The notes below the pieces were generated by a model. That model was not told where the DNA came from, did not search any database, and was given only the letters and a program-made list of their open reading frames with translations. Below, in pieces: positions 1 through 52,304 of a stretch of 52,304 nt of DNA. The number at the start of each line of letters is the position of its first letter. Positions within the stretch are counted from its first letter, which is position 1. This DNA comes from a virus. The stretch spans positions 1-52,304 of the IMG/VR virus record IMGVR_UViG_3300020197_000033, one strand, 5' to 3'. A program made the position numbers and the translations under genes.

Positions 1-2
1 CG

Positions 3-194
3 GAAGTAAGCCGACTCGGAACGGATCGTTCATCTATGGAAATCATTCTCTGGACTTGCGTTGAAGCTCAAAAGCTTATTAACAATGTTCGCACCTCAAA
101 AGTGCCTGATGAAGTAAAAGCAGAGCTTATTCAAATTTATAAAGAACACGCACCAAAGACCTGTAAGTTTACCATAGACGCAAAAGCCGACTGA
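3..194 (+). CDS. 3' end of an unrecognised phage protein (partial)
   Basis: An open frame runs in from the left edge and stops at TGA 192-194, leaving 63 residues of a C-terminus. The visible part begins EVSRLGTDRSSMEIILW and ends TIDAKAD. It is mixed charged and hydrophobic with no motif I recognise. A well-placed ribosome binding site for the next gene follows 26 bases later, so this looks like the last part of a preceding gene in the same transcript. The start lies outside the window. Confidence 0.6.
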   Translation, partial: EVSRLGTDRSSMEIILWTCVEAQKLINNVRTSKVPDEVKAELIQIYKEHAPKTCKFTIDAKAD

Positions 195-234
195 AGGAAC
201 GCTCTTTAACCTGAACAACTAAGGAGAAAACCTA

Positions 235-375
235 ATGTCAAAAGTCGTATACCGTGGCGTTGAATACGATACCGAAAAGCGTATCGCCTACCAACAGCAA
301 ATGCAACAACAACCTCAACAATACAATGAGACCTATCGTGGGGTCAAATTTGTAAAAGAGGGGACCAAGGGATGA
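235..375 (+). CDS. Small YRG-motif protein (DUF4278-like)
   Basis: A 46-residue protein preceded by a strong AAGGAGA site. It has two YRGV motifs (near residues 6 and 34) separated by a Gln-rich segment. Cyanobacterial DUF4278 proteins are short and carry similar YRG repeats, so I place it near that family. Function is unknown. The stop overlaps the start of the next gene, which carries the same motif, so the two are probably tandem relatives. Confidence 0.6.
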   Translation: MSKVVYRGVEYDTEKRIAYQQQMQQQPQQYNETYRGVKFVKEGTKG

Positions 376-533
376 CAGCAACCTATCGTGGTGTGAAGTA
401 TAATACTCACACTCCGAAACTAGAATATCGTAAGTGGTATTCACAAACACATGCTCCATCGCATCCATCAAACACATATCGTGGTGTTGCTTATCGTCCT
501 TGTAACAACTGGAACTGGGAGGAGAAGAAATGA
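372..533 (+). CDS. Small YRG-motif protein (DUF4278-like), second copy
   Basis: A 53-residue protein whose ATG overlaps the stop of the previous gene (ATGA). YRGVKY sits near residue 5 and YRGVAY near residue 37, with an aromatic C-terminus (NNWNWEEKK). The shared motif suggests it arose by duplication of its neighbour. Its role is unknown. It lies in a run of four coupled tiny genes that ends at a terminator. Confidence 0.6.
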   Translation: MTATYRGVKYNTHTPKLEYRKWYSQTHAPSHPSNTYRGVAYRPCNNWNWEEKK

Positions 534-631
534 AAAAACTTAACTTCCTACAATTGATTAAGGAACAAAAGCAAAAAGAGGAGCGTCGTCATCAAGCACA
601 ACTAGCACAACTAGTAGGAGCAAAGCAATGA
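530..631 (+). CDS. Tiny basic/Gln-rich peptide
   Basis: A 33-residue ORF translationally coupled through ATGA to the genes on both sides, with GGAGGAG just upstream of its ATG. It is rich in Lys, Gln and Arg and probably forms one amphipathic helix. No family is recognised. Coupling and spacing are the main reasons to call it real. Confidence 0.5.
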   Translation: MKKLNFLQLIKEQKQKEERRHQAQLAQLVGAKQ

Positions 632-717
632 TGCAAACTGTCGTATCTTTAACTGCTACTATAGCTCTAGGGACAATCTTACTTTCAACCTACATTCAGT
701 GGTTGTACAAGTATTAA
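628..717 (+). CDS. Tiny single-span membrane peptide
   Basis: A 29-residue ORF starting MMQTVVSL, with one hydrophobic segment covering about residues 4-22 and a short polar end (QWLYKY). Its ATG overlaps the stop of the preceding gene. It ends just before a strong intrinsic terminator, making it the last gene of this small operon. Function is unknown. Confidence 0.5.
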   Translation: MMQTVVSLTATIALGTILLSTYIQWLYKY

Positions 718-722
718 TCAAC

Positions 723-743
723 GGGGGGCAACCCCCTTTTTTT
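723..743 (+). terminator. Intrinsic terminator
   Basis: A run of G pairs with a run of C across a GCAA tetraloop and is followed by seven T. It closes the operon of small genes that began before the left edge. Confidence 0.85.
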
Positions 744-838
744 ATGAGTATATATTCATAGGTATAAATTTTTGTTGTGTAAAGTCATGAAATCCACATA
801 ATTTTACTACATAGTAATAGAATTAAGAGGTGATTTAG

Positions 839-937
839 ATGAACGAAAACTTCTTTATCATGTTGTTCTTTGTGCATGGAGGTTATTATGCACAATCTAA
901 TCTCTTACAATCAACTAGCTGGATGGAAACACTTTGA
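839..937 (+). CDS. Possible small hydrophobic leader peptide
   Basis: A 32-residue ORF (starts MNENFFIMLFFVHGG) with AGGTGA upstream. It overlaps the next, better supported gene by 50 bases in another frame. The N-terminal half is hydrophobic. It may be a real small membrane peptide or chance. The overlap is unusual for this genome, where overlaps are normally 1-20 bases. Confidence 0.3.
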   Translation: MNENFFIMLFFVHGGYYAQSNLLQSTSWMETL

Positions 938-1064
938 GGAAACCGTTGACCGATGCAATGATCAAAATGAATTGATCAATGACTATTTTAACTGTCTGAT
1001 CGAATGCGATGAGGAGAAACAAGTATGTAAGAAAATTTGTAGAGAATTATTGAGTCGTTCTTAA
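888..1064 (+). CDS. Small acidic, Cys-containing protein of unknown function
   Basis: A 58-residue protein. I chose the ATG at 888 because GGAGG lies directly upstream; the longer frame needs a TTG start. It is mostly helical in character, with four Cys clustered in the second half (CLIEC...VCKKIC), which might bind a metal. No family is recognised. A terminator follows at once, so it is the last gene of its transcript. Confidence 0.6.
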   Translation: MHNLISYNQLAGWKHFEETVDRCNDQNELINDYFNCLIECDEEKQVCKKICRELLSRS

Positions 1065-1086
1065 TTTTTAATTAGAGAATAAAACG

Positions 1087-1115
1087 GAGGAGACACATGT
1101 CTCCTCTTTTTTTTT
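1087..1115 (+). terminator. Intrinsic terminator
   Basis: A perfect 9-bp stem (GAGGAGACA with TGTCTCCTC) and a 2-base loop, followed by nine T. Confidence 0.9.
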
Positions 1116-1180
1116 GTTTCCCTAACAATTTTGCATTTTCAACTATTTAATATTATAATTAGATATTATAACCTTTCTTC

Positions 1181-1384
1181 ATGTCAAATAATCCAGAACG
1201 ATTGGTAACTCAAAAAGAGTGCCAGGAGATGATTGACGCTGCCATAAGGAGGCATAATCGTAATGCGTCTATCATTAGTGCCTGTATCGGTTGGTTAGTT
1301 CTTGCTTTATTTGCCGAAGGACTTTTACGACTTATAGGAGTTATTCCCCCACTACTACCATGGCTCAACATTACCCTGAAATAA
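1181..1384 (+). CDS. Small membrane protein of unknown function
   Basis: A 67-residue protein. A charged N-terminal part (residues 1-27) is followed by a long hydrophobic stretch (about 29-61) that could form one or two membrane helices. It overlaps the start of the next membrane protein by 25 bases. It opens a run of small membrane-protein genes that leads into PTOX, and the upstream AT-rich region contains TATAATT- and TATTATAA-like elements. Confidence 0.6.
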   Translation: MSNNPERLVTQKECQEMIDAAIRRHNRNASIISACIGWLVLALFAEGLLRLIGVIPPLLPWLNITLK

Positions 1385-1551
1385 TAGGCATAGTTCTATT
1401 ACTGGTATTTGCTGGCACAATGTTCTATCAAGGTTCAATGATTATGAAAGGATTGAGAGGTTACAGACACTGTGCAAGAGATCAACACGAATCAGAAAAT
1501 ATGCGACGAAGATTGGAAGAAATGATGAGCGAAAAAATAAATGATCACTGA
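1360..1551 (+). CDS. Small single-span membrane protein
   Basis: A 63-residue protein starting MAQHYPEIIG. The ATG at 1360 is the first one in frame; the longer frame needs a non-ATG start. One membrane helix spans about residues 7-24, followed by a charged helical tail. It is coupled by overlaps to both neighbours. No family is recognised. Confidence 0.6.
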   Translation: MAQHYPEIIGIVLLLVFAGTMFYQGSMIMKGLRGYRHCARDQHESENMRRRLEEMMSEKINDH

Positions 1552-1663
1552 GGAAGATTTAAAAGAATTGCAAGAAAGAGTTTTAGATTTAAAAATGATA
1601 GAGCTCTTTGAAGAACCATCTACCTACGAAGACGAAGATTATGGAAATGACAGAATTTATTGA
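1541..1663 (+). CDS. Small acidic peptide
   Basis: A 40-residue, strongly acidic and helical ORF starting MITEEDLKEL. It overlaps the previous gene by 11 bases and the next by 23. No family is recognised. It is supported by continuity of the operon. Confidence 0.45.
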   Translation: MITEEDLKELQERVLDLKMIELFEEPSTYEDEDYGNDRIY

Positions 1664-1757
1664 TTTTATTTCAAAAGAACTTATGATTTCTGTGGTGTTT
1701 ATTGGCGGGGTTGTGATAGGTTATGTAAATGGTATAAAAGATTCTGGAGGTTTATGA
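1641..1757 (+). CDS. Small single-span membrane peptide upstream of PTOX
   Basis: A 38-residue ORF with one hydrophobic helix (about residues 14-29), ending at TGA 1755-1757, which overlaps the PTOX start (ATGA). ATG 1647 is an alternative start. Close coupling suggests co-translation with PTOX, but whether the products interact cannot be seen from sequence. Confidence 0.45.
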   Translation: MEMTEFIDFISKELMISVVFIGGVVIGYVNGIKDSGGL

Positions 1758-2254
1758 GAAAACTAAATGATACACTACTCGGAATCACGGTAGCAATCAT
1801 TGACTTTATCTACCGTGGATTACCAATACAAAGATTTTGGGTGCTTGAGACGATTGCTAGAGCACCATACTTTGCCTTTCTAAGTGTGCTACATCTTAGA
1901 GAAAGTCTGGGACTTAGAACAGAAGCACACTATTTTCTAATGAAAGAACACTTCGCACAGACAATCAATGAAACCGAACACCTTATCGAAATGGAGTCGC
2001 GTGGCGGAAGCGACCGCTGGTTTGATCGCTTTTTCGCTTATCATCTGGTTCTCATCTATTATTGGATTCTGGTGGTTTATTATTCTATTGATCCCGTTTC
2101 TGCTTATCACCTGAACGCAGGCATTGAATATCATGCCACAGAGACCTACTTAAACTACCTCTGGGATCACCAGGAGGACACCAAGATTGCTGAGATCGCA
2201 ACTGATGAAATGAATCATTATATTGAGTTAAACAGAGCGATGGCAATGATATGA
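1754..2254 (+). CDS. ptoX: Plastid-type terminal oxidase (PTOX, alternative oxidase family)
   Basis: A 166-residue diiron oxidase that would pass electrons from plastoquinol to oxygen at the thylakoid membrane. All six expected ligands are visible in order: E32 in LETIARAPYF, E73 and H76 in NETEH, E125 in IEYHATETY, and E152 and H155 in TDEMNH. It is shorter than plant PTOX, mainly lacking N-terminal sequence. The start is set by ATGA coupling to the previous ORF. In cyanophages this enzyme is thought to act as an electron safety valve during infection, keeping photosystem II electron flow going while carbon fixation is suppressed. Small membrane-peptide genes flank it on both sides. Confidence 0.92.
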   Translation: MRKLNDTLLGITVAIIDFIYRGLPIQRFWVLETIARAPYFAFLSVLHLRESLGLRTEAHYFLMKEHFAQTINETEHLIEMESRGGSDRWFDRFFAYHLVLIYYWILVVYYSIDPVSAYHLNAGIEYHATETYLNYLWDHQEDTKIAEIATDEMNHYIELNRAMAMI

Positions 2255-2358
2255 CCGACCCAGTGTGGAGTGTAATTTGGTTACTTGGAATAGGATTAGT
2301 AGGTGCTGCCTACATCATTTATTACATTCTTAAACTAGCATCAGATGAGATGAAATGA
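2251..2358 (+). CDS. Small single-span membrane peptide after PTOX
   Basis: A 35-residue ORF (starts MTDPVWSVIWLLG) with one clear membrane helix over about residues 6-29. Its start overlaps the PTOX stop by 4 bases. The length and single helix resemble small photosystem or cytochrome accessory subunits, but no specific match is visible and I assign no function. Confidence 0.5.
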   Translation: MTDPVWSVIWLLGIGLVGAAYIIYYILKLASDEMK

Positions 2359-2504
2359 ATGACAAACAAAAACTTATCGCACTCATAGCACTATCAGAAC
2401 AAACATTTGAGGAGAATTACTATGCTTGGTATCGCGTTATCTTTCGTCGCAATCCCTTTCGTTTTATCAACACTCTATTTCGGAACACGAGGAGGATACT
2501 ATGA
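2355..2504 (+). CDS. Small basic protein, overlapping next gene
   Basis: A 49-residue ORF starting MNDKQKLIALIALSEQ, coupled by ATGA to the previous gene. Its second half is Arg- and Phe-rich and is read from the same DNA as the next ORF (2422-2541) in another frame. One of the two may be a chance frame; the downstream one has the better ribosome binding site. Confidence 0.4.
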   Translation: MNDKQKLIALIALSEQTFEENYYAWYRVIFRRNPFRFINTLFRNTRRIL

Positions 2505-2541
2505 CTCCAAAGATTATAAGGGGAATGGCACCGCACACTAA
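2422..2541 (+). CDS. Small membrane peptide ending in a conserved polar tail
   Basis: A 39-residue ORF with GAGGAGA upstream. A hydrophobic N-terminal half (MLGIALSFVAIPFVLS) leads into a polar tail GTRGGYYDSKDYKGNGTAH. I recall peptides of this shape in cyanophages, without a known role. It overlaps both neighbouring ORFs out of frame. Confidence 0.55.
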   Translation: MLGIALSFVAIPFVLSTLYFGTRGGYYDSKDYKGNGTAH

Positions 2542-2722
2542 GGAGAGGTATCAATTTGCTGCCTCTTCCTTTGTTAGAATGTGGGGTCACAGTTCACTAA
2601 ACGATTATAAGATTATAGATTTTTGCCTTGAGTGGGCACATCGAGAAGAAAATGCCCCGTTAGATAATTTCCTTGTAGACCAATACTTTTACTATGAATT
2701 TAAATCCTGGAGAGGCTGGTAA
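2501..2722 (+). CDS. Conserved hypothetical protein
   Basis: A 73-residue protein. I chose ATG 2501 because AGGAGG stands directly upstream; the longer frame would begin at a non-ATG codon with no site. It is rich in aromatic residues (YQFAASSFVRMWG, FYYEFKSWRGW). No domain is recognised. It ends the PTOX gene run. Confidence 0.6.
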   Translation: MTPKIIRGMAPHTKERYQFAASSFVRMWGHSSLNDYKIIDFCLEWAHREENAPLDNFLVDQYFYYEFKSWRGW

Positions 2723-2793
2723 TCAAAAATGAGCTTTAATTCCAAAAAAGCTCGGAAAAAAATTTTTGGTATTTTTCGGTCGCCAGGGTCGCT

Positions 2794-2807
2794 CTAAATA
2801 ATTTTAC
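2794..2807 (+). promoter_or_regulatory. Late-promoter-like box (CTAAATA)
   Basis: CTAAATAATTTTAC ends 8 bases before the ATG at 2815. It resembles the T4 late promoter TATAAATA and the CTAAATA form seen in cyanophages. The same 14 bases recur at 29424-29437. Confidence 0.5.
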
Positions 2808-2814
2808 ATGATTG

Positions 2815-3057
2815 ATGCATATGAAGAAAAAAACCATTAGTAAACTTATTCAGGGCCCTTTGCGGTTTCATCATCAAGATATTCATGAAGAATTGGAAGA
2901 AATCAAAACTCTTATTACTAAAGTTTTGGTAAAGTTGGAAGCCTGTGACAAAAAACCAGTAAAACATGAGTTAAACAATACTAATTTGAAGTGGAAAAAT
3001 GAATATGGGTTTTTTCCCGCTTCACAAGTTGAAGAGTCTGTGATAGAATCTACCTAA
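2815..3057 (+). CDS. Hypothetical protein with central coiled-coil
   Basis: An 80-residue protein starting MHMKKKTISK (ATG 2821 is an alternative). A helical, heptad-like stretch spans about residues 20-45 (HEELEEIKTLITKVLVKLE), followed by a polar C-terminus. No family is recognised. A late-promoter-like box lies immediately upstream, so late expression is possible. Confidence 0.55.
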   Translation: MHMKKKTISKLIQGPLRFHHQDIHEELEEIKTLITKVLVKLEACDKKPVKHELNNTNLKWKNEYGFFPASQVEESVIEST

Positions 3058-3078
3058 TACTCTCCTTTAAATATTTAA

Positions 3079-3393
3079 ATGTCTATTTTTGGGTTAATCC
3101 TTTTTAATTTATTACTTTTTGCCCTTCTTAGACGACAAGTAAATGTAAAAGTTCGTAAAAGTTTTTCGATTTCTCTGCGTGACTTGGAGGGAAATAAACA
3201 AACCTTGGCAGATACAATTTCTTTTCTTCTAGAACAAAATAAAGTACAAGAACAAAGATTGTTTTATTTGGCCAAAGAGATGGAGGTTCAATGGTCAAAC
3301 ATTGAACTCATAAAAGAAAACCTTCAAATTTCTGATGATGACCTTGGTGACCACCCATTCACGATTCCCGAGGATACAAAAGAAGATGAATGA
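3079..3393 (+). CDS. Membrane-anchored coiled-coil protein, unknown function
   Basis: A 104-residue protein. One N-terminal membrane helix (about residues 2-18) is followed by a long helical region (about 40-85) and an acidic tail. The overall shape, a short membrane anchor plus a cytoplasmic coiled-coil, is all that can be said. It overlaps the next gene by 8 bases. Confidence 0.6.
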   Translation: MSIFGLILFNLLLFALLRRQVNVKVRKSFSISLRDLEGNKQTLADTISFLLEQNKVQEQRLFYLAKEMEVQWSNIELIKENLQISDDDLGDHPFTIPEDTKEDE

Positions 3394-3568
3394 AAAACAA
3401 CAAAAGAGAAAGGATGCCCTTGGTCTTTTTATTGAAAGCGTTCACAAACCTGATCATGAACTTAGACAATCTGCTCACGATCAAAAGTGTTATCATGAGT
3501 TATTAGAGTGGAGACAAATTATACTTGATTATCTTTATGACCGACAACAAAAAGAATTTGGATCTTGA
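3386..3568 (+). CDS. Conserved hypothetical protein
   Basis: A 60-residue charged helical protein starting MNEKQQKRKD. The ATG at 3386 overlaps the end of the upstream gene; the longer frame is a shadow of that gene. No motif is recognised. Confidence 0.55.
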   Translation: MNEKQQKRKDALGLFIESVHKPDHELRQSAHDQKCYHELLEWRQIILDYLYDRQQKEFGS

Positions 3569-3659
3569 ATTATCTTTATTGATGATTAGAGCTTTAAGAA
3601 AAAACAATCCAGACCAAATAAGAAAAGTTTTTCGACTAACTCCCATTGAGGTTGACTAA
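3537..3659 (+). CDS. Small helical peptide
   Basis: A 40-residue ORF starting MTDNKKNLDL, overlapping the previous gene by 32 bases. It contains SLLMIRALRKNNPDQIRKVF, which looks like a compact helical protein. No family is recognised. Confidence 0.45.
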   Translation: MTDNKKNLDLELSLLMIRALRKNNPDQIRKVFRLTPIEVD

Positions 3660-3709
3660 TTCCTCAGTTTCTTTTATAATTACAGTAGACTCAATATGGA
3701 CCGTATCCT

Positions 3710-3862
3710 ATGGTTAGCAAAAATAATCTAATCAAAGTAAACTTTTATTATAAGGATCATCCCCAAACAAAACTCTCTGTATTTTTGAAAGATGAACTCC
3801 AGGTAGAAGAATACAAGAAAAAACACCCTAATGTAGTTTACTTGGAGCAAGAAAATGTGTAA
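3710..3862 (+). CDS. Small hypothetical protein
   Basis: A 50-residue protein (starts MVSKNNLIKV) that looks like a small alpha/beta fold, with KVNFYYKDHPQTKLSVFL followed by an EEYKKKHPNVVYLE helix-strand end. It stands alone, with about 50 bases of AT-rich DNA upstream containing TATAAT (3676 region). Confidence 0.5.
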   Translation: MVSKNNLIKVNFYYKDHPQTKLSVFLKDELQVEEYKKKHPNVVYLEQENV

Positions 3863-3880
3863 AAAAAGGAATAAATATTT

Positions 3881-4138
3881 GTGTCATATTCAGACAAAAT
3901 AATTCACCCAGAATATCCAAAATTAAGTTGGCTAAGAATCGTTGGTAATGCTTTTTTTATTTTTGGATACGGTGTAATTTTATTCAATAACGTTCAATTT
4001 GGAATTTACTGTCGTTTTTTTGGGAATATTTTATCATATCCTTATTTTTATAAGGTAAAGATGTGGGATATGATGACAATTCGTACATTTTTTGCTGTCA
4101 TTGAAGCAGCAAAACTTATTCAAATTTTCTTTTTTTAA
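3881..4138 (+). CDS. Small membrane protein (GTG start)
   Basis: An 85-residue protein with three hydrophobic stretches (about residues 18-38, 42-54 and 68-85). Initiation is at GTG 3881; an AAGGAATAAATATT segment upstream supplies a weak ribosome binding site and a late-promoter-like box. No family is recognised. Confidence 0.5.
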   Translation: MSYSDKIIHPEYPKLSWLRIVGNAFFIFGYGVILFNNVQFGIYCRFFGNILSYPYFYKVKMWDMMTIRTFFAVIEAAKLIQIFFF

Positions 4139-4139
4139 T

Positions 4140-4343
4140 ATGGCACTGTCACAATCTGTAGAACACTCCCTGAAAGAGGCAGAAGCTGCCTTGCGTAATG
4201 CACTTGCATTTTCTGCGAGACAAGAAGAGCCTTACGTTGCTCGACGAATTTCTGAGATGATCATGGACATCGATTCACTTATCAAAACTGATCAATTTTT
4301 TGATAAAATCGAAAGTATGATGAAGGATCATGAAAAACCATGA
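4140..4343 (+). CDS. Conserved hypothetical helical protein
   Basis: A 67-residue protein starting MALSQSVEHSLKEAEAALRN. It is almost entirely helical. I chose the ATG at 4140 because upstream sequence in this frame belongs to the previous membrane protein's DNA. It overlaps the next gene by 14 bases. Role unknown. Confidence 0.6.
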   Translation: MALSQSVEHSLKEAEAALRNALAFSARQEEPYVARRISEMIMDIDSLIKTDQFFDKIESMMKDHEKP

Positions 4344-4527
4344 TTGGAGGTATAGTGATGACAGAATGAAACTTCGACAAGAAATATTTTTAATCTTAAA
4401 ATCTTACCTTACATCAGATGCCAAATTAGTATATGAGTTTTGTCACGTTTGGATTTCGCAGGGGAATATCATTACAACAGATGTCGAAAGAAGTTTCCTT
4501 GATTTCAGGAGAAACTTTTATAATTGA
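4330..4527 (+). CDS. Hypothetical protein
   Basis: A 65-residue protein (starts MKNHDWRYSD) that overlaps its neighbours by 14 and 47 bases. It is mixed helical and aromatic with no recognised motif. The long downstream overlap makes either this C-terminus or the next start a little uncertain. Confidence 0.5.
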   Translation: MKNHDWRYSDDRMKLRQEIFLILKSYLTSDAKLVYEFCHVWISQGNIITTDVERSFLDFRRNFYN

Positions 4528-4690
4528 AGCTGGACAACGTTTGAAAATTCAAACAAAAAATGATACACTGATTGAAGGAGTAGTTGTTTGTGTTTTAGAT
4601 GAATATTTTACTTTATGCTTCAATGAAGAAAATTGCACTTCAATATGTCTTTTGGATACGGAATTTATTAGTATAACCTTATTAGAATAA
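4481..4690 (+). CDS. Small beta-rich protein, unknown
   Basis: A 69-residue protein. I start it at ATG 4481 (MSKEVSLISGETF); the longer frame from 4433 would be read through the previous gene. Alternating hydrophobics (GQRLKIQTKNDTLIEGVVVCVLD) suggest a small beta-barrel such as an SH3- or Sm-like fold, but this is only a pattern impression. Confidence 0.5.
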   Translation: MSKEVSLISGETFIIEAGQRLKIQTKNDTLIEGVVVCVLDEYFTLCFNEENCTSICLLDTEFISITLLE

Positions 4691-4694
4691 TCAT

Positions 4695-4931
4695 ATGTTT
4701 ACCATTTATGGAAAAGAAGATTGTGGTTTTTGCCAAAAAATAAAATTGGTATTGGAACTTCTTGGTAAGGAATATGTGTACAAAGAAATTTATACCGATT
4801 TTACTGAAGAAGAATTTCTAGCTAAATTTAAAGGAAAAACGGCTTTTCCGCAAGTAGAATTCGATGGTAAACATATTGGTGATTGCCAACAAACCATTCA
4901 ATATCTAAAAGATCATAGAGTGCTTACTTAA
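4695..4931 (+). CDS. Glutaredoxin
   Basis: A 78-residue thioredoxin-fold disulfide reductase. The redox motif CGFC is at residues 10-13, preceded by the first strand (MFTIYGKED). A cis-Pro is in AFPQVEFDG and the glutathione-binding end is in GDCQQTIQYL. Length and order fit small glutaredoxins such as T4 NrdC, which reduce ribonucleotide reductase. No reductase gene is in this window, so the partner is inferred. Its stop overlaps the start of the next small gene. Confidence 0.92.
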   Translation: MFTIYGKEDCGFCQKIKLVLELLGKEYVYKEIYTDFTEEEFLAKFKGKTAFPQVEFDGKHIGDCQQTIQYLKDHRVLT

Positions 4932-5104
4932 TGGGACAAGATGAAGATTTTCACATAAATAGAGGTGTGGAATTAATATTAGGAGCGAACAACAAACCAG
5001 AAAAAGCAAAAACCTGGGAGGTATGCTTTGGGAAGTTGATCTCTCTTTTAGATAGAGAATATCACTTCTTTTTAAAGGTATCATTAGACGTAAAAAAGAA
5101 GTAG
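4931..5104 (+). CDS. Small hypothetical protein
   Basis: A 57-residue ORF starting MGQDEDFHINRG, coupled to the glutaredoxin gene by TAATG. It is mixed charged and hydrophobic with a basic end (VKKK). No family is recognised; position and coupling support it. Confidence 0.5.
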   Translation: MGQDEDFHINRGVELILGANNKPEKAKTWEVCFGKLISLLDREYHFFLKVSLDVKKK

Positions 5105-5121
5105 TTCTCGGAGGAACGAAG

Positions 5122-5349
5122 ATGGAAGTAGCAACAGTTGCAATTTTTGTAATGTTGGGAGTCATTTTCCTCTTAATTGGTGGTATAATTGGATGGTTGG
5201 CACAACAACATCAGTATTACAACTCTCCCCCAGCTCTTCATCCAGAGATGTTTGATTCCAACGGTAACATTATTCCAGACGAAATTTTAGCAGTGAGATT
5301 TGAAAACGATTATGACTACGACGAAGAATACGAAGACGACCAGAACTAG
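5122..5349 (+). CDS. Small single-span membrane protein with acidic tail
   Basis: A 75-residue protein with AGGAACGAAG upstream. One strong membrane helix (about residues 5-27) is followed by a polar region with SNGNIIPDEILAVRFEN and an Asp/Glu/Tyr-rich tail. It is of a type I recognise as recurrent in cyanophages but with no known role. The C-terminus overlaps the next gene by 38 bases. Confidence 0.65.
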   Translation: MEVATVAIFVMLGVIFLLIGGIIGWLAQQHQYYNSPPALHPEMFDSNGNIIPDEILAVRFENDYDYDEEYEDDQN

Positions 5350-5878
5350 AACGGCCTCGCCAAAAAGGTCTACTACATCAAAACCAAAGACAGTCCAAGT
5401 TACTAAAAAAATTGACTTGACTCACAATTCTTTGGTCAATGAAATTTTAGACTCTGTGGTTCAAGAACGCACTAGGGCGCAAAAAATTAATGTTCTGCAA
5501 ACTTATGGCGGAGACTTTTTAAAAGCTCTCTTTATTTGGAACTATGATGAAAGTGTAGTTAGTATGATTCCAGCCGGAGAAGTTCCCTATCAACCTTTGA
5601 GTGAAGAATCGGCCCCCGATCCTAAAAAAGGAATTCCTGGTAGAACCACTATTCGCAACGAATGGACCAAATTCTATCACTTTGTAAAAGGTGGAAATGA
5701 TGGTATGAATAAGATCAAGAGGGAAAGTATGTTTATCAATCTCTTAGAATCTCTTCATCCTAAAGAATCGGAAATTATTTGTCTTGTCAAGGACAAAAAT
5801 CTTCAATCAAAGTATAATGTTGCAAAAGATTTGGTTTCAGAAGCTTATCCCGATATTACCTGGGGGGGTCGCAGCTAA
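5312..5878 (+). CDS. Conserved cyanophage protein of unknown function
   Basis: A 188-residue protein from ATG 5312 (MTTTKNTKTTRTRTAS); the frame from 5300 would use TTG. The first 30 residues are low-complexity Thr/Lys/Arg and probably disordered. The rest is a compact helical domain with LVNEILDSVVQERTRAQKI and a C-terminal YPDITWGG. It resembles a widespread T4-like hypothetical of similar length, often found among replication and structural genes. I cannot name a function. Confidence 0.7.
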   Translation: MTTTKNTKTTRTRTASPKRSTTSKPKTVQVTKKIDLTHNSLVNEILDSVVQERTRAQKINVLQTYGGDFLKALFIWNYDESVVSMIPAGEVPYQPLSEESAPDPKKGIPGRTTIRNEWTKFYHFVKGGNDGMNKIKRESMFINLLESLHPKESEIICLVKDKNLQSKYNVAKDLVSEAYPDITWGGRS

Positions 5879-6132
5879 TGGTGGTCCTTCATCATAACTG
5901 TGATCCAACATTAGCAGAAGATAGAACTCTCCCTTATAACACATATATTGTGAAGTATATTGCTGATGAAGTATTCTGTTATGACATTGTGATCTCAGAT
6001 AAAAAAGTGGAAATTTTTGATTATTATTGGGATAAACATAGAGAGGGACTTATTGCCTTTAAACAAACAGAGGGCAGAGTTAATCCAAGAATATGGTCCA
6101 ATCCAAAGGAAACAAAAACTAAGAAAAAATGA
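5878..6132 (+). CDS. Conserved cyanophage hypothetical protein
   Basis: An 84-residue protein starting MVVLHHNCDPTLAEDRTLPYNTY, joined to the previous gene by a TAATG overlap. It ends in a Lys-rich tail. The aromatic pattern (FDYYWDKHREGLIAF) suggests a compact alpha/beta protein. Function unknown. Confidence 0.65.
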   Translation: MVVLHHNCDPTLAEDRTLPYNTYIVKYIADEVFCYDIVISDKKVEIFDYYWDKHREGLIAFKQTEGRVNPRIWSNPKETKTKKK

Positions 6133-6323
6133 CTGAAAATAACGCAAAAGTCAATATTAATGCTGACGAACTTCTAAAAATTACAAAAAAATATAAAAAA
6201 CTAAAAAAATATATGAAGTCTAATATATACGAACTTCATACATTGGATCAATCTGAAACTTACATTACGAATTTGTTAAAAGATTATGGAGAACAAAGTG
6301 CAAACGACCCCGAACAAAGTTAA
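6129..6323 (+). CDS. Small Lys-rich helical protein
   Basis: A 64-residue protein starting MTENNAKVNI, coupled by ATGA. The centre is a very Lys/Tyr-rich helix (KKYKKLKKYMKS), suggesting nucleic-acid or membrane contact. No family is recognised. Confidence 0.55.
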   Translation: MTENNAKVNINADELLKITKKYKKLKKYMKSNIYELHTLDQSETYITNLLKDYGEQSANDPEQS

Positions 6324-6471
6324 AGAGGCGAATGAAGCTTTGTTTAGTTCTTCAATGAATCTTCCCGCAGCTGCGGTTCACTGTGGTATGACACAAAGAG
6401 AAATGAAAATGACTTTTCGAGAATACCTCAAATATCATCCTCCAATTTATAATGAAAACTCAAGTAATTGA
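6286..6471 (+). CDS. Small helix-turn-helix-like protein
   Basis: A 61-residue ORF. The ATG is at 6286, but GTG 6298 (MQTTPNKVKEAN) has GGAG at better spacing and may be the true start. The segment NLPAAAVHCGMTQREMKMTFREYL resembles a helix-turn-helix (a helix, a short turn at CGMT, then a recognition-like helix), so DNA binding is possible. It overlaps the next gene by 20 bases. Confidence 0.6.
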   Translation: MENKVQTTPNKVKEANEALFSSSMNLPAAAVHCGMTQREMKMTFREYLKYHPPIYNENSSN

Positions 6472-6949
6472 TAACTTTATAGAAAAAAATAAGTTCGAAG
6501 AACTGCAAGAACATTTTCTTGGTCCCAACATTCCTTGGTATTTTCATGATGGAATTGTACTGCCTGGGGATGGTGGATATCAATTCATTCACTTAATGTA
6601 TACAGAGTATGCTCCTAAAAGTCCATACTTTAATTTTGTAGAACCAATTTTTAGAGATATGGGTGCAGCATCTATTGTTAGATGCAAAGCAAATCTGCAA
6701 CCTAGAGGAAAAGAAATTATAGAAAATGATTTCCATACAGATTATCAGAACTGTGTAACTACTATCCTTTATATCAATTCTAATGATGGATATACATTAT
6801 TCAAAAATGGTGATAGAATTGAAAGTATAGAAAATAGGGTTGTAATTTTTGATTCTAATTTGGAACATACTGGTACAAATTGTACTGATGAACCCTCTAG
6901 AGTCGTAATAAATTTCAACTTCCACCCTCATGATATTATTCCAAGGTAA
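6452..6949 (+). CDS. 2-oxoglutarate/Fe(II)-dependent oxygenase
   Basis: A 165-residue member of the double-stranded beta-helix dioxygenases that hydroxylate a substrate using 2-oxoglutarate and oxygen. The iron ligands H95 and D97 (HTD) and H139 (LEHTG) are present, with R150 placed to bind 2-oxoglutarate. Cyanophages commonly carry several such enzymes; substrates are unknown, with DNA, protein and small molecules all possible. It sits just before the nucleotide-metabolism block. Confidence 0.85.
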   Translation: MKTQVIDNFIEKNKFEELQEHFLGPNIPWYFHDGIVLPGDGGYQFIHLMYTEYAPKSPYFNFVEPIFRDMGAASIVRCKANLQPRGKEIIENDFHTDYQNCVTTILYINSNDGYTLFKNGDRIESIENRVVIFDSNLEHTGTNCTDEPSRVVINFNFHPHDIIPR

Positions 6950-6954
6950 AACAA

Positions 6955-7134
6955 ATGGATAAGGAACGATTGAAACTTATTGTTCATAATCTAGAACTAT
7001 TGGTTGATTCTCTAAAAGCAGAGGTATATTCTGATGTATCTGCATATAAACCTCGCGTAGAAGCAGAAGTGAGAAGTAAAAATATTGCTGATTATGATGA
7101 AATTTTTGAAGACGACGATGGATACCCAGATTAA
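6955..7134 (+). CDS. Small acidic helical protein
   Basis: A 59-residue ORF starting MDKERLKLIVHNLELLVDSL, a strong amphipathic helix, with an acidic tail (EIFEDDDGYPD). It fills the gap between the oxygenase and thyX with 5-base spacing on each side. I recall similar small acidic proteins in cyanophages, with no role assigned. Confidence 0.6.
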   Translation: MDKERLKLIVHNLELLVDSLKAEVYSDVSAYKPRVEAEVRSKNIADYDEIFEDDDGYPD

Positions 7135-7139
7135 TTAAT

Positions 7140-7796
7140 ATGCAAATAAAACTTATTTCAGTAACGCCTGATGCAGAAAAAACAATGGCGTATGTTGCTA
7201 GAGTTAGCAACCCTGCGAATCAAGACAACGAAAACTATGCCAAGTTGCTTGCTTATTGTATTAAGCATAATCATTGGTCTGTTTTTGAGCAAGCTCATAT
7301 GACCCTTGAGATTGAAACCTCTCGTGGTATTGCAGCACAAATCTTGCGTCACAGATCATTTACATTTCAAGAGTTTTCGCAACGCTATGCCGATACCAAT
7401 CTCTTAGCAACAGACATTCCTATTCCAGAGTTGCGTCGTCAAGATGAAAAGAATCGTCAGAACTCTATTGATGATCTTGGAGAAGAACAAGTATTTGTTA
7501 TGAATAAAATGATTCAAGACCTCTTCAGAGACGCCCAGGATGTCTATAATTACCTCCTATCGCAAGGAGTAGCAAAGGAGTGTGCAAGGTTTGTACTGCC
7601 CCTGGCGACCCCTACACGCATCTATATGACGGGATCTGTGCGCTCGTGGTTGCACTATATACAATTGAGAACCGCAAATGGTACTCAAAAAGAACACATG
7701 GAAATTGCTAAAGAATGTCAATGTATTTTTGCTGGTCAATTTCCTATTGTAGCAGAAGCTTTAGGGTGGAATCATGGCAACCTATCCAGTAATTAA
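7140..7796 (+). CDS. thyX: Flavin-dependent thymidylate synthase ThyX
   Basis: A 218-residue enzyme converting dUMP to dTMP with FAD, NADPH and methylenetetrahydrofolate. The ThyX signature RHRx7S is at residues 70-80 (RHRSFTFQEFS), preceded by H46/E50 in NHWSVFEQAHMT. The C-terminal region (GSVRSWLHYIQLR) matches the family's nucleotide-binding end. Length is normal. It supplies dTMP for phage replication. The next gene begins inside its last codons (23-base overlap). Confidence 0.97.
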   Translation: MQIKLISVTPDAEKTMAYVARVSNPANQDNENYAKLLAYCIKHNHWSVFEQAHMTLEIETSRGIAAQILRHRSFTFQEFSQRYADTNLLATDIPIPELRRQDEKNRQNSIDDLGEEQVFVMNKMIQDLFRDAQDVYNYLLSQGVAKECARFVLPLATPTRIYMTGSVRSWLHYIQLRTANGTQKEHMEIAKECQCIFAGQFPIVAEALGWNHGNLSSN

Positions 7797-8025
7797 TAAA
7801 ACTACAGGTGAACAAAAAGAAGTGGAAATGAGTGTTCACGATTGGGATCAATGGAAGTTAGATAATCCTGAATGGGATAGAGATTGGAGCGATCCATCGA
7901 CCTGTCCTGGTTCTGGTGAGGTTGGTGAATGGAAAGATAAACTTGTTAATAGAAATCCTGGTTGGAACGAAGTTTTAAAGAAAGCGCAAAAAGCTGGCGC
8001 CAATCGTCAAAAATTAACAATTTAA
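7774..8025 (+). CDS. Conserved cyanophage hypothetical protein
   Basis: An 83-residue protein starting MATYPVINKTTGEQKEVEM, overlapping thyX by 23 bases. It is Trp-rich (WDQWKLDNPEWDRDW) and has a CPGSGEVGEW segment with one Cys. The opening resembles small regulatory zinc-ribbon proteins, but the paired CxxC motifs needed for a ribbon are missing. It sits between thyX and phoH. Function unknown. Confidence 0.75.
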   Translation: MATYPVINKTTGEQKEVEMSVHDWDQWKLDNPEWDRDWSDPSTCPGSGEVGEWKDKLVNRNPGWNEVLKKAQKAGANRQKLTI

Positions 8026-8027
8026 CT

Positions 8028-8783
8028 ATGGCAAGAAAAAGAAGACTTGATGATCCTATTGGAGTGGGATTGACCGCAAAACAAATGAGGCGTCGCAAGC
8101 CAATTAATTCCGATATGATGAACGATGTTCAGCCATTGACGAATGCTCAACGCAATATGTTTGAGGCGTGGGAAAATAACAAACATCTTTTTGCATATGG
8201 TTGTGCCGGCACGGGTAAAACATTTATAGCACTGTTTCTTGCACTTAAGGATGTTTTAGATGAGAACACTCCTTATGAAAAAGTCTACATTGTTAGGTCT
8301 CTTGTAGCGACAAGAGAGATTGGTTTTCTTCCTGGTGACCACGAAGATAAGTCATCTCTCTATCAGATTCCATATAAGAACATGGTAAAGTATATGTTTG
8401 GGTTCCCCAGTGATCCTGATTTTGAAATGCTTTATGGAAACTTAAAAACTCAAGAAACAATTTCATTCTGGTCTACCTCATTCTTACGTGGCACTACTAT
8501 GAATGACTGTATCATCCTTGTAGATGAAATGCAAAACTTGAACTTTCATGAATTAGATAGTATAATTACTAGAGTTGGTGACAACTGTAAGATTATATTT
8601 TGCGGTGATGCCACACAAACAGATCTCACTAAGTCATATGAACGGGATGGAATCATAGATTTCAAAAAAATAATCGAAGTCATGGAAAATGACTTTTCTG
8701 TTATTGAATTTGGATTAGATGATATCGTTCGTTCGGGGTTAGTTAGAAATTATCTCGTTACAAAACTTGCCCTGGCTTTATAA
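8028..8783 (+). CDS. phoH: PhoH-like P-loop ATPase
   Basis: A 251-residue protein from ATG 8028 (MARKRRLDDP); upstream sequence in frame is a shadow of the previous gene. Walker A GCAGTGKT is at residues 58-65, Walker B CIILVDEMQN at about 162-171, and a sensor-like CGDATQTD follows. PhoH is a nucleotide-binding protein related to superfamily 1 helicases and is carried by most marine phages. Its role in infection is not settled. Its stop overlaps the next start by one base. Confidence 0.95.
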   Translation: MARKRRLDDPIGVGLTAKQMRRRKPINSDMMNDVQPLTNAQRNMFEAWENNKHLFAYGCAGTGKTFIALFLALKDVLDENTPYEKVYIVRSLVATREIGFLPGDHEDKSSLYQIPYKNMVKYMFGFPSDPDFEMLYGNLKTQETISFWSTSFLRGTTMNDCIILVDEMQNLNFHELDSIITRVGDNCKIIFCGDATQTDLTKSYERDGIIDFKKIIEVMENDFSVIEFGLDDIVRSGLVRNYLVTKLALAL

Positions 8784-9466
8784 TGTTTGTTCATCTAGAT
8801 ATCTTAAAAGATTTTGAAATCGAAGCAAAACTTATAGATGGAGTTAGATATTATCCTATATCTGAAGATAAACTTTATCCGTCTATAACTTCTGTTACGA
8901 GTTTTTTCAATAGACAGATTTTTTCAGAATGGAGACAAAAAGTTGGTGAAGAAGAGGCAAATAAAATTACTAAGGTATCAACTGAACGAGGAACTAAATT
9001 TCACGATTTGGTAGAAAAATATCTACTTAATATTGATTTAAAAACTCTAGATATCTTACCATCTACTAAGGCACTTTTCCTTTCGGCAAAACCGTATCTA
9101 GATAATATAAATAATATTCATGCATTAGAAAAACCACTCTACAGCGATTATTTTGGAATAGCTGGACGGGTGGACTGTATTGCAGAATATAACGGTGAAC
9201 TTTCAGTCATTGACTTTAAGACATCTAAGAAAATTAAACCAGAAGCGTGGATTGAACAGTATTTTGTTCAGGAAACTGCATACGCCTGCATGTACTATGA
9301 AATGACAGGCAAAATTGTTGAAAAAATTGTAACCATCATGGTTGCTGAAAATGGAGAATGCGTCGTCTATGAGAAAAGAAACAAAGCTGACTATATTAAG
9401 CTTCTTACCAAGTACATCAAAGAATTCGTCACCCATAAACTTGGAGAGTATGGAGAAAGACTTTAA
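8783..9466 (+). CDS. PD-(D/E)XK nuclease, RecB/Cas4-MGME1-like exonuclease
   Basis: A 227-residue nuclease. The active-site signature is GRVDCIAEYNGELSVIDFKTSK at about residues 129-150: a first metal-binding Asp, then DFKTSK with the second Asp and catalytic Lys. An upstream RGTKFHDLVEKY helix supplies the early His/Glu. This domain type includes RecB-like and mitochondrial MGME1 exonucleases and fits DNA end-processing in replication or recombination. It sits between phoH and gp33. Confidence 0.85.
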   Translation: MFVHLDILKDFEIEAKLIDGVRYYPISEDKLYPSITSVTSFFNRQIFSEWRQKVGEEEANKITKVSTERGTKFHDLVEKYLLNIDLKTLDILPSTKALFLSAKPYLDNINNIHALEKPLYSDYFGIAGRVDCIAEYNGELSVIDFKTSKKIKPEAWIEQYFVQETAYACMYYEMTGKIVEKIVTIMVAENGECVVYEKRNKADYIKLLTKYIKEFVTHKLGEYGERL

Positions 9467-9704
9467 TGACCTGCTCAAAGAAAAGTTTTTGTGTCAATCT
9501 AGATTTAGTCAAGACATAGAAAACCTTGTCTTGAATTCTGATTTAAATTATATCGAAGCAATAATTACTTATTGCGAAGAAAATAATATTGAATTAGACT
9601 CAGTATCCAAATTGATTTCAAAACCATTGAAAGAAAAAATCAAATATGAAGCACAACAACTGAATTATCTTAAGAAAACCACTCGTGCTAAATTGCCATT
9701 GTGA
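9450..9704 (+). CDS. 33: Late-transcription coactivator (T4 gp33-like)
   Basis: An 84-residue protein from ATG 9450 (MEKDFNDLLKEKF), overlapping the nuclease by 17 bases. The core LNYIEAIITYCEENNIELDSV-KLISKPLKEKIKYEA-LNYL matches the phage late-transcription coactivator family as I know it. In T4, gp33 bridges host RNA polymerase to the sliding clamp so that late promoters fire. The order 33-59-32 is the same as in T4, which supports the call. CTAAATA-type late promoters in the window are the expected targets. Confidence 0.8.
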   Translation: MEKDFNDLLKEKFLCQSRFSQDIENLVLNSDLNYIEAIITYCEENNIELDSVSKLISKPLKEKIKYEAQQLNYLKKTTRAKLPL

Positions 9705-10288
9705 AACCCATTGAAGTATATCAAACGTACTTAGCATTTAAGAATCACTTTACTAAAGAAAATTACGATTTTTTCAAATATTGTGGCAAAGTCAAAACCT
9801 CACAGGATGCCTTCAATAAGAGAAAAGATCGTTATTTTTTTGAAAGATTATCTCGTAAAAAAACAGATGACGAAATAATAAAGTTTTTTATTGCTAGTTT
9901 CAGTCAGTCTGAAGATCCACAATCAGTTTGGATTGGGGAAATTATAGATTCTGGCGAAAAGAGATATCTTGAGTGGACAAGAAAAATACAGAGTCTGTCT
10001 TATATCTTTAAACAAGAATCAGAAGATATGTTGTCTGAAAGCAACTTGAATGGGGTTCTTGATGCTTCAAAGCAACATCCAGTCATTCTAAAAAAGTTCC
10101 TGAGCGGTAAAATTAGCATAGAAACCCTTACCATTTGGGATAAAATATTCCTGTTCGGGAATGAGTTTGATAGGAAACTTTTAGACCCAGTGTGGGAAAC
10201 CGTCAGTTTCAAATTAAAGAAATACAAACCGTTCCTAAATATTGATACCAAGAAATACAAACAAATTTTAAGGGAAGTTGTGTCATGA
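9701..10288 (+). CDS. 59: Helicase loader (T4 gp59-like)
   Basis: A 195-residue, highly helical basic protein with a GTG start at 9701, overlapping gp33 by 4 bases. It opens with IEVYQTYLAFKNHFTKENYDFFKYCGK, as gp59 proteins do. The length is close to T4 gp59 (217). gp59 loads the replicative helicase onto gp32-coated single-stranded DNA at forks. Position between gp33 and gp32 supports the name. Confidence 0.85.
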   Translation: MKPIEVYQTYLAFKNHFTKENYDFFKYCGKVKTSQDAFNKRKDRYFFERLSRKKTDDEIIKFFIASFSQSEDPQSVWIGEIIDSGEKRYLEWTRKIQSLSYIFKQESEDMLSESNLNGVLDASKQHPVILKKFLSGKISIETLTIWDKIFLFGNEFDRKLLDPVWETVSFKLKKYKPFLNIDTKKYKQILREVVS

Positions 10289-10623
10289 GTTCTGAGTTTT
10301 TCAATTCTCCCATAGTCAGGGCTTCTGCGGTAGAAATTAATGAATTGCAGGAAGAAATGATGAAATTGATGATGAATCCGCCATGGGGCCAAACTTCTGA
10401 TGACAAGAGGAAAATTGCTAGTCTGATGACTAATCTTCTGGAAAAACAAAAAGTCTTTTGGTTTAGATTAAAATATTCTGATGATCCAGAGGCAAAAAAG
10501 ATGAAAGAAGATATCTTGGAATCTGCTCGTTTTCTTGGATTAAAACCTAGCCAAACTATTGAATCATTTTTTGATGAACTCTCTACCATTGTAGAAAAAC
10601 TTGAAAATACAATTGACAATTAA
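10285..10623 (+). CDS. DUF1825-like protein (cyanobacterial family)
   Basis: A 112-residue helical protein coupled to gp59 by ATGA. FFNSPIVRASAVEINELQEE and a later FLGLKPSQTIESFFDEL resemble the two ends of the cyanobacterial DUF1825 family, whose function is unknown. T4 has no gene between 59 and 32, so this is a cyanophage insertion probably acquired from a host. About 60 bases separate it from gp32, where a promoter could lie. Confidence 0.7.
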   Translation: MSSEFFNSPIVRASAVEINELQEEMMKLMMNPPWGQTSDDKRKIASLMTNLLEKQKVFWFRLKYSDDPEAKKMKEDILESARFLGLKPSQTIESFFDELSTIVEKLENTIDN

Positions 10624-10685
10624 CGTCTGGAAAGGTAGAATTAATACATCCCACACACCAAATATAACAAATACGGAGAATACAA

Positions 10686-11600
10686 ATGTCTTTTGCTGAT
10701 CTTAAAAAACAATCTCGTTCTGGTTCTCTAACCGAGAAGTTAATGAAGAAGGTAGAGAAACTGAATGAAAAAGGAGGGGGTTCTGGTGATGATAGGTTTT
10801 GGAAACCTTCTGTAGATAAAGCCGGAAATGGATACGCTGTAGTCCGATTTCTTCCTGCACACCCCAATTGCGAACTTCCTTGGGCTCAAGTCTGGAGTCA
10901 TGCATTTCAGGGCCCTGGCGGATGGTACATCGAAAACTCTTTGACCACCCTTGGAAAAGACGATCCAGTTTCTGAATACAACCGCACATTGTGGAACAGC
11001 GGAAACGATGCAGATAAAGAGATTGCTCGTAAACAAAAACGAAAACTGTCTTATTATACTAACGTCTATGTGGTGAGTGATAAGACTAATCCAGAAAATG
11101 AGGGTAGAGTTTTCCTTTATAAGTTTGGAAAAAAAATCTTCGACAAAATCAGTGCTGCAATGCAACCTGAGTTTGAAGACGAAAAACCTATTAATCCCTT
11201 TGATTTTTGGCAAGGCGCCAACTTCAAATTGAAGATTAAGAATGTTGCTGGTTATTGGAACTATGATAGTTCTGAGTTTGGCCGTCCAGAACCTCTTTTG
11301 GATGATGATGATAAAATGGAGTCAATCTATAATAAAATCTATGATTTGAATGAATTTACTGCTTCTGATCAGTTTAAAAACTATGATGATCTAAAGAAGC
11401 GTCTCGATTCTGTTCTGGGTAATAAACAACAACTTCGTCGTCCTGATCCAGAAGTGGAAGATGAAGATGATCAAGGTCCTGTGAAGGAACTTGATGAGGA
11501 TCTTCGTTCTCAACTTAATAGTCTCAGTTCATCCTCAACTTCTACTGATGAGGATGAAGACGATGCTCTAAGTTACTTCCAACGACTTGCTGAAGAGTGA
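10686..11600 (+). CDS. 32: Single-stranded DNA-binding protein (T4 gp32-like)
   Basis: A 304-residue protein. It starts with the basic cooperativity arm (MSFADLKKQSRSGSLTEKL). A core OB-fold follows (about residues 45-215), containing GYAVVRFLPAHPN, YYTNVYVVSD and GRVFLYKFGKKI. The Ser/Asp/Glu-rich acidic tail from about 255 is the part that contacts partners in T4. The His-Cys zinc site of T4 gp32 is absent: only one Cys is present, and the equivalent stretch reads KDDPVSEYN. It coats single-stranded DNA and works with gp59. Confidence 0.96.
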   Translation: MSFADLKKQSRSGSLTEKLMKKVEKLNEKGGGSGDDRFWKPSVDKAGNGYAVVRFLPAHPNCELPWAQVWSHAFQGPGGWYIENSLTTLGKDDPVSEYNRTLWNSGNDADKEIARKQKRKLSYYTNVYVVSDKTNPENEGRVFLYKFGKKIFDKISAAMQPEFEDEKPINPFDFWQGANFKLKIKNVAGYWNYDSSEFGRPEPLLDDDDKMESIYNKIYDLNEFTASDQFKNYDDLKKRLDSVLGNKQQLRRPDPEVEDEDDQGPVKELDEDLRSQLNSLSSSSTSTDEDEDDALSYFQRLAEE

Positions 11601-11606
11601 TTATCT

Positions 11607-11629
11607 GGGGGGACACATGTCCCCCTTTT
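11607..11629 (+). terminator. Intrinsic terminator between gp32 and convergent gp53
   Basis: GGGGGACA and TGTCCCCC pair across a short loop and are followed by TTTT. The stem also lies just beyond the stop of the convergent minus-strand gene (11628), so it may end transcription from both sides. Its design matches the terminator at 1087. Confidence 0.85.
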
Positions 11630-12392
11630 AAATGCCTGTTAATCGAGGATTGTATCCTTGTTTTGAGTTCGGATTAATATATTGGGAAGATTCTGTATAT
11701 GACATAATATCTCGCAAATTATCCACAACGACTGAAACATACTCAGTTTTTAAAACTAAAATATTTCTCTTTGCGTCATTTATTCTTACTTCATATTCAT
11801 AATTTGATACAGCAACAACAGAGTTACCAATTAGTTGTTGTCCCGTCGCATTTTTTACAGTTCCATTTTGTTCCACTGTTACATCTGTAGTTCGTTTAAT
11901 TGGTAAATTACTAGAAAATTTCTTTTCGGATGTTATATTATTGGTATCTAATGCAGAAATATTGTAATCTGAGTCTACGATTAATCCATCAGGAACGATA
12001 ACTCTTCTAAAGCCATCTGTAAATATGGATGTTTCATAGTGATGTATTTTTTGTAAATTTTCATCTGAACCATATTTGTCCTGTAGATATTTTTTAAATG
12101 TTGAGTCATCCATCGGCCATTCATCTTGAACATTGATAATATTATTTGTCAACAATATGATCCAATCATAAGCCGAGTTTCCATATAATTGTTTTGCAAC
12201 TTGTTCTGGTCTAATATTTCCTGGAATATTGTATAGTTCAAAAGAAGTTGCTATCCTACCGACATCTTCACGTAATTTCCCTCTCCTAAAAAAGTTTATA
12301 ACTTCTATGAATTCATCATTGGTATTTCTATCTGCAGTTCTAGAAACATAATTAATTCTGGGAAAAAAACTAAAGTAACCTTTTCTATTCAT
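11628..12392 (-). CDS. 53: Baseplate wedge protein (T4 gp53-like)
   Basis: A 254-residue protein. The N-terminus (GYFSFFPRINYVSRTADRNT) and the stretch EQVAKQLYGNSAYDWIILLTNNIINVQDEWPM match the LysM-like/gp53 family fold as I know it. gp53 joins the six wedges around the hub during baseplate assembly. It is last in a four-gene minus-strand late operon, one base after the tube-cap gene. Confidence 0.85.
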   Translation of the reverse strand: MNRKGYFSFFPRINYVSRTADRNTNDEFIEVINFFRRGKLREDVGRIATSFELYNIPGNIRPEQVAKQLYGNSAYDWIILLTNNIINVQDEWPMDDSTFKKYLQDKYGSDENLQKIHHYETSIFTDGFRRVIVPDGLIVDSDYNISALDTNNITSEKKFSSNLPIKRTTDVTVEQNGTVKNATGQQLIGNSVVAVSNYEYEVRINDAKRNILVLKTEYVSVVVDNLRDIMSYTESSQYINPNSKQGYNPRLTGI

Positions 12393-12393
12393 T

Positions 12394-14007
12394 TTAGTAA
12401 CCTATAGTATCTTGGTCGTTGATATTGATTCCACCAAGAGTTGATGCACGACGACCACCATCATCAAAACCTGGGGCTGACCCAGTGTTGTAATCTGTAT
12501 TGTAAATTGGTTCTAATTCAGAAAAATCAAGTGACATTCTATACGACATTGGATTTCCATCTACATCAGCCATCCAATGATTGTTAGGAGCATAATCAGT
12601 TTCAAATCTAGTTAATGCACATGGTTTAAATAGGTGCATTCCTCGTATCCCCCTATTTTCTGCAGTTGTATATTTTAATTCCCAAATATTTGGAGTACCT
12701 AAGAAAAAAGACGTTCCACCAAAAGCATCCGCACCGCCATCAGCTGTAAGTTTTTTAGCAGCAGAAAATTCTTTAAATCTTCTTATTATTTTTCTACATA
12801 TCACAGCTTCCGTAATAGATCTTGGAGTTAATTGATATGTAAACGAAAAGGTTCTCATGGCTGGACCTTTAAATAACAATTCTTGGTTTGAATTTGCGAT
12901 TACTCCAGCACCTCTCGCTAAGAGTGTTTCTGGAGAAACATCATATCCTAATTTTCCCAATACGCCTGATAAAACTGCTGCTGAAACTCCAGCTTTACCT
13001 GCTCCACTCGATGCTTGACCTAGTAATCTTAATTGAGTGATAATAGCAGCCAAATTTTGCCCAGCGTTCTGAACACCAAGAAGATTTCCACCAAGATTTC
13101 CACCATATATACCCATCAAATACTGCATCATTTCACTACTTACCATTCCAGAAGCCGCCATGCTTATATTATTCATCGTATCCACATCCCAAGCTGCCGT
13201 AGCTGAATCTCTGATTGACTGAGGCATTGGTAAAAATATTGGTCCGCCTACAGGTTCTTTGAGTGGAGATCCTCTTTGTGCTCCTGTTGCCAACACACCA
13301 CTACCCCTATCATTCGATGCTGTCAATAAAGCAGCTTGATATGGTGGTTGATATGTGTAACACTGGATGACTAAACGATCCATTCCATTACCGCTTGAAT
13401 TTTCTGGATATATTAATGGTGTTGCCGATGCTGCTGTTTCATTTGCGGTTGCAAAATTTACTGCCAAACCAGTTATAGTTCCTAATGGATTAGTTACAGC
13501 ACCCGCTAAATTTGAAAGAGTGCTTAAATTAGTTAATCCCCCTCCTCCTGGAGGTGCTGCTGGCGGCGCAGCTGGCGTTCCCATTCCCGTTCCTGTTCCC
13601 GTTCCTGTTCCCGTTCCTGTTGCCGCAGGGGCCCCAGCGGTTGGATTGTTTAGTGTCTGTGTTACCCACGAGGGTACTGTACCAGTTGTCCTGGTGCTAC
13701 CACCTCCCCTCTTGTTTTTGGTGACAGTCGCAGCCTGATTAACCGCTGCAGCAATTTGCTGTTTATATGTATCTTGTAGTGCAGTATTAAATTGTGGATC
13801 GCTTATTCTTGATGTGTTCCAGTTTCCAGATGCTGGTCCAAAAATAACATTTGGATTTGAGTTTTGGGTTGGTTGCCCATTTACGGTAGCTTCAATTGCT
13901 CTTACCTCTTGGGTACTGCGATCCCACTGCAACTGATATGTTACTGTGCTTCCATCAGGTCTTCTTTCAACAATTGGGGTTTGTAAGTTGATATTTTGAA
14001 AAGCCAC
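12394..14007 (-). CDS. 48: Baseplate tail-tube cap protein (T4 gp48-like) with large N-terminal extension
   Basis: A 537-residue protein, much longer than T4 gp48 (364). The C-terminal two thirds carry tube-cap features: IFLPMPQSIRDSATAAWD, then MRTFSFTYQLTPRSITEA-ICRKIIRRFKEF, and a final SYRMSLDFSELEPIYN. The first 200 residues contain low-complexity Thr/Gly, Ala/Pro and Gly runs encoded by short tandem repeats. The cap sits on the baseplate and starts tube polymerisation with gp54. The split between gp48 and gp54 names is by resemblance and could be swapped with the gene at 14983. Confidence 0.75.
   Translation of the reverse strand: MAFQNINLQTPIVERRPDGSTVTYQLQWDRSTQEVRAIEATVNGQPTQNSNPNVIFGPASGNWNTSRISDPQFNTALQDTYKQQIAAAVNQAATVTKNKRGGGSTRTTGTVPSWVTQTLNNPTAGAPAATGTGTGTGTGTGMGTPAAPPAAPPGGGGLTNLSTLSNLAGAVTNPLGTITGLAVNFATANETAASATPLIYPENSSGNGMDRLVIQCYTYQPPYQAALLTASNDRGSGVLATGAQRGSPLKEPVGGPIFLPMPQSIRDSATAAWDVDTMNNISMAASGMVSSEMMQYLMGIYGGNLGGNLLGVQNAGQNLAAIITQLRLLGQASSGAGKAGVSAAVLSGVLGKLGYDVSPETLLARGAGVIANSNQELLFKGPAMRTFSFTYQLTPRSITEAVICRKIIRRFKEFSAAKKLTADGGADAFGGTSFFLGTPNIWELKYTTAENRGIRGMHLFKPCALTRFETDYAPNNHWMADVDGNPMSYRMSLDFSELEPIYNTDYNTGSAPGFDDGGRRASTLGGININDQDTIGY
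13589..13624. repeat. Tandem 12-bp repeat inside the tube-cap gene
   Basis: GTTCCTGTTCCC occurs twice exactly and a third time with one change (GTTCCTGTTGCC). On the minus strand it encodes a Gly-Thr repeat in the N-terminal extension. Slippage-prone repeats of this kind vary in copy number. Confidence 0.85.
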
Positions 14008-14501
14008 TATGTTCTCCAGTTCCAGGCTTTGTGTTTTGGATACTTCATTCCATTTCTACCAATAAATTTTTCTGTAGGTAATAATGAAATACTCGACCAA
14101 TCTTCACTTTTAGGAACTTTGTATAAACTTCCCACTCCAGAATACAAATAATAATGAAGGGAATTTTTAGGTACTATAGACCCTCTTCCTTTATTTATTA
14201 GACTTTTGGCAACCGCGTCTCTATGGTCTGGATTTATGTAATGTAGATTTGATCCTATAAATCCATTTTTCCGAAAATCCAGTACGAAAGCTAATGGTTG
14301 AAGATCCCAAAATTCATATTTATCGGGAAAAGACGCTCCATATTGAAAAAATACTAAATCTCCAACGGCAACTCCTCCAGTATCACTTTCGTTAATATCT
14401 GGGTCTTGTAGACTGGATAATTTTTCTTGAAGAACTGAAATATACCAATCTCCACTTCGATTCTTTTTTCCAGCTTCTTTTTTTATCTCTTCTGCAATCA
14501 T
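14007..14501 (-). CDS. Conserved phage protein of unknown function (virion-associated?)
   Basis: A 164-residue protein in the minus-strand baseplate/head operon; it overlaps the tube-cap gene by one base. A central motif reads GDLVFFQYGASFPDKYEFWDLQPLAFVLDF then GFIGSNLHYINP. I have seen this pattern (short beta strands, a D-x-x-P-L core and GF-G-NLHY) in proteins of many large tailed phages without a proven role. Location between tube-cap and gp4 genes suggests a virion or assembly protein. Confidence 0.65.
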   Translation of the reverse strand: MIAEEIKKEAGKKNRSGDWYISVLQEKLSSLQDPDINESDTGGVAVGDLVFFQYGASFPDKYEFWDLQPLAFVLDFRKNGFIGSNLHYINPDHRDAVAKSLINKGRGSIVPKNSLHYYLYSGVGSLYKVPKSEDWSSISLLPTEKFIGRNGMKYPKHKAWNWRT

Positions 14502-14503
14502 AA

Positions 14504-14941
14504 TTATATGCCTAAATCCTTTTCGGTCATAATTTTGAATTCATAATTTCTATCGGAACAATATTCTTTTGCTGCTTTCCATTTTGCTTGATTGACCGCC
14601 CATAAAGCAATACTGTTTACCCATGCTTTTGTTTTTTTCTTGGGATTTTTATTGGGCATGTCTACTTCTTTTTGTGGTTTTATTTCAATAATCATCACTC
14701 TTTTATTGCCTTGATTATCTACGTATTTGATAAAAAAGTCGGGAAAGTATCTATGCCACTTATTATCAACAGGAGATTTATATGGTATAAAAAATTCTTC
14801 TGATTGCCACTGATATACGCTTTCGTTTAAATCACAATATCTCATAAATTTTCTCTCCCAGAGAGAACGATAAATTATATTTGTGGGGTCTCCTTTATAT
14901 TTTTGTGGATACTCTGGTTTATATTTTCCCTTGTAGGACAT
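14504..14941 (-). CDS. 4: Head completion protein (T4 gp4-like nuclease fold)
   Basis: A 145-residue protein close to T4 gp4 (150). It opens SYKGKYKPEYPQKYKGDPTN and carries a PD-(D/E)XK-like signature: YFPDFFIKY, then VMIIEIKPQKE (Asp, then E-I-K). T4 gp4/50 completes heads before tail joining. It is the first gene of the minus-strand operon and starts inside one arm of the divergent promoter palindrome. Confidence 0.88.
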   Translation of the reverse strand: MSYKGKYKPEYPQKYKGDPTNIIYRSLWERKFMRYCDLNESVYQWQSEEFFIPYKSPVDNKWHRYFPDFFIKYVDNQGNKRVMIIEIKPQKEVDMPNKNPKKKTKAWVNSIALWAVNQAKWKAAKEYCSDRNYEFKIMTEKDLGI

Positions 14942-14986
14942 CTAAATATCTAATAATTAAAGCTTTCATAAAGAGTATTTAGATGT
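14938..14986. promoter_or_regulatory. Divergent late promoters in an inverted repeat
   Basis: ACATCTAAATA (14938-14948) is mirrored exactly by TATTTAGATGT (14976-14986). Each arm contains a CTAAATA late box for one direction and, on the opposite strand, the start codon of the gene going the other way (gp4 at 14941, gp54-like at 14983). Confidence 0.7.
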
Positions 14987-16050
14987 TATCTCCAAGGGAA
15001 AGAGCTCAGCAGCACGGTCGTCAAACACCACAATCTGGATCCGCAACCCGTACAAGTTCAAGTCCGCGCAGGCCATCACCCCCAACAGCCAGACCACCAA
15101 CTACTTTAGATTCCTTTCGGGCCAATGTTGACCCTGCAGGACGTTCTTATGATGAAGGAAGAGATTTTCAAACTTATTTGGGCAGCCCCGCTTTAAGTAA
15201 TTTTTATAAAGTAAGTTTAGGACTATCGGTTGATCGATCAAGGCACGAGACTTTATCGAGATGGTTAACTTCTGCTGGTGTTTATGGAGCTTCAGCTGAT
15301 GGGCGTAGATTTGAATTTCTATGTTGTGAAACTCTTATTCCAGGGACAGCTTTAGATGCATTTACTGAACTTGGAAGTTATCAAGGAATAGAAGAATTTT
15401 TTCCAGGAAGAAGAATTTATACTGATATAAGTCTATCATTTTATGTCTCGTCTGATTATTTAATTCTTAAATTCTTTCAAGAATGGATTAATTTTATTAA
15501 TCCAATATCAACACAAAGTGGAGTATTGAGAAGTCCAAATCCAAGTGGATATAATTCACTCTCTGCGAATAATTTTTACCACAGATATCGTTATCCAAAT
15601 CAATATAAAACTGATATTATGATTCATAAGTTTGAAAGAGATATGCAAAATAGCGTTAGTTATAAATTTCTAAATGCATTCCCAGTAAACATATCATCAT
15701 TGCCATTAAGTTATGATTCTGCTCAAATTTTAAAAATAATTGTAGATTTCAAATATGATCGATATATCATTACAAGTCATGATGATGTTGGATTGTCGGC
15801 AGCTCAACTCCCTGTTCCCAGGGCCGCCCAGGGTGGCGCTCAAGTAGCAGCTGCTACTGGCACTGGGGCCGGTTTCGGTGGTGCTGGAGGAGGCCTCTAT
15901 TACAACGTTGCTAATCTTCCTACCTCTTTTTCCCTAGGATTGCCTCCTATTGAGTTAGATGGCTCCGCCTTCACCGCTGTGGGGCAGGCTGCCTGGAACT
16001 CTGGGTTCTTCACGAACACACCGCCTGCAGCACCCCCTCAAGGGCCATAA
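14983..16050 (+). CDS. 54: Baseplate tail-tube initiator (T4 gp54-like)
   Basis: A 355-residue protein. The core (about residues 65-270) has the tail-tube-like fold signature FLCCETLIPGTALDAF, RRIYTDISLSFYVSSDYLILKFFQEWINF and YKFLNAFPVNISSLPLSYDSAQILKIIVDFKYDRY. It is flanked by low-complexity ends: a Ser/Pro/Arg/Thr-rich N-terminus and an Ala/Gly/Pro-rich C-terminus in GC-richer DNA than the core. With gp48 it nucleates the tail tube on the baseplate. It is the first gene of the plus-strand tail operon. Confidence 0.8.
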   Translation: MLSPRERAQQHGRQTPQSGSATRTSSSPRRPSPPTARPPTTLDSFRANVDPAGRSYDEGRDFQTYLGSPALSNFYKVSLGLSVDRSRHETLSRWLTSAGVYGASADGRRFEFLCCETLIPGTALDAFTELGSYQGIEEFFPGRRIYTDISLSFYVSSDYLILKFFQEWINFINPISTQSGVLRSPNPSGYNSLSANNFYHRYRYPNQYKTDIMIHKFERDMQNSVSYKFLNAFPVNISSLPLSYDSAQILKIIVDFKYDRYIITSHDDVGLSAAQLPVPRAAQGGAQVAAATGTGAGFGGAGGGLYYNVANLPTSFSLGLPPIELDGSAFTAVGQAAWNSGFFTNTPPAAPPQGP

Positions 16051-16074
16051 ATAAAATAAATATCATAACTTATT

Positions 16075-16800
16075 ATGACGTTACCAATTGTTGCGACTCC
16101 AACTTATGAACTTGAGTTGCCATCTACTGGAAAACCAGTAAAATATAGACCATTTTTAGTCAAAGAAGAAAAAGTTTTGTTGATTGCTTTAGAAAGCCAA
16201 GATTCAAAACAAATTACACTTGCAATTAAACAAGTACTTAAAGATTGTATCCTCACAAAAGGAATAAAGATAGAAACTCTGCCAACCTTTGATATTGAAT
16301 ATTTGTTTCTCAATATTCGTGGTAAATCTGTGGCGGAGAGTGTAGATTTAGTTATTACGTGTGGAGATGATGGAACTACAACAGTCCCAGTAACCGTTTT
16401 TATTGATGAAATTAAAGTTAATAAAAATCCAGATCATACTCCCGATATTCAAATAAATGATGATATTACTATTAGAATGAGATATCCATCACTAGATGAG
16501 TTTATTAAAAATAATTTTGTTTTTGAAAATACTACTGAAACTGATGTAGAGAGATCATTTGATATTGTCGCTAATTGTATTGAAAGTGTTTATACTAAAG
16601 ATGATGCATGGGCTTCCGCTGATTGTACAAAGAAAGAACTCATTTCTTGGATAGAAACTTTAACTTCTGACCAATTTAAGAAAATTGAAAAGTTTTTTGA
16701 AACTATGCCAAAATTAATGCATAGACTTAGCGTAATCAATCCAAATACTAGTAAAGAAAATGTTGTCGTTTTGGAGGGACTTTCCGATTTTTTCGCCTAA
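16075..16800 (+). CDS. 26: Baseplate hub assembly protein (T4 gp26-like)
   Basis: A 241-residue protein whose start MTLPIVATPTYELELPSTGK and YRPFLVKEEKVLLIALES match the T4 gp26-type baseplate family; T4 gp26 is 208 residues. The second half (EFIKNNF...TSDQFKKIEKFFETMPKL) is helical. It probably works in hub assembly. With the small protein that follows it resembles a two-part tail-assembly chaperone arrangement, which is my inference. Confidence 0.8.
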   Translation: MTLPIVATPTYELELPSTGKPVKYRPFLVKEEKVLLIALESQDSKQITLAIKQVLKDCILTKGIKIETLPTFDIEYLFLNIRGKSVAESVDLVITCGDDGTTTVPVTVFIDEIKVNKNPDHTPDIQINDDITIRMRYPSLDEFIKNNFVFENTTETDVERSFDIVANCIESVYTKDDAWASADCTKKELISWIETLTSDQFKKIEKFFETMPKLMHRLSVINPNTSKENVVVLEGLSDFFA

Positions 16801-16802
16801 CT

Positions 16803-16988
16803 ATGTCTCATATGGATCTTGAGGCATATTTTAGAATTAATTTTGCTCTAATGCAGTTCCATAAATATAGTTTGACTGAGATTGAAAATCTGATGCCATG
16901 GGAACGTGACATTTATGTTGCGTTGTTAAAACAACATATAGAAGAAGAAAATCTCAAGGCTCAACAAAGAGCAGCTGCTAACAAATGA
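16803..16988 (+). CDS. Small tail-assembly protein following gp26
   Basis: A 61-residue protein, MDLEAYFRINFALMQFHKYSLTEIENLMPWERDIYVALL. Small proteins with a short 'YS..ei..mpw.r..y..ll' core follow the chaperone gene in many tail modules and are often tail-assembly chaperone parts. It may be a gp51/gp28 analogue. It lies two bases after the gp26-like gene and overlaps the next gene by 4. Confidence 0.7.
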   Translation: MSHMDLEAYFRINFALMQFHKYSLTEIENLMPWERDIYVALLKQHIEEENLKAQQRAAANK

Positions 16989-18736
16989 AATTAACTTCCA
17001 TAAGACCAGGATTAATCGCTAGAAAAGGTACTAAAAAGTTAGGATCTGCTAAAAATTTTATTAGTAGTCCTAGTTTTTTTAGTAAAACTGGATCTGCATC
17101 TGTAAAATCTGGTATAGGTGGAATTGCACAGGGAAAAGTAACACCAGCCCCCAACGGAATCGCTGGATTAATTAGTAATATTTCTCAAACGATAACGGGT
17201 GGTGATACTAATAATATTAATATCAATAAGTTAATTGGAGATAAATTATCTCAACTGAAAGATAAGGTATCTGGCGGTATGCAGATGCCAAATCTTGATG
17301 GTCTGATGAATTCTTTTAGTGGAATTGCAGACTACATGAAGTCTTTTACAAATCCAGAATCTTTAAATGGAATAACTTCTGGATTTGAATCACTAACATC
17401 TAGTTTACAAAAGACTTTAGATTTAGTAACTACAGTAAGAAAGGTAATATCAAAACTTGTCAAAGAAATTAATTCTGCCGATTTAGGTGGCGGTGGCGCT
17501 GGCGGGAGTATCTTGCCACAGGCAGGCGCTGGACTTTTGGGTGCTGGTCTGGCCGGTGCTGCAGGAGCTGGTGCTGCTAAAAAAGGTTTGGGATTCGCAA
17601 AGTTTTTATCAAGTAAAAAGTCCCTTGCATTGATGGGACTGGGCGGCCTTGGTATGGCTGCAATGTCTTCTGGGGATGCAAATGCTGCAGAAGCTGCAGA
17701 TATAAGCACCCAATCAAGACTAATGGATGTTGGTCAAGAAGGAAATCTTACTGAGGATCAAATTGCATTATTTAATTCAACTGTAGAACGTTTTAACGAA
17801 TATCTTGAAGATGCTAAGAAGACCAAACCATCAGCTGGAGGATCAAAATCAGCACCAAAATCACCAAGAGCAAACCCGCCAGGCCCTGGTCCTGGTCCAG
17901 GGCCTGGTAGCGCCTTCATGGGAGCACAGGGCCCAGCAGGTGAAGCTACTAGATCATTGTTAGATACAATCGCATTTGCTGAGGGAACTGCTCATAAACC
18001 CAATGACGGATATAACACTCACTTTGGATTTGACCAAACTCAAGATCTAAGTAAACACCCAGATATAGTAAAACATTCTAATGGTATTTCAAGTGCTGCA
18101 TTTGGTCGTTATCAGTTCATGCCTGCCACTTGGGCAAACATAATGGGTGGCTCCATGGAGCCTGCCAGACAAGATACTGCTGCTGTCAGATTAATTATAC
18201 GAAGATTAAATAATGCCGGAATTAAAGTTAAAGATGAAAATGAATTGGAAACTCTTTTACAAAACGAAGGATTAAGCCAAAGAATTTCAGCAGCACTTGC
18301 TCCAGAATGGGCATCAGTCCCAACTGCAGCTGGAACAAGTTACCACGACCAACCCGTTAAAAAATTAGAATTACTTCAAAAAGTATTTGCAGAGAGATTA
18401 GTTAAACAAAAAGCTGCCGCTCGAGCGGCTGGAACTACTGTAAACCCACAGACAGGAACTAGTATATCTGCAAACCCAGCCACAGCAGCAGCAGTTGCTC
18501 AACAACCACCATCAGGTACAGGCACTTCAGGAACACCTGCCTCATCACCAGCACCTGGCGGCGTAACTGTATTAAACGCTGGCGGCGGGGCCGGCAAACA
18601 ACAACAACGCACCACCGCCACTACTCAAACAGGACAAAACCTTGGCAACACCATGGTCTGTCTTCCAGCTGTAGTGAATCCCATCTTGGCCGTGCAATGC
18701 ACTGCGGCTCTTTTAGGCATTGTTGGTAAACGGTGA
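16985..18736 (+). CDS. Baseplate hub protein with lysozyme/lytic transglycosylase-like domain
   Basis: A 583-residue protein. Residues 1-180 are Gly/Ser-rich with short helices. Residues 165-230 form an Ala/Gly-rich hydrophobic stretch and a Pro-Gly linker follows near 300. Residues 318-480 resemble the lambda R (GH104) fold: SLLDTIAFAEGT, where Glu of AEGT aligns with the catalytic Glu of lambda SEGT, then YNTHFGFDQ, then AAFGRYQFMPATWANIM. It would cut peptidoglycan during injection, the job of the gp5 lysozyme in T4. The C-terminus is Ala/Thr/Gly-rich. It directly precedes a second wall-degrading hub protein. Confidence 0.75.
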   Translation: MKLTSIRPGLIARKGTKKLGSAKNFISSPSFFSKTGSASVKSGIGGIAQGKVTPAPNGIAGLISNISQTITGGDTNNININKLIGDKLSQLKDKVSGGMQMPNLDGLMNSFSGIADYMKSFTNPESLNGITSGFESLTSSLQKTLDLVTTVRKVISKLVKEINSADLGGGGAGGSILPQAGAGLLGAGLAGAAGAGAAKKGLGFAKFLSSKKSLALMGLGGLGMAAMSSGDANAAEAADISTQSRLMDVGQEGNLTEDQIALFNSTVERFNEYLEDAKKTKPSAGGSKSAPKSPRANPPGPGPGPGPGSAFMGAQGPAGEATRSLLDTIAFAEGTAHKPNDGYNTHFGFDQTQDLSKHPDIVKHSNGISSAAFGRYQFMPATWANIMGGSMEPARQDTAAVRLIIRRLNNAGIKVKDENELETLLQNEGLSQRISAALAPEWASVPTAAGTSYHDQPVKKLELLQKVFAERLVKQKAAARAAGTTVNPQTGTSISANPATAAAVAQQPPSGTGTSGTPASSPAPGGVTVLNAGGGAGKQQQRTTATTQTGQNLGNTMVCLPAVVNPILAVQCTAALLGIVGKR

Positions 18737-18741
18737 AGTAA

Positions 18742-20832
18742 ATGCCCATATCTCCTATTACAAAACAAAAAAAACTTATAGATTCTATTTTTAATAAATC
18801 TAAAAAAACTTTGGGCAAATCTCAACAATCATATGCGGAATTTAGTAATTTTCTTACTGGTGCAGCAAAAAAAATAAACAAAGCTCCTTTCCCCACAAGA
18901 TCTGAATTAGAACAGTTTAAGACAAAAAGTGTTGCTGGTTCTAAACAGAACGGCGGCGGACTATTAGGTAACGCATTAAGTGGTATTGCTGCTTTTGCTG
19001 GTGGCAAAGGTGCTGCTAAGGGAATTAAAACTGTTTTGGGAAAACGAGTTGGAGATGAAGTAGCTAAAGAAGGAACGGAAAAACTAACTAAAGCCACAAC
19101 TGAAGCCGTAGGAAAAGAAACTGTAGATCGTGCTTCTAAATCAGTAGGCAAAAAGAGCCTAGAAAGAGGGGCTTCAAAGATGTTGGGTAAAAAAATTCCA
19201 ATCATTGGAGCTGCTTTGGGAACTGCATTTGCGGTAGAAAGAGCTATGAGAGGAGATTGGTTAGGTGCTGCGGGAGAACTCGCTTCTGGTGTTGCTTCAA
19301 CAATTCCAGGTGCTGGAACTGCTATATCTCTTGGCATTGATGGTGCTTTAATTGCCAGAGACGTACAACAAGAATCCAAAATGATTCCAGATAAAACAAC
19401 AATTCCTACAAAGAATGCAACTATTGCTCAACAGTCTGATATGAAAACGCAACAAAAATTAGACAGCACTAGTACTGTATCATCAGGAAGTTCAATGGTT
19501 GATATTAATAAGTTTGCAATGGTTGTTGATAAATTTGGAGAATTGATTAAAACGGGTGTCGTACCGTCTGGTGGTGGTTCAGGAGAGCATGATGAGGGAA
19601 GTCCAACTGCGGATGAGGGCGGAAGCAATGAAGCTCCGCCTCCAGGTGATCCATATACTGGGCCCATCTCTGGTAACCAATTTTTCCCACTTCCAGGTGG
19701 AATACTATCCAACAGAGCTGTTGGTTACCCAGGCGGCGAATATGGAGCGCCAAGAAATTATCCAGGTGGACATAGTGGACAAGATATTGGTGGCCACGAT
19801 GCTGGCGCTCCAGTAGTCGCTTGGAAGACTGGAAAAGTATCTTTTACTGGAAGTGTAGAAGCCGGAGATACAATTATAACCATAGATCATGGACAAGGTA
19901 TACAATCCGTCTATAAACATGTTGTTCCTACGGTTAGTCATGGAGATACTGTTTATGGCGGCCAACAAATAGCATCACTATTTGATTGTAGGGCTTTTGA
20001 CCCCCATTTACACTTTGAAGTCTGGAGTAATGGTTCTCATAAAAATCCCAACCCAGAACTTTCACAATCTCAAAAAATTTCATCTCCGATGACTGCGGCA
20101 AAAGCAAAAGAAGAACATGATAAATCTTCAACTGCTCAAGCCACGGCTTCTTCAACGGCATCAGCTTCTGGACTAGAATATACAGGATCAACATCTGCAA
20201 AATCTACAGTTATCGGCGATAGTATTGCTTCGGGTATTGCTAATCAAATGGGATTATCTGGGAAGTACAGTAAAGTAGGTGCAAATGCCAGTGCTGTTAT
20301 GGGGTTTGCACAAAAAGCAGTAGCGGCTGGAGAAGTAAAAGGTAGAAATATTATACTATCATCTGGGATTAGTAATGATACTAATAAAATGTCAGATGTT
20401 AAGGCTATTCTGCAATATCTAAAAGATCAGGGCGCTTCTGGAGTTCAACTAATGGGGACCAGTCAGGATAGACAAGATCTTTCAAAAGTTAATCCAAAAC
20501 TTTCTGCATTAGCAAAAGAATTTCCTGGATTCGTACAGTTTACTGGTGGATTTAAGACTACGGATACTATTCATCCAGATTATGTACAACAAGCAAACAA
20601 TCTGAGAACTAAAAAACAACAAGCCTATGACCTTGAAATGCAGTTAAGAGCTGACATGGCAAATAGTAGTAATGCAGCAGTAGTCATACTAAATACTGTT
20701 GATCCTGGGGGATCAGCTGCCAAGACTCTCCACTCAGCGACCAAAAAGGTTGCTGAAGTGCAGGCGTTCGTACAACAAACGACTAGTAACGCAGCAACGG
20801 CAGCTCTTGGTCTGCTACCAAGACTATGGTGA
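18742..20832 (+). CDS. Hub/tape-measure-like protein with M23 peptidase and SGNH hydrolase domains
   Basis: A 696-residue protein. Residues 1-225 are Ala/Gly/Lys-rich with membrane-active stretches like those of tape-measure proteins (IPIIGAALGTAFAVERAM, STIPGAGTAISLGIDG). Residues 340-430 are an M23 endopeptidase: HSGQD (H and D zinc ligands) and HLHFE. Residues 488-620 look like an SGNH/GDSL hydrolase: block I VIGDSIASG, block III-like SSGISND, block V DTIHPD. The peptidase would cut peptide cross-bridges; the hydrolase could remove acyl or acetyl groups from wall or surface sugars. It lies between the lysozyme-like hub protein and the gp27-like hub. Confidence 0.78.
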   Translation: MPISPITKQKKLIDSIFNKSKKTLGKSQQSYAEFSNFLTGAAKKINKAPFPTRSELEQFKTKSVAGSKQNGGGLLGNALSGIAAFAGGKGAAKGIKTVLGKRVGDEVAKEGTEKLTKATTEAVGKETVDRASKSVGKKSLERGASKMLGKKIPIIGAALGTAFAVERAMRGDWLGAAGELASGVASTIPGAGTAISLGIDGALIARDVQQESKMIPDKTTIPTKNATIAQQSDMKTQQKLDSTSTVSSGSSMVDINKFAMVVDKFGELIKTGVVPSGGGSGEHDEGSPTADEGGSNEAPPPGDPYTGPISGNQFFPLPGGILSNRAVGYPGGEYGAPRNYPGGHSGQDIGGHDAGAPVVAWKTGKVSFTGSVEAGDTIITIDHGQGIQSVYKHVVPTVSHGDTVYGGQQIASLFDCRAFDPHLHFEVWSNGSHKNPNPELSQSQKISSPMTAAKAKEEHDKSSTAQATASSTASASGLEYTGSTSAKSTVIGDSIASGIANQMGLSGKYSKVGANASAVMGFAQKAVAAGEVKGRNIILSSGISNDTNKMSDVKAILQYLKDQGASGVQLMGTSQDRQDLSKVNPKLSALAKEFPGFVQFTGGFKTTDTIHPDYVQQANNLRTKKQQAYDLEMQLRADMANSSNAAVVILNTVDPGGSAAKTLHSATKKVAEVQAFVQQTTSNAATAALGLLPRLW

Positions 20833-20854
20833 CAATGAAATCTAAGCAAAAATT

Positions 20855-22174
20855 ATGGCAGCAATAGGTCTAGAGTCATTTAAGTATAAGAAATTTCAAA
20901 TAACCTCTCATGTAAGTGGGAGAGTTGTAGATATTGCTAATTCTGTTGTTGACTTTAATTACTGTGAAGATTTAATGTCCCCAGTTGCTTACGCAACTGC
21001 GAGAGTTTTGAACACCTCTGGTCTTTACAGTGGATTGCCAATAAGATGTGGTGATCGAGTGGAGATAGAATTTACCAGTTTACATGGTACAATGGTATTT
21101 TCTGGTGATAGATCGTTTTATGTGGGTTCTCTTGGTGGTCTGCAGGCAGAAGAACGAGTAGAAACATTTGATATGATGCTCTATTTTAAAGATTCTATTT
21201 CAAATGAGACTACTAGGGTTATAAAAAAATATGATAGTAAAGTAAGAATTGATCAACATATTAGGTCCATTCTTCTTGACGTTTTAAAAGTTAAACAAAC
21301 AAGAATATCAAAGATAGAAGAAACTTTAAATACCTACGGATTTCATGGAAATTTCAAAAAACCATTACACACTTGTGTTTGGTTATGCCCCAAAAGTATT
21401 CCAATTACTGGAGGTGCAACTGGAACGTCTGGGAAGGGAATTACAGCAAAAGCAAAAGGTAGTGCTGGTTACTTTTTCTATGAAACATATGATGGATATA
21501 ATTTTCGGAGCGTCCAAAATTTAGTATCTGGAAATAATGATGATGTTAATAAAAGAGTACAGACATTTACTTGGAGTGGATTGATTGAAGGCGATTCGAG
21601 TTTAAAAAACACTACAAAAATCATTAGTTATTTTGTTGTGCAGAATAATGATTTACTTGAGTCACTATTGATTGGATTATATTCAAATCGCACATATTTC
21701 TTTGATCCATATAAACAAGATTTGGATGTATATAATTACACCTTAAAAGAAGAGATGTCATCAGCTGAGTTTAATACTTTATCCAGAAGAAAAGTACTGA
21801 ACGTTCCTGATCAATTTACACAAATTCCATCTAGAATTTTATCAAGGACTTCTGATAGAGGAATGTTTACGGATTCTTTGAGTGAAACTAGTGGAAGAGA
21901 GAATGCTGATATAGCAAAAGCAACTTCTCGTTATAATTTGGTATTCTCTCAGTCTATAAATATCAATATCGCATTAAATACTTCATTGAGAGTTGGAGAA
22001 ACAGTAAAAATAATTTTACCAAAACCAAATAATAAAACTCAAACAGAAGTTGATGTTGATGATGAGACAAGTGGATTATATGTAATTAGTGCCTTAAGAC
22101 ATTCTTGCGTACTAAACGAAAATCTCACAGCATTAAGTTTAATTAGAGATTCTTACGGATTATACCGATCATAG
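20855..22174 (+). CDS. 27: Baseplate hub protein (T4 gp27-like)
   Basis: A 439-residue protein; T4 gp27 is 391. The first domain starts YKKFQITSHVSGRVVDIANSVVDFNYCEDLMSPVAYATARV and leads to RCGDRVEIEF, a tube-like barrel arrangement seen in gp27/VgrG hubs. The C-terminal barrel has SLRVGETVKIILPKPN and GLYVISALRHSCVLN-NLTALSLIRDSYGL. The trimeric hub forms the base for the gp5 spike encoded two genes downstream. Confidence 0.8.
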   Translation: MAAIGLESFKYKKFQITSHVSGRVVDIANSVVDFNYCEDLMSPVAYATARVLNTSGLYSGLPIRCGDRVEIEFTSLHGTMVFSGDRSFYVGSLGGLQAEERVETFDMMLYFKDSISNETTRVIKKYDSKVRIDQHIRSILLDVLKVKQTRISKIEETLNTYGFHGNFKKPLHTCVWLCPKSIPITGGATGTSGKGITAKAKGSAGYFFYETYDGYNFRSVQNLVSGNNDDVNKRVQTFTWSGLIEGDSSLKNTTKIISYFVVQNNDLLESLLIGLYSNRTYFFDPYKQDLDVYNYTLKEEMSSAEFNTLSRRKVLNVPDQFTQIPSRILSRTSDRGMFTDSLSETSGRENADIAKATSRYNLVFSQSININIALNTSLRVGETVKIILPKPNNKTQTEVDVDDETSGLYVISALRHSCVLNENLTALSLIRDSYGLYRS

Positions 22175-22176
22175 AC

Positions 22177-22389
22177 ATGGAAAATATCGAAAAACATATT
22201 CAATCAGATAGAGATGAGTTGTCAGATCCAACCATTTCGTCCCAACGTCGTCGTCACGTTGAGGATGAATTAGAACAACTTGAAGCATATCATGCTAGAC
22301 ATCCAGAGGATGACCATGATCCAACACCATTGGAGTTGTTTTGTGATGAAAACCCAGATGCATCAGAATGTAGAATTTACGAAGATTAA
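22177..22389 (+). CDS. Small acidic protein between gp27- and gp5-like genes
   Basis: A 70-residue protein with a helical N-terminal half (coiled-coil-like, RRRHVEDELEQLEAYHARHPE) and a C-terminal CDENPDASECRIYED with two Cys. I recall this ending as typical of a small protein at this place in cyanophage tail modules. It may be an assembly factor for the hub. Function unproven. Confidence 0.7.
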   Translation: MENIEKHIQSDRDELSDPTISSQRRRHVEDELEQLEAYHARHPEDDHDPTPLELFCDENPDASECRIYED

Positions 22390-22391
22390 TA

Positions 22392-24938
22392 ATGTTAGAT
22401 CACTCTTTAGTTAACACTAATTTTCTCGGAAGAGACAATTTTGTATGGTGGATTGGACAAGTTGCTCATCCAAAATATTGGAAAAATGCGTCCACTGCTA
22501 TTGGAGAAAAAATAGATACAAGTAAAGAGTCTACTTCTTGGGGATATAGATGTAAAGTACGAATCATTGGATATCACCCGTTCTCGGGAACAGAACTTGA
22601 AGATAAAGATTTGCCTTGGGCTCATGTTATGGTTCCCCTTACAGAGGGAACAGCACAAGGTGCTTTGGGATCAACTTTATCTTTGGTTGGGGGAGAGTGT
22701 GTATTTGGATTTTTCTTAGATGGAGATGAAGGCCAACAACCTGTAATTTTCGGTGCTTTACACCGACCAACAAGTGCAGTCAGTATGATTACTGATCAAG
22801 ATATTTTAAGTGAAAAAAGTAGTGCATTTAAACCATTTAGCGCCCCAGGCGCACGGGGAGCCACACAAGTACCAGCTAGCGACGGAGGAGATATCCCACC
22901 AAAACCACCAACCCCACCAGCAGCATCAGTTGGTGTTGGTACTACTGGAACGGGCGGATCTGAACAAAAACAACAAGACAAAGATGCATTATCTAAGGAA
23001 AGTGTAGCTGATACACAATTTGGTGAACCCCTTAATGTACAGATTCCAAATGGTTGTGATCAGGATTGGTTTTCTGAAATTACAAATACAATTAGGAGTT
23101 TTCTTACAACAGTTAATAGTTTAACATCATTTTTAGGGACATACGTAAGTGCTGTACAGAATGCACTTCAAGATATTCAAAGATTAGTTAGAAAATCTGG
23201 ATTAATTATTATCGGAATTATTAAAAAAATTCTGAATAACTTAAGGAAGAAATTAATAAAGAGAATAGTAAAAGCCTTGAAAAATTTTCTTGGCCTTACT
23301 GTTCCAGATCCACAACTAGAAGCAATTACAAAAGCAATTAATAAAATTCTTGATACCATCTTTTGTATTTTTGAAAAGTTGGGAATTGATATTCTGGGAT
23401 TTATCATGAATTTTCTCACACAAATGGTGGGGAGAACAATTGCTGCTCCTTTATGTGCTGCAGAACAAGCAACAGCTGCAATGATATCGAAGTTATTAAA
23501 TGAACTTGATAAATTATTAAAACCAATTCTTGATGGCATTAGTTGGCTTGTTGATGGTTTGGGTATGGTAGGCGGAGTTTTGCGTCAAGTATCATCTTAT
23601 GCAAGTATGATACTTGGTTTCTTAGACTGCGATAAACTCTCATGTAAAAAAGTAGTTGATTGGTCATCTGGTTGGGGATTAAGTACAAAAGCTGCCACAA
23701 ATATCTCTTCTTTCCTTGATAATGTTACAATCATGGACGATTTGATTACTGGTGGGGAATCAATGACATTGGATCAGTTAGCTGCTGAAGGAGAAAGTGG
23801 GTTATCTGTATTGACTATTTTGGGTGGAAACGCTGCTAGATTTGTAAGATGTAATCAAACTAGAGACAATCCAAGGACTCAAGACGATATCGGAAATACT
23901 CCAAATGGGTACACTTTTCCAAAATGTATTCCACCAAAAGTAGAAATTATTGGTCAATCTAAGAAAACAGCAAAAGCATATGCTATCGTTTCTTCTACTG
24001 ACAGGACTATAATGTCAATAGAAATAACCGATCCAGGACTTGGATATAAGGAACCTCCAGTAGTCAGTATAATTGATAAGACAAATCATGGCGGTGGTGC
24101 CGATGCCGAAGCAATTATTGATTCTAAAGGAAGTGTTGTCAAAATTTATTTGAGAGATCCTGGAATTGGTTATTGTCTTGGTAATACATATTGGCCTAAA
24201 GGAAAAGAGCCAGAGGAATATGAAGATGTAGGCCTTCCAGATACAGATCCTCCAAAAATTAGATTTACTACTCCAAATGACGATTCGGTTGGAATTGATA
24301 CGGGAATCAATTTCTCGATAACTTTCAATGAGCCCGTTTATACAAACTTAGGAAGAATTGTCATCAAAGAGTCAAAAACTAATGCTATATTTGCTGATAT
24401 TGATATCAATGATGCTTCTCAAATTTCTTTTAACACTAGATATACTCTTGTAGTAAATCCCAAAGATAATCTAAAATTTGACACGGAATATTATATTAAT
24501 ATGACGCAAGGTTGTTTAACTGATGTTGCAGGCAATAAGTTTTTGGGAATTAATGATAAGGAAACTTATAATTTTTCTACCAAGGCCCAAGCAGGCATTA
24601 GTAGTGTTCCTGTGGGCATTATTACATCTATAGTAGTGGATAAGCCTGGAATTGGATATACTTCAGGCGATAAGGGACAATATGGAGATTGTAAATTTGA
24701 TCTAGTATTAAATCCCTCTGGATCTGTCATTGGAATTACAAATATTGTGTGTGCTAGTGATAGGAAATATACCTCCATCCCAACAGCTACGATAAATAGT
24801 CGTGAAGGATACGGTGCAAAATTGTTGCCAGTAGTAGATTATAGCCCAGACATCACATCTGGAGACGACATAACACCTCGAGCTCGAGATCTTGTAATTA
24901 AAGTTATTGATTGCCCAACGAGAAGTAGACCATCATGA
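22392..24938 (+). CDS. 5: Baseplate spike protein (T4 gp5-like OB domain) with Ig-like insert
   Basis: An 848-residue protein. Residues 1-130 contain the gp5/VgrG OB-fold: FVWWIGQVAHP, YRCKVRIIGYHPFSGTELEDKDLPWAHVMVPLTEG, and GEECVFGFFLDGDEGQQPVIFG-like spacing. Residues 140-210 are a Pro/Gly/Ser-rich linker. Residues 230-430 are a long hydrophobic helical region. Residues 616-732 resemble an SbsA-type Ig domain (DTDPPKIRFTTPNDDSVGI...FNEPVYTNLG). PG-GY repeats occur before and after it. No lysozyme domain is seen here; that activity seems to have moved to the hub proteins upstream. Confidence 0.78.
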   Translation: MLDHSLVNTNFLGRDNFVWWIGQVAHPKYWKNASTAIGEKIDTSKESTSWGYRCKVRIIGYHPFSGTELEDKDLPWAHVMVPLTEGTAQGALGSTLSLVGGECVFGFFLDGDEGQQPVIFGALHRPTSAVSMITDQDILSEKSSAFKPFSAPGARGATQVPASDGGDIPPKPPTPPAASVGVGTTGTGGSEQKQQDKDALSKESVADTQFGEPLNVQIPNGCDQDWFSEITNTIRSFLTTVNSLTSFLGTYVSAVQNALQDIQRLVRKSGLIIIGIIKKILNNLRKKLIKRIVKALKNFLGLTVPDPQLEAITKAINKILDTIFCIFEKLGIDILGFIMNFLTQMVGRTIAAPLCAAEQATAAMISKLLNELDKLLKPILDGISWLVDGLGMVGGVLRQVSSYASMILGFLDCDKLSCKKVVDWSSGWGLSTKAATNISSFLDNVTIMDDLITGGESMTLDQLAAEGESGLSVLTILGGNAARFVRCNQTRDNPRTQDDIGNTPNGYTFPKCIPPKVEIIGQSKKTAKAYAIVSSTDRTIMSIEITDPGLGYKEPPVVSIIDKTNHGGGADAEAIIDSKGSVVKIYLRDPGIGYCLGNTYWPKGKEPEEYEDVGLPDTDPPKIRFTTPNDDSVGIDTGINFSITFNEPVYTNLGRIVIKESKTNAIFADIDINDASQISFNTRYTLVVNPKDNLKFDTEYYINMTQGCLTDVAGNKFLGINDKETYNFSTKAQAGISSVPVGIITSIVVDKPGIGYTSGDKGQYGDCKFDLVLNPSGSVIGITNIVCASDRKYTSIPTATINSREGYGAKLLPVVDYSPDITSGDDITPRARDLVIKVIDCPTRSRPS

Positions 24939-25501
24939 ATTATTATTTCAAACAATTCCCTGGATTTAGAGTATCCTCTGGAGTTAAACTAAAATTAGGT
25001 GGAGATAAAGGAAGAACAACCGATTGGGTTACTGTAACTGATAATGGTCAGGGAATAGGATTTTATACGGATGGAATATCAAGAATAAGAACAAATAAAA
25101 CCTCAATGGATATTTGTGGTAAAAGTTGCAAGGAAGATGAGCCAGCTAAAATTATATTTGCTCAAAATGGTGCAATTATTCTTGAAGCTGAAATGGGAGA
25201 TATCGTATTAAAGGCAAGAAATATAAGACTTGAAGCCACTGCAGATAACGGGGAAGTTACAATTGTCTCACCCAAACATGTTCACATTAAAGCGGCAGTT
25301 GCTAGAATAAATGGAACTCGTGTAAATATATTAGGTGACCAATCATTAGAATGTATTTCATCTGGAGCGGCTTCGGTTTCTGGGGAAACAGGAACTAAAG
25401 TTGTAAATGGCATAGATGAAATAAAAGGAGGAAATTTTTTATCAAAACTTCTTGCTGCTTATGAATCGGCCAAAAAATTCTTTAATGACGTTTTTGAATA
25501 A
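24935..25501 (+). CDS. Spike beta-helix protein (gp5 C-terminal-like)
   Basis: A 188-residue protein coupled to the gp5-like gene by ATGA. Repeated short strands (GAIILEAEMGDIVLKARNIRLEATADNGEVTIVSPKHVHIKA) resemble the triple-stranded beta-helix needle of gp5 and VgrG. In this phage the OB domain and needle may therefore be on separate polypeptides. The C-terminus is helical. Confidence 0.7.
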   Translation: MNYYFKQFPGFRVSSGVKLKLGGDKGRTTDWVTVTDNGQGIGFYTDGISRIRTNKTSMDICGKSCKEDEPAKIIFAQNGAIILEAEMGDIVLKARNIRLEATADNGEVTIVSPKHVHIKAAVARINGTRVNILGDQSLECISSGAASVSGETGTKVVNGIDEIKGGNFLSKLLAAYESAKKFFNDVFE

Positions 25502-25516
25502 AAAAGAGGTTTAATC

Positions 25517-26401
25517 ATGGCTAGCACAGTTCCAACATTACTTTCCGATAAAATTATTTGTGGTGCAGTAGATACATCATTCTTGACACTGAGTGCTAGA
25601 CTTTTGCCTGGGACCATTGTTGGAAATGGACCTTGTTATTTTGGTATGCCTGGATCCATTGGTGTTGCTCGTGCAACCGTGATGATTGGACCTCCAATTG
25701 GCATATCTGTTCCAGCTTCTTTAGAGGTTATTGGTATATCAAATATTTACGGGAGTCTTAATGTATTCGCCATAAGTAAATTTACTGGATTATGTACAAA
25801 ACTTGGTACTACAATTAAAAAGGCCTTGAGTCTAAAAAATGGAGTCGATATTAAAAACGCTCTTTCAACAACAAACGGAGTCGCAGTAAAAAATGCAACT
25901 GATAACGTTGCTGGAGTATTAAATGTTGCAGGAAAAATCAATTGTGCTTGGTTAGATGCTCAAATTTCAGCCGCAATGGCATCTCCACCAAAAACATTTG
26001 ATATGCACCACCCAACCAAAAAGGGTTGGAGATTGACTCATGTTTGTATTGAAGGTCCAGAAGCTGCAGTTTATTACAGAGGTAAATTGGAAGGATCGAA
26101 TATGATTGAACTTCCAGATTACTGGAGAGGATTAGTTGACCCAGAAACTATTACAGTTCAACTTACTCCTATTGGAGTTTATCAAGAATTATCGTATGAA
26201 ATTTCTGATTGGGGAACAAAAATTAAAGTTCATAATAACGCAGGAAGTGCAATAAATTGTAGTTATGTAATCTTTGGCGAAAGAAAAGATATAGATAAAA
26301 TAATCGTAGAATATGAAGGCAAAATAGAAGATTATCCAGGAAGAGATCAGAGATCTATCGTTGGTTATCATTATGATTATAGACCAGGGGTTAATGCTTA
26401 A
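25517..26401 (+). CDS. Virion structural protein, PAAR-like N-terminus, conserved C-terminal domain
   Basis: A 294-residue protein with AAAGAGG upstream. The N-terminal 75 residues (GNGPCYFGMPGSIGVARATVMIGPP) have the Gly/Pro/beta character of a spike-tip PAAR protein. Residues 155-290 hold KTFDMHHPTKKGWRLTHVCIEGPEAAVYYRGKL, a domain I know from many phage structural proteins. Its position right after the spike genes fits a tip or central-needle component. Confidence 0.7.
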   Translation: MASTVPTLLSDKIICGAVDTSFLTLSARLLPGTIVGNGPCYFGMPGSIGVARATVMIGPPIGISVPASLEVIGISNIYGSLNVFAISKFTGLCTKLGTTIKKALSLKNGVDIKNALSTTNGVAVKNATDNVAGVLNVAGKINCAWLDAQISAAMASPPKTFDMHHPTKKGWRLTHVCIEGPEAAVYYRGKLEGSNMIELPDYWRGLVDPETITVQLTPIGVYQELSYEISDWGTKIKVHNNAGSAINCSYVIFGERKDIDKIIVEYEGKIEDYPGRDQRSIVGYHYDYRPGVNA

Positions 26402-28011
26402 TGTCAAGAACAAAACCAGAAGATATTGCAAAAAAATTAAGAGAAGAAAGTTCCGATTTGGATAGACAGGCATCTCAAATGCTTGAACAGCTTACAATTA
26501 TTGATGCAATTATTGATGAATATGATGAGGTTATTGATAGAGTAGATCCCAAAACTCTACCTCTAACACAGGAAATCAATAATGCAATCCAATCAGTTGC
26601 CAATGCATATGATACCAGAATTTCTTCTGGTTGCAGAAACAATTTAATTTGGCAAAGACAAACATCCGTCCCTGCCTGGAGAGGTCGTGGCGGCGGTTTC
26701 GGTAATATTGAAACTTGGAGAGTAGTGAAAGACGCTTCACAATTTCGTAGTATTGGATTTTATGGCGTCAAATATTATAGAAAACCCCAAAACAGGGAAT
26801 ATGGTGCAAATATTGTAACGGAAATTCCTGACGCAAGCGTTGATATTAACACTAAAGTTTTAGTAATTCATAACGCGGGGTTGACGGGATTGGTTGGTGT
26901 CACAACTGGCGACTTTGTGACTGATGATCTAGACGAACCACAGGTTTGGCCAGGTGGCAATTTACCAAGGGTGACTGGAATTGGCACTACAAGTTACTAT
27001 GAATCAACATTTAGTTTTAGTGGATTCTGTACTGCTTTTGACAATAAAATTTACTCTGATGGTAGTGTAGGAGTTTTAACCTCAGCAAATATTGGAGATC
27101 GAGTTTTCATCCCAGATCTAGCAATTTTTGCCCCAAATACAGTTATTACTGGATTTGGAACTGCAGATTATAATAGGGAGTTTGTTGAATCGTCTGGAAT
27201 TACTTCATCTGTTACTGTTACGATTAGTTTTGCAACACTAAATCAAAATACAATTGGTGGCGGAACTTCATTATCATTTCGGGTTGGAATAGTATCGACG
27301 TTTACTTCAATCTTCCTAAGTACGATTACTAGTGTTGGAGCAGCTCGCAGTTCTTTTGTTGTAGTAAGACCTCCCAACGTGACTGATATTTCATTTGAAA
27401 GCACAAAAAATCCCATAGATCCAATTGAAATTGGGATTGTCAACGCAGGGAAAATTGGTGGCGGACATAAATTAACTCTCATTAATAATAAGGAACCAAA
27501 TATAATTGCACAATGGAGAGAAGTAGTAGGAGATCCTGAGCCAGCCGTTGGCGCTGGTTCAGCGTTTTACTATGTTGGAAACTTCTCTTGGCCAACAATA
27601 ACACGTTGCACCCAAAGTGGTGCAGGTGGTGCAGGTGGTGCAGGTGGATCCGTCTGTACCACTGTATATGCACCAGAAGGAACTACAGTTACTATTTCCA
27701 CTGGATCCACACTTCCACAAAGCCAATTGTCATATGCTTCTACAAGTCCATCGATTACTGGGAACTGTTCAACTATAGACGCAAATATAACTGCAGCAGA
27801 AAATTTTATGAATGCTAAGATTTCTCAAAATGTACCTAGAATAAATCATTACATTGATGGTGCAGAAAGTCTACGAAAACTTAGAGATGAACAAGAAACT
27901 ACGGCTTGGTCAATGTTGCAAGGTATTGCATATTTACAAGATAAAAAACGTTCCTATGAAAAAAATGCAAGAAGTATTGAACAATATAACTGGAAAGAAT
28001 TTGGGTATTGA
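26401..28011 (+). CDS. Large tail structural protein, unknown
   Basis: A 536-residue protein beginning one base before the previous stop ends. Residues 1-75 and 460-536 are helical and probably pair as a coiled stalk (SSDLDRQASQMLEQLTIIDAII; SLRKLRDEQETTAWSMLQGIAYLQDKKR). The middle is beta-rich. A Gly-Gly-Ala tandem repeat (9-bp units at 27618-27646) lies near residue 410. No family is recognised. It is the last gene of the tail module before an early-type promoter. Confidence 0.65.
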   Translation: MSRTKPEDIAKKLREESSDLDRQASQMLEQLTIIDAIIDEYDEVIDRVDPKTLPLTQEINNAIQSVANAYDTRISSGCRNNLIWQRQTSVPAWRGRGGGFGNIETWRVVKDASQFRSIGFYGVKYYRKPQNREYGANIVTEIPDASVDINTKVLVIHNAGLTGLVGVTTGDFVTDDLDEPQVWPGGNLPRVTGIGTTSYYESTFSFSGFCTAFDNKIYSDGSVGVLTSANIGDRVFIPDLAIFAPNTVITGFGTADYNREFVESSGITSSVTVTISFATLNQNTIGGGTSLSFRVGIVSTFTSIFLSTITSVGAARSSFVVVRPPNVTDISFESTKNPIDPIEIGIVNAGKIGGGHKLTLINNKEPNIIAQWREVVGDPEPAVGAGSAFYYVGNFSWPTITRCTQSGAGGAGGAGGSVCTTVYAPEGTTVTISTGSTLPQSQLSYASTSPSITGNCSTIDANITAAENFMNAKISQNVPRINHYIDGAESLRKLRDEQETTAWSMLQGIAYLQDKKRSYEKNARSIEQYNWKEFGY

Positions 28012-28037
28012 CAGAACCCCCAAAATCTTTGTATAAT
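28008..28037 (+). promoter_or_regulatory. Sigma-70-type early promoter
   Basis: TTGACA (28008-28013), an 18-base spacer and TATAAT (28032-28037), both hexamers consensus. It begins inside the end of the tail gene and reads into the gene at 28076. Confidence 0.8.
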
Positions 28038-28075
28038 AAGTCTGTCTGTTGTTATGTGCATGGAGCTTAATTTCA

Positions 28076-28486
28076 ATGGGAATGTTTGATTATGTTCGTT
28101 CCTCGTATAACTTAGGAGCCCAACATACAAATGTAGAGTGTCAAACAAAGGATATTGAAGATTTTGGAATTGGAGGCACACTATCCCATTTCTGGATAGA
28201 TCCTTCTGGATATTTGTGGTGTGGTGACTATACGGGAACGTCTACATTTGAACTGATTCAAGAAGATGATCCACGATATGATCCACAACGATTATTTTTA
28301 AATTATGAATGGGTTCCTACAGGAAAACGAGGGAAATATCATGTTCATAATATCACAAAATATATTGAAATTTATCCTGTCACTTGGAAGGGCGATTGGG
28401 AGAACTGGCCAAGATGTAAAATTCATTTTAAAAAAGGCAAAATAGTTGACTATGAAACATTCTCAAGACATCAAATCAGGATCTGA
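28076..28486 (+). CDS. Conserved phage hypothetical protein
   Basis: A 136-residue protein from ATG 28076 (MGMFDYVRSSYNLG); the longer frame would use TTG 28049. It is similar in opening and spacing to a widespread phage/cyanophage protein (MFDYV...CQTKDIEDFG.GG......W). Aromatic-rich, beta-like (YLWCGDYTGTSTFELI). Function unknown. It is transcribed from the promoter at 28008. Confidence 0.75.
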   Translation: MGMFDYVRSSYNLGAQHTNVECQTKDIEDFGIGGTLSHFWIDPSGYLWCGDYTGTSTFELIQEDDPRYDPQRLFLNYEWVPTGKRGKYHVHNITKYIEIYPVTWKGDWENWPRCKIHFKKGKIVDYETFSRHQIRI

Positions 28487-28703
28487 ATTATTATTAGAAA
28501 ATTTAGATATCCTTACGAAAGAAATCTTTAATCTGAATACTAGAATAACTCAAATTGAAAAAGCCTTACGGGATCTACGATTAGATACGGATGGACATCA
28601 ATTTGAAATACAATCTATTCAGACTGCCTGTGAACAATTATCAGATGAATTGCTGAAATTAGAAAGGGAATATTATGAAACCCCCCAACAGGGGACACTT
28701 TAA
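28452..28703 (+). CDS. Coiled-coil protein
   Basis: An 83-residue protein from ATG 28452 (MKHSQDIKSGSELLLENL), overlapping the previous gene by 35 bases. Nearly the whole length has heptad spacing (TKEIFNLNTRITQIEKALRDLRL). Probably a dimeric helical protein of unknown role. Confidence 0.6.
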   Translation: MKHSQDIKSGSELLLENLDILTKEIFNLNTRITQIEKALRDLRLDTDGHQFEIQSIQTACEQLSDELLKLEREYYETPQQGTL

Positions 28704-28714
28704 AAATTGTCCAC

Positions 28715-28743
28715 TTGACATTTTGGATTGGCCACTCTATACT
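28715..28743 (+). promoter_or_regulatory. Sigma-70-type early promoter
   Basis: TTGACA (28715-28720), a 17-base spacer and TATACT (28738-28743). It drives the three small genes ahead of the tRNA cluster. Confidence 0.8.
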
Positions 28744-28768
28744 AAGTAAGTAATTCAAACAAGTCCAA

Positions 28769-28948
28769 ATGGAAGAATTCCTCACCAAAGTTGTTGTGGA
28801 CGTTGAAAATCTAAATTTTCATCTCTATTCAAATGAAGGAGATTCTAAAACTGTAAATTGTGATTCCGCAGAACAGTTTGTCGATGTATTGACGGTCTGT
28901 AAAAATCTTTGTCAACCCGAACATCTCACGTATGCGCCAGGAATTTGA
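28769..28948 (+). CDS. Small hypothetical protein
   Basis: A 59-residue ORF starting MEEFLTKVVVDVENLNFHLYS, about 20 bases after the expected start of the promoter at 28715, so it may have a short leader. It is acidic, with three Cys in the second half. Its stop overlaps the probable TTG start of the next gene. Confidence 0.55.
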   Translation: MEEFLTKVVVDVENLNFHLYSNEGDSKTVNCDSAEQFVDVLTVCKNLCQPEHLTYAPGI

Positions 28949-29091
28949 AGTACCAAGTAACATATCAAAAACCAAAGAAAAAAGGATTCTCCACCCAACA
29001 AGCAACATTCCTAAAAATCGAAGACGCGGTATTTTGGGAGAATCACATCAAAATTCAAGGATGTCAAAGTATTACAATTACACCAGTTTAA
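28945..29091 (+). CDS. Conserved small cyanophage protein (TTG start)
   Basis: A 48-residue protein that I start at TTG 28945 (MKYQVTYQKPKKKGFSTQQ), overlapping the previous stop (TTGA). The body KKGFSTQQATFLKIEDAVFWENHIK resembles a small protein I recall in cyanophages. The alternative frame at 28932 overlaps it and looks less protein-like. Role unknown. Confidence 0.6.
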   Translation: MKYQVTYQKPKKKGFSTQQATFLKIEDAVFWENHIKIQGCQSITITPV

Positions 29092-29093
29092 TC

Positions 29094-29321
29094 ATGCAAA
29101 TTTCCGACCCCATCAAATATTACACCCTTTCAGCTATTATTGGATTATTGGCATTTAGTATTGGAGGCCAAGTTTCTACAGTAGGTGCAACTAATGAGAC
29201 GTTGAAAATGTGCAACCAAAACAAGAATGAATGTAAGTTCAAATACGACATTCTGATGTACACCGAAACGGGTAAAGTCCCATCTCCTACAGTTGTAACT
29301 GTTTCTGAAGCCAAGAAATAA
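29094..29321 (+). CDS. Small protein with N-terminal membrane anchor or signal
   Basis: A 75-residue protein from ATG 29094 (MQISDPIKYYTLSAIIGLLAFSIGGQV). The hydrophobic segment at about residues 11-27 could be a membrane anchor or a signal peptide. Two Cys follow in CNQNKNECKF and would suit a periplasmic or lumenal disulfide. A terminator overlaps its stop codon. Confidence 0.6.
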   Translation: MQISDPIKYYTLSAIIGLLAFSIGGQVSTVGATNETLKMCNQNKNECKFKYDILMYTETGKVPSPTVVTVSEAKK

Positions 29322-29333
29322 TCTTGGTTTTTT
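29311..29333 (+). terminator. Intrinsic terminator before the tRNA cluster
   Basis: CCAAGA and TCTTGG pair across a 5-base loop, followed by six T. It spans the stop of the upstream gene and ends 3 bases before tRNA-Leu(TAA). Confidence 0.75.
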
Positions 29334-29335
29334 AT

Positions 29336-29418
29336 GGGGCGGTGGTGAAATCGGTAGACACACCAGACTTAAAATCTGTTGGGCATTGCCCGTGGGAGTT
29401 CAAGTCTCCCTCGCCCTA
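29336..29418 (+). tRNA. tRNA-Leu (anticodon TAA)
   Basis: An 83-base class II tRNA. The anticodon loop CTTAAAA gives TAA. The acceptor strands GGGGCGG and TCGCCCT pair with G-U at both ends. The T-arm is GGGAG-TTCAAGT-CTCCC and the long variable arm is the GGGC/GCCC hairpin. The first anticodon-stem pair is mismatched. No CCA is encoded. It reads UUA, a codon common in this AT-rich phage. Confidence 0.92.
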
Positions 29419-29423
29419 TGGCA

Positions 29424-29437
29424 CTAAATAATTTTAC
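29424..29437 (+). promoter_or_regulatory. Late-promoter-like box inside the tRNA cluster
   Basis: CTAAATAATTTTAC, identical to 2794-2807, lies between tRNA-Leu and tRNA-Thr. It could give late transcription of tRNA-Thr and the tmRNA. Confidence 0.45.
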
Positions 29438-29440
29438 GTT

Positions 29441-29512
29441 GCCTCTTTAGCTCAGTGGTAGAGCAACGGTTTTGTAAACCGTTGGTCATCGGTTCAAATC
29501 CGATAGGAGGCT
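29441..29512 (+). tRNA. tRNA-Thr (anticodon TGT)
   Basis: A 72-base tRNA. Anticodon stem-loop ACGGT-TTTGTAA-ACCGT gives TGT (reads ACA). The acceptor GCCTCTT pairs with AGGAGGC including a U-G pair. The D-arm TAGCTCAGTGGTAGAGCA and T-loop TTCAAAT are normal. It abuts the tmRNA acceptor half with no gap. Confidence 0.95.
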
Positions 29513-29812
29513 TCCGCTTTTGCGGATAGGTGGTTCCACCGATATTTCGGACAGGGGTTCGATTCCCCTTATCTCCATTTCGCGGGGATATACTGGTTTC
29601 GACGGGGTGTTATGGGGAATTACTGAAACCTGCTTGGATAAGCAAAAAATAGATGCCAAAAACATCGAAGCCGCGAACAAGATTGTTCGCTTCTCCCGTC
29701 AGTCTGCTCCTGTAGCTGCCTGACCCATATAAGGGAGAACGGGGTCAAGTCAGCCTTGTTACCCAAGTGACTCTTGAGGGTGAAATGCCCTCCCCAAATG
29801 ATAAGGGGGAAT
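29513..29812 (+). ncRNA. ssrA: Circularly permuted tmRNA (ssrA), acceptor half then coding half
   Basis: tmRNA frees stalled ribosomes and tags the unfinished protein for proteolysis. The acceptor half comes first: small hairpins from 29514, T-arm AGGGG-TTCGATT-CCCCT (29553-29569), acceptor strand TATCTCC (29570-29576) and discriminator A 29577. Six bases later the coding half begins with GGGGATA (29584-29590), which pairs completely with TATCTCC, including G3-U70, the alanine identity pair. The tmRNA hallmark GGTTTCGAC follows, then a TGCTT/AAGCA hairpin, the tag frame ending at TGA 29721-29723, and GACCC/GGGTC, GAGGG/CCCTC and CCCC/GGGG hairpins. The 3' boundary is approximate. This acceptor-before-coding order is the permuted form known from marine picocyanobacteria. 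Confidence 0.93.
29655..29723 (+). other. tmRNA proteolysis-tag reading frame
   Basis: The frame ends ANKIVRFSRQSAPVAA followed by TGA. Picocyanobacterial tags have the form ANNIVRFSRxxAPVAA, so this should be recognised by host ClpXP-type proteases through its AA end. The resume codon is either GCG 29673, giving the 16-residue tag, or GCC 29655, which follows AATAGAT and adds AKNIEA in front. Confidence 0.85.
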
Positions 29813-29813
29813 T

Positions 29814-30017
29814 ATGTCTCTTATTTCGCAACGAGATAGACAACTTGCTATTACCGCTTTTAATCACTATATTGATTTTCTTTCCAGTGAAGTAGAATTC
29901 CTTGAGAAAGAAGATATGCTAGATGATGTCAATTATGAAGAGTATAAATCAGAACTAACTGAATCCTATGCTCTAGTGAATTGGATCAAACTAGAATATC
30001 AAAAAAATGAAAATTAA
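29814..30017 (+). CDS. Small acidic helical protein after the tmRNA
   Basis: A 67-residue protein starting MSLISQRDRQLAITAFNHYIDF. Its ribosome binding site AAGGGGGA is the 3' arm of the last CCCC/GGGG hairpin of the tmRNA region, so RNA processing or folding could affect its translation. Acidic and helical; no family is recognised. Confidence 0.6.
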   Translation: MSLISQRDRQLAITAFNHYIDFLSSEVEFLEKEDMLDDVNYEEYKSELTESYALVNWIKLEYQKNEN

Positions 30018-30201
30018 TCTGTGGTATTGTAGAGAGATGAAACAGTGGCGATGGACTCTTGTAGATGATCATCGACCTATTATAAAACAAGAATCTGGCC
30101 AAAGACCCGATCTCAGAGATGCAATGAATGATGTTGCCGATACTGTAGAATATCTGTTAGAGTATCAATGCCCGAATGGTGAAATTGGTAAACACGCATG
30201 A
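30007..30201 (+). CDS. Small conserved-looking protein whose end lies inside tRNA-Leu(TAG)
   Basis: A 64-residue protein starting MKINLWYCREMKQWRWTLVDD; the body looks like a compact alpha/beta domain. The last ten residues and stop (CPNGEIGKHA) are read from the 5' half of the tRNA starting at 30170. Either the tRNA gene was inserted over the original 3' end or it landed there with the stop retained. tRNA processing would destroy part of the coding sequence. Confidence 0.6.
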   Translation: MKINLWYCREMKQWRWTLVDDHRPIIKQESGQRPDLRDAMNDVADTVEYLLEYQCPNGEIGKHA

Positions 30202-30249
30202 CTTAGGATCATGTGCTTCGGCTTGGAGGTTCGAGTCCTCTTTCGGGCA
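30170..30249 (+). tRNA. tRNA-Leu (anticodon TAG)
   Basis: An 80-base class II tRNA. The acceptor GCCCGAA pairs perfectly with TTCGGGC, discriminator A. Anticodon stem-loop CATGA-CTTAGGA-TCATG gives TAG. The variable arm is short (GTGCTTCGGCTT region) and the T-arm is GGAGG-TTCGAGT-CCTCT. It is a second Leu isoacceptor, complementing TAA. Confidence 0.92.
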
Positions 30250-30339
30250 TTGCTATTTGCGCTGGAGCTGATAATCCAGAATGCCGTAGCAAAATTGGGG
30301 AAGTGATCCTGCGGTTCCGTCCAAGAGCTCTCCTTCCCC
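30250..30339 (+). ncRNA. Possible small structured RNA between tRNA-Leu(TAG) and next gene
   Basis: Two stem structures follow the tRNA directly. In the first, TTGCTA (30250-30255) pairs with TAGCAA (30287-30292), enclosing CTGGA/TCCAG (30262-30279). In the second, GGGGAAG (30297-30303) pairs with CTTCCCC (30333-30339). There is no open frame with a ribosome binding site and no T-run. T4 also makes small stable RNAs of unclear function in its tRNA cluster, so a similar RNA is possible. Confidence 0.4.
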
Positions 30340-30368
30340 TCACACACAAACACACAAGGAGTAAAATT

Positions 30369-30581
30369 ATGACACCTTACGAACTTAGATTCAACATTTT
30401 TCAGGAAGCAGAAGCACTAGCAGATCGTCAGTATCAATCTGAATATGCTGCTGTTACAATGTGGAATGAAAAACAATGTGACTCAAATAACTTGAAAGAA
30501 TTTCCAACATTTCCTACTTTTGAGTATATTCAACAACTTGCCGAGAATATTAATAACTTTGTAAGTTCTAATTCTAAGTAA
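30369..30581 (+). CDS. Small conserved hypothetical protein
   Basis: A 70-residue protein from ATG 30369 with AAGGAG at ideal spacing. It starts MTPYELRFNIFQEAEALADRQYQ and includes EFPTFPTFEYIQQLAENINNFV; mostly helical. I recall a cyanophage family with this MTPYELRF opening but no known role. A G/C hairpin follows its stop. Confidence 0.75.
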   Translation: MTPYELRFNIFQEAEALADRQYQSEYAAVTMWNEKQCDSNNLKEFPTFPTFEYIQQLAENINNFVSSNSK

Positions 30582-30587
30582 AATATC

Positions 30588-30603
30588 GGGGTGGCAACAC
30601 CCC
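30588..30603 (+). terminator. Terminator-like hairpin
   Basis: GGGGTG pairs with CACCCC across GCAA. There is no T-run, so it may instead be an RNA 3'-end or processing structure just ahead of tRNA-Asn. Confidence 0.45.
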
Positions 30604-30612
30604 CATCAGTAT

Positions 30613-30684
30613 TCCTCTGTAGCTCAGCGGTAGAGCGGTCGGCTGTTAACCGATTGGTCGCAAGTTCGATCCTTGCCGGGGGAG
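30613..30684 (+). tRNA. tRNA-Asn (anticodon GTT)
   Basis: A 72-base tRNA. Anticodon loop CTGTTAA gives GTT. The acceptor TCCTCTG pairs with CGGGGGA through several U-G wobbles, discriminator G. The T-loop TTCGATC and D-arm TAGCTCAGCGGTAGAGCG are normal. Confidence 0.94.
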
Positions 30685-30686
30685 TC

Positions 30687-30759
30687 GGGGAATTAGCTCA
30701 GTTGGTAGAGCATCGCCTTTGCAAGGCGGTTGTCAGGGGTTCGAGTCCCCTATTCTCCA
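30687..30759 (+). tRNA. tRNA-Ala (anticodon TGC)
   Basis: A 73-base tRNA two bases after tRNA-Asn. Anticodon loop TTGCAAG gives TGC. The acceptor GGGGAAT pairs with ATTCTCC and includes the G3-U70 alanine identity pair, discriminator A. It resembles the acceptor of the tmRNA nearby. Confidence 0.95.
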
Positions 30760-30789
30760 TATAAATTATAATAGTGCGATGATTATCTA

Positions 30790-32454
30790 ATGAGAATTAT
30801 TGGAATTAGTCCGAGTCATGATTCTTCTGTATGTGTCTTGAATGATGGAGTTATTGAAGGATTCTATAAAGAAGAACGGTTTTGTGGAATCAAGAAAGAA
30901 TCGAAACCATATCTTTCTGTATTAGAGGCACATAAAAATCTTAAAGGTTCAGTTGATGCGGTAGTTATTTCTACTCCAGATAGTATTGAAGCTGATCATG
31001 GAATTTCAAAACTCTCTAAGAGACTGTTTGATTGTGAAATTATTGATTTGTCTGGTTGCCATCACATTACACATGCTGCATTAGCTTTTGAAAATAGTGA
31101 ATTCAATGAGAGTCTAGTCTTTGTCATTGATAGAAATGGGTCAATTATTGATTATCTGAGGGAATCTGAAACTGTAATTGTTGCCAAGAAAAGTCCATAT
31201 TCATTTATTGAGATTTATAAGAATTATTGTTCTGTTGCTCTGGGCTCAGTTGCGACTCCTGTCGTTGATAATACCATCAATAAACTCAAAAAACAAAAAC
31301 CAAATATAAAACACATATGTAGAAGTTGTTTCAATACTGTAAAAGTATATGAGTCTGCAACAACTTTAATTGGAGAACATCCTCTGGAAAATGGTAAAAC
31401 CATGGGACTTTCTGCATATGGAAATTCTGCAGGATACCCAGATCTTTTTCTAAGAAGTTTGGATACAGATGTATATTGTGTTCCACATGATTCATATTTC
31501 TCTTATGAAACTCGGTTATCACAAGTCACACCAGTTAATTTTAGAGAACTAAATCATTTGTCGTCAAACGGCGTTCCCAAAAAAGATTATGACGTTTATG
31601 CTGATTTTGCAAAACACGTTCAGAGTCAGACTCAGGAAGAAATATACAGAATGATTCAACACTGGGTCTATAAAACTAAAATTAAGAATGTAGTTATCAC
31701 TGGTGGTTATGGTCTGAATGTTGTTGCAAATTCTTATTTTGTAGAGAAACTGCCTGATGTCAATTTCTTTTTTGAACCAATGGCAGATGATACTGGAAAT
31801 AGTATTGGTGGTGCTCTGTTAGTTTATAAAGAAAAATCTCAAACACTTCAATCTCACCCACTTAAAGATACATTCTTTCATGGACATCATTATTCTTTAG
31901 ATCATATTGAGGGATCTACTGTAACTGTTGATGATATTGTCAATCTTATTGCAGATCAAAAATCAGTCGCTGTTTATCAAGGTTTTTCTGAAGCCGGTCA
32001 ACGTGCATTAGGTAATCGTTCGATTCTTTTTGATGCTACTAACCCAGATGCAAGAACCCTCGTTAACTTAATTAAAAAAAGAGAATGGTATCGTCCATTT
32101 GCAGCAATGATTCTTGAAGAAGATGCAAATGAGTATTTTGATATGTTGGGACTGAAAAAAAGTGAGTCAATGACAAACTCATTTCAAGTTCGAGAACAAT
32201 ATGTAGAACTTTTAAAAGGCATTTGTCATGTAGACGGATCTTGTCGATTACAAACAATTGACCAATCACACTCTCTGTATGAGTTACTCGTGAAATTTAA
32301 AGAGAAAAATAACGTTGGCATTGTATTAAACACCAGTTTTAATTTGGCTGGAGCCCCTTTAGTTGAAACTCCAGAAGATGCAATCAAAACTCTTCGTGAA
32401 TCAACTTTAGATTATCTTTGGTTTCCCGAAATTAAAAAACTATTGACAAAATAG
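30790..32454 (+). CDS. Carbamoyltransferase, NodU/CmcH family
   Basis: A 554-residue enzyme. The family transfers a carbamoyl group from carbamoyl phosphate, via a carbamoyl-adenylate, to a hydroxyl on a sugar, antibiotic or other acceptor. N-terminal Kae1/TsaD-like half: IGISPSHDSSVCVL, GCHHITHAALAF (metal His), GKTMGLSAYGN, ITGGYGLNVVANS and MADDTGNSIGGALL. C-terminal half: QGFSEAGQRALGNRSIL, WYRPFAAMILEED and VLNTSFNLAGAPLVETPEDA. Length is normal. Common in cyanophages; the acceptor is unknown but could be a surface sugar or modified nucleotide. It follows the tRNA cluster. Confidence 0.93.
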   Translation: MRIIGISPSHDSSVCVLNDGVIEGFYKEERFCGIKKESKPYLSVLEAHKNLKGSVDAVVISTPDSIEADHGISKLSKRLFDCEIIDLSGCHHITHAALAFENSEFNESLVFVIDRNGSIIDYLRESETVIVAKKSPYSFIEIYKNYCSVALGSVATPVVDNTINKLKKQKPNIKHICRSCFNTVKVYESATTLIGEHPLENGKTMGLSAYGNSAGYPDLFLRSLDTDVYCVPHDSYFSYETRLSQVTPVNFRELNHLSSNGVPKKDYDVYADFAKHVQSQTQEEIYRMIQHWVYKTKIKNVVITGGYGLNVVANSYFVEKLPDVNFFFEPMADDTGNSIGGALLVYKEKSQTLQSHPLKDTFFHGHHYSLDHIEGSTVTVDDIVNLIADQKSVAVYQGFSEAGQRALGNRSILFDATNPDARTLVNLIKKREWYRPFAAMILEEDANEYFDMLGLKKSESMTNSFQVREQYVELLKGICHVDGSCRLQTIDQSHSLYELLVKFKEKNNVGIVLNTSFNLAGAPLVETPEDAIKTLRESTLDYLWFPEIKKLLTK

Positions 32455-32471
32455 ATTATATCTGTTATTAT
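32443..32471 (+). promoter_or_regulatory. Sigma-70-type promoter
   Basis: TTGACA (32443-32448), a 17-base spacer and TATTAT (32466-32471). It begins in the last codons of the carbamoyltransferase gene and reads into the small genes at 32.5-33.6 kb. Confidence 0.75.
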
Positions 32472-32496
32472 TTGTATGTGTGAAGGAAGTGCTATT

Positions 32497-32514
32497 GGAG
32501 GGAGATGTCCCTCC
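32497..32514 (+). other. Leader hairpin GGAGGGA/TCCCTCC
   Basis: A perfect 7-bp stem with a GATG loop, about 25 bases after the promoter. The loop contains ATG 32505 and the stem contains its only ribosome binding site. No T-run follows, so it is a weak terminator at most; it may control initiation of the next gene. Confidence 0.5.
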
Positions 32515-32531
32515 TTCAACTATTAAAATCC

Positions 32532-32723
32532 ATGACTTATAAACCATATAGTCCAGAGTGGCATCGCAAAAGATATCTTAAAGAAGCAATAGATAAGTAT
32601 CTGGACGAACAAATTGATAATGAAGTTATTCTAAACGATCTTTGCGATATTCTCTCGCAAAGATCCGAACAAGCATATGAGGAATTTACTAGAATCAACA
32701 ATCTGGAATCCAGAATTAAGTGA
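32532..32723 (+). CDS. Conserved small cyanophage protein
   Basis: A 63-residue protein. I chose ATG 32532 (MTYKPYSPEWHRKRYLKEAI), the opening I recall in cyanophage relatives. ATG 32505 adds nine residues and has a ribosome binding site, but that site is locked in a hairpin. Helical and charged; unknown role. Confidence 0.7.
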   Translation: MTYKPYSPEWHRKRYLKEAIDKYLDEQIDNEVILNDLCDILSQRSEQAYEEFTRINNLESRIK

Positions 32724-32756
32724 TTAATTCTAAATAATCCTATATGGAAATTGCAT

Positions 32757-33074
32757 ATGCTTTCTACTCAATATCGTCTTCGTCTTGAATCTATTTGTGA
32801 AAAAATTGTTCTTCACGAGGAAGTAAGTCTTGAGGATATGATTTGGGCAGAAAAACTTGCAAAGGCAAATCGTTCTGCTGCGACGATACTTCGTCAGGCA
32901 AGAAGGAAAGCAGAAAATCCTAATATGGATGCAATGGACGATTTTATGAATCAACTTGATATTGGTGGATTGGGACACGAACGATTTGGTCGTCGTGGTT
33001 TTGATAATCCAGATGATCTACACGATTGGTTTAAACGTGACGAGGATCAAACTGATTGGAGACAGAGAGATTGA
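32757..33074 (+). CDS. Conserved cyanophage hypothetical protein
   Basis: A 105-residue protein from ATG 32757 (MLSTQYRLRLESICEKIVLHEEV); frames extending upstream need TTG 32751. The N-terminal 60 residues are helical (LEDMIWAEKLAKANRSAATILRQARRKAE). The C-terminus is Asp/Gly/Arg-rich (GRRGFDNPDDLHDWF). I recognise it as recurrent in cyanophages, with no known function. Confidence 0.75.
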   Translation: MLSTQYRLRLESICEKIVLHEEVSLEDMIWAEKLAKANRSAATILRQARRKAENPNMDAMDDFMNQLDIGGLGHERFGRRGFDNPDDLHDWFKRDEDQTDWRQRD

Positions 33075-33283
33075 AACATGCGCTAATTGTTTCTTTATGT
33101 TTTTTGCCTCTTGCTCTTATCTACATAATTATGAAAGTATCTCTGTGGCTGTCCTCTAGCATATCAGAAGTCAATTATGTCAGAGAAGATGCAAAACGAT
33201 CACACGGACCATATATGGTCAATCCATATGCAGACATTGACGAGGAGGATGAGGAATATGGAAGTCAGTCAGATTATCAATGA
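33071..33283 (+). CDS. Small single-span membrane protein (TTG start)
   Basis: A 70-residue protein. TTG 33071 overlaps the previous stop (TTGA) and has GGAGACAGAGA upstream; no ATG precedes the membrane helix (about residues 4-27). The C-terminus is acidic (YADIDEEDEEYGSQSDYQ). Role unknown. Confidence 0.55.
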   Translation: MKHALIVSLCFLPLALIYIIMKVSLWLSSSISEVNYVREDAKRSHGPYMVNPYADIDEEDEEYGSQSDYQ

Positions 33284-33401
33284 TGCTATACTAGAATGGT
33301 ATTCTGATCAGGGACAAGAAGTTCCTCGATGGAGAATGCAAAAAGACCCACAGTGGTGGATTGATTATATAAAAGAATTAAATCAAAAAAAGGGTCACTA
33401 A
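33258..33401 (+). CDS. Small Trp-rich protein
   Basis: A 47-residue protein from ATG 33258 with GAGGAA upstream: MEVSQIINDAILEWYSDQGQ then VPRWRMQKDPQWWIDYIKEL. It overlaps the previous gene by 26 bases and the next by one. No family is recognised. Confidence 0.55.
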   Translation: MEVSQIINDAILEWYSDQGQEVPRWRMQKDPQWWIDYIKELNQKKGH

Positions 33402-33604
33402 TGACTTACGAAGAGTTTTTGGATATGCCTACAACTTTTCTAGATGATATGGATAAACTGATACAGATCAAACACAAATACCGTATGGAGTTTACGGATG
33501 AGGAGAAAGAAATTAACCAACATCTTCTCACGTATGAAGAAGAAATGAGACTCAATAAATTGAGATATCAGTTTGAGAAGTGTTGGGAAATCAAAGAGGA
33601 TTGA
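33401..33604 (+). CDS. Small acidic helical protein
   Basis: A 67-residue protein starting MTYEEFLDMPTTFLDDMDKL, joined to the previous gene by TAATG. Long helical stretch (EEKEINQHLLTYEEEMRLNKLRYQFEK). Function unknown. Confidence 0.65.
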   Translation: MTYEEFLDMPTTFLDDMDKLIQIKHKYRMEFTDEEKEINQHLLTYEEEMRLNKLRYQFEKCWEIKED

Positions 33605-33627
33605 AAAAATACGGGAATTTTACTCTT

Positions 33628-33634
33628 CTAAATA
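33628..33634 (+). promoter_or_regulatory. Late promoter box for the tail fibre gene
   Basis: CTAAATA lies 31 bases before the ATG of the giant fibre gene, about the same spacing as the boxes at 14.94-14.98 kb. Confidence 0.55.
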
Positions 33635-33665
33635 CAACAGAAGATATTAGGTTTGAGCTAATAAG

Positions 33666-36600
33666 ATGCCTCTATCAAGATTAGAAAATTTCTTAAAGAA
33701 CGCTGAAGGCAATATTTTATATGTGAATCCAAGCGACTTTGATGCCACGGATAGTCTCGAAAATAGAGGCAATTCTTTAACTAGACCATTCAAGACAATC
33801 CAAAGAGCTCTAATTGAAGCAGCAAGATTTTCATATCAAACTGGAAAAAATAATGATAGGATTGATAGAACAACTATCTTAACTTTTCCAGGCACTCACT
33901 ATATCGATAACAGACCAGGATACACTGTACAAGAGACTGGTGGTGTTGCAGTCTATAAAGCGAGAAGAAATAGTTCTTATATATCACAGACTCTTCAAGA
34001 GTTTACAACAGAAACTAACTTTGATATCCTTGATAGGAACAACGAATTATACAAATATAACTCTGTTGAAGGTGGAGTTATTCTTCCTCGTGGTACTTCT
34101 ATTATTGGTTTAGATCTCCGCAAAACAAAGATTAGACCACTCTATGTGCCGGATCCAGAGGATTCTAGATTTGAGTATACTTCCATTTTTAGAGTAACGG
34201 GTACTTGTTACTTTACTGCATTTACTATATTTGATGGAGATATTTCTAAGACCTGTTATTATGACTTTGACAGCAATGTAAGAAGACCAACATTTTCTCA
34301 CCACAAACTATCTTGCTTCCAGTATGCTGATGGAGTAAATAACATCATTATTGATGGTGCTGATAGTCAGCTGACCGATCTTGATATGTATTATTACAAG
34401 ATTGCGAAAGCTTATGGTGATGCATCTGGTAGAGCGATTGGAGACTTTCCAACTTTTGATGATTTCGAACCAAACGTTGACGAATTTAGAATTGTTGGTG
34501 ATCTTTCTGCTGATCCTATTGGCATTACGTCAATTAGAGCTGGAGATGGTAATACATCATCTACAGTTATTACTGTTGATACGTTAAGAAATCACGGACT
34601 GTTCAAAGATACTCCTATTTTAATTGCTGGTATCACTACTAGTATTCAATCGTATAATGGATCTTTCTTAGTTAGTGAAGTTATAACAGACAGGCAGTTT
34701 AGATTTGTTGCTCCATCTGCACCAGGAAATCCATTACCTATTCCACAAGAATTTCAAAATTCTTCTGTTATTATTGAACCTGATACAGTAAGTTCTGCAT
34801 CTCCATACGTTTTTAACTGTTCACTCCGTTCTGTTTACGGTATGAATGGTATGGATTGTAATGGTGACAAAGCAACAGGATTTAAGTCCATGGTTGTTGC
34901 TCAGTTCACTGGTATTTCAATTCAAAAAGATGACAATGCATTTGTTATCTACAACCCAGATACTGCAGTATTTAATGACACCAATACTGTTTCTGACGCT
35001 GAAAAACCGTTACACTCAAACTCAAAGGCAATTTATAAGCCTAGGTATGAAACTTCGCACATGCGTATTCGTAATAATGCAGTTGTGCAAATCGTTTCGG
35101 TGTTTGCTATTGCATTTGCAAGACATTTCCACGCAGAGAGGGGGGGAGATGCTTCAATTACGAACTCCAACTCAAACTTTGGTCAGACCGCACTAGAGTC
35201 TGAAGGTTTTAGACCACAATCGTTCGATAGGGATAACACTGGTTACATCACACATATCATTCCACCAAGAGAACTTGTAGAGGAAGAAACCACTGTATCT
35301 TGGTTGACAATTGACGTAGCTAAAACTGTAGGAACTGCAAATACAAGTAGATTGTATTTGTATGGTTATGATACTCTAGAAATTTCTCCACCATCGCAGA
35401 TTGACTCATATCGAGTTGGTGGTAAAAAGGGAGAACGGTTATATTTGAGTTTGGTTAACACTCTATCTGGTACTGCTCAACAAGCGACATATGAAGCCCC
35501 TGTTTTGATGCAGGTTACAAGTGGAGTTGGTACATCAAGATCAAAAGAATATGATGTAATTAGATCTTCAGGAGTAAACTACGTTATTTCTAACGTTTTT
35601 GGACTCGTTCAGAATCACCAGTTGGTTAATGGTGAAAAAGTAAGAATATTCAGTGATACTGGTGAAACTCCTAATGGTATTGTTAACGATAAAATTTATT
35701 ATGCAATCACTGGTGGTACGCTTGCAAATAATAGAATGCAACTTGCAGCAACATTCAATGATGCTATTGCACGTAGACCAATTACTGGATTATCGAATGC
35801 TGGCGGCAAACTCAAGATCGTAAGTACGGTTGCTGATAAAGTTCCAGGTGAACCAGGACACCCAATCCAGTGGGATGATGTAGTACTTAATTGGTATATA
35901 CTTGTTAATCCTAGTTTTTCTGTAAACACAATCTATCCAAACTTAGTAGCCCTTGGTGCTGGAGTAATTGGTGAGGAATCTGGTTCAACATATATCACTA
36001 GAAGAGTTGATAATAGAAGTCTATTAGATAGAGTCTATAGAGTTCGTTATGTAATTCCAAAAGAACACATTGATGCAAGACCACCTACTCCTGGATTTGT
36101 TTTACAAGAATCTAAAACTACTGGAATTTCCAGTGCATCATTCTTAAGTGCAAATCTTTCAAACCCAACTCAACTTAAGAACGTTAAACTTATTAAAAAT
36201 GCAACATATTCTAGCGGATCTATTATTTTCACTACTGAAAAAAACCATGGATTAGAAGAAAATGACCTTGTTACAGTAACAAATGTACAAAGTTCTAACA
36301 ATAGTACTGCTAAATTTGGATTTGGTTACAATGGCGAAAATGTTGTAACTCAAGTATTAAGTGCAAAACAATTTAGAGTTGCTGGGATCACAACGGATCC
36401 AGGAACGTTCCAAAACCAAATTAACCAAAGGACAACTCAGCAACAGATTGATGTTCTACCAACAATACAAAAATCTAAGAGTGTGGATTCTTTGTATGTT
36501 TATCGTGTAAATGAAATTCGAGGGCATAGACCAGGTATTTCTGGGCAAGATGGTATCTATAACGTTACTCTTGCCTGTGGATCTATTGCACTTGATAAAG

Positions 36601-39600
36601 ACCTTGGATTTGGTGTATCTTTCAAAGCATTCTCACAAGATGTAAGAAATCTTTACCCTCAACAGGACAGAGATAATTATGACTCTGATCCACAGCCAAC
36701 AGTATCTTTTGCATCTCCAGAAATTGTCGGTAAAGTTGTTACCAACGATAGAAAAAGATCACTTACTAGAGAATCCCTTAATATTTTTATGCAGGGGTTC
36801 AATGTTGGTACTGCTGTAACTGGTGCAGTCATCACTGGTACTGGTAATACCACAATTACACTGTTCAGTACAGTAGAACACAAATTCAATTCTATTAAAA
36901 AATTAAATGTAATCAATCCAGGCGCGGGATACAATAATGCATCTGGTATTGCCACGGTCATTTATGATGCAGAACTTGTTAACAATGCTCTTCCTGGAAG
37001 AAATGCTTCTGTCAAAGTAACTGTATCTGCTGCTGGTACAATTACGGATATAAGCCTAAATGATGGTGGATCTGCCTATGGTATTGGAAATACCATGACA
37101 ATTTCTGCCTATCCTGCAGGCAATCCAACAACCTTTGCTGTTGTTCAAGTTTCCGATATCTTTGACAATGTTGGGGATGGACTAGATTTGAACGGATTTG
37201 CTAATGATGCATATAATGGTACTTTTAAGATAGTAGAAGTTCCGACTTCGAAGTCAGTTTCTGTTGAATTGGGAACTTATAGAAGTGCTGGTGATGTTTA
37301 TATTCCTAGAACCGACCGAAGATTCCCACAGTACTCTGCTGCAAATCCAGGAGTTGCTATTACTTCTATTGAAGTATTGGATAGGTCAAAAGGTATCGCT
37401 AGAGTCAGAGTAAAAGGCAATCACACATTAGTTGCTGGAAATACTCTCACTATTTGGGGTACTGGTAATAGACTATTTGACGAAAGAACATTTGTTGTGG
37501 ATGACGTTGAACCAAATGCTCCATTGACTGGCTTGCATATCAATGTTGGTATTATTACGGCGGGGGTATCTACTGCCTATTCAATTACTAATTCAAGACT
37601 GTTTGGTTATGGGGTTAGATCCAAATCTAGAGCACTTGGTCAAGGTGAAAATAATCTAGGTGCAAGAGGATCTGTTATATGGACAGGTATTAGTACTACA
37701 CTTGCTGCTCCTATTTCTGCAACAGACACAACAATCTCATTAACAGACACTGCTGGATTTAGGAGAGGCGATTATTTACAAATTAACGCGGAAATTGTAA
37801 GAATCGCTAATGATAATATCAATACAGTTCTTCGTGGCCAGTTTGGTACAGTTTCTATTCCTGCAATTTCTGGTACTACAGTCAAGAAGGTTGATATTAT
37901 TCCGATTGAACTCCGTCGTCCTTCAATTCTTCGCGCCTCTGGTCACACATTTGAATATCTTGGGTATGGTTCTGGTAACTATTCGACTTCATTGCCGCAA
38001 AAACAAAACCGTGTTCTTGGATCTGAAGAACAATTAACCGCACAGAAGAAAGAACTTTCTGGAGGTAAAGTTGTTTACACTGGTATGAATGACAGTGGTG
38101 AATTTTATACTGGATATAACAAATTGTCTGCAATTACTGGTGAGGAAGAAATTATCGGGGCGCCCATCTTCACATATACTGGTGATGATGCAGAAACAGA
38201 AACTACCAGAAAACTCTCTGGTGTATTTGACGAACTTTTGGTAAGAGAAGGCATTACCGTAGAAGGTGGAGATAACAACAATAGAACCTCCCAGTTCTAT
38301 GGTCCAGTAAACTTCACAAAGAAACTTACAAATAACTCTGAAGAGGGCATTGAAACTATCAATCTCTACCTCAAAGGTAGTGCTCCTCAAGGAAAACTAC
38401 TTACAGTTGGTATTTCTACTCCAGCAGTAACAAAACGATCTGGTGACACATCATTTGTTTCTACGCCTCTTGCTGGCGGATATCTTGGTTGGATTTTCTC
38501 TGAAGGTGAGTGGAGAAGATTTGGTGTAGTCTCTCAAGAGAGAGATAGAAACTTTATCAAACTTGACCAACTTGGTATTGGTAGATCTAACTCTGCATTT
38601 AATTTTACTGATGCTCTCGAAGTTAATGGTACTGTTAAGTTAAAAGATCTTTATGTCTCTGGTATTGTTACTTTTGCATCCAACCAGTCATTCTCTGGTG
38701 TAACTTACGATACCATTATTGTTAAGAAGGTTGCAAATTTCTGGGGATATAATACAACTGGTGGTATTTCTGCAGAGGGCATTCCTTGGGAAAATTACAA
38801 TCGTTATACACAGGTTCATGAAGCTGGGGTTTCTCAACTTTATGATTTGGAAACCGTTGGTACTTATGTAACTTTTAAACCATCATCTAAACTTAGAATT
38901 GAAGGTCCAATTTTTGACTCATTTGCTGGAGTTAGTACCTTTGTTGGTACACTTGATGTAGGAAACCTTGAGTGTGATGGTGGGTCAGTTAATGTAACCT
39001 TCCTCAACGCACTACAAGCAGGCATTAGTACTCTTGCGGTTAACAATACATTATCAGCTAGAGTTGGTGTTATTACTGATCTTCATTCAACTGTTGGTGT
39101 TTTTACAAACGGATTATTTGCAAATGTAGGAATTGTCACCAATCTATTCTCTACCACAACTAGAGTCGATACACTATACGCATTTAATGGCATCACCACT
39201 AATGTTGTAGCACTTAATAATGTAACAACTCCAGTTGTTTACAGCAATGTAGGTGTCTTAACAAATATTAGCGGAACCAATCTGAATTACAGTAATATTA
39301 CTGGTGTTGCTGTTACAGCAACAAGATTGAATTTTACTGACCAATTCTTTGGCCCTACCGCATTTGTTAACACGGGTATCATCACCTCAGTTCAGGCAAG
39401 ATACATTGGTGGTTTGGGTAATGCTGGACCAGGACAACCATCTTTACAGATGAATGTTAACTCTGGTGTGGTAACTTCCCTTGTTGGTTATGCAATAACA
39501 TATCAGGAGTTGCAGTTGACTTCTGGTGGTCGAGCATCAATTCCTATTCTTTATGCAAATACTGGTATTATCACCAATCTTGGTGATGGCACTACAAACC

Positions 39601-40412
39601 AAACAGTCAGATTGGGACCTACTGGTAAAATCTTTGCATTCCAGTTTGAATCTACTACAACCAACTCTGCTCCCCCAATTGTTACTAACTCTACAGCTAA
39701 AGTTATTAACCTTAATGCTGATTTATTGGATGGATTGGATACTTCTTCTACAGATACTAGTGGCAATAGTGTTGTAACAAGAACTAGTGGCAATTTCTCA
39801 GGAAATATTATCAGTGCAAATTCATTTGCAGGTGGTAATGGAACATTCACTCAGTTAACCTGCAATGGTGGAATGACCGTAACTGGCACACTTAATGCTA
39901 GTGGTGGAATCACTGGTAGTATTAGTGGTAATATTAGTGGCAATGCTGCGACAGCGACTCTTGCCAATAATGTACGGGGTAATGGTGGATCTGTTCTATA
40001 TCAAAGCGGTCAAGATCAGACTACTACAAGCGGTTCCTTTACGTTCAATGGATCCCAATTAAGTGTTGGTGGGGATATTGTTGCATTTGCTTCTGACATT
40101 AGACTTAAAACCAATATTGAACCCATTGAAGATGCGATTTCGAGAATTAGAAAACTTAGTGGATTTACGTATAACTTAAATGATCGTGCAGAAAATGAAC
40201 TTGGACTTACAAGCGAGGAAAGATTAGTTGGTCTTTCTGCTCAAGAAGTTTTGGCGGTATTGCCAGAGGCAGTAAAACCTGCTCCTGCAAATCCAGAATA
40301 TCTAACAGTACAATATGAAAAACTTGTTCCCTTACTTATCGAGGCTATTAAAGAACAACAAAATCAAATTGATAAATTGACTGCAATGGTTGAGAATTTG
40401 ACTAATAAATAA
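33666..40412 (+). CDS. Very large tail fibre/structural protein with C-terminal S74 chaperone
   Basis: A 2,248-residue protein. The N-terminus (MPLSRLENFLKNAEGNILYV then LTRPFKTIQRALIEAARF) resembles a pectate-lyase-like beta-helix start used in cyanophage fibres. The middle is a long series of beta domains with PG-GY turns. Residues about 1780-1990 form regular repeats around GI-T (VGVITDLHSTVGVFTNGLFANVG type), probably a trimeric beta-solenoid. The end is an intramolecular chaperone/peptidase S74 domain: SDIRLKTNIEPIEDAISRIRKLSGFTY (Ser-Asp cleavage site) and VQYEKLVPLLIEAIKEQ. It likely trimerises, self-cleaves and binds the host surface. Confidence 0.9.
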   Translation: MPLSRLENFLKNAEGNILYVNPSDFDATDSLENRGNSLTRPFKTIQRALIEAARFSYQTGKNNDRIDRTTILTFPGTHYIDNRPGYTVQETGGVAVYKARRNSSYISQTLQEFTTETNFDILDRNNELYKYNSVEGGVILPRGTSIIGLDLRKTKIRPLYVPDPEDSRFEYTSIFRVTGTCYFTAFTIFDGDISKTCYYDFDSNVRRPTFSHHKLSCFQYADGVNNIIIDGADSQLTDLDMYYYKIAKAYGDASGRAIGDFPTFDDFEPNVDEFRIVGDLSADPIGITSIRAGDGNTSSTVITVDTLRNHGLFKDTPILIAGITTSIQSYNGSFLVSEVITDRQFRFVAPSAPGNPLPIPQEFQNSSVIIEPDTVSSASPYVFNCSLRSVYGMNGMDCNGDKATGFKSMVVAQFTGISIQKDDNAFVIYNPDTAVFNDTNTVSDAEKPLHSNSKAIYKPRYETSHMRIRNNAVVQIVSVFAIAFARHFHAERGGDASITNSNSNFGQTALESEGFRPQSFDRDNTGYITHIIPPRELVEEETTVSWLTIDVAKTVGTANTSRLYLYGYDTLEISPPSQIDSYRVGGKKGERLYLSLVNTLSGTAQQATYEAPVLMQVTSGVGTSRSKEYDVIRSSGVNYVISNVFGLVQNHQLVNGEKVRIFSDTGETPNGIVNDKIYYAITGGTLANNRMQLAATFNDAIARRPITGLSNAGGKLKIVSTVADKVPGEPGHPIQWDDVVLNWYILVNPSFSVNTIYPNLVALGAGVIGEESGSTYITRRVDNRSLLDRVYRVRYVIPKEHIDARPPTPGFVLQESKTTGISSASFLSANLSNPTQLKNVKLIKNATYSSGSIIFTTEKNHGLEENDLVTVTNVQSSNNSTAKFGFGYNGENVVTQVLSAKQFRVAGITTDPGTFQNQINQRTTQQQIDVLPTIQKSKSVDSLYVYRVNEIRGHRPGISGQDGIYNVTLACGSIALDKDLGFGVSFKAFSQDVRNLYPQQDRDNYDSDPQPTVSFASPEIVGKVVTNDRKRSLTRESLNIFMQGFNVGTAVTGAVITGTGNTTITLFSTVEHKFNSIKKLNVINPGAGYNNASGIATVIYDAELVNNALPGRNASVKVTVSAAGTITDISLNDGGSAYGIGNTMTISAYPAGNPTTFAVVQVSDIFDNVGDGLDLNGFANDAYNGTFKIVEVPTSKSVSVELGTYRSAGDVYIPRTDRRFPQYSAANPGVAITSIEVLDRSKGIARVRVKGNHTLVAGNTLTIWGTGNRLFDERTFVVDDVEPNAPLTGLHINVGIITAGVSTAYSITNSRLFGYGVRSKSRALGQGENNLGARGSVIWTGISTTLAAPISATDTTISLTDTAGFRRGDYLQINAEIVRIANDNINTVLRGQFGTVSIPAISGTTVKKVDIIPIELRRPSILRASGHTFEYLGYGSGNYSTSLPQKQNRVLGSEEQLTAQKKELSGGKVVYTGMNDSGEFYTGYNKLSAITGEEEIIGAPIFTYTGDDAETETTRKLSGVFDELLVREGITVEGGDNNNRTSQFYGPVNFTKKLTNNSEEGIETINLYLKGSAPQGKLLTVGISTPAVTKRSGDTSFVSTPLAGGYLGWIFSEGEWRRFGVVSQERDRNFIKLDQLGIGRSNSAFNFTDALEVNGTVKLKDLYVSGIVTFASNQSFSGVTYDTIIVKKVANFWGYNTTGGISAEGIPWENYNRYTQVHEAGVSQLYDLETVGTYVTFKPSSKLRIEGPIFDSFAGVSTFVGTLDVGNLECDGGSVNVTFLNALQAGISTLAVNNTLSARVGVITDLHSTVGVFTNGLFANVGIVTNLFSTTTRVDTLYAFNGITTNVVALNNVTTPVVYSNVGVLTNISGTNLNYSNITGVAVTATRLNFTDQFFGPTAFVNTGIITSVQARYIGGLGNAGPGQPSLQMNVNSGVVTSLVGYAITYQELQLTSGGRASIPILYANTGIITNLGDGTTNQTVRLGPTGKIFAFQFESTTTNSAPPIVTNSTAKVINLNADLLDGLDTSSTDTSGNSVVTRTSGNFSGNIISANSFAGGNGTFTQLTCNGGMTVTGTLNASGGITGSISGNISGNAATATLANNVRGNGGSVLYQSGQDQTTTSGSFTFNGSQLSVGGDIVAFASDIRLKTNIEPIEDAISRIRKLSGFTYNLNDRAENELGLTSEERLVGLSAQEVLAVLPEAVKPAPANPEYLTVQYEKLVPLLIEAIKEQQNQIDKLTAMVENLTNK

Positions 40413-40430
40413 TAAAAAGTAATTTTCGTC

Positions 40431-41198
40431 ATGAATTTAAATATTTTTGATTCGAATAATATTGATGTTAATAATCATTTGCTGATTAGAACTGATAGAA
40501 TTGGACCAGATAAAAATCATCCTGTATTCACTGTTGATAATATACTAACAGATCCAGATAAATTGGTGTCTGATGTAATCGAAAAGATGCCTGTGGATGT
40601 ATCTGCCTTTAGATCATCGTCATTTCCTGGTATCCAAGTTCCACTCAATTTGAGGTTTGGTCAAATTAACAATTTTTTAGCTTATTGTATCAATGAACAA
40701 ACGGATTTCGATGTAGATAATTCAGATAGCTTGGACATATCATATCAATTGAATATATTAAAAACAAATGATACATGCGAGTGGAAATCTCTTCAACCGC
40801 ATGTAGATCCTTCTATGTTTGCATTTGTACTATATTTAAATCCAGATGAAGAGTGTAGAGGAGGCACTTCATTCTTTGAACATTCTGAATGTGGAGTTTA
40901 TAATATGGAACATGTTGATCCGAAGTTTAAGAGACAGGAAATCTACTGGAACTATAAAGAATGGGAATTTAATAATGTAGAAAAATTTACTGAAATCATT
41001 GAAACGGATAGGTCAAATATTGATGCATCCTGGAAAGAAATCCATCATGTTAAGATGAAATATAATAGAATGGTAATATATCCCAGTTATTTGTGGCACA
41101 CTGCAGTTTATAATAAATCGGATTACGCCGAGTTCTCTAGAGTTTCCATTTCTGGATTTGTAAGTAAAAACTATTTTACAAATGCAAGATCATATTAA
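40431..41198 (+). CDS. 2OG-Fe(II) oxygenase-like protein (DUF6445-like)
   Basis: A 255-residue protein. Iron ligands H124 and D126 in QPHVDPSMFAFVLYLN, GGTSFF in the barrel, and the distal His in YPSYLWHTA with a following Arg (FSRVSISGF) fit a 2-oxoglutarate oxygenase or a close relative. It lies right after the fibre gene and overlaps another oxygenase, so hydroxylation of a virion or surface component is a reasonable guess. The substrate is unknown. Confidence 0.75.
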   Translation: MNLNIFDSNNIDVNNHLLIRTDRIGPDKNHPVFTVDNILTDPDKLVSDVIEKMPVDVSAFRSSSFPGIQVPLNLRFGQINNFLAYCINEQTDFDVDNSDSLDISYQLNILKTNDTCEWKSLQPHVDPSMFAFVLYLNPDEECRGGTSFFEHSECGVYNMEHVDPKFKRQEIYWNYKEWEFNNVEKFTEIIETDRSNIDASWKEIHHVKMKYNRMVIYPSYLWHTAVYNKSDYAEFSRVSISGFVSKNYFTNARSY

Positions 41199-41745
41199 AC
41201 ATTTTGATCATATTTTAGATGCAGATGATTATTTTTCTCTTCTAAACCTATGTAATGGGTTTGATTTTGGTGATATATCATCTCCACGAGGGAGTTTTTA
41301 TTTTCTTGATGGTAAAAGATACAATAAAAAAATAATCAAAAATGATGGACTGATATTTGATATTATTCATAAGGCATTTGTATCTACTATGCCAAAAATA
41401 TATGAACAGTATGGTAGTGTGATTCCAAATGATTTAAGATACAATAAATACAGTGGATACTGGTTATGTAAATATACTGAAGGATCATATCTTTCGTATC
41501 ATAGTGATTCTGATGCTGATGCTGGTTCAATCACAGCATCATTTTCAATCAATGAAAATTATGAGGGTGGTGATCTCATTTTTTGGGATGATTATAAAAT
41601 TGAAAAGAAAAAGAACTGCATACATACATATCCAAGTTCTTTAACCCATCCGCACAGAGTTGATAAAATAACGAAGGGGGTTAGATACTCTGTAGTTGTT
41701 TGGTTTGCTTATCAAAAAGGAGAGGATTGGAGAGAAACATGGTAA
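41182..41745 (+). CDS. Prolyl-4-hydroxylase-type 2OG-Fe(II) oxygenase
   Basis: A 187-residue enzyme. H107 and D109 (YHSDSDA), H158 (HPHRV) and R168 (GVRYSVVVWF) are the iron and 2-oxoglutarate ligands; YEGGDLIFW is the usual barrel strand. It overlaps the upstream oxygenase by 17 bases and the next gene by 7, so the three are co-translated. A prolyl-hydroxylase-like role on a phage or host protein is possible but unproven. Confidence 0.88.
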   Translation: MQDHIKHFDHILDADDYFSLLNLCNGFDFGDISSPRGSFYFLDGKRYNKKIIKNDGLIFDIIHKAFVSTMPKIYEQYGSVIPNDLRYNKYSGYWLCKYTEGSYLSYHSDSDADAGSITASFSINENYEGGDLIFWDDYKIEKKKNCIHTYPSSLTHPHRVDKITKGVRYSVVVWFAYQKGEDWRETW

Positions 41746-42704
41746 ATCTAACTTCTATTAGAAGACTTATTGATTGCGGAAGTTATTCTGAGTTGATTAA
41801 CGAAACTGACTATAAAAACCTTGAGAATCTAATTACTCATAGACAAGATGTGTTTGGTAATAAAAAATTACATGATGGTGTTATGTTTGTCCAAGAGTAT
41901 GTTAATAAAAAACCATTAGAAAGAAGTAAATATGCCTTTATGATGTCTCAACCAACTGGTATTGGTCAATGGCAAAGTATTAACGGAAAAATATACGAAA
42001 ATAAAATTTTAAATTATATTTTAGAGGTAAAATCCATTACTCTAAGTAATAATGAAGTAGAAGAAGAACTTATATTTTTTGAATATTTTCCTCTATTTGC
42101 GGAAAGTATTTCATATATAAAAACTTTTATCTCAGAACTTCTGGGTGTTGCGGATATTCCAGATATTTCAACATTTTTATCAAATATTGATGGATTATCT
42201 GAAGATTATACTGTTGAGTATTCTTTAAGATATATACTGCACAATCATAAGTCAAACTCTGTTAAATTGTATATTTTTAAGAGAACAGATGATACAAATA
42301 ATCTTACAAACTTAATTTCTAAAGTTGCAACTAATAAAACATCCAAATTATTCCAAAATGCAAATGGAGTAGCTAATTGTTTTAGTGGATTGTTTTACAA
42401 CGAAAATGTTAATTCTTCATTTTTTATTGAAGTAACACCAGATGGAATATGTGAACAGATTGGATATGCTGCTGTTCCTGGACAAAGCCGCGAATTAGTC
42501 AATGCTTTTTCTACTGTTCCTCAAGATTGCGAAAACCACATTATTTCCGAGTCTTGTAGGTGGGGATGGATCCCTGAAGAACACTCTTGGAAGATTTCTG
42601 AGTGGAAAAATGATAATAGATTTACAAATGTATTCATATCGTTTGATGTCTCTGTAACATCTAACTCTGTGTTATCTAAAGTAATCTATGGTGTTAGGAA
42701 TTAA
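41739..42704 (+). CDS. Hypothetical protein, possibly tail-associated
   Basis: A 321-residue protein from ATG 41739 (MVNLTSIRRLIDCGSYSELI). Mixed alpha/beta with no motif I recognise. A C-terminal CRWGWIPEEHSWKISEWKNDNRF stretch is Trp-rich. Its stop overlaps the convergent adhesin-like gene by four bases. Co-transcription with the fibre and oxygenases suggests a tail, chaperone or modification role. Confidence 0.65.
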   Translation: MVNLTSIRRLIDCGSYSELINETDYKNLENLITHRQDVFGNKKLHDGVMFVQEYVNKKPLERSKYAFMMSQPTGIGQWQSINGKIYENKILNYILEVKSITLSNNEVEEELIFFEYFPLFAESISYIKTFISELLGVADIPDISTFLSNIDGLSEDYTVEYSLRYILHNHKSNSVKLYIFKRTDDTNNLTNLISKVATNKTSKLFQNANGVANCFSGLFYNENVNSSFFIEVTPDGICEQIGYAAVPGQSRELVNAFSTVPQDCENHIISESCRWGWIPEEHSWKISEWKNDNRFTNVFISFDVSVTSNSVLSKVIYGVRN

Positions 42705-44287
42705 ATAAATACCCAATTTCCTGAGCCACTTTGGGTTACTTTTGTCCCCGCAGCACCTCCCCCTTCACCATTCTGGCCAGATCCACCGCTATTAGCGTTT
42801 CCACACCCACCTTGTCCGCCGCCACCGCCGGAACCATCGCCTCCGCGGCCGCCAGGGTTTCCATTTGCTCCATTATCCCCCCCGCGGCCGCCACTTCCGC
42901 CATCACCGCCACGGCCTCCTCTGCCGTTTCCACCACCGCCTTGCGAGCCGGGAACTCCCGATGCCATTGATGGAGAGGTGGCAAATGTATCAACCCAAAA
43001 CTGACCGTTCCACCAAAATCCTCTACCCATACCACCGTTGCCGCCCGCTCCGCCGGCGCCACCACTATTATTTCCTCCATAACATACTCGCTGACTTCCA
43101 TTACAGAACCAACTGCCGTCACATCTCACGTCCCCACCTTGTTGGCCGTTGCCTCCATCACCGCCTCGGCCTCCTTTTCCGCCACCGCCGCCGGCACCTT
43201 TAATTCTATTAACAAAATCATCGTTGGTAATATGAATCGTGCTTGATAAGTGCATTGCTACACCGCCTGCACCACCGTTTATTGGTCCAGGTTTCCCTCT
43301 AACCATTCCAGAAACACGCAATTCACAACGTCCAGTCAAACCTTCATTGATTCTCAACCCAGGATTACCATCGTTAGAACCACACTGACCATTCAAATAT
43401 ATTTCTTTTCTTATATTTCCAGTCCAAAGCTGATCTCCAAAAATTTGCCATCTGCTATTAAGATGAGTAAATTGACCATTGCAATTAGCTCGTATTTTTG
43501 CCGTAGAACCCCTAAAGTTACTAAAACGGATCGTGCCGCCTGTGGGAATACCGTTATTATATGAAATGTTGGGAATTACTGAACCTCCTCTGAAATAATT
43601 ACCAATATTATTTCCGCCACCAAAAGCTGATCTAATACTACCAAAGCTAATTGAACCACTAGTGAATAAGTTATCTGGAACTAAGGTAACTGTGTTTGCA
43701 ACTAAATTAGATATGTCTCGTACTTTTTCTATATCTGATGCATTTTTAATCGTATATGATTCATCCAAATCCATAGTAATAACCCTAGGTCCGTTTGGAT
43801 CTAATTTGGTTATTGTCTCCTCATCATCATTGATAATGTAAATCAGTTCAGAATTTCCGTTAAATTTTGCAGCATTTTCTCTTAAATACTGAACTGCATC
43901 TTTTAAATCAATATTATCATCGGAATCTTTATCTAAATCTCTGATGAGAACATTGACGAATACTGAAGATGGCGATGAATAGAACTTGATTAGTATATCG
44001 TTATCGATTGTGATATTGCTTGACCCATCTTCTTCATACTTAATGCCATTTTTGACCTCATGTGTTGCATGAATGAAAATAGGTCTAGTTCCTAATTTTT
44101 TACCATCATCATATTCTCCATCATAATACCAAACATACATTGGAAAATCTCCATGTGTTTTTAGAGATTTGTATATTATTTCTCTAAATTTGGATTGATA
44201 TACTTTTGGAGCCCATTCTGGTATAATACCAGAACGACCATCTTCCTCTGCTTGTCTTTCCAGTTCTACACACTCTAATGAGGACAT
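42701..44287 (-). CDS. Glycine-rich adhesin-like tail tip protein
   Basis: A 528-residue protein from ATG 44287 (MSSLECVELERQAEEDG). Residues 1-190 are an acidic alpha/beta domain with IYIINDDEETITKLDP. Residues 200-350 are beta-rich (GGTIRFSNFRGSTAKIRANC). From about residue 360 Gly dominates, with repeated GGxGG blocks broken by Cys/Trp loops, ending GSGNWVFI. This design resembles the polyglycine-II sandwich of the S16-type gp38 adhesin of T-even phages, so it may bind the host receptor. It is the only minus-strand gene in this half and has its own late box. Confidence 0.75.
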   Translation of the reverse strand: MSSLECVELERQAEEDGRSGIIPEWAPKVYQSKFREIIYKSLKTHGDFPMYVWYYDGEYDDGKKLGTRPIFIHATHEVKNGIKYEEDGSSNITIDNDILIKFYSSPSSVFVNVLIRDLDKDSDDNIDLKDAVQYLRENAAKFNGNSELIYIINDDEETITKLDPNGPRVITMDLDESYTIKNASDIEKVRDISNLVANTVTLVPDNLFTSGSISFGSIRSAFGGGNNIGNYFRGGSVIPNISYNNGIPTGGTIRFSNFRGSTAKIRANCNGQFTHLNSRWQIFGDQLWTGNIRKEIYLNGQCGSNDGNPGLRINEGLTGRCELRVSGMVRGKPGPINGGAGGVAMHLSSTIHITNDDFVNRIKGAGGGGGKGGRGGDGGNGQQGGDVRCDGSWFCNGSQRVCYGGNNSGGAGGAGGNGGMGRGFWWNGQFWVDTFATSPSMASGVPGSQGGGGNGRGGRGGDGGSGGRGGDNGANGNPGGRGGDGSGGGGGQGGCGNANSGGSGQNGEGGGAAGTKVTQSGSGNWVFI

Positions 44288-44312
44288 TGGTAAATTTATT
44301 GATTCCAATCAA

Positions 44313-44319
44313 TATTTAG
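44313..44319 (-). promoter_or_regulatory. Late promoter box for the glycine-rich adhesin gene
   Basis: On the minus strand GCTAAATATT precedes the ATG at 44287 by about 25 bases. Confidence 0.5.
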
Positions 44320-44352
44320 CATAATAAATAATAAAAATCACTGAAATTGATT

Positions 44353-44520
44353 ATGAAAAACCAAGAAGACTATCAAAAAGAGTTGATCGAAAGACACGAT
44401 GCTCTTGCTCTTGAACTAAGAGAAATGGAAAAATCCTTTAATGTAAAGAAAGAAGAATATCTTAAAATTCAAGGTGCTTTAGAAATGCTTGCGGTACTAA
44501 CAGAACCCAAACAAGATTGA
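44353..44520 (+). CDS. Small coiled-coil protein
   Basis: A 55-residue ORF, MKNQEDYQKELIERHDALAL, with continuous heptad spacing to residue 48. It is divergent from the adhesin gene and 9 bases before an oxygenase gene. I recall similar small coiled-coil proteins in cyanophages, without function. Confidence 0.65.
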   Translation: MKNQEDYQKELIERHDALALELREMEKSFNVKKEEYLKIQGALEMLAVLTEPKQD

Positions 44521-44529
44521 CTTATCACA

Positions 44530-45246
44530 ATGTCAGTTATTGATATTTTGCCTGCACCACTATATGTGGAAGAGTGTCCTTTTCATGACCAAAATAAGAG
44601 GACATTTAATGAAGAACTACTACAAGTCCTGGGTAATGGCATGGAAAACCCATCAGCGAAAGGACTGTATCATTTTGATTATTACTGCGTATTAGATGAT
44701 GATAAGTATTCTAGGTTTAGAACCTGGGTAGAAATACAAGCTGAGATTTTTGTGAGAGATATTCTGGGGTATCATTTGCCAGATAATGAAAGCATGATGA
44801 TGACTGATAGTTGGTTTAACGTATGTGCCAAAAATGGTCATCAGTATCCACATTATCATGGTAATGCTTTTGTTTGTGGATTGTATTACATCAATTTTGA
44901 TGAAAACAATCATGCTCCAACATACTTTGGTAGACCATCATCTAGTCGTAAGTTTCCTGAATATTCGGTTCTGGAACTCAACTATGATAAGAATACAAGA
45001 TACAATCAACTTGACCAAGTAATTGGTAAAGAAGGTACATTATTTCTATGGGAATCTCATATGGTTCATGGATATAAAACAAATGATAAAGACAATCGTT
45101 TTACTTTATCCATGAATTTTATGCCTACAGTGATGACTAATGGAAGTTATGGGTGGAGAGTGAGTAAACTGAATCCTAACGAAAGAAAATCTTGCTATCA
45201 AACATTTCGATCTGGTAAAACATGGAGTTCTCCCGACACACAATAA
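44530..45246 (+). CDS. 2OG-Fe(II) oxygenase superfamily protein
   Basis: A 238-residue protein. Here the first iron motif is H-x-H (QYPHYHGN, H108/H110), followed by FVCGLYYIN, the distal H180 in SHMVHGYK and R190 in DNRFTLSMNF. This arrangement fits the phage 2OG oxygenase family with the Asp replaced by His. It is the fourth such enzyme in the window. Substrate unknown. Confidence 0.85.
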   Translation: MSVIDILPAPLYVEECPFHDQNKRTFNEELLQVLGNGMENPSAKGLYHFDYYCVLDDDKYSRFRTWVEIQAEIFVRDILGYHLPDNESMMMTDSWFNVCAKNGHQYPHYHGNAFVCGLYYINFDENNHAPTYFGRPSSSRKFPEYSVLELNYDKNTRYNQLDQVIGKEGTLFLWESHMVHGYKTNDKDNRFTLSMNFMPTVMTNGSYGWRVSKLNPNERKSCYQTFRSGKTWSSPDTQ

Positions 45247-45252
45247 TTATGT

Positions 45253-45278
45253 GTGTGACAGTTTGATGATTGTCACAC
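45253..45278 (+). other. Perfect inverted repeat after the oxygenase gene
   Basis: GTGTGACA and TGTCACAC are separated by 10 bases and lie 7 bases after the oxygenase stop. No T-run follows, so this is either an RNA 3'-end hairpin or a protein-binding site. TTGCCA-17-TATTGT follows and could be a weak promoter for the next gene. Confidence 0.5.
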
Positions 45279-45327
45279 TTGCCATTACCTATGACGGTAT
45301 GTATTGTAAATACAAAGCAAATCAACC

Positions 45328-45681
45328 ATGACTAAGTGGACTGCACTAATACAAACATCTACGGGTGTTCTTCAAAGAATTAACTTTGACTCCGCTAGTG
45401 GTTGGAGACAAGATGCTATTGCTCAGGTACAGGGAACTTACGGTGCTAAAAAAGTAATTAGTTGTAACCCAGCAGGCAATACGATTGTTCATAAATCTGG
45501 CAATAAAACTAGAAACTCAAATCCAGTTGTTGCAGCTGCTGCAACATCTGCAGTAACTCTGACAGAAATGTTATTAGTTCCGATTATCTTTTTAATCTTA
45601 TGGTTTATTCCCCCTGCAATTATACTGACCACTGCACTTGTTTCTGCCGCAATCGTTGTCTTTCGGAAATTACGGTATTGA
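45328..45681 (+). CDS. Membrane protein of unknown function
   Basis: A 117-residue protein. Residues 1-60 form a polar domain (KWTALIQTSTGVLQRINFDS); residues 68-112 are two adjacent hydrophobic helices with a short turn. No family is recognised. A holin-like two-helix topology is possible, but no endolysin gene lies next to it. Confidence 0.6.
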   Translation: MTKWTALIQTSTGVLQRINFDSASGWRQDAIAQVQGTYGAKKVISCNPAGNTIVHKSGNKTRNSNPVVAAAATSAVTLTEMLLVPIIFLILWFIPPAIILTTALVSAAIVVFRKLRY

Positions 45682-45706
45682 CTTTTAATTGATGATAATA
45701 TATAAT
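45678..45706 (+). promoter_or_regulatory. Sigma-70-type promoter
   Basis: TTGACT (45678-45683), a 17-base spacer and TATAAT (45701-45706), with the next ATG at 45730. Confidence 0.8.
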
Positions 45707-45729
45707 AATTGTAAGTATAATTGAATTAC

Positions 45730-46089
45730 ATGGAAAGTACCACCGAAAATACAGTAGAACAAGAATCTTACCCTGCTCCTGGTGCCCCTTCACAAGCATT
45801 TGTAGGTAAAGGCGAGGGACATGAACAAAGAGTTCTTCGACTCAATAAACAGTTCAAGATTGTTTCTTCTACTCTTGGAAATCTTGATAGTAGATTATCT
45901 GCCTTGGAAAAGTTTGTAGTGAATGCTGTTAATTTTCAAGCAACATTTACAAACGTAATTGCTACTCTCCATGAGATCGAAATGCGAGTCAAGGAATTGG
46001 AAGATTCTAGAGATGAAAAAGCTGCCAAGGATCGTTTTGATCTCACTACCGAAGTTGCTAGAGGACCTGGAGCACCACCAATCGAATAA
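45730..46089 (+). CDS. Hypothetical coiled-coil protein
   Basis: A 119-residue protein from ATG 45730 (MESTTENTVEQESYPAPGAP). A disordered N-terminus is followed by a coiled-coil (about residues 38-98) and a Gly/Pro end. No family is recognised. A terminator/promoter junction follows. Confidence 0.65.
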   Translation: MESTTENTVEQESYPAPGAPSQAFVGKGEGHEQRVLRLNKQFKIVSSTLGNLDSRLSALEKFVVNAVNFQATFTNVIATLHEIEMRVKELEDSRDEKAAKDRFDLTTEVARGPGAPPIE

Positions 46090-46104
46090 GGATTCCTAAT
46101 CAAT

Positions 46105-46140
46105 CCCCCCCTTGACAAGACTGTTGAGGGGGGTTATATT
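46105..46140 (+). promoter_or_regulatory. Overlapping terminator hairpin and sigma-70 promoter
   Basis: CCCCCC (46105-46110) pairs with GGGGGG (46128-46133). Within and after it lie TTGACA (46112-46117), a 17-base spacer and TATATT (46135-46140). One short segment can therefore end the upstream transcript and start the early-type region to the right. Confidence 0.7.
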
Positions 46141-46165
46141 ACATAGGTAATCAACAAACGGACCC

Positions 46166-46321
46166 ATGCTCTGGCAAGACCGCAACGGCACCTGGCACTC
46201 TACTCAATCTCCCATTGATGCTAAGATTGAACAGGCAATGATTGCTGACAATGCTGAAAAAGTGTGGACCGAACGTGAATTGTCTGGTGATGCACTGTTT
46301 GACGAATTGTTTGGGGGGTGA
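46166..46321 (+). CDS. Small acidic protein
   Basis: A 51-residue ORF starting MLWQDRNGTWHSTQSPIDAKI, about 20 bases after the expected start of the promoter at 46112. Its C-terminus is acidic (SGDALFDELFGG). First gene of the right-hand early region. Function unknown. Confidence 0.6.
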   Translation: MLWQDRNGTWHSTQSPIDAKIEQAMIADNAEKVWTERELSGDALFDELFGG

Positions 46322-46408
46322 ATGTGACGTTCCGCGAACTGGTACACACCTCTTGACAACCATACAAAACTGCGTTACCTTAAGAAAGTCAACACAATTT
46401 TAACTGAC

Positions 46409-46537
46409 ATGTTTGATTTTGATGAATTAGATCGTATCGAAACTTCTGTTCTCGATGACGATCTTTTTGATTGGATGAGTTCAGGTGTTGTTGAAGAGTT
46501 TGACTCTGAGACACTTGCTTTGCTCAAGGAGTTCTGA
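46409..46537 (+). CDS. Small acidic protein, possibly N-terminally truncated
   Basis: A 42-residue ORF from ATG 46409 (MFDFDELDRIETSVLDDDLF), strongly acidic. The frame stays open and protein-like upstream to TGA 46325 (NWYTPLDNHTKLRYLKKVNT), but that part has no ATG, GTG or TTG. Either a rare start is used or the original start was lost. Confidence 0.5.
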   Translation: MFDFDELDRIETSVLDDDLFDWMSSGVVEEFDSETLALLKEF

Positions 46538-46549
46538 TATTTTATGTTT

Positions 46550-46620
46550 ATGGGAATGAGATGCGCCCCAAAGACACTCACCATTTCTCAATGTATTCTA
46601 AATTAAAAGGAGAAACACTC
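46550..46620 (+). repeat. Leader repeat, copy A (before the ParB-domain gene)
   Basis: The 70 bases from 46551 match 48901-48970 at 62 positions. Both copies end in an AAAGGAGA ribosome binding site just before a start codon. Both also contain an 18-codon frame opening MGMRCA whose stop (TAA in A, TGA in B) falls at the ribosome binding site, and a TGAGA/TCTCA pairing. Confidence 0.85.
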
Positions 46621-46621
46621 T

Positions 46622-47635
46622 GTGACTAAAACTCTTGATGAACTCAAAAGGATTGAGGGACATCTGTCATATGAGATTGTCAACTTTGTTGATGAGACTC
46701 ACAATGACTGTAAAGTCCATAAGATTCTTAGGAAAAAGAATTCTTATCCTCTTGTGGTTCTTGATTCCCCCCCGCCCGGCATTCCACTGATTCCCGTGGA
46801 CAAGATCATCGTAGGTGCTTATCAGCGACCCGAAGATTTTGACCAGAACCAAGTAGCAAACAATATTAAAGATGTTGGTGGATTTAAGTACGACTTTTTT
46901 AATGTCGTACTGGTGTATCTTCGTCCCAATGGTAAGTATTACGTTGTGGACGGTATGCATCGCATTGTGAAAGCAATGCTTTGTGGGATTAGGGATGTTC
47001 CTGCATTGGTAAAAGTCCACCCCCAAGGTCTATCTACCGCTGAGATGGAAAAGATTGAAGCAGATGCATTTCTTGCTAGTAACCGTCGCAACAAAAAAGT
47101 TAGTAAGAATGGTAACTTCAAAGCAGGCATTTATGCCGGTGATGCTGCATCTCTTCAGATCGAACGTATTCTGAATGTTACGAACTGGACCATCAAAGGA
47201 CTTGGTGGTGATGGACAATTTGTCATCAGTGATTACGGTCATATCCGTGATTCCTATATTGATTATGGGAAAGATGCCGTTGTGTACGCATCTCAACTGG
47301 TGCAAAACAACCAATGGAGAGGTGAGAAACCTGCACCCACTTTTGTCGGTGGTGTTGCATGTTTTATTGCAAAGATCTTCCCTCAGTTGAACGAACAGAC
47401 GAAAGTTCTCTTTATCACTTGGTTCAACAGCATGATGACCTTGACTGATACTCAACGGTCCTACACTGAGAAACCTTGTTATGGTCGTGCAAGGGAAAGT
47501 GTTGCGTTTCGTTTGTCGCAACGGTTCAACTTCTATGTGAGACAAAAAGGTCTTCGCCGGCCGATTACTATTACTCACATCAAAGAGTTGGAAGGGTTGA
47601 GTAACGAATGGTTATCCGCATTTCACATCGACTGA
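46622..47635 (+). CDS. ParB/sulfiredoxin-domain protein
   Basis: A 337-residue protein with a GTG start at 46622 after AAAAGGAGA. Residues 55-135 carry a ParB N-terminal-like domain: IPVDKIIVGAYQRPEDF, NPxVV-like NVVLVYLRPNGKYYVVDGMHR (the GxHR box) and CGIRDVPALVKVHP. The remainder is helical with no domain I can name. Phage relatives act as nucleases or NTP-dependent DNA-binding proteins; here it could target host or phage DNA early in infection. Confidence 0.8.
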   Translation: MTKTLDELKRIEGHLSYEIVNFVDETHNDCKVHKILRKKNSYPLVVLDSPPPGIPLIPVDKIIVGAYQRPEDFDQNQVANNIKDVGGFKYDFFNVVLVYLRPNGKYYVVDGMHRIVKAMLCGIRDVPALVKVHPQGLSTAEMEKIEADAFLASNRRNKKVSKNGNFKAGIYAGDAASLQIERILNVTNWTIKGLGGDGQFVISDYGHIRDSYIDYGKDAVVYASQLVQNNQWRGEKPAPTFVGGVACFIAKIFPQLNEQTKVLFITWFNSMMTLTDTQRSYTEKPCYGRARESVAFRLSQRFNFYVRQKGLRRPITITHIKELEGLSNEWLSAFHID

Positions 47636-47659
47636 TTAGATAAGGGATCCTTATCCAAA

Positions 47660-47688
47660 CCCCCCTTGCCCTGCAGGGGGGGTTCCTT
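47660..47688 (+). terminator. Terminator-like hairpin
   Basis: CCCCCC (47660-47665) pairs with GGGGGG (47676-47681) over a 10-base loop, followed by a broken T-run (TTCCTTTA). It separates the ParB-domain and helicase genes. Confidence 0.65.
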
Positions 47689-47715
47689 TATCATACTTCC
47701 ATTGACATTCAGATT

Positions 47716-48894
47716 ATGAAGTTTCGTCCACACCAAATTCGTATTGATGCAAAGATGCAGGAATACGACAAGGGACAAATTATTTCTCCTACTGGTAGTG
47801 GAAAAACACCGAATATGTTCTTTGATGCCAAACGTCAATTTCAGTCAGAAACTCCTCAGACTGTTGTAGTTGTTGCTCCTCGCATTTTGCTTGCGGAGCA
47901 GTTGTCTTCTGAGTTTCTGGAACACATTACCAACGCAGAAGTTTTGCACGTTCATAGTGGTGAAACTCATCACGTTAGCACTACTAACCCCGCTGACATT
48001 GTGGTTCACGCTGGTATGTGTGCTGCTGCAGGTCTTCATCAGTTGATCTTCACTACTTACAACTCTCTGAATCGTATTCAAGAGGCAGAGATTGATGTAG
48101 ATACAATTTACTTTGACGAAGCACACAACAGTGTTCAGCGACACTTTTTCCCCGCAACCAAACACTTCTCCGAGAAGGCAAAACGGTGTTATTTCTTCAC
48201 TGCAACTCCAAAACATTCTCTTGCTTTTGATAAACCTGGGATGAATCATCCTGAAGTTTATGGTGAGGTTTTGTGTAAAGTTCCTGCACCCGAACTTGTT
48301 GAAAATGGTTATATTCTCCCCCCTAAAGTTGTAGTAAAGCAACTACCCATGATTAAGGGAAAACAGGTCATTTTCTCTCGTGACAGTGACAATCTAATTG
48401 AAACTATTGATGAGCAGAAAGTCAAAAAGATTCTTGTCTGTGCTCGTACCACCAAACAAATTGTAGGATTGATTTCGGAATCTGATTTCTGTTCACAGTT
48501 GTATGTCCGTGGGTATTCTTGGATGGTGATTACATCTAAGACTGGTCCTATTATTGATGGTAAGAAAGTAAATCGTGAGGAGTTCTTTGAGACTCTGAAC
48601 GCATGGGGTAAGGATGAATCTAAAAAGTTTGTTGTGATTCATCACAGTATCCTATCTGAGGGTATCAATGTGTCTGGACTGGAGGCAGTTCTGTTCATGC
48701 GTAACATGGATTACATCGGTATCAGTCAAACTATTGGACGTGTAATTCGTCTTGGTAGTTCACAGAAAAAGTTTGGACTTGTCTGTATTCCTGTCTATGA
48801 TAATGTGGGTATCAGTACATCTCGCAAAGTTCAATCTGTTGTTGATATTATCTTCGAACAAGGAGAACCTGCCATTTCTGTGATCAAACGGTAG
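47716..48894 (+). CDS. Superfamily 2 DNA/RNA helicase
   Basis: A 392-residue helicase. RPHQIRIDAK is the Q-like motif. Walker A SPTGSGKT is at residues 24-31, motif II DEAH at 134-137, motif III FTATP follows and motif VI is QTIGRVIRLG near the end. This is the minimal two-RecA-domain form, shorter than T4 UvsW (502). It may act in recombination, origin remodelling or host RNA/DNA unwinding. Its short leader follows a terminator, so it may be separately transcribed. Confidence 0.92.
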   Translation: MKFRPHQIRIDAKMQEYDKGQIISPTGSGKTPNMFFDAKRQFQSETPQTVVVVAPRILLAEQLSSEFLEHITNAEVLHVHSGETHHVSTTNPADIVVHAGMCAAAGLHQLIFTTYNSLNRIQEAEIDVDTIYFDEAHNSVQRHFFPATKHFSEKAKRCYFFTATPKHSLAFDKPGMNHPEVYGEVLCKVPAPELVENGYILPPKVVVKQLPMIKGKQVIFSRDSDNLIETIDEQKVKKILVCARTTKQIVGLISESDFCSQLYVRGYSWMVITSKTGPIIDGKKVNREEFFETLNAWGKDESKKFVVIHHSILSEGINVSGLEAVLFMRNMDYIGISQTIGRVIRLGSSQKKFGLVCIPVYDNVGISTSRKVQSVVDIIFEQGEPAISVIKR

Positions 48895-48899
48895 AATGT

Positions 48900-48970
48900 A
48901 TGGGAATGAGATGCGCCCTAAAGACACTCAATGTTTCTCAATGTATTTTTAATTGAAAGGAGAATCACTC
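48900..48970 (+). repeat. Leader repeat, copy B
   Basis: Second copy of the 46550 element, 5 bases after the helicase stop and directly before the ATG at 48971. The short frame reads MGMRCALKTLNVSQCIFN and ends TGA. Confidence 0.85.
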
Positions 48971-49549
48971 ATGAGCAACTATTACAATTCCCTGTCCAAG
49001 TTTTCTAAAGACTGGACAGTTTATTGCGAGAAAACCTATCGCAATCTTCGGGCAAATGCCATCTCTTGGCGTTCTAGTGCCGAATGGGATCGTGCTATCA
49101 CCAGAGATTTCTATCTTGGAGTATTCGACTCTGGCAATCCCAATCCTACTGGATACATCAGTGAAGAGGCACTAAGTAACAAATTATCATCAAAGAAGAC
49201 AGTGCAAGATCACTGTTTCTCTCCACAATTTATTGGACGAATGGTGATGGATAATCAGGAGATTTATCTGTCTGATTATGAAAAATTCAAATCAGTCTTT
49301 TGGTATGCTTGCAGCACTATTGTGGTAGTGCAAAAGGAGAATGAAGACCTTTCCAATCTTACCATCAATGATGAGAATGGGTACAGGATTCTAGTTCCTA
49401 CCAACAAAAAGTACAACCATTTGGGAATCAATCTTTACAAAAGATTTCCAGGCAAAACTCGTTGGAAGTATTCTATTCCTGAAGAAACTAACATTCTAGA
49501 TGTTCCTGAGGAACTTCTGCAGTACGAAAAACAGTATCTAGTTGCATGA
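48971..49549 (+). CDS. Hypothetical protein behind the duplicated leader
   Basis: A 192-residue protein from ATG 48971 (MSNYYNSLSKFSKDWTVYCE). Aromatic-rich alpha/beta; DHCFSPQFIGRMVMDN and FWYACSTIVVVQKENEDLS stand out. His and Cys near residue 78 could be catalytic, but no family is recognised. The leader shared with the ParB-domain gene suggests the two are controlled together. Confidence 0.75.
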   Translation: MSNYYNSLSKFSKDWTVYCEKTYRNLRANAISWRSSAEWDRAITRDFYLGVFDSGNPNPTGYISEEALSNKLSSKKTVQDHCFSPQFIGRMVMDNQEIYLSDYEKFKSVFWYACSTIVVVQKENEDLSNLTINDENGYRILVPTNKKYNHLGINLYKRFPGKTRWKYSIPEETNILDVPEELLQYEKQYLVA

Positions 49550-49941
49550 ACTTTCCTGATACCACTATACTTCACCCCGATCATCCACCATCGGGATTTG
49601 TTACTCCAGACTGGCAGTTTGCTGCTGTACCCTACGGCAATGAGTATATCATTATTGCTGATGGGAAACAACTTGAGTTGTGCCACAGTCGTGAACTTGC
49701 CTGTATTCGATTAGAACAATTAAAAAACTCGCATCGAACCCGCAAGGGAGGTACTAGGACTCCCGTAAAACAGAATTGCAAGAAAAAGGCGAAAACGCCT
49801 AGTGGTGGCAAGGGATCTAAAACCAGAGATCCCAGTATTTCCAGTGATACCACCAAAAATGCCAAATCCAATCCTGGTAAAAAACCAATAACAGAAGTGT
49901 CCACTATACTCTCAAATCCTCTTCTTGATGCATTATCATAA
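49546..49941 (+). CDS. Hypothetical protein with basic disordered tail
   Basis: A 131-residue protein coupled by ATGA. Residues 1-65 form a small domain (DHPPSGFVTPDWQFAAVPYGNEYIIIADGK); residues 66-131 are Lys/Ser/Thr-rich and probably disordered, which would suit nucleic-acid binding. No family is recognised. Confidence 0.65.
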   Translation: MNFPDTTILHPDHPPSGFVTPDWQFAAVPYGNEYIIIADGKQLELCHSRELACIRLEQLKNSHRTRKGGTRTPVKQNCKKKAKTPSGGKGSKTRDPSISSDTTKNAKSNPGKKPITEVSTILSNPLLDALS

Positions 49942-49952
49942 AATAGTTGGAG

Positions 49953-50171
49953 ATGACAATGACTACTAAAATCAAACGGGTTTCTGTGATTCCTGTTTCT
50001 AACAAAGCAAAGAATAGGTTTCATAATATGATGGACCTGTTTCATACATGTACTGTAGAACAAGAAAAAAAGATTGACGGTGTTCCTCACATGTATCTGG
50101 TTTCTCTAAATCGACAGTATCATTTTTGGGTTCCCACTGCGGGAAATGAACACTGGAAAATTGAAAAGTAA
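49953..50171 (+). CDS. Small conserved hypothetical protein
   Basis: A 72-residue protein from ATG 49953 (MTMTTKIKRVSVIPVSNKAK). It reads as a compact alpha/beta domain with FHNMMDLFHTCTVEQEKKI and HFWVPTAGNEHWKIEK. Its stop overlaps the next start. Role unknown. Confidence 0.65.
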   Translation: MTMTTKIKRVSVIPVSNKAKNRFHNMMDLFHTCTVEQEKKIDGVPHMYLVSLNRQYHFWVPTAGNEHWKIEK

Positions 50172-50347
50172 TGGCATTAGAAGTTCGGTCAATTCTCATC
50201 GACGAATCTCAACTTCATATGTTGAGAACTCTCATTCAGGCAGAAGTAAAGTATGCCATAGAAGTAGAGAAACAGTCAGAGAGTGTTAATGACCAGAAAG
50301 AGATATGCGACATTGTTTTCAATAATTTACTTACAACAATAATATGA
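50171..50347 (+). CDS. Small helical protein
   Basis: A 58-residue ORF, MALEVRSILIDESQLHMLRT, coupled at both ends (TAATG and ATGA). Helical; no motif. Confidence 0.55.
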   Translation: MALEVRSILIDESQLHMLRTLIQAEVKYAIEVEKQSESVNDQKEICDIVFNNLLTTII

Positions 50348-50625
50348 TTGAAATGTTCCACAAACCCCCAAATGGTTATCACTATGAGCAGGAAAAAAAT
50401 TACAAACGTAATACTACTGCTATTTGGTTGCATCACCATAAACGGTACGATTACAACCTTGGGAAACCAGTTAAAACCATCTGGGGATTTTACAACACCA
50501 AAACCAGGAACTTCCACGCCCCAGTTAATAGTCAGACAGTGGGTAGTGTAGTTGACATTGGCGATACTACACCCTATACTGCTATGCCTATCAAACAAAG
50601 TCCATTGGAAAAGTTTTTCGTATGA
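50344..50625 (+). CDS. Conserved cyanophage hypothetical protein
   Basis: A 93-residue protein from ATG 50344 (MIEMFHKPPNGYHYEQEKNY), basic and aromatic (TAIWLHHHKRYDYN, KTIWGFYNTKTRNFH). It looks like a small beta protein. I recall similar proteins in cyanophages. Coupled to both neighbours. Confidence 0.7.
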   Translation: MIEMFHKPPNGYHYEQEKNYKRNTTAIWLHHHKRYDYNLGKPVKTIWGFYNTKTRNFHAPVNSQTVGSVVDIGDTTPYTAMPIKQSPLEKFFV

Positions 50626-50858
50626 ATTACACTGAACATATTCGTGATTACAATTTAGACTTGCTCGATATAACCTTTTCCGATAGGATTGACAAACTAA
50701 TTGAAGAGAAACGATTTGCTGATGCAGATGCAATCGTTGAAGAAGTTATTATCACAAAAGGAGAGGATCCAAGTTTTTATGATACAATTTTTATGGCAGA
50801 TTTGACTTCCTATAATGATGAAGATTTGTCTCAACTGAGATTCCATGTGACAGATTGA
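50622..50858 (+). CDS. Small acidic hypothetical protein
   Basis: A 78-residue protein starting MNYTEHIRDYNLDLLDITFS, with an EEKRFADADAIVEEVI helix and an acidic C-terminus. Coupled to the previous gene by ATGA. Function unknown. Confidence 0.65.
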   Translation: MNYTEHIRDYNLDLLDITFSDRIDKLIEEKRFADADAIVEEVIITKGEDPSFYDTIFMADLTSYNDEDLSQLRFHVTD

Positions 50859-50928
50859 CAACTGTCCACTACCCATTGCTTTCTCGGTCCTTTCCTGCAA
50901 TACTATAAGAGTCAAACAAACAAACGAC

Positions 50929-51339
50929 ATGGCAACCCGTTCTCGCATTGGTATTCAACTCGCAGACGATTCTGTTCTCTCAGTGTATTGCCACTGGGAT
51001 GGTTACCCTGACTTCAATGGTGTCAAACTTCAGCAACATTTCAACACTCGTGAGAAGGTTGCTGAGTTGATTGATGGTGGTGACATGAGTTGTCTGTGGA
51101 CAAATGCTGGTTGGCAGAATGAAACTCTGCCTGAATCTGGTCCTCTTTACTATTCTTCTCGTGGTGAAACTCGTCTTCCTCGTCATGACAACAACATGAC
51201 TGAGTATCTCACTCAAGATGCAGAAGAGTATGCGTATCTCTATACCACCGACGGAGAGTGGTTGTGTTATGATACCTGTCAGTGGCACGATGTAACTTAT
51301 CTTGAAAGGGTAGAGATTCCTCAAGAGGTAGCAGCATGA
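50929..51339 (+). CDS. Conserved phage protein of unknown function
   Basis: A 136-residue protein starting MATRSRIGIQLADDSVLSVYCHWDGYPDFNG, an opening I know from many phages. The rest includes HFNTREKVAELIDGGDMSCLW and CYDTCQWHDVTYLERV. No catalytic motif is evident. The region before it (50859-50928) carries TTGACA and TATAAG-like elements, but with poor spacing. Confidence 0.8.
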   Translation: MATRSRIGIQLADDSVLSVYCHWDGYPDFNGVKLQQHFNTREKVAELIDGGDMSCLWTNAGWQNETLPESGPLYYSSRGETRLPRHDNNMTEYLTQDAEEYAYLYTTDGEWLCYDTCQWHDVTYLERVEIPQEVAA

Positions 51340-51497
51340 AATACTATCTCTTCTTTACTGTTCTCTTTGGTTTGATGTTAGGGTGGCAAGCATTCCTTGT
51401 CACCAGGGATAACAAAATGTTTGAGGGTTACCAGAACCGTCAAGAACAAATCTGCCGAGAGATGAAATCCTTTCACCCTGATTGTCACATAGAATGA
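51336..51497 (+). CDS. Small membrane-anchored peptide
   Basis: A 53-residue ORF coupled by ATGA. An N-terminal membrane helix or signal (KYYLFFTVLFGLMLGWQAFLV) leads into a charged part with two Cys (QEQICREMKSFHPDCHIE). Confidence 0.6.
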   Translation: MKYYLFFTVLFGLMLGWQAFLVTRDNKMFEGYQNRQEQICREMKSFHPDCHIE

Positions 51498-51498
51498 A

Positions 51499-51639
51499 AT
51501 GGAAAACAAACAAACAAAAAAGGAATTGCAATCAATAACAAATCCCATTAAAAGACATTTAGAGTTCTTAAATGAACTTCGAGTTGATCTACGAAAAAAT
51601 AAAAAATGGAAACGATTGCATCAAAAATATAGCAAATAA
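51499..51639 (+). CDS. Small basic peptide
   Basis: A 46-residue Lys/Arg-rich helical ORF starting MENKQTKKELQ, one base after the previous stop. It may bind nucleic acid; no family is recognised. Confidence 0.5.
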   Translation: MENKQTKKELQSITNPIKRHLEFLNELRVDLRKNKKWKRLHQKYSK

Positions 51640-51697
51640 ATGCGATCACTGCAATTATACATAATTTACAACCTGATGTGGAAACCAGTTAGGAAAA

Positions 51698-51868
51698 ATG
51701 TATCATCTTAATGTTACGTTGACACAAGAACAACGATCTCTTCTCAATGATGCTCTCTATTTCTATAGTGAGATGTTTGCATCCGATCCTATTGATGCAG
51801 ATAAAGTAACAAATGCTGTAGAAGAGTTAGAGGATCTTATTGACAATCATTGCGAAACTATTGAATGA
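51698..51868 (+). CDS. Small acidic helical protein
   Basis: A 56-residue ORF, MYHLNVTLTQEQRSLLNDAL, with AGGAAAA upstream. It appears as a two-helix acidic protein. A terminator follows, so it is the last gene of its unit. Confidence 0.6.
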   Translation: MYHLNVTLTQEQRSLLNDALYFYSEMFASDPIDADKVTNAVEELEDLIDNHCETIE

Positions 51869-51892
51869 TGTGACACTTGATGAAGTGTCACA

Positions 51893-51918
51893 GGGGGACT
51901 TGCGTTCCCCCTTTTTTT
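51893..51918 (+). terminator. Intrinsic terminator
   Basis: GGGGG pairs with CCCCC across a 9-base loop, followed by seven T. A second inverted repeat, TGACACTT/AAGTGTCA (51871-51890), stands just ahead of it. Confidence 0.85.
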
Positions 51919-51934
51919 ATGCAATGATAACAGT

Positions 51935-52304
51935 ATGAAGAACACCCATCTAGAACATCCCGAAGATTCTGTACTACTGGGCAAGAAATCTGTTCAGCAA
52001 GTTATCAAGTTTCTTCGTGAGCGTAATTCTACTGTCAGTGTGAAATACGATGGTGCTCCTGCTATTGTATTCGGCACATGTCCTGAGACTGGTAAGAAGT
52101 TTGTGGGTACAAAAAGTGTATTCAACAAAGTCAAAGTGAAGGTCAATTATACTCATGCTGACATCGAGAAGAATCATAGCAACAACGAAAAAGTTGCTGC
52201 AATCTTACATACCTGTCTTGAGACATTGCCGTGGGTGGAAGGGATTCATCAGTGTGATTTTATTGGTTATGGTGGTAAAAACACTTTTACGCCCAATACT
52301 ATCA
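51935..52304 (+). CDS. Nucleotidyltransferase-like protein (DUF6267-like), 5' part
   Basis: The first 123 residues of a gene that runs off the right edge. SVKYDGAPAIVFG at residues 35-47 has the KxDG motif I of covalent nucleotidyltransferases such as DNA and RNA ligases (K37 would take the nucleotide). GKKFVGTKSVFNK resembles motif-I-adjacent strands of DUF6267 phage proteins. The other ligase motifs would lie outside the window, so activity is unproven. Confidence 0.6.
   Translation, partial: MKNTHLEHPEDSVLLGKKSVQQVIKFLRERNSTVSVKYDGAPAIVFGTCPETGKKFVGTKSVFNKVKVKVNYTHADIEKNHSNNEKVAAILHTCLETLPWVEGIHQCDFIGYGGKNTFTPNTI

Follow-up and report, generated by a model that had tools for sequence, protein, structure and literature searches.

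A circularly permuted cyanobacterial-type tmRNA gene in a cyanophage tRNA array and its relatives in other cyanophages

Phage-borne two-piece tmRNAs, the cyanobacterial type included, are already published. One survey (PMC9004378) describes them mostly from marine phages, includes cyanobacterial-type phage genes in a tree legend and proposes two roles, clearance of ribosomes stalled on decaying host mRNA and tagging of host proteins for degradation; both had also been suggested for the present locus by a sequence-only reading. The methylophage Melnitz and the pelagiphages covered there resemble the virus described here as virulent marine phages with a complete permuted tmRNA and the same functional proposals, but their tmRNA belongs to an alphaproteobacterial lineage and lies under a glutamine riboswitch, which Rfam did not detect in the window (that is, the whole 52,304-base stretch of DNA analysed here). 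Mycobacteriophage DS6A likewise carries the tRNA-like domain of a tmRNA, but without a tag frame, and its molecule is thought to inhibit host tmRNA (PMC4131195, PMC11915505). Phage tmRNA sequences have been counted at 79 (PMC11915505). The cellular counterpart, the picocyanobacterial two-piece tmRNA (RF01851), shares with the window the permuted order, tRNA-like domain, G3-U70 pair, downstream pseudoknot and hairpin, and the tag core ANKIVRFSRQ.APVAA; the window gene differs in its lower model score, separate clade, place in a phage tRNA array and six-codon insertion at the resume codon. In the open-access literature, supplementary tables aside, we found no description of a separate cyanophage clade, of the insertion or of tag-end drift. 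No functional test of a cyanophage-type tmRNA was found in the literature, and Sullivan 2010 (PMC3037559) holds no tmRNA report for S-SSM7, the sole mention being in its reference list.

The window is a virus record representing a fragment of its genome; besides a tRNA array, it encodes a carbamoyltransferase and has tail and baseplate genes of T4-like type. At the DNA level its closest cultured relative is Synechococcus phage Sf-FS3. ARAGORN ordered the array as Leu(UAA), Thr(UGU), tmRNA, Leu(UAG), Asn(GUU) and Ala(UGC) (Table 1). Positions 29513-29792 hold a tmRNA gene of cyanobacterial type, intact and circularly permuted (two-piece). ARAGORN reported tmRNA* at 29488-29814, Rfam RF01851 (cyano_tmRNA) matched at 174.2 bits (E 1.4e-48, model positions 1-288 of 288) against a curated cut-off of 70 bits, and RF04321 matched at 98.5 bits (cut-off 47), so chance is excluded. 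The sequence-only reading had recognized a phage-encoded, circularly permuted tmRNA in a tRNA array and proposed a covariance-model search, and these results bear it out. An independent contig (L109) repeats 13,466 bp of the window at 99.985%, which shows that the locus is not an assembly artefact; this second assembly, together with synteny in other phages, rules out host contamination or a chimera. Elsewhere in the window, a sigma-70-like site (TTGACA-17-TATACT, 28715-28743, 11/12 to consensus) about 590 nt 5' of the tRNA/tmRNA array is a candidate early promoter, and three 2OG-Fe(II) oxygenase-like genes lie at 40431-41745 and 44530-45246, downstream of a 2248-aa fibre-like gene.

Table 1 Features of the tmRNA locus and surrounding tRNA array (window coordinates).
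Feature	Position	Strand	Basis and remarks
tRNA-Leu (UAA)	29335..29419	+	ARAGORN; Rfam 52.4 bits
tRNA-Thr (UGU), adjoining tmRNA acceptor piece	29441..29512	+	ARAGORN; neighbour common to seven related phages
tmRNA acceptor piece	29513..29577	+	Rfam alignment, fold, pairing; exact 5' end predicted
Intervening spacer TTTCGC, 6 nt	29578..29583	+	Sequence, spacer lengths; predicted absent from mature RNA
tmRNA coding piece	29584..29792	+	Sequence, Rfam; exact 3' end predicted
Tag reading frame AKNIEAANKIVRFSRQSAPVAA + TGA	29655..29723	+	ARAGORN; codon-position selection in relatives
18-nt in-frame insertion AKNIEA at resume codon	29655..29672	+	Alignment, tag table; phage-specific
Hairpin GCGAACAA/TTGTTCGC inside tag frame	29673..29690	+	Inverted repeat; matches host tag hairpin region
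tRNA-Leu (UAG)	30169..30250	+	ARAGORN; Rfam
tRNA-Asn (GUU)	30612..30686	+	ARAGORN; Rfam
tRNA-Ala (UGC)	30687..30759	+	ARAGORN; Rfam; 3' neighbour kept in relatives

The acceptor piece comprises a 5' hairpin (29513-29526), a connecting-helix strand, the T-arm AGGGG-TTCGATT-CCCCT (29553-29569), the 3' acceptor strand TATCTCC (29570-29576) and the discriminator A73 (29577). The ARAGORN start overlaps tRNA-Thr, and the hairpin at 29513 is the more likely beginning. The coding piece continues with the 5' acceptor strand GGGGATA (29584-29590), GGTTTCGAC (29595-29603), the first pseudoknot region, the tag frame, helix 5 and a terminal hairpin (29776-29792). The T-arm and 3' acceptor strand therefore precede the 5' acceptor strand with the spacer between them, and inspection found every element, from the T-arm and 3' acceptor strand (29553-29577) to GGGGATA, GGTTTCGAC and the tag, where the sequence-only reading had placed it. 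All seven acceptor pairs form, as it had also stated, including the G3-U70 pair of alanine identity, and A73 is present; unguided folding of 29513-29625 recovered the acceptor stem, T-arm and connecting helix (z = -2.3). Among phage tmRNAs these stems are kept by compensatory changes (for example T-arm pair 1 AT/TA/GC, pair 2 GC/TA/CG). Part of the T-arm variety has another source: in seven genes the arm scored was that of an inserted tRNA, which is what brought the nested tRNAs to light, and the acceptor and T-arm pairing rows of these genes are to be disregarded.

A pattern scan of viral contigs returned 118 stretches. Cyanobacterial-type tmRNA was present in 61 scanned records (the window's locus counted twice), or 46 distinct sequences, which with the genes of cultured Sf-FS3, S-SSM7 and S-SSM6a form the tree set of 49 distinct phage genes. 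Further matches came from S-CAM1, S-CAM3, S-CRM01 and the single-cell virus AG-345-P14, and all of these named viruses share with the window a phage-borne permuted gene of cyanobacterial type. N-terminal tag insertions, as in the window, are found in S-SSM7, S-SSM6a, Sf-FS3, S-CAM1, S-CAM3 and AG-345-P14; tag ends among the named viruses (DELVTA, ELATA, STVAA, QLATA and SLVAAL) are unlike that of the window. The window's order of tRNA-Thr, tmRNA, then tRNA-Asn and/or tRNA-Ala is repeated in seven relatives, and Sf-FS3 has the same tRNA neighbours; the S-CAM1 gene lies at another genomic place, preceding tRNA-Arg. S-SSM7 carries GGCTTCGAC where others have GGTTTCGAC. In the public cyanophage records examined (L002 = S-SSM7 3004-3222; L003; L001 3300-3509; L244 = S-CAM1), hypothetical proteins or nothing are annotated on or beside the tmRNA, SSSM7_025 of S-SSM7 overlying the tmRNA itself; the gene is thus missed or mislabelled there and the trait under-reported.

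Several other features of the viral genes were noted. Compared with the host form, many phage tmRNAs (L013, L005, L021, L022, L042, L016 and relatives) have a first-pseudoknot region reduced by about 7 nt, for example TTGTTGACGGAACAA instead of CCTGCTCGGTTAGAGCAA. The scan also returned a second viral group of permuted tmRNAs (L007, L008, L014, L030, L048, L056 and others) with the short tag GAYNAPLALAA or GTYNTPLALAA, which apparently belongs to another host lineage. On related phage contigs, Rfam reported an abiF RNA just over the cut-off and PhotoRC-II and wcaG cis-regulatory RNAs (L022 3640-3676; L064 6331-6424; L013 191-286). Whole tRNA genes occupy the spacer between acceptor and coding pieces in some relatives, tRNA-Tyr in L047, L057, L062, L064, L092, L118 and L122 and tRNA-Asn in L280 and L282, so at least two insertions occurred; none was found at 120 host loci. 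A single nested case, a tRNA-Ala in a nominally archaeal record, has been called unique (PMC11915505).

Phage and host genes are separated by a single branch (support 100/100) in an unrooted tree of the 49 phage and 41 thinned host genes, and the split persists on the tRNA-like part alone (99/90) and on well-filled columns only (88/95). When 22 one-piece cyanobacterial tmRNAs serve as the root and genes that contain a nested tRNA are omitted, the phages form one clade (100/98) that joins near the base of the picocyanobacteria, where the first host forks are weak (SH-aLRT 60-68). The window copy is sister to that of contig L049 (100/96), and this phage lineage is the nearest to hosts in the unrooted tree. 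RF01851 scores are 298-329 bits for the listed host genes versus 74-190 for phage copies. The host sample of the tree was gathered by a T-arm pattern, a limit from which the family-wide model search is free; that search exceeded the RF01851 cut-off in 218/251 picocyanobacterial genomes, with the weakest full host match by genome at E 9.1e-79, and found no phage-like copy in picocyanobacterial hosts among the genomes listed. A single old capture from picocyanobacteria fits these data best. The host capture proposed by the sequence-only reading thus stands as to ultimate source but not as a recent event, since the phylogenetic comparison with host ssrA that it had called for places the window copy outside the host genes, in the separate phage clade. 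A recent capture of the current host's ssrA would account for the permuted form and tag type, but it is very improbable, being ruled out by the trees and by the score gap (174 bits for the window), and no examined picocyanobacterial chromosome has a tmRNA that groups with the window copy. Transfer of the permuted form from phage to host is unsupported, as the one-piece outgroup puts the phages in one clade beside near-basal hosts, a placement to be read with the weak support of the deepest host forks.

The tag of the window comprises 22 residues in a complete frame with a stop codon, counted from the predicted resume codon. A resume-codon insertion of 6-7 codons is present in 33/49 distinct cyanophage tmRNAs, including the window's, and in 0/99 distinct host tmRNAs (alignment and tag table); the host-type tag claimed by the earlier reading is therefore correct for tag type and permuted form and incomplete for this addition. 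The window and L049 share an 18-nt form of the insertion, the remaining inserted phage genes a 21-nt form; its length is invariably a multiple of three and the first GCN lies at the resume-codon distance, which disfavours resumption at the second GCG (29673) with the insertion untranslated. Host tags are nearly invariant, with three sequences covering 89/99 distinct genes and ends of VAA (98/99) or IAA (1/99), whereas phage tags (n = 48) end in VAA (19), ATA (10), VTA (7), VAV (5), ALV (3), QTV (3) or FLV (1). The window retains the host-like end SAPVAA. Across inserted genes with 17 distinct codon sets, all from phages other than the window's, nearest-neighbour differences in the tag core fall at codon positions 1/2/3 as 0/0/16 (15 silent, 1 replacing). 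The tag core is therefore under protein-level selection in related phages, which argues for actual translation of the frame. The corresponding counts in the insertion are 14/6/16 (7 silent, 19 replacing), and, judging by position and frame, it is probably translated but loosely constrained. The window and L049 have identical core codons and differ at four codons of the tag end, three of them silently. No direct repeat supporting a tandem-duplication origin of the insertion was found, and duplication as its source is only suggestive. Host pairing at the counterpart of the hairpin within the tag frame was judged by eye in the alignment. A further possible hairpin, GAUG/CAUC, which would surround the first tag codon, shows one compensatory case (L094, GACG/CGUC) among competing folds and is a lead only.

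We consider the gene most probably a functional two-piece tmRNA that would rescue ribosomes stalled during infection, acting via host SmpB (probability about 0.72). This reading builds on the intact anatomy, phage location, model scores, compensatory pairing, core-tag selection in relatives, single old origin and the tRNA order kept in seven relatives; the 49 distinct phage copies in one clade also indicate long and wide retention. How the RNA is processed and charged, its use of SmpB, its timing and its benefit are predicted from sequence as follows. The tRNA-cluster transcript would be cut into an acceptor piece (~65 nt, with CCA added) and a coding piece (~210 nt), held together by base pairs in the connecting helix and acceptor stem. 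Once alanylated through G3-U70 and in complex with EF-Tu and SmpB of the host, the molecule would enter ribosomes that have halted on broken mRNAs in the infected cell, add its 22-residue tag to the stalled chain and free the ribosome for phage translation, using host alanyl-tRNA synthetase and proteases while host messages break down. Dependence on host SmpB is assumed because no phage SmpB was found in six related phage records, some of them complete; the window represents only a fragment of its genome. Tagged chains should reach host ClpXP, since APVAA, the host end, is retained in the window. Against rescue stands the host's possession of its own tmRNA, which makes the benefit to the phage less than obvious.

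A more tentative and rather unlikely possibility is a virus-specific branch of trans-translation, in which the insertion and, in most lineages, loss of VAA would uncouple ribosome rescue from degradation of the protein that carries the tag, and whole tRNAs, inserted repeatedly between the pieces, would let tRNA processing mature the tmRNA. It is unlikely that the gene serves chiefly to redirect tagged proteins, with the phage tmRNA outcompeting the host's and replacing its tag, whether for recycling of host proteins or, where relatives have altered ends, for sparing tagged chains from ClpXP. Changed ssrA-tag ends slow ClpXP, and the altered ends in other lineages suggest that proteolysis may be dispensable for some phages. 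Trans-translation acts on stalled ribosomes and is not known to select host proteins; selective tagging of these is a possibility at most. The drift of tag ends in phages but not hosts and the phage-specific insertion agree with such a role, and host-protein recycling has been suggested for Melnitz (PMC9004378), but the window tag still has a host-like end and the drift may be neutral. We regard as improbable a decoy role, in which the RNA would tie up SmpB or alanyl-tRNA synthetase and so block trans-translation in the host: the DS6A-type molecule that inhibits tmRNA (PMC4131195, PMC11915505) offers a precedent, but a decoy needs no tag, and the frame absent from DS6A is complete in the window and selected as protein. 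Nor is the gene likely to be a passive, functionless passenger of a recombining, tRNA-rich region; tRNA clusters are known hot spots for gene turnover in cyanophages (PMC3037559) and the S-CAM1 gene has a different place, but core-frame selection, intact pairing and retention across many separate phage lineages speak against it.

The present analysis adds the cyanophage clade and its old capture, protein-level selection on the tag, the insertion, tag-end drift and nested tRNAs. The trait is testable in the cultured pairs S-CAM1/WH7803, S-SSM7/WH8109 and Sf-FS3/WH8102. With their constant core and varied tag ends, the dozens of cyanophage copies form a natural experiment on whether the virus needs rescue, proteolysis or both.
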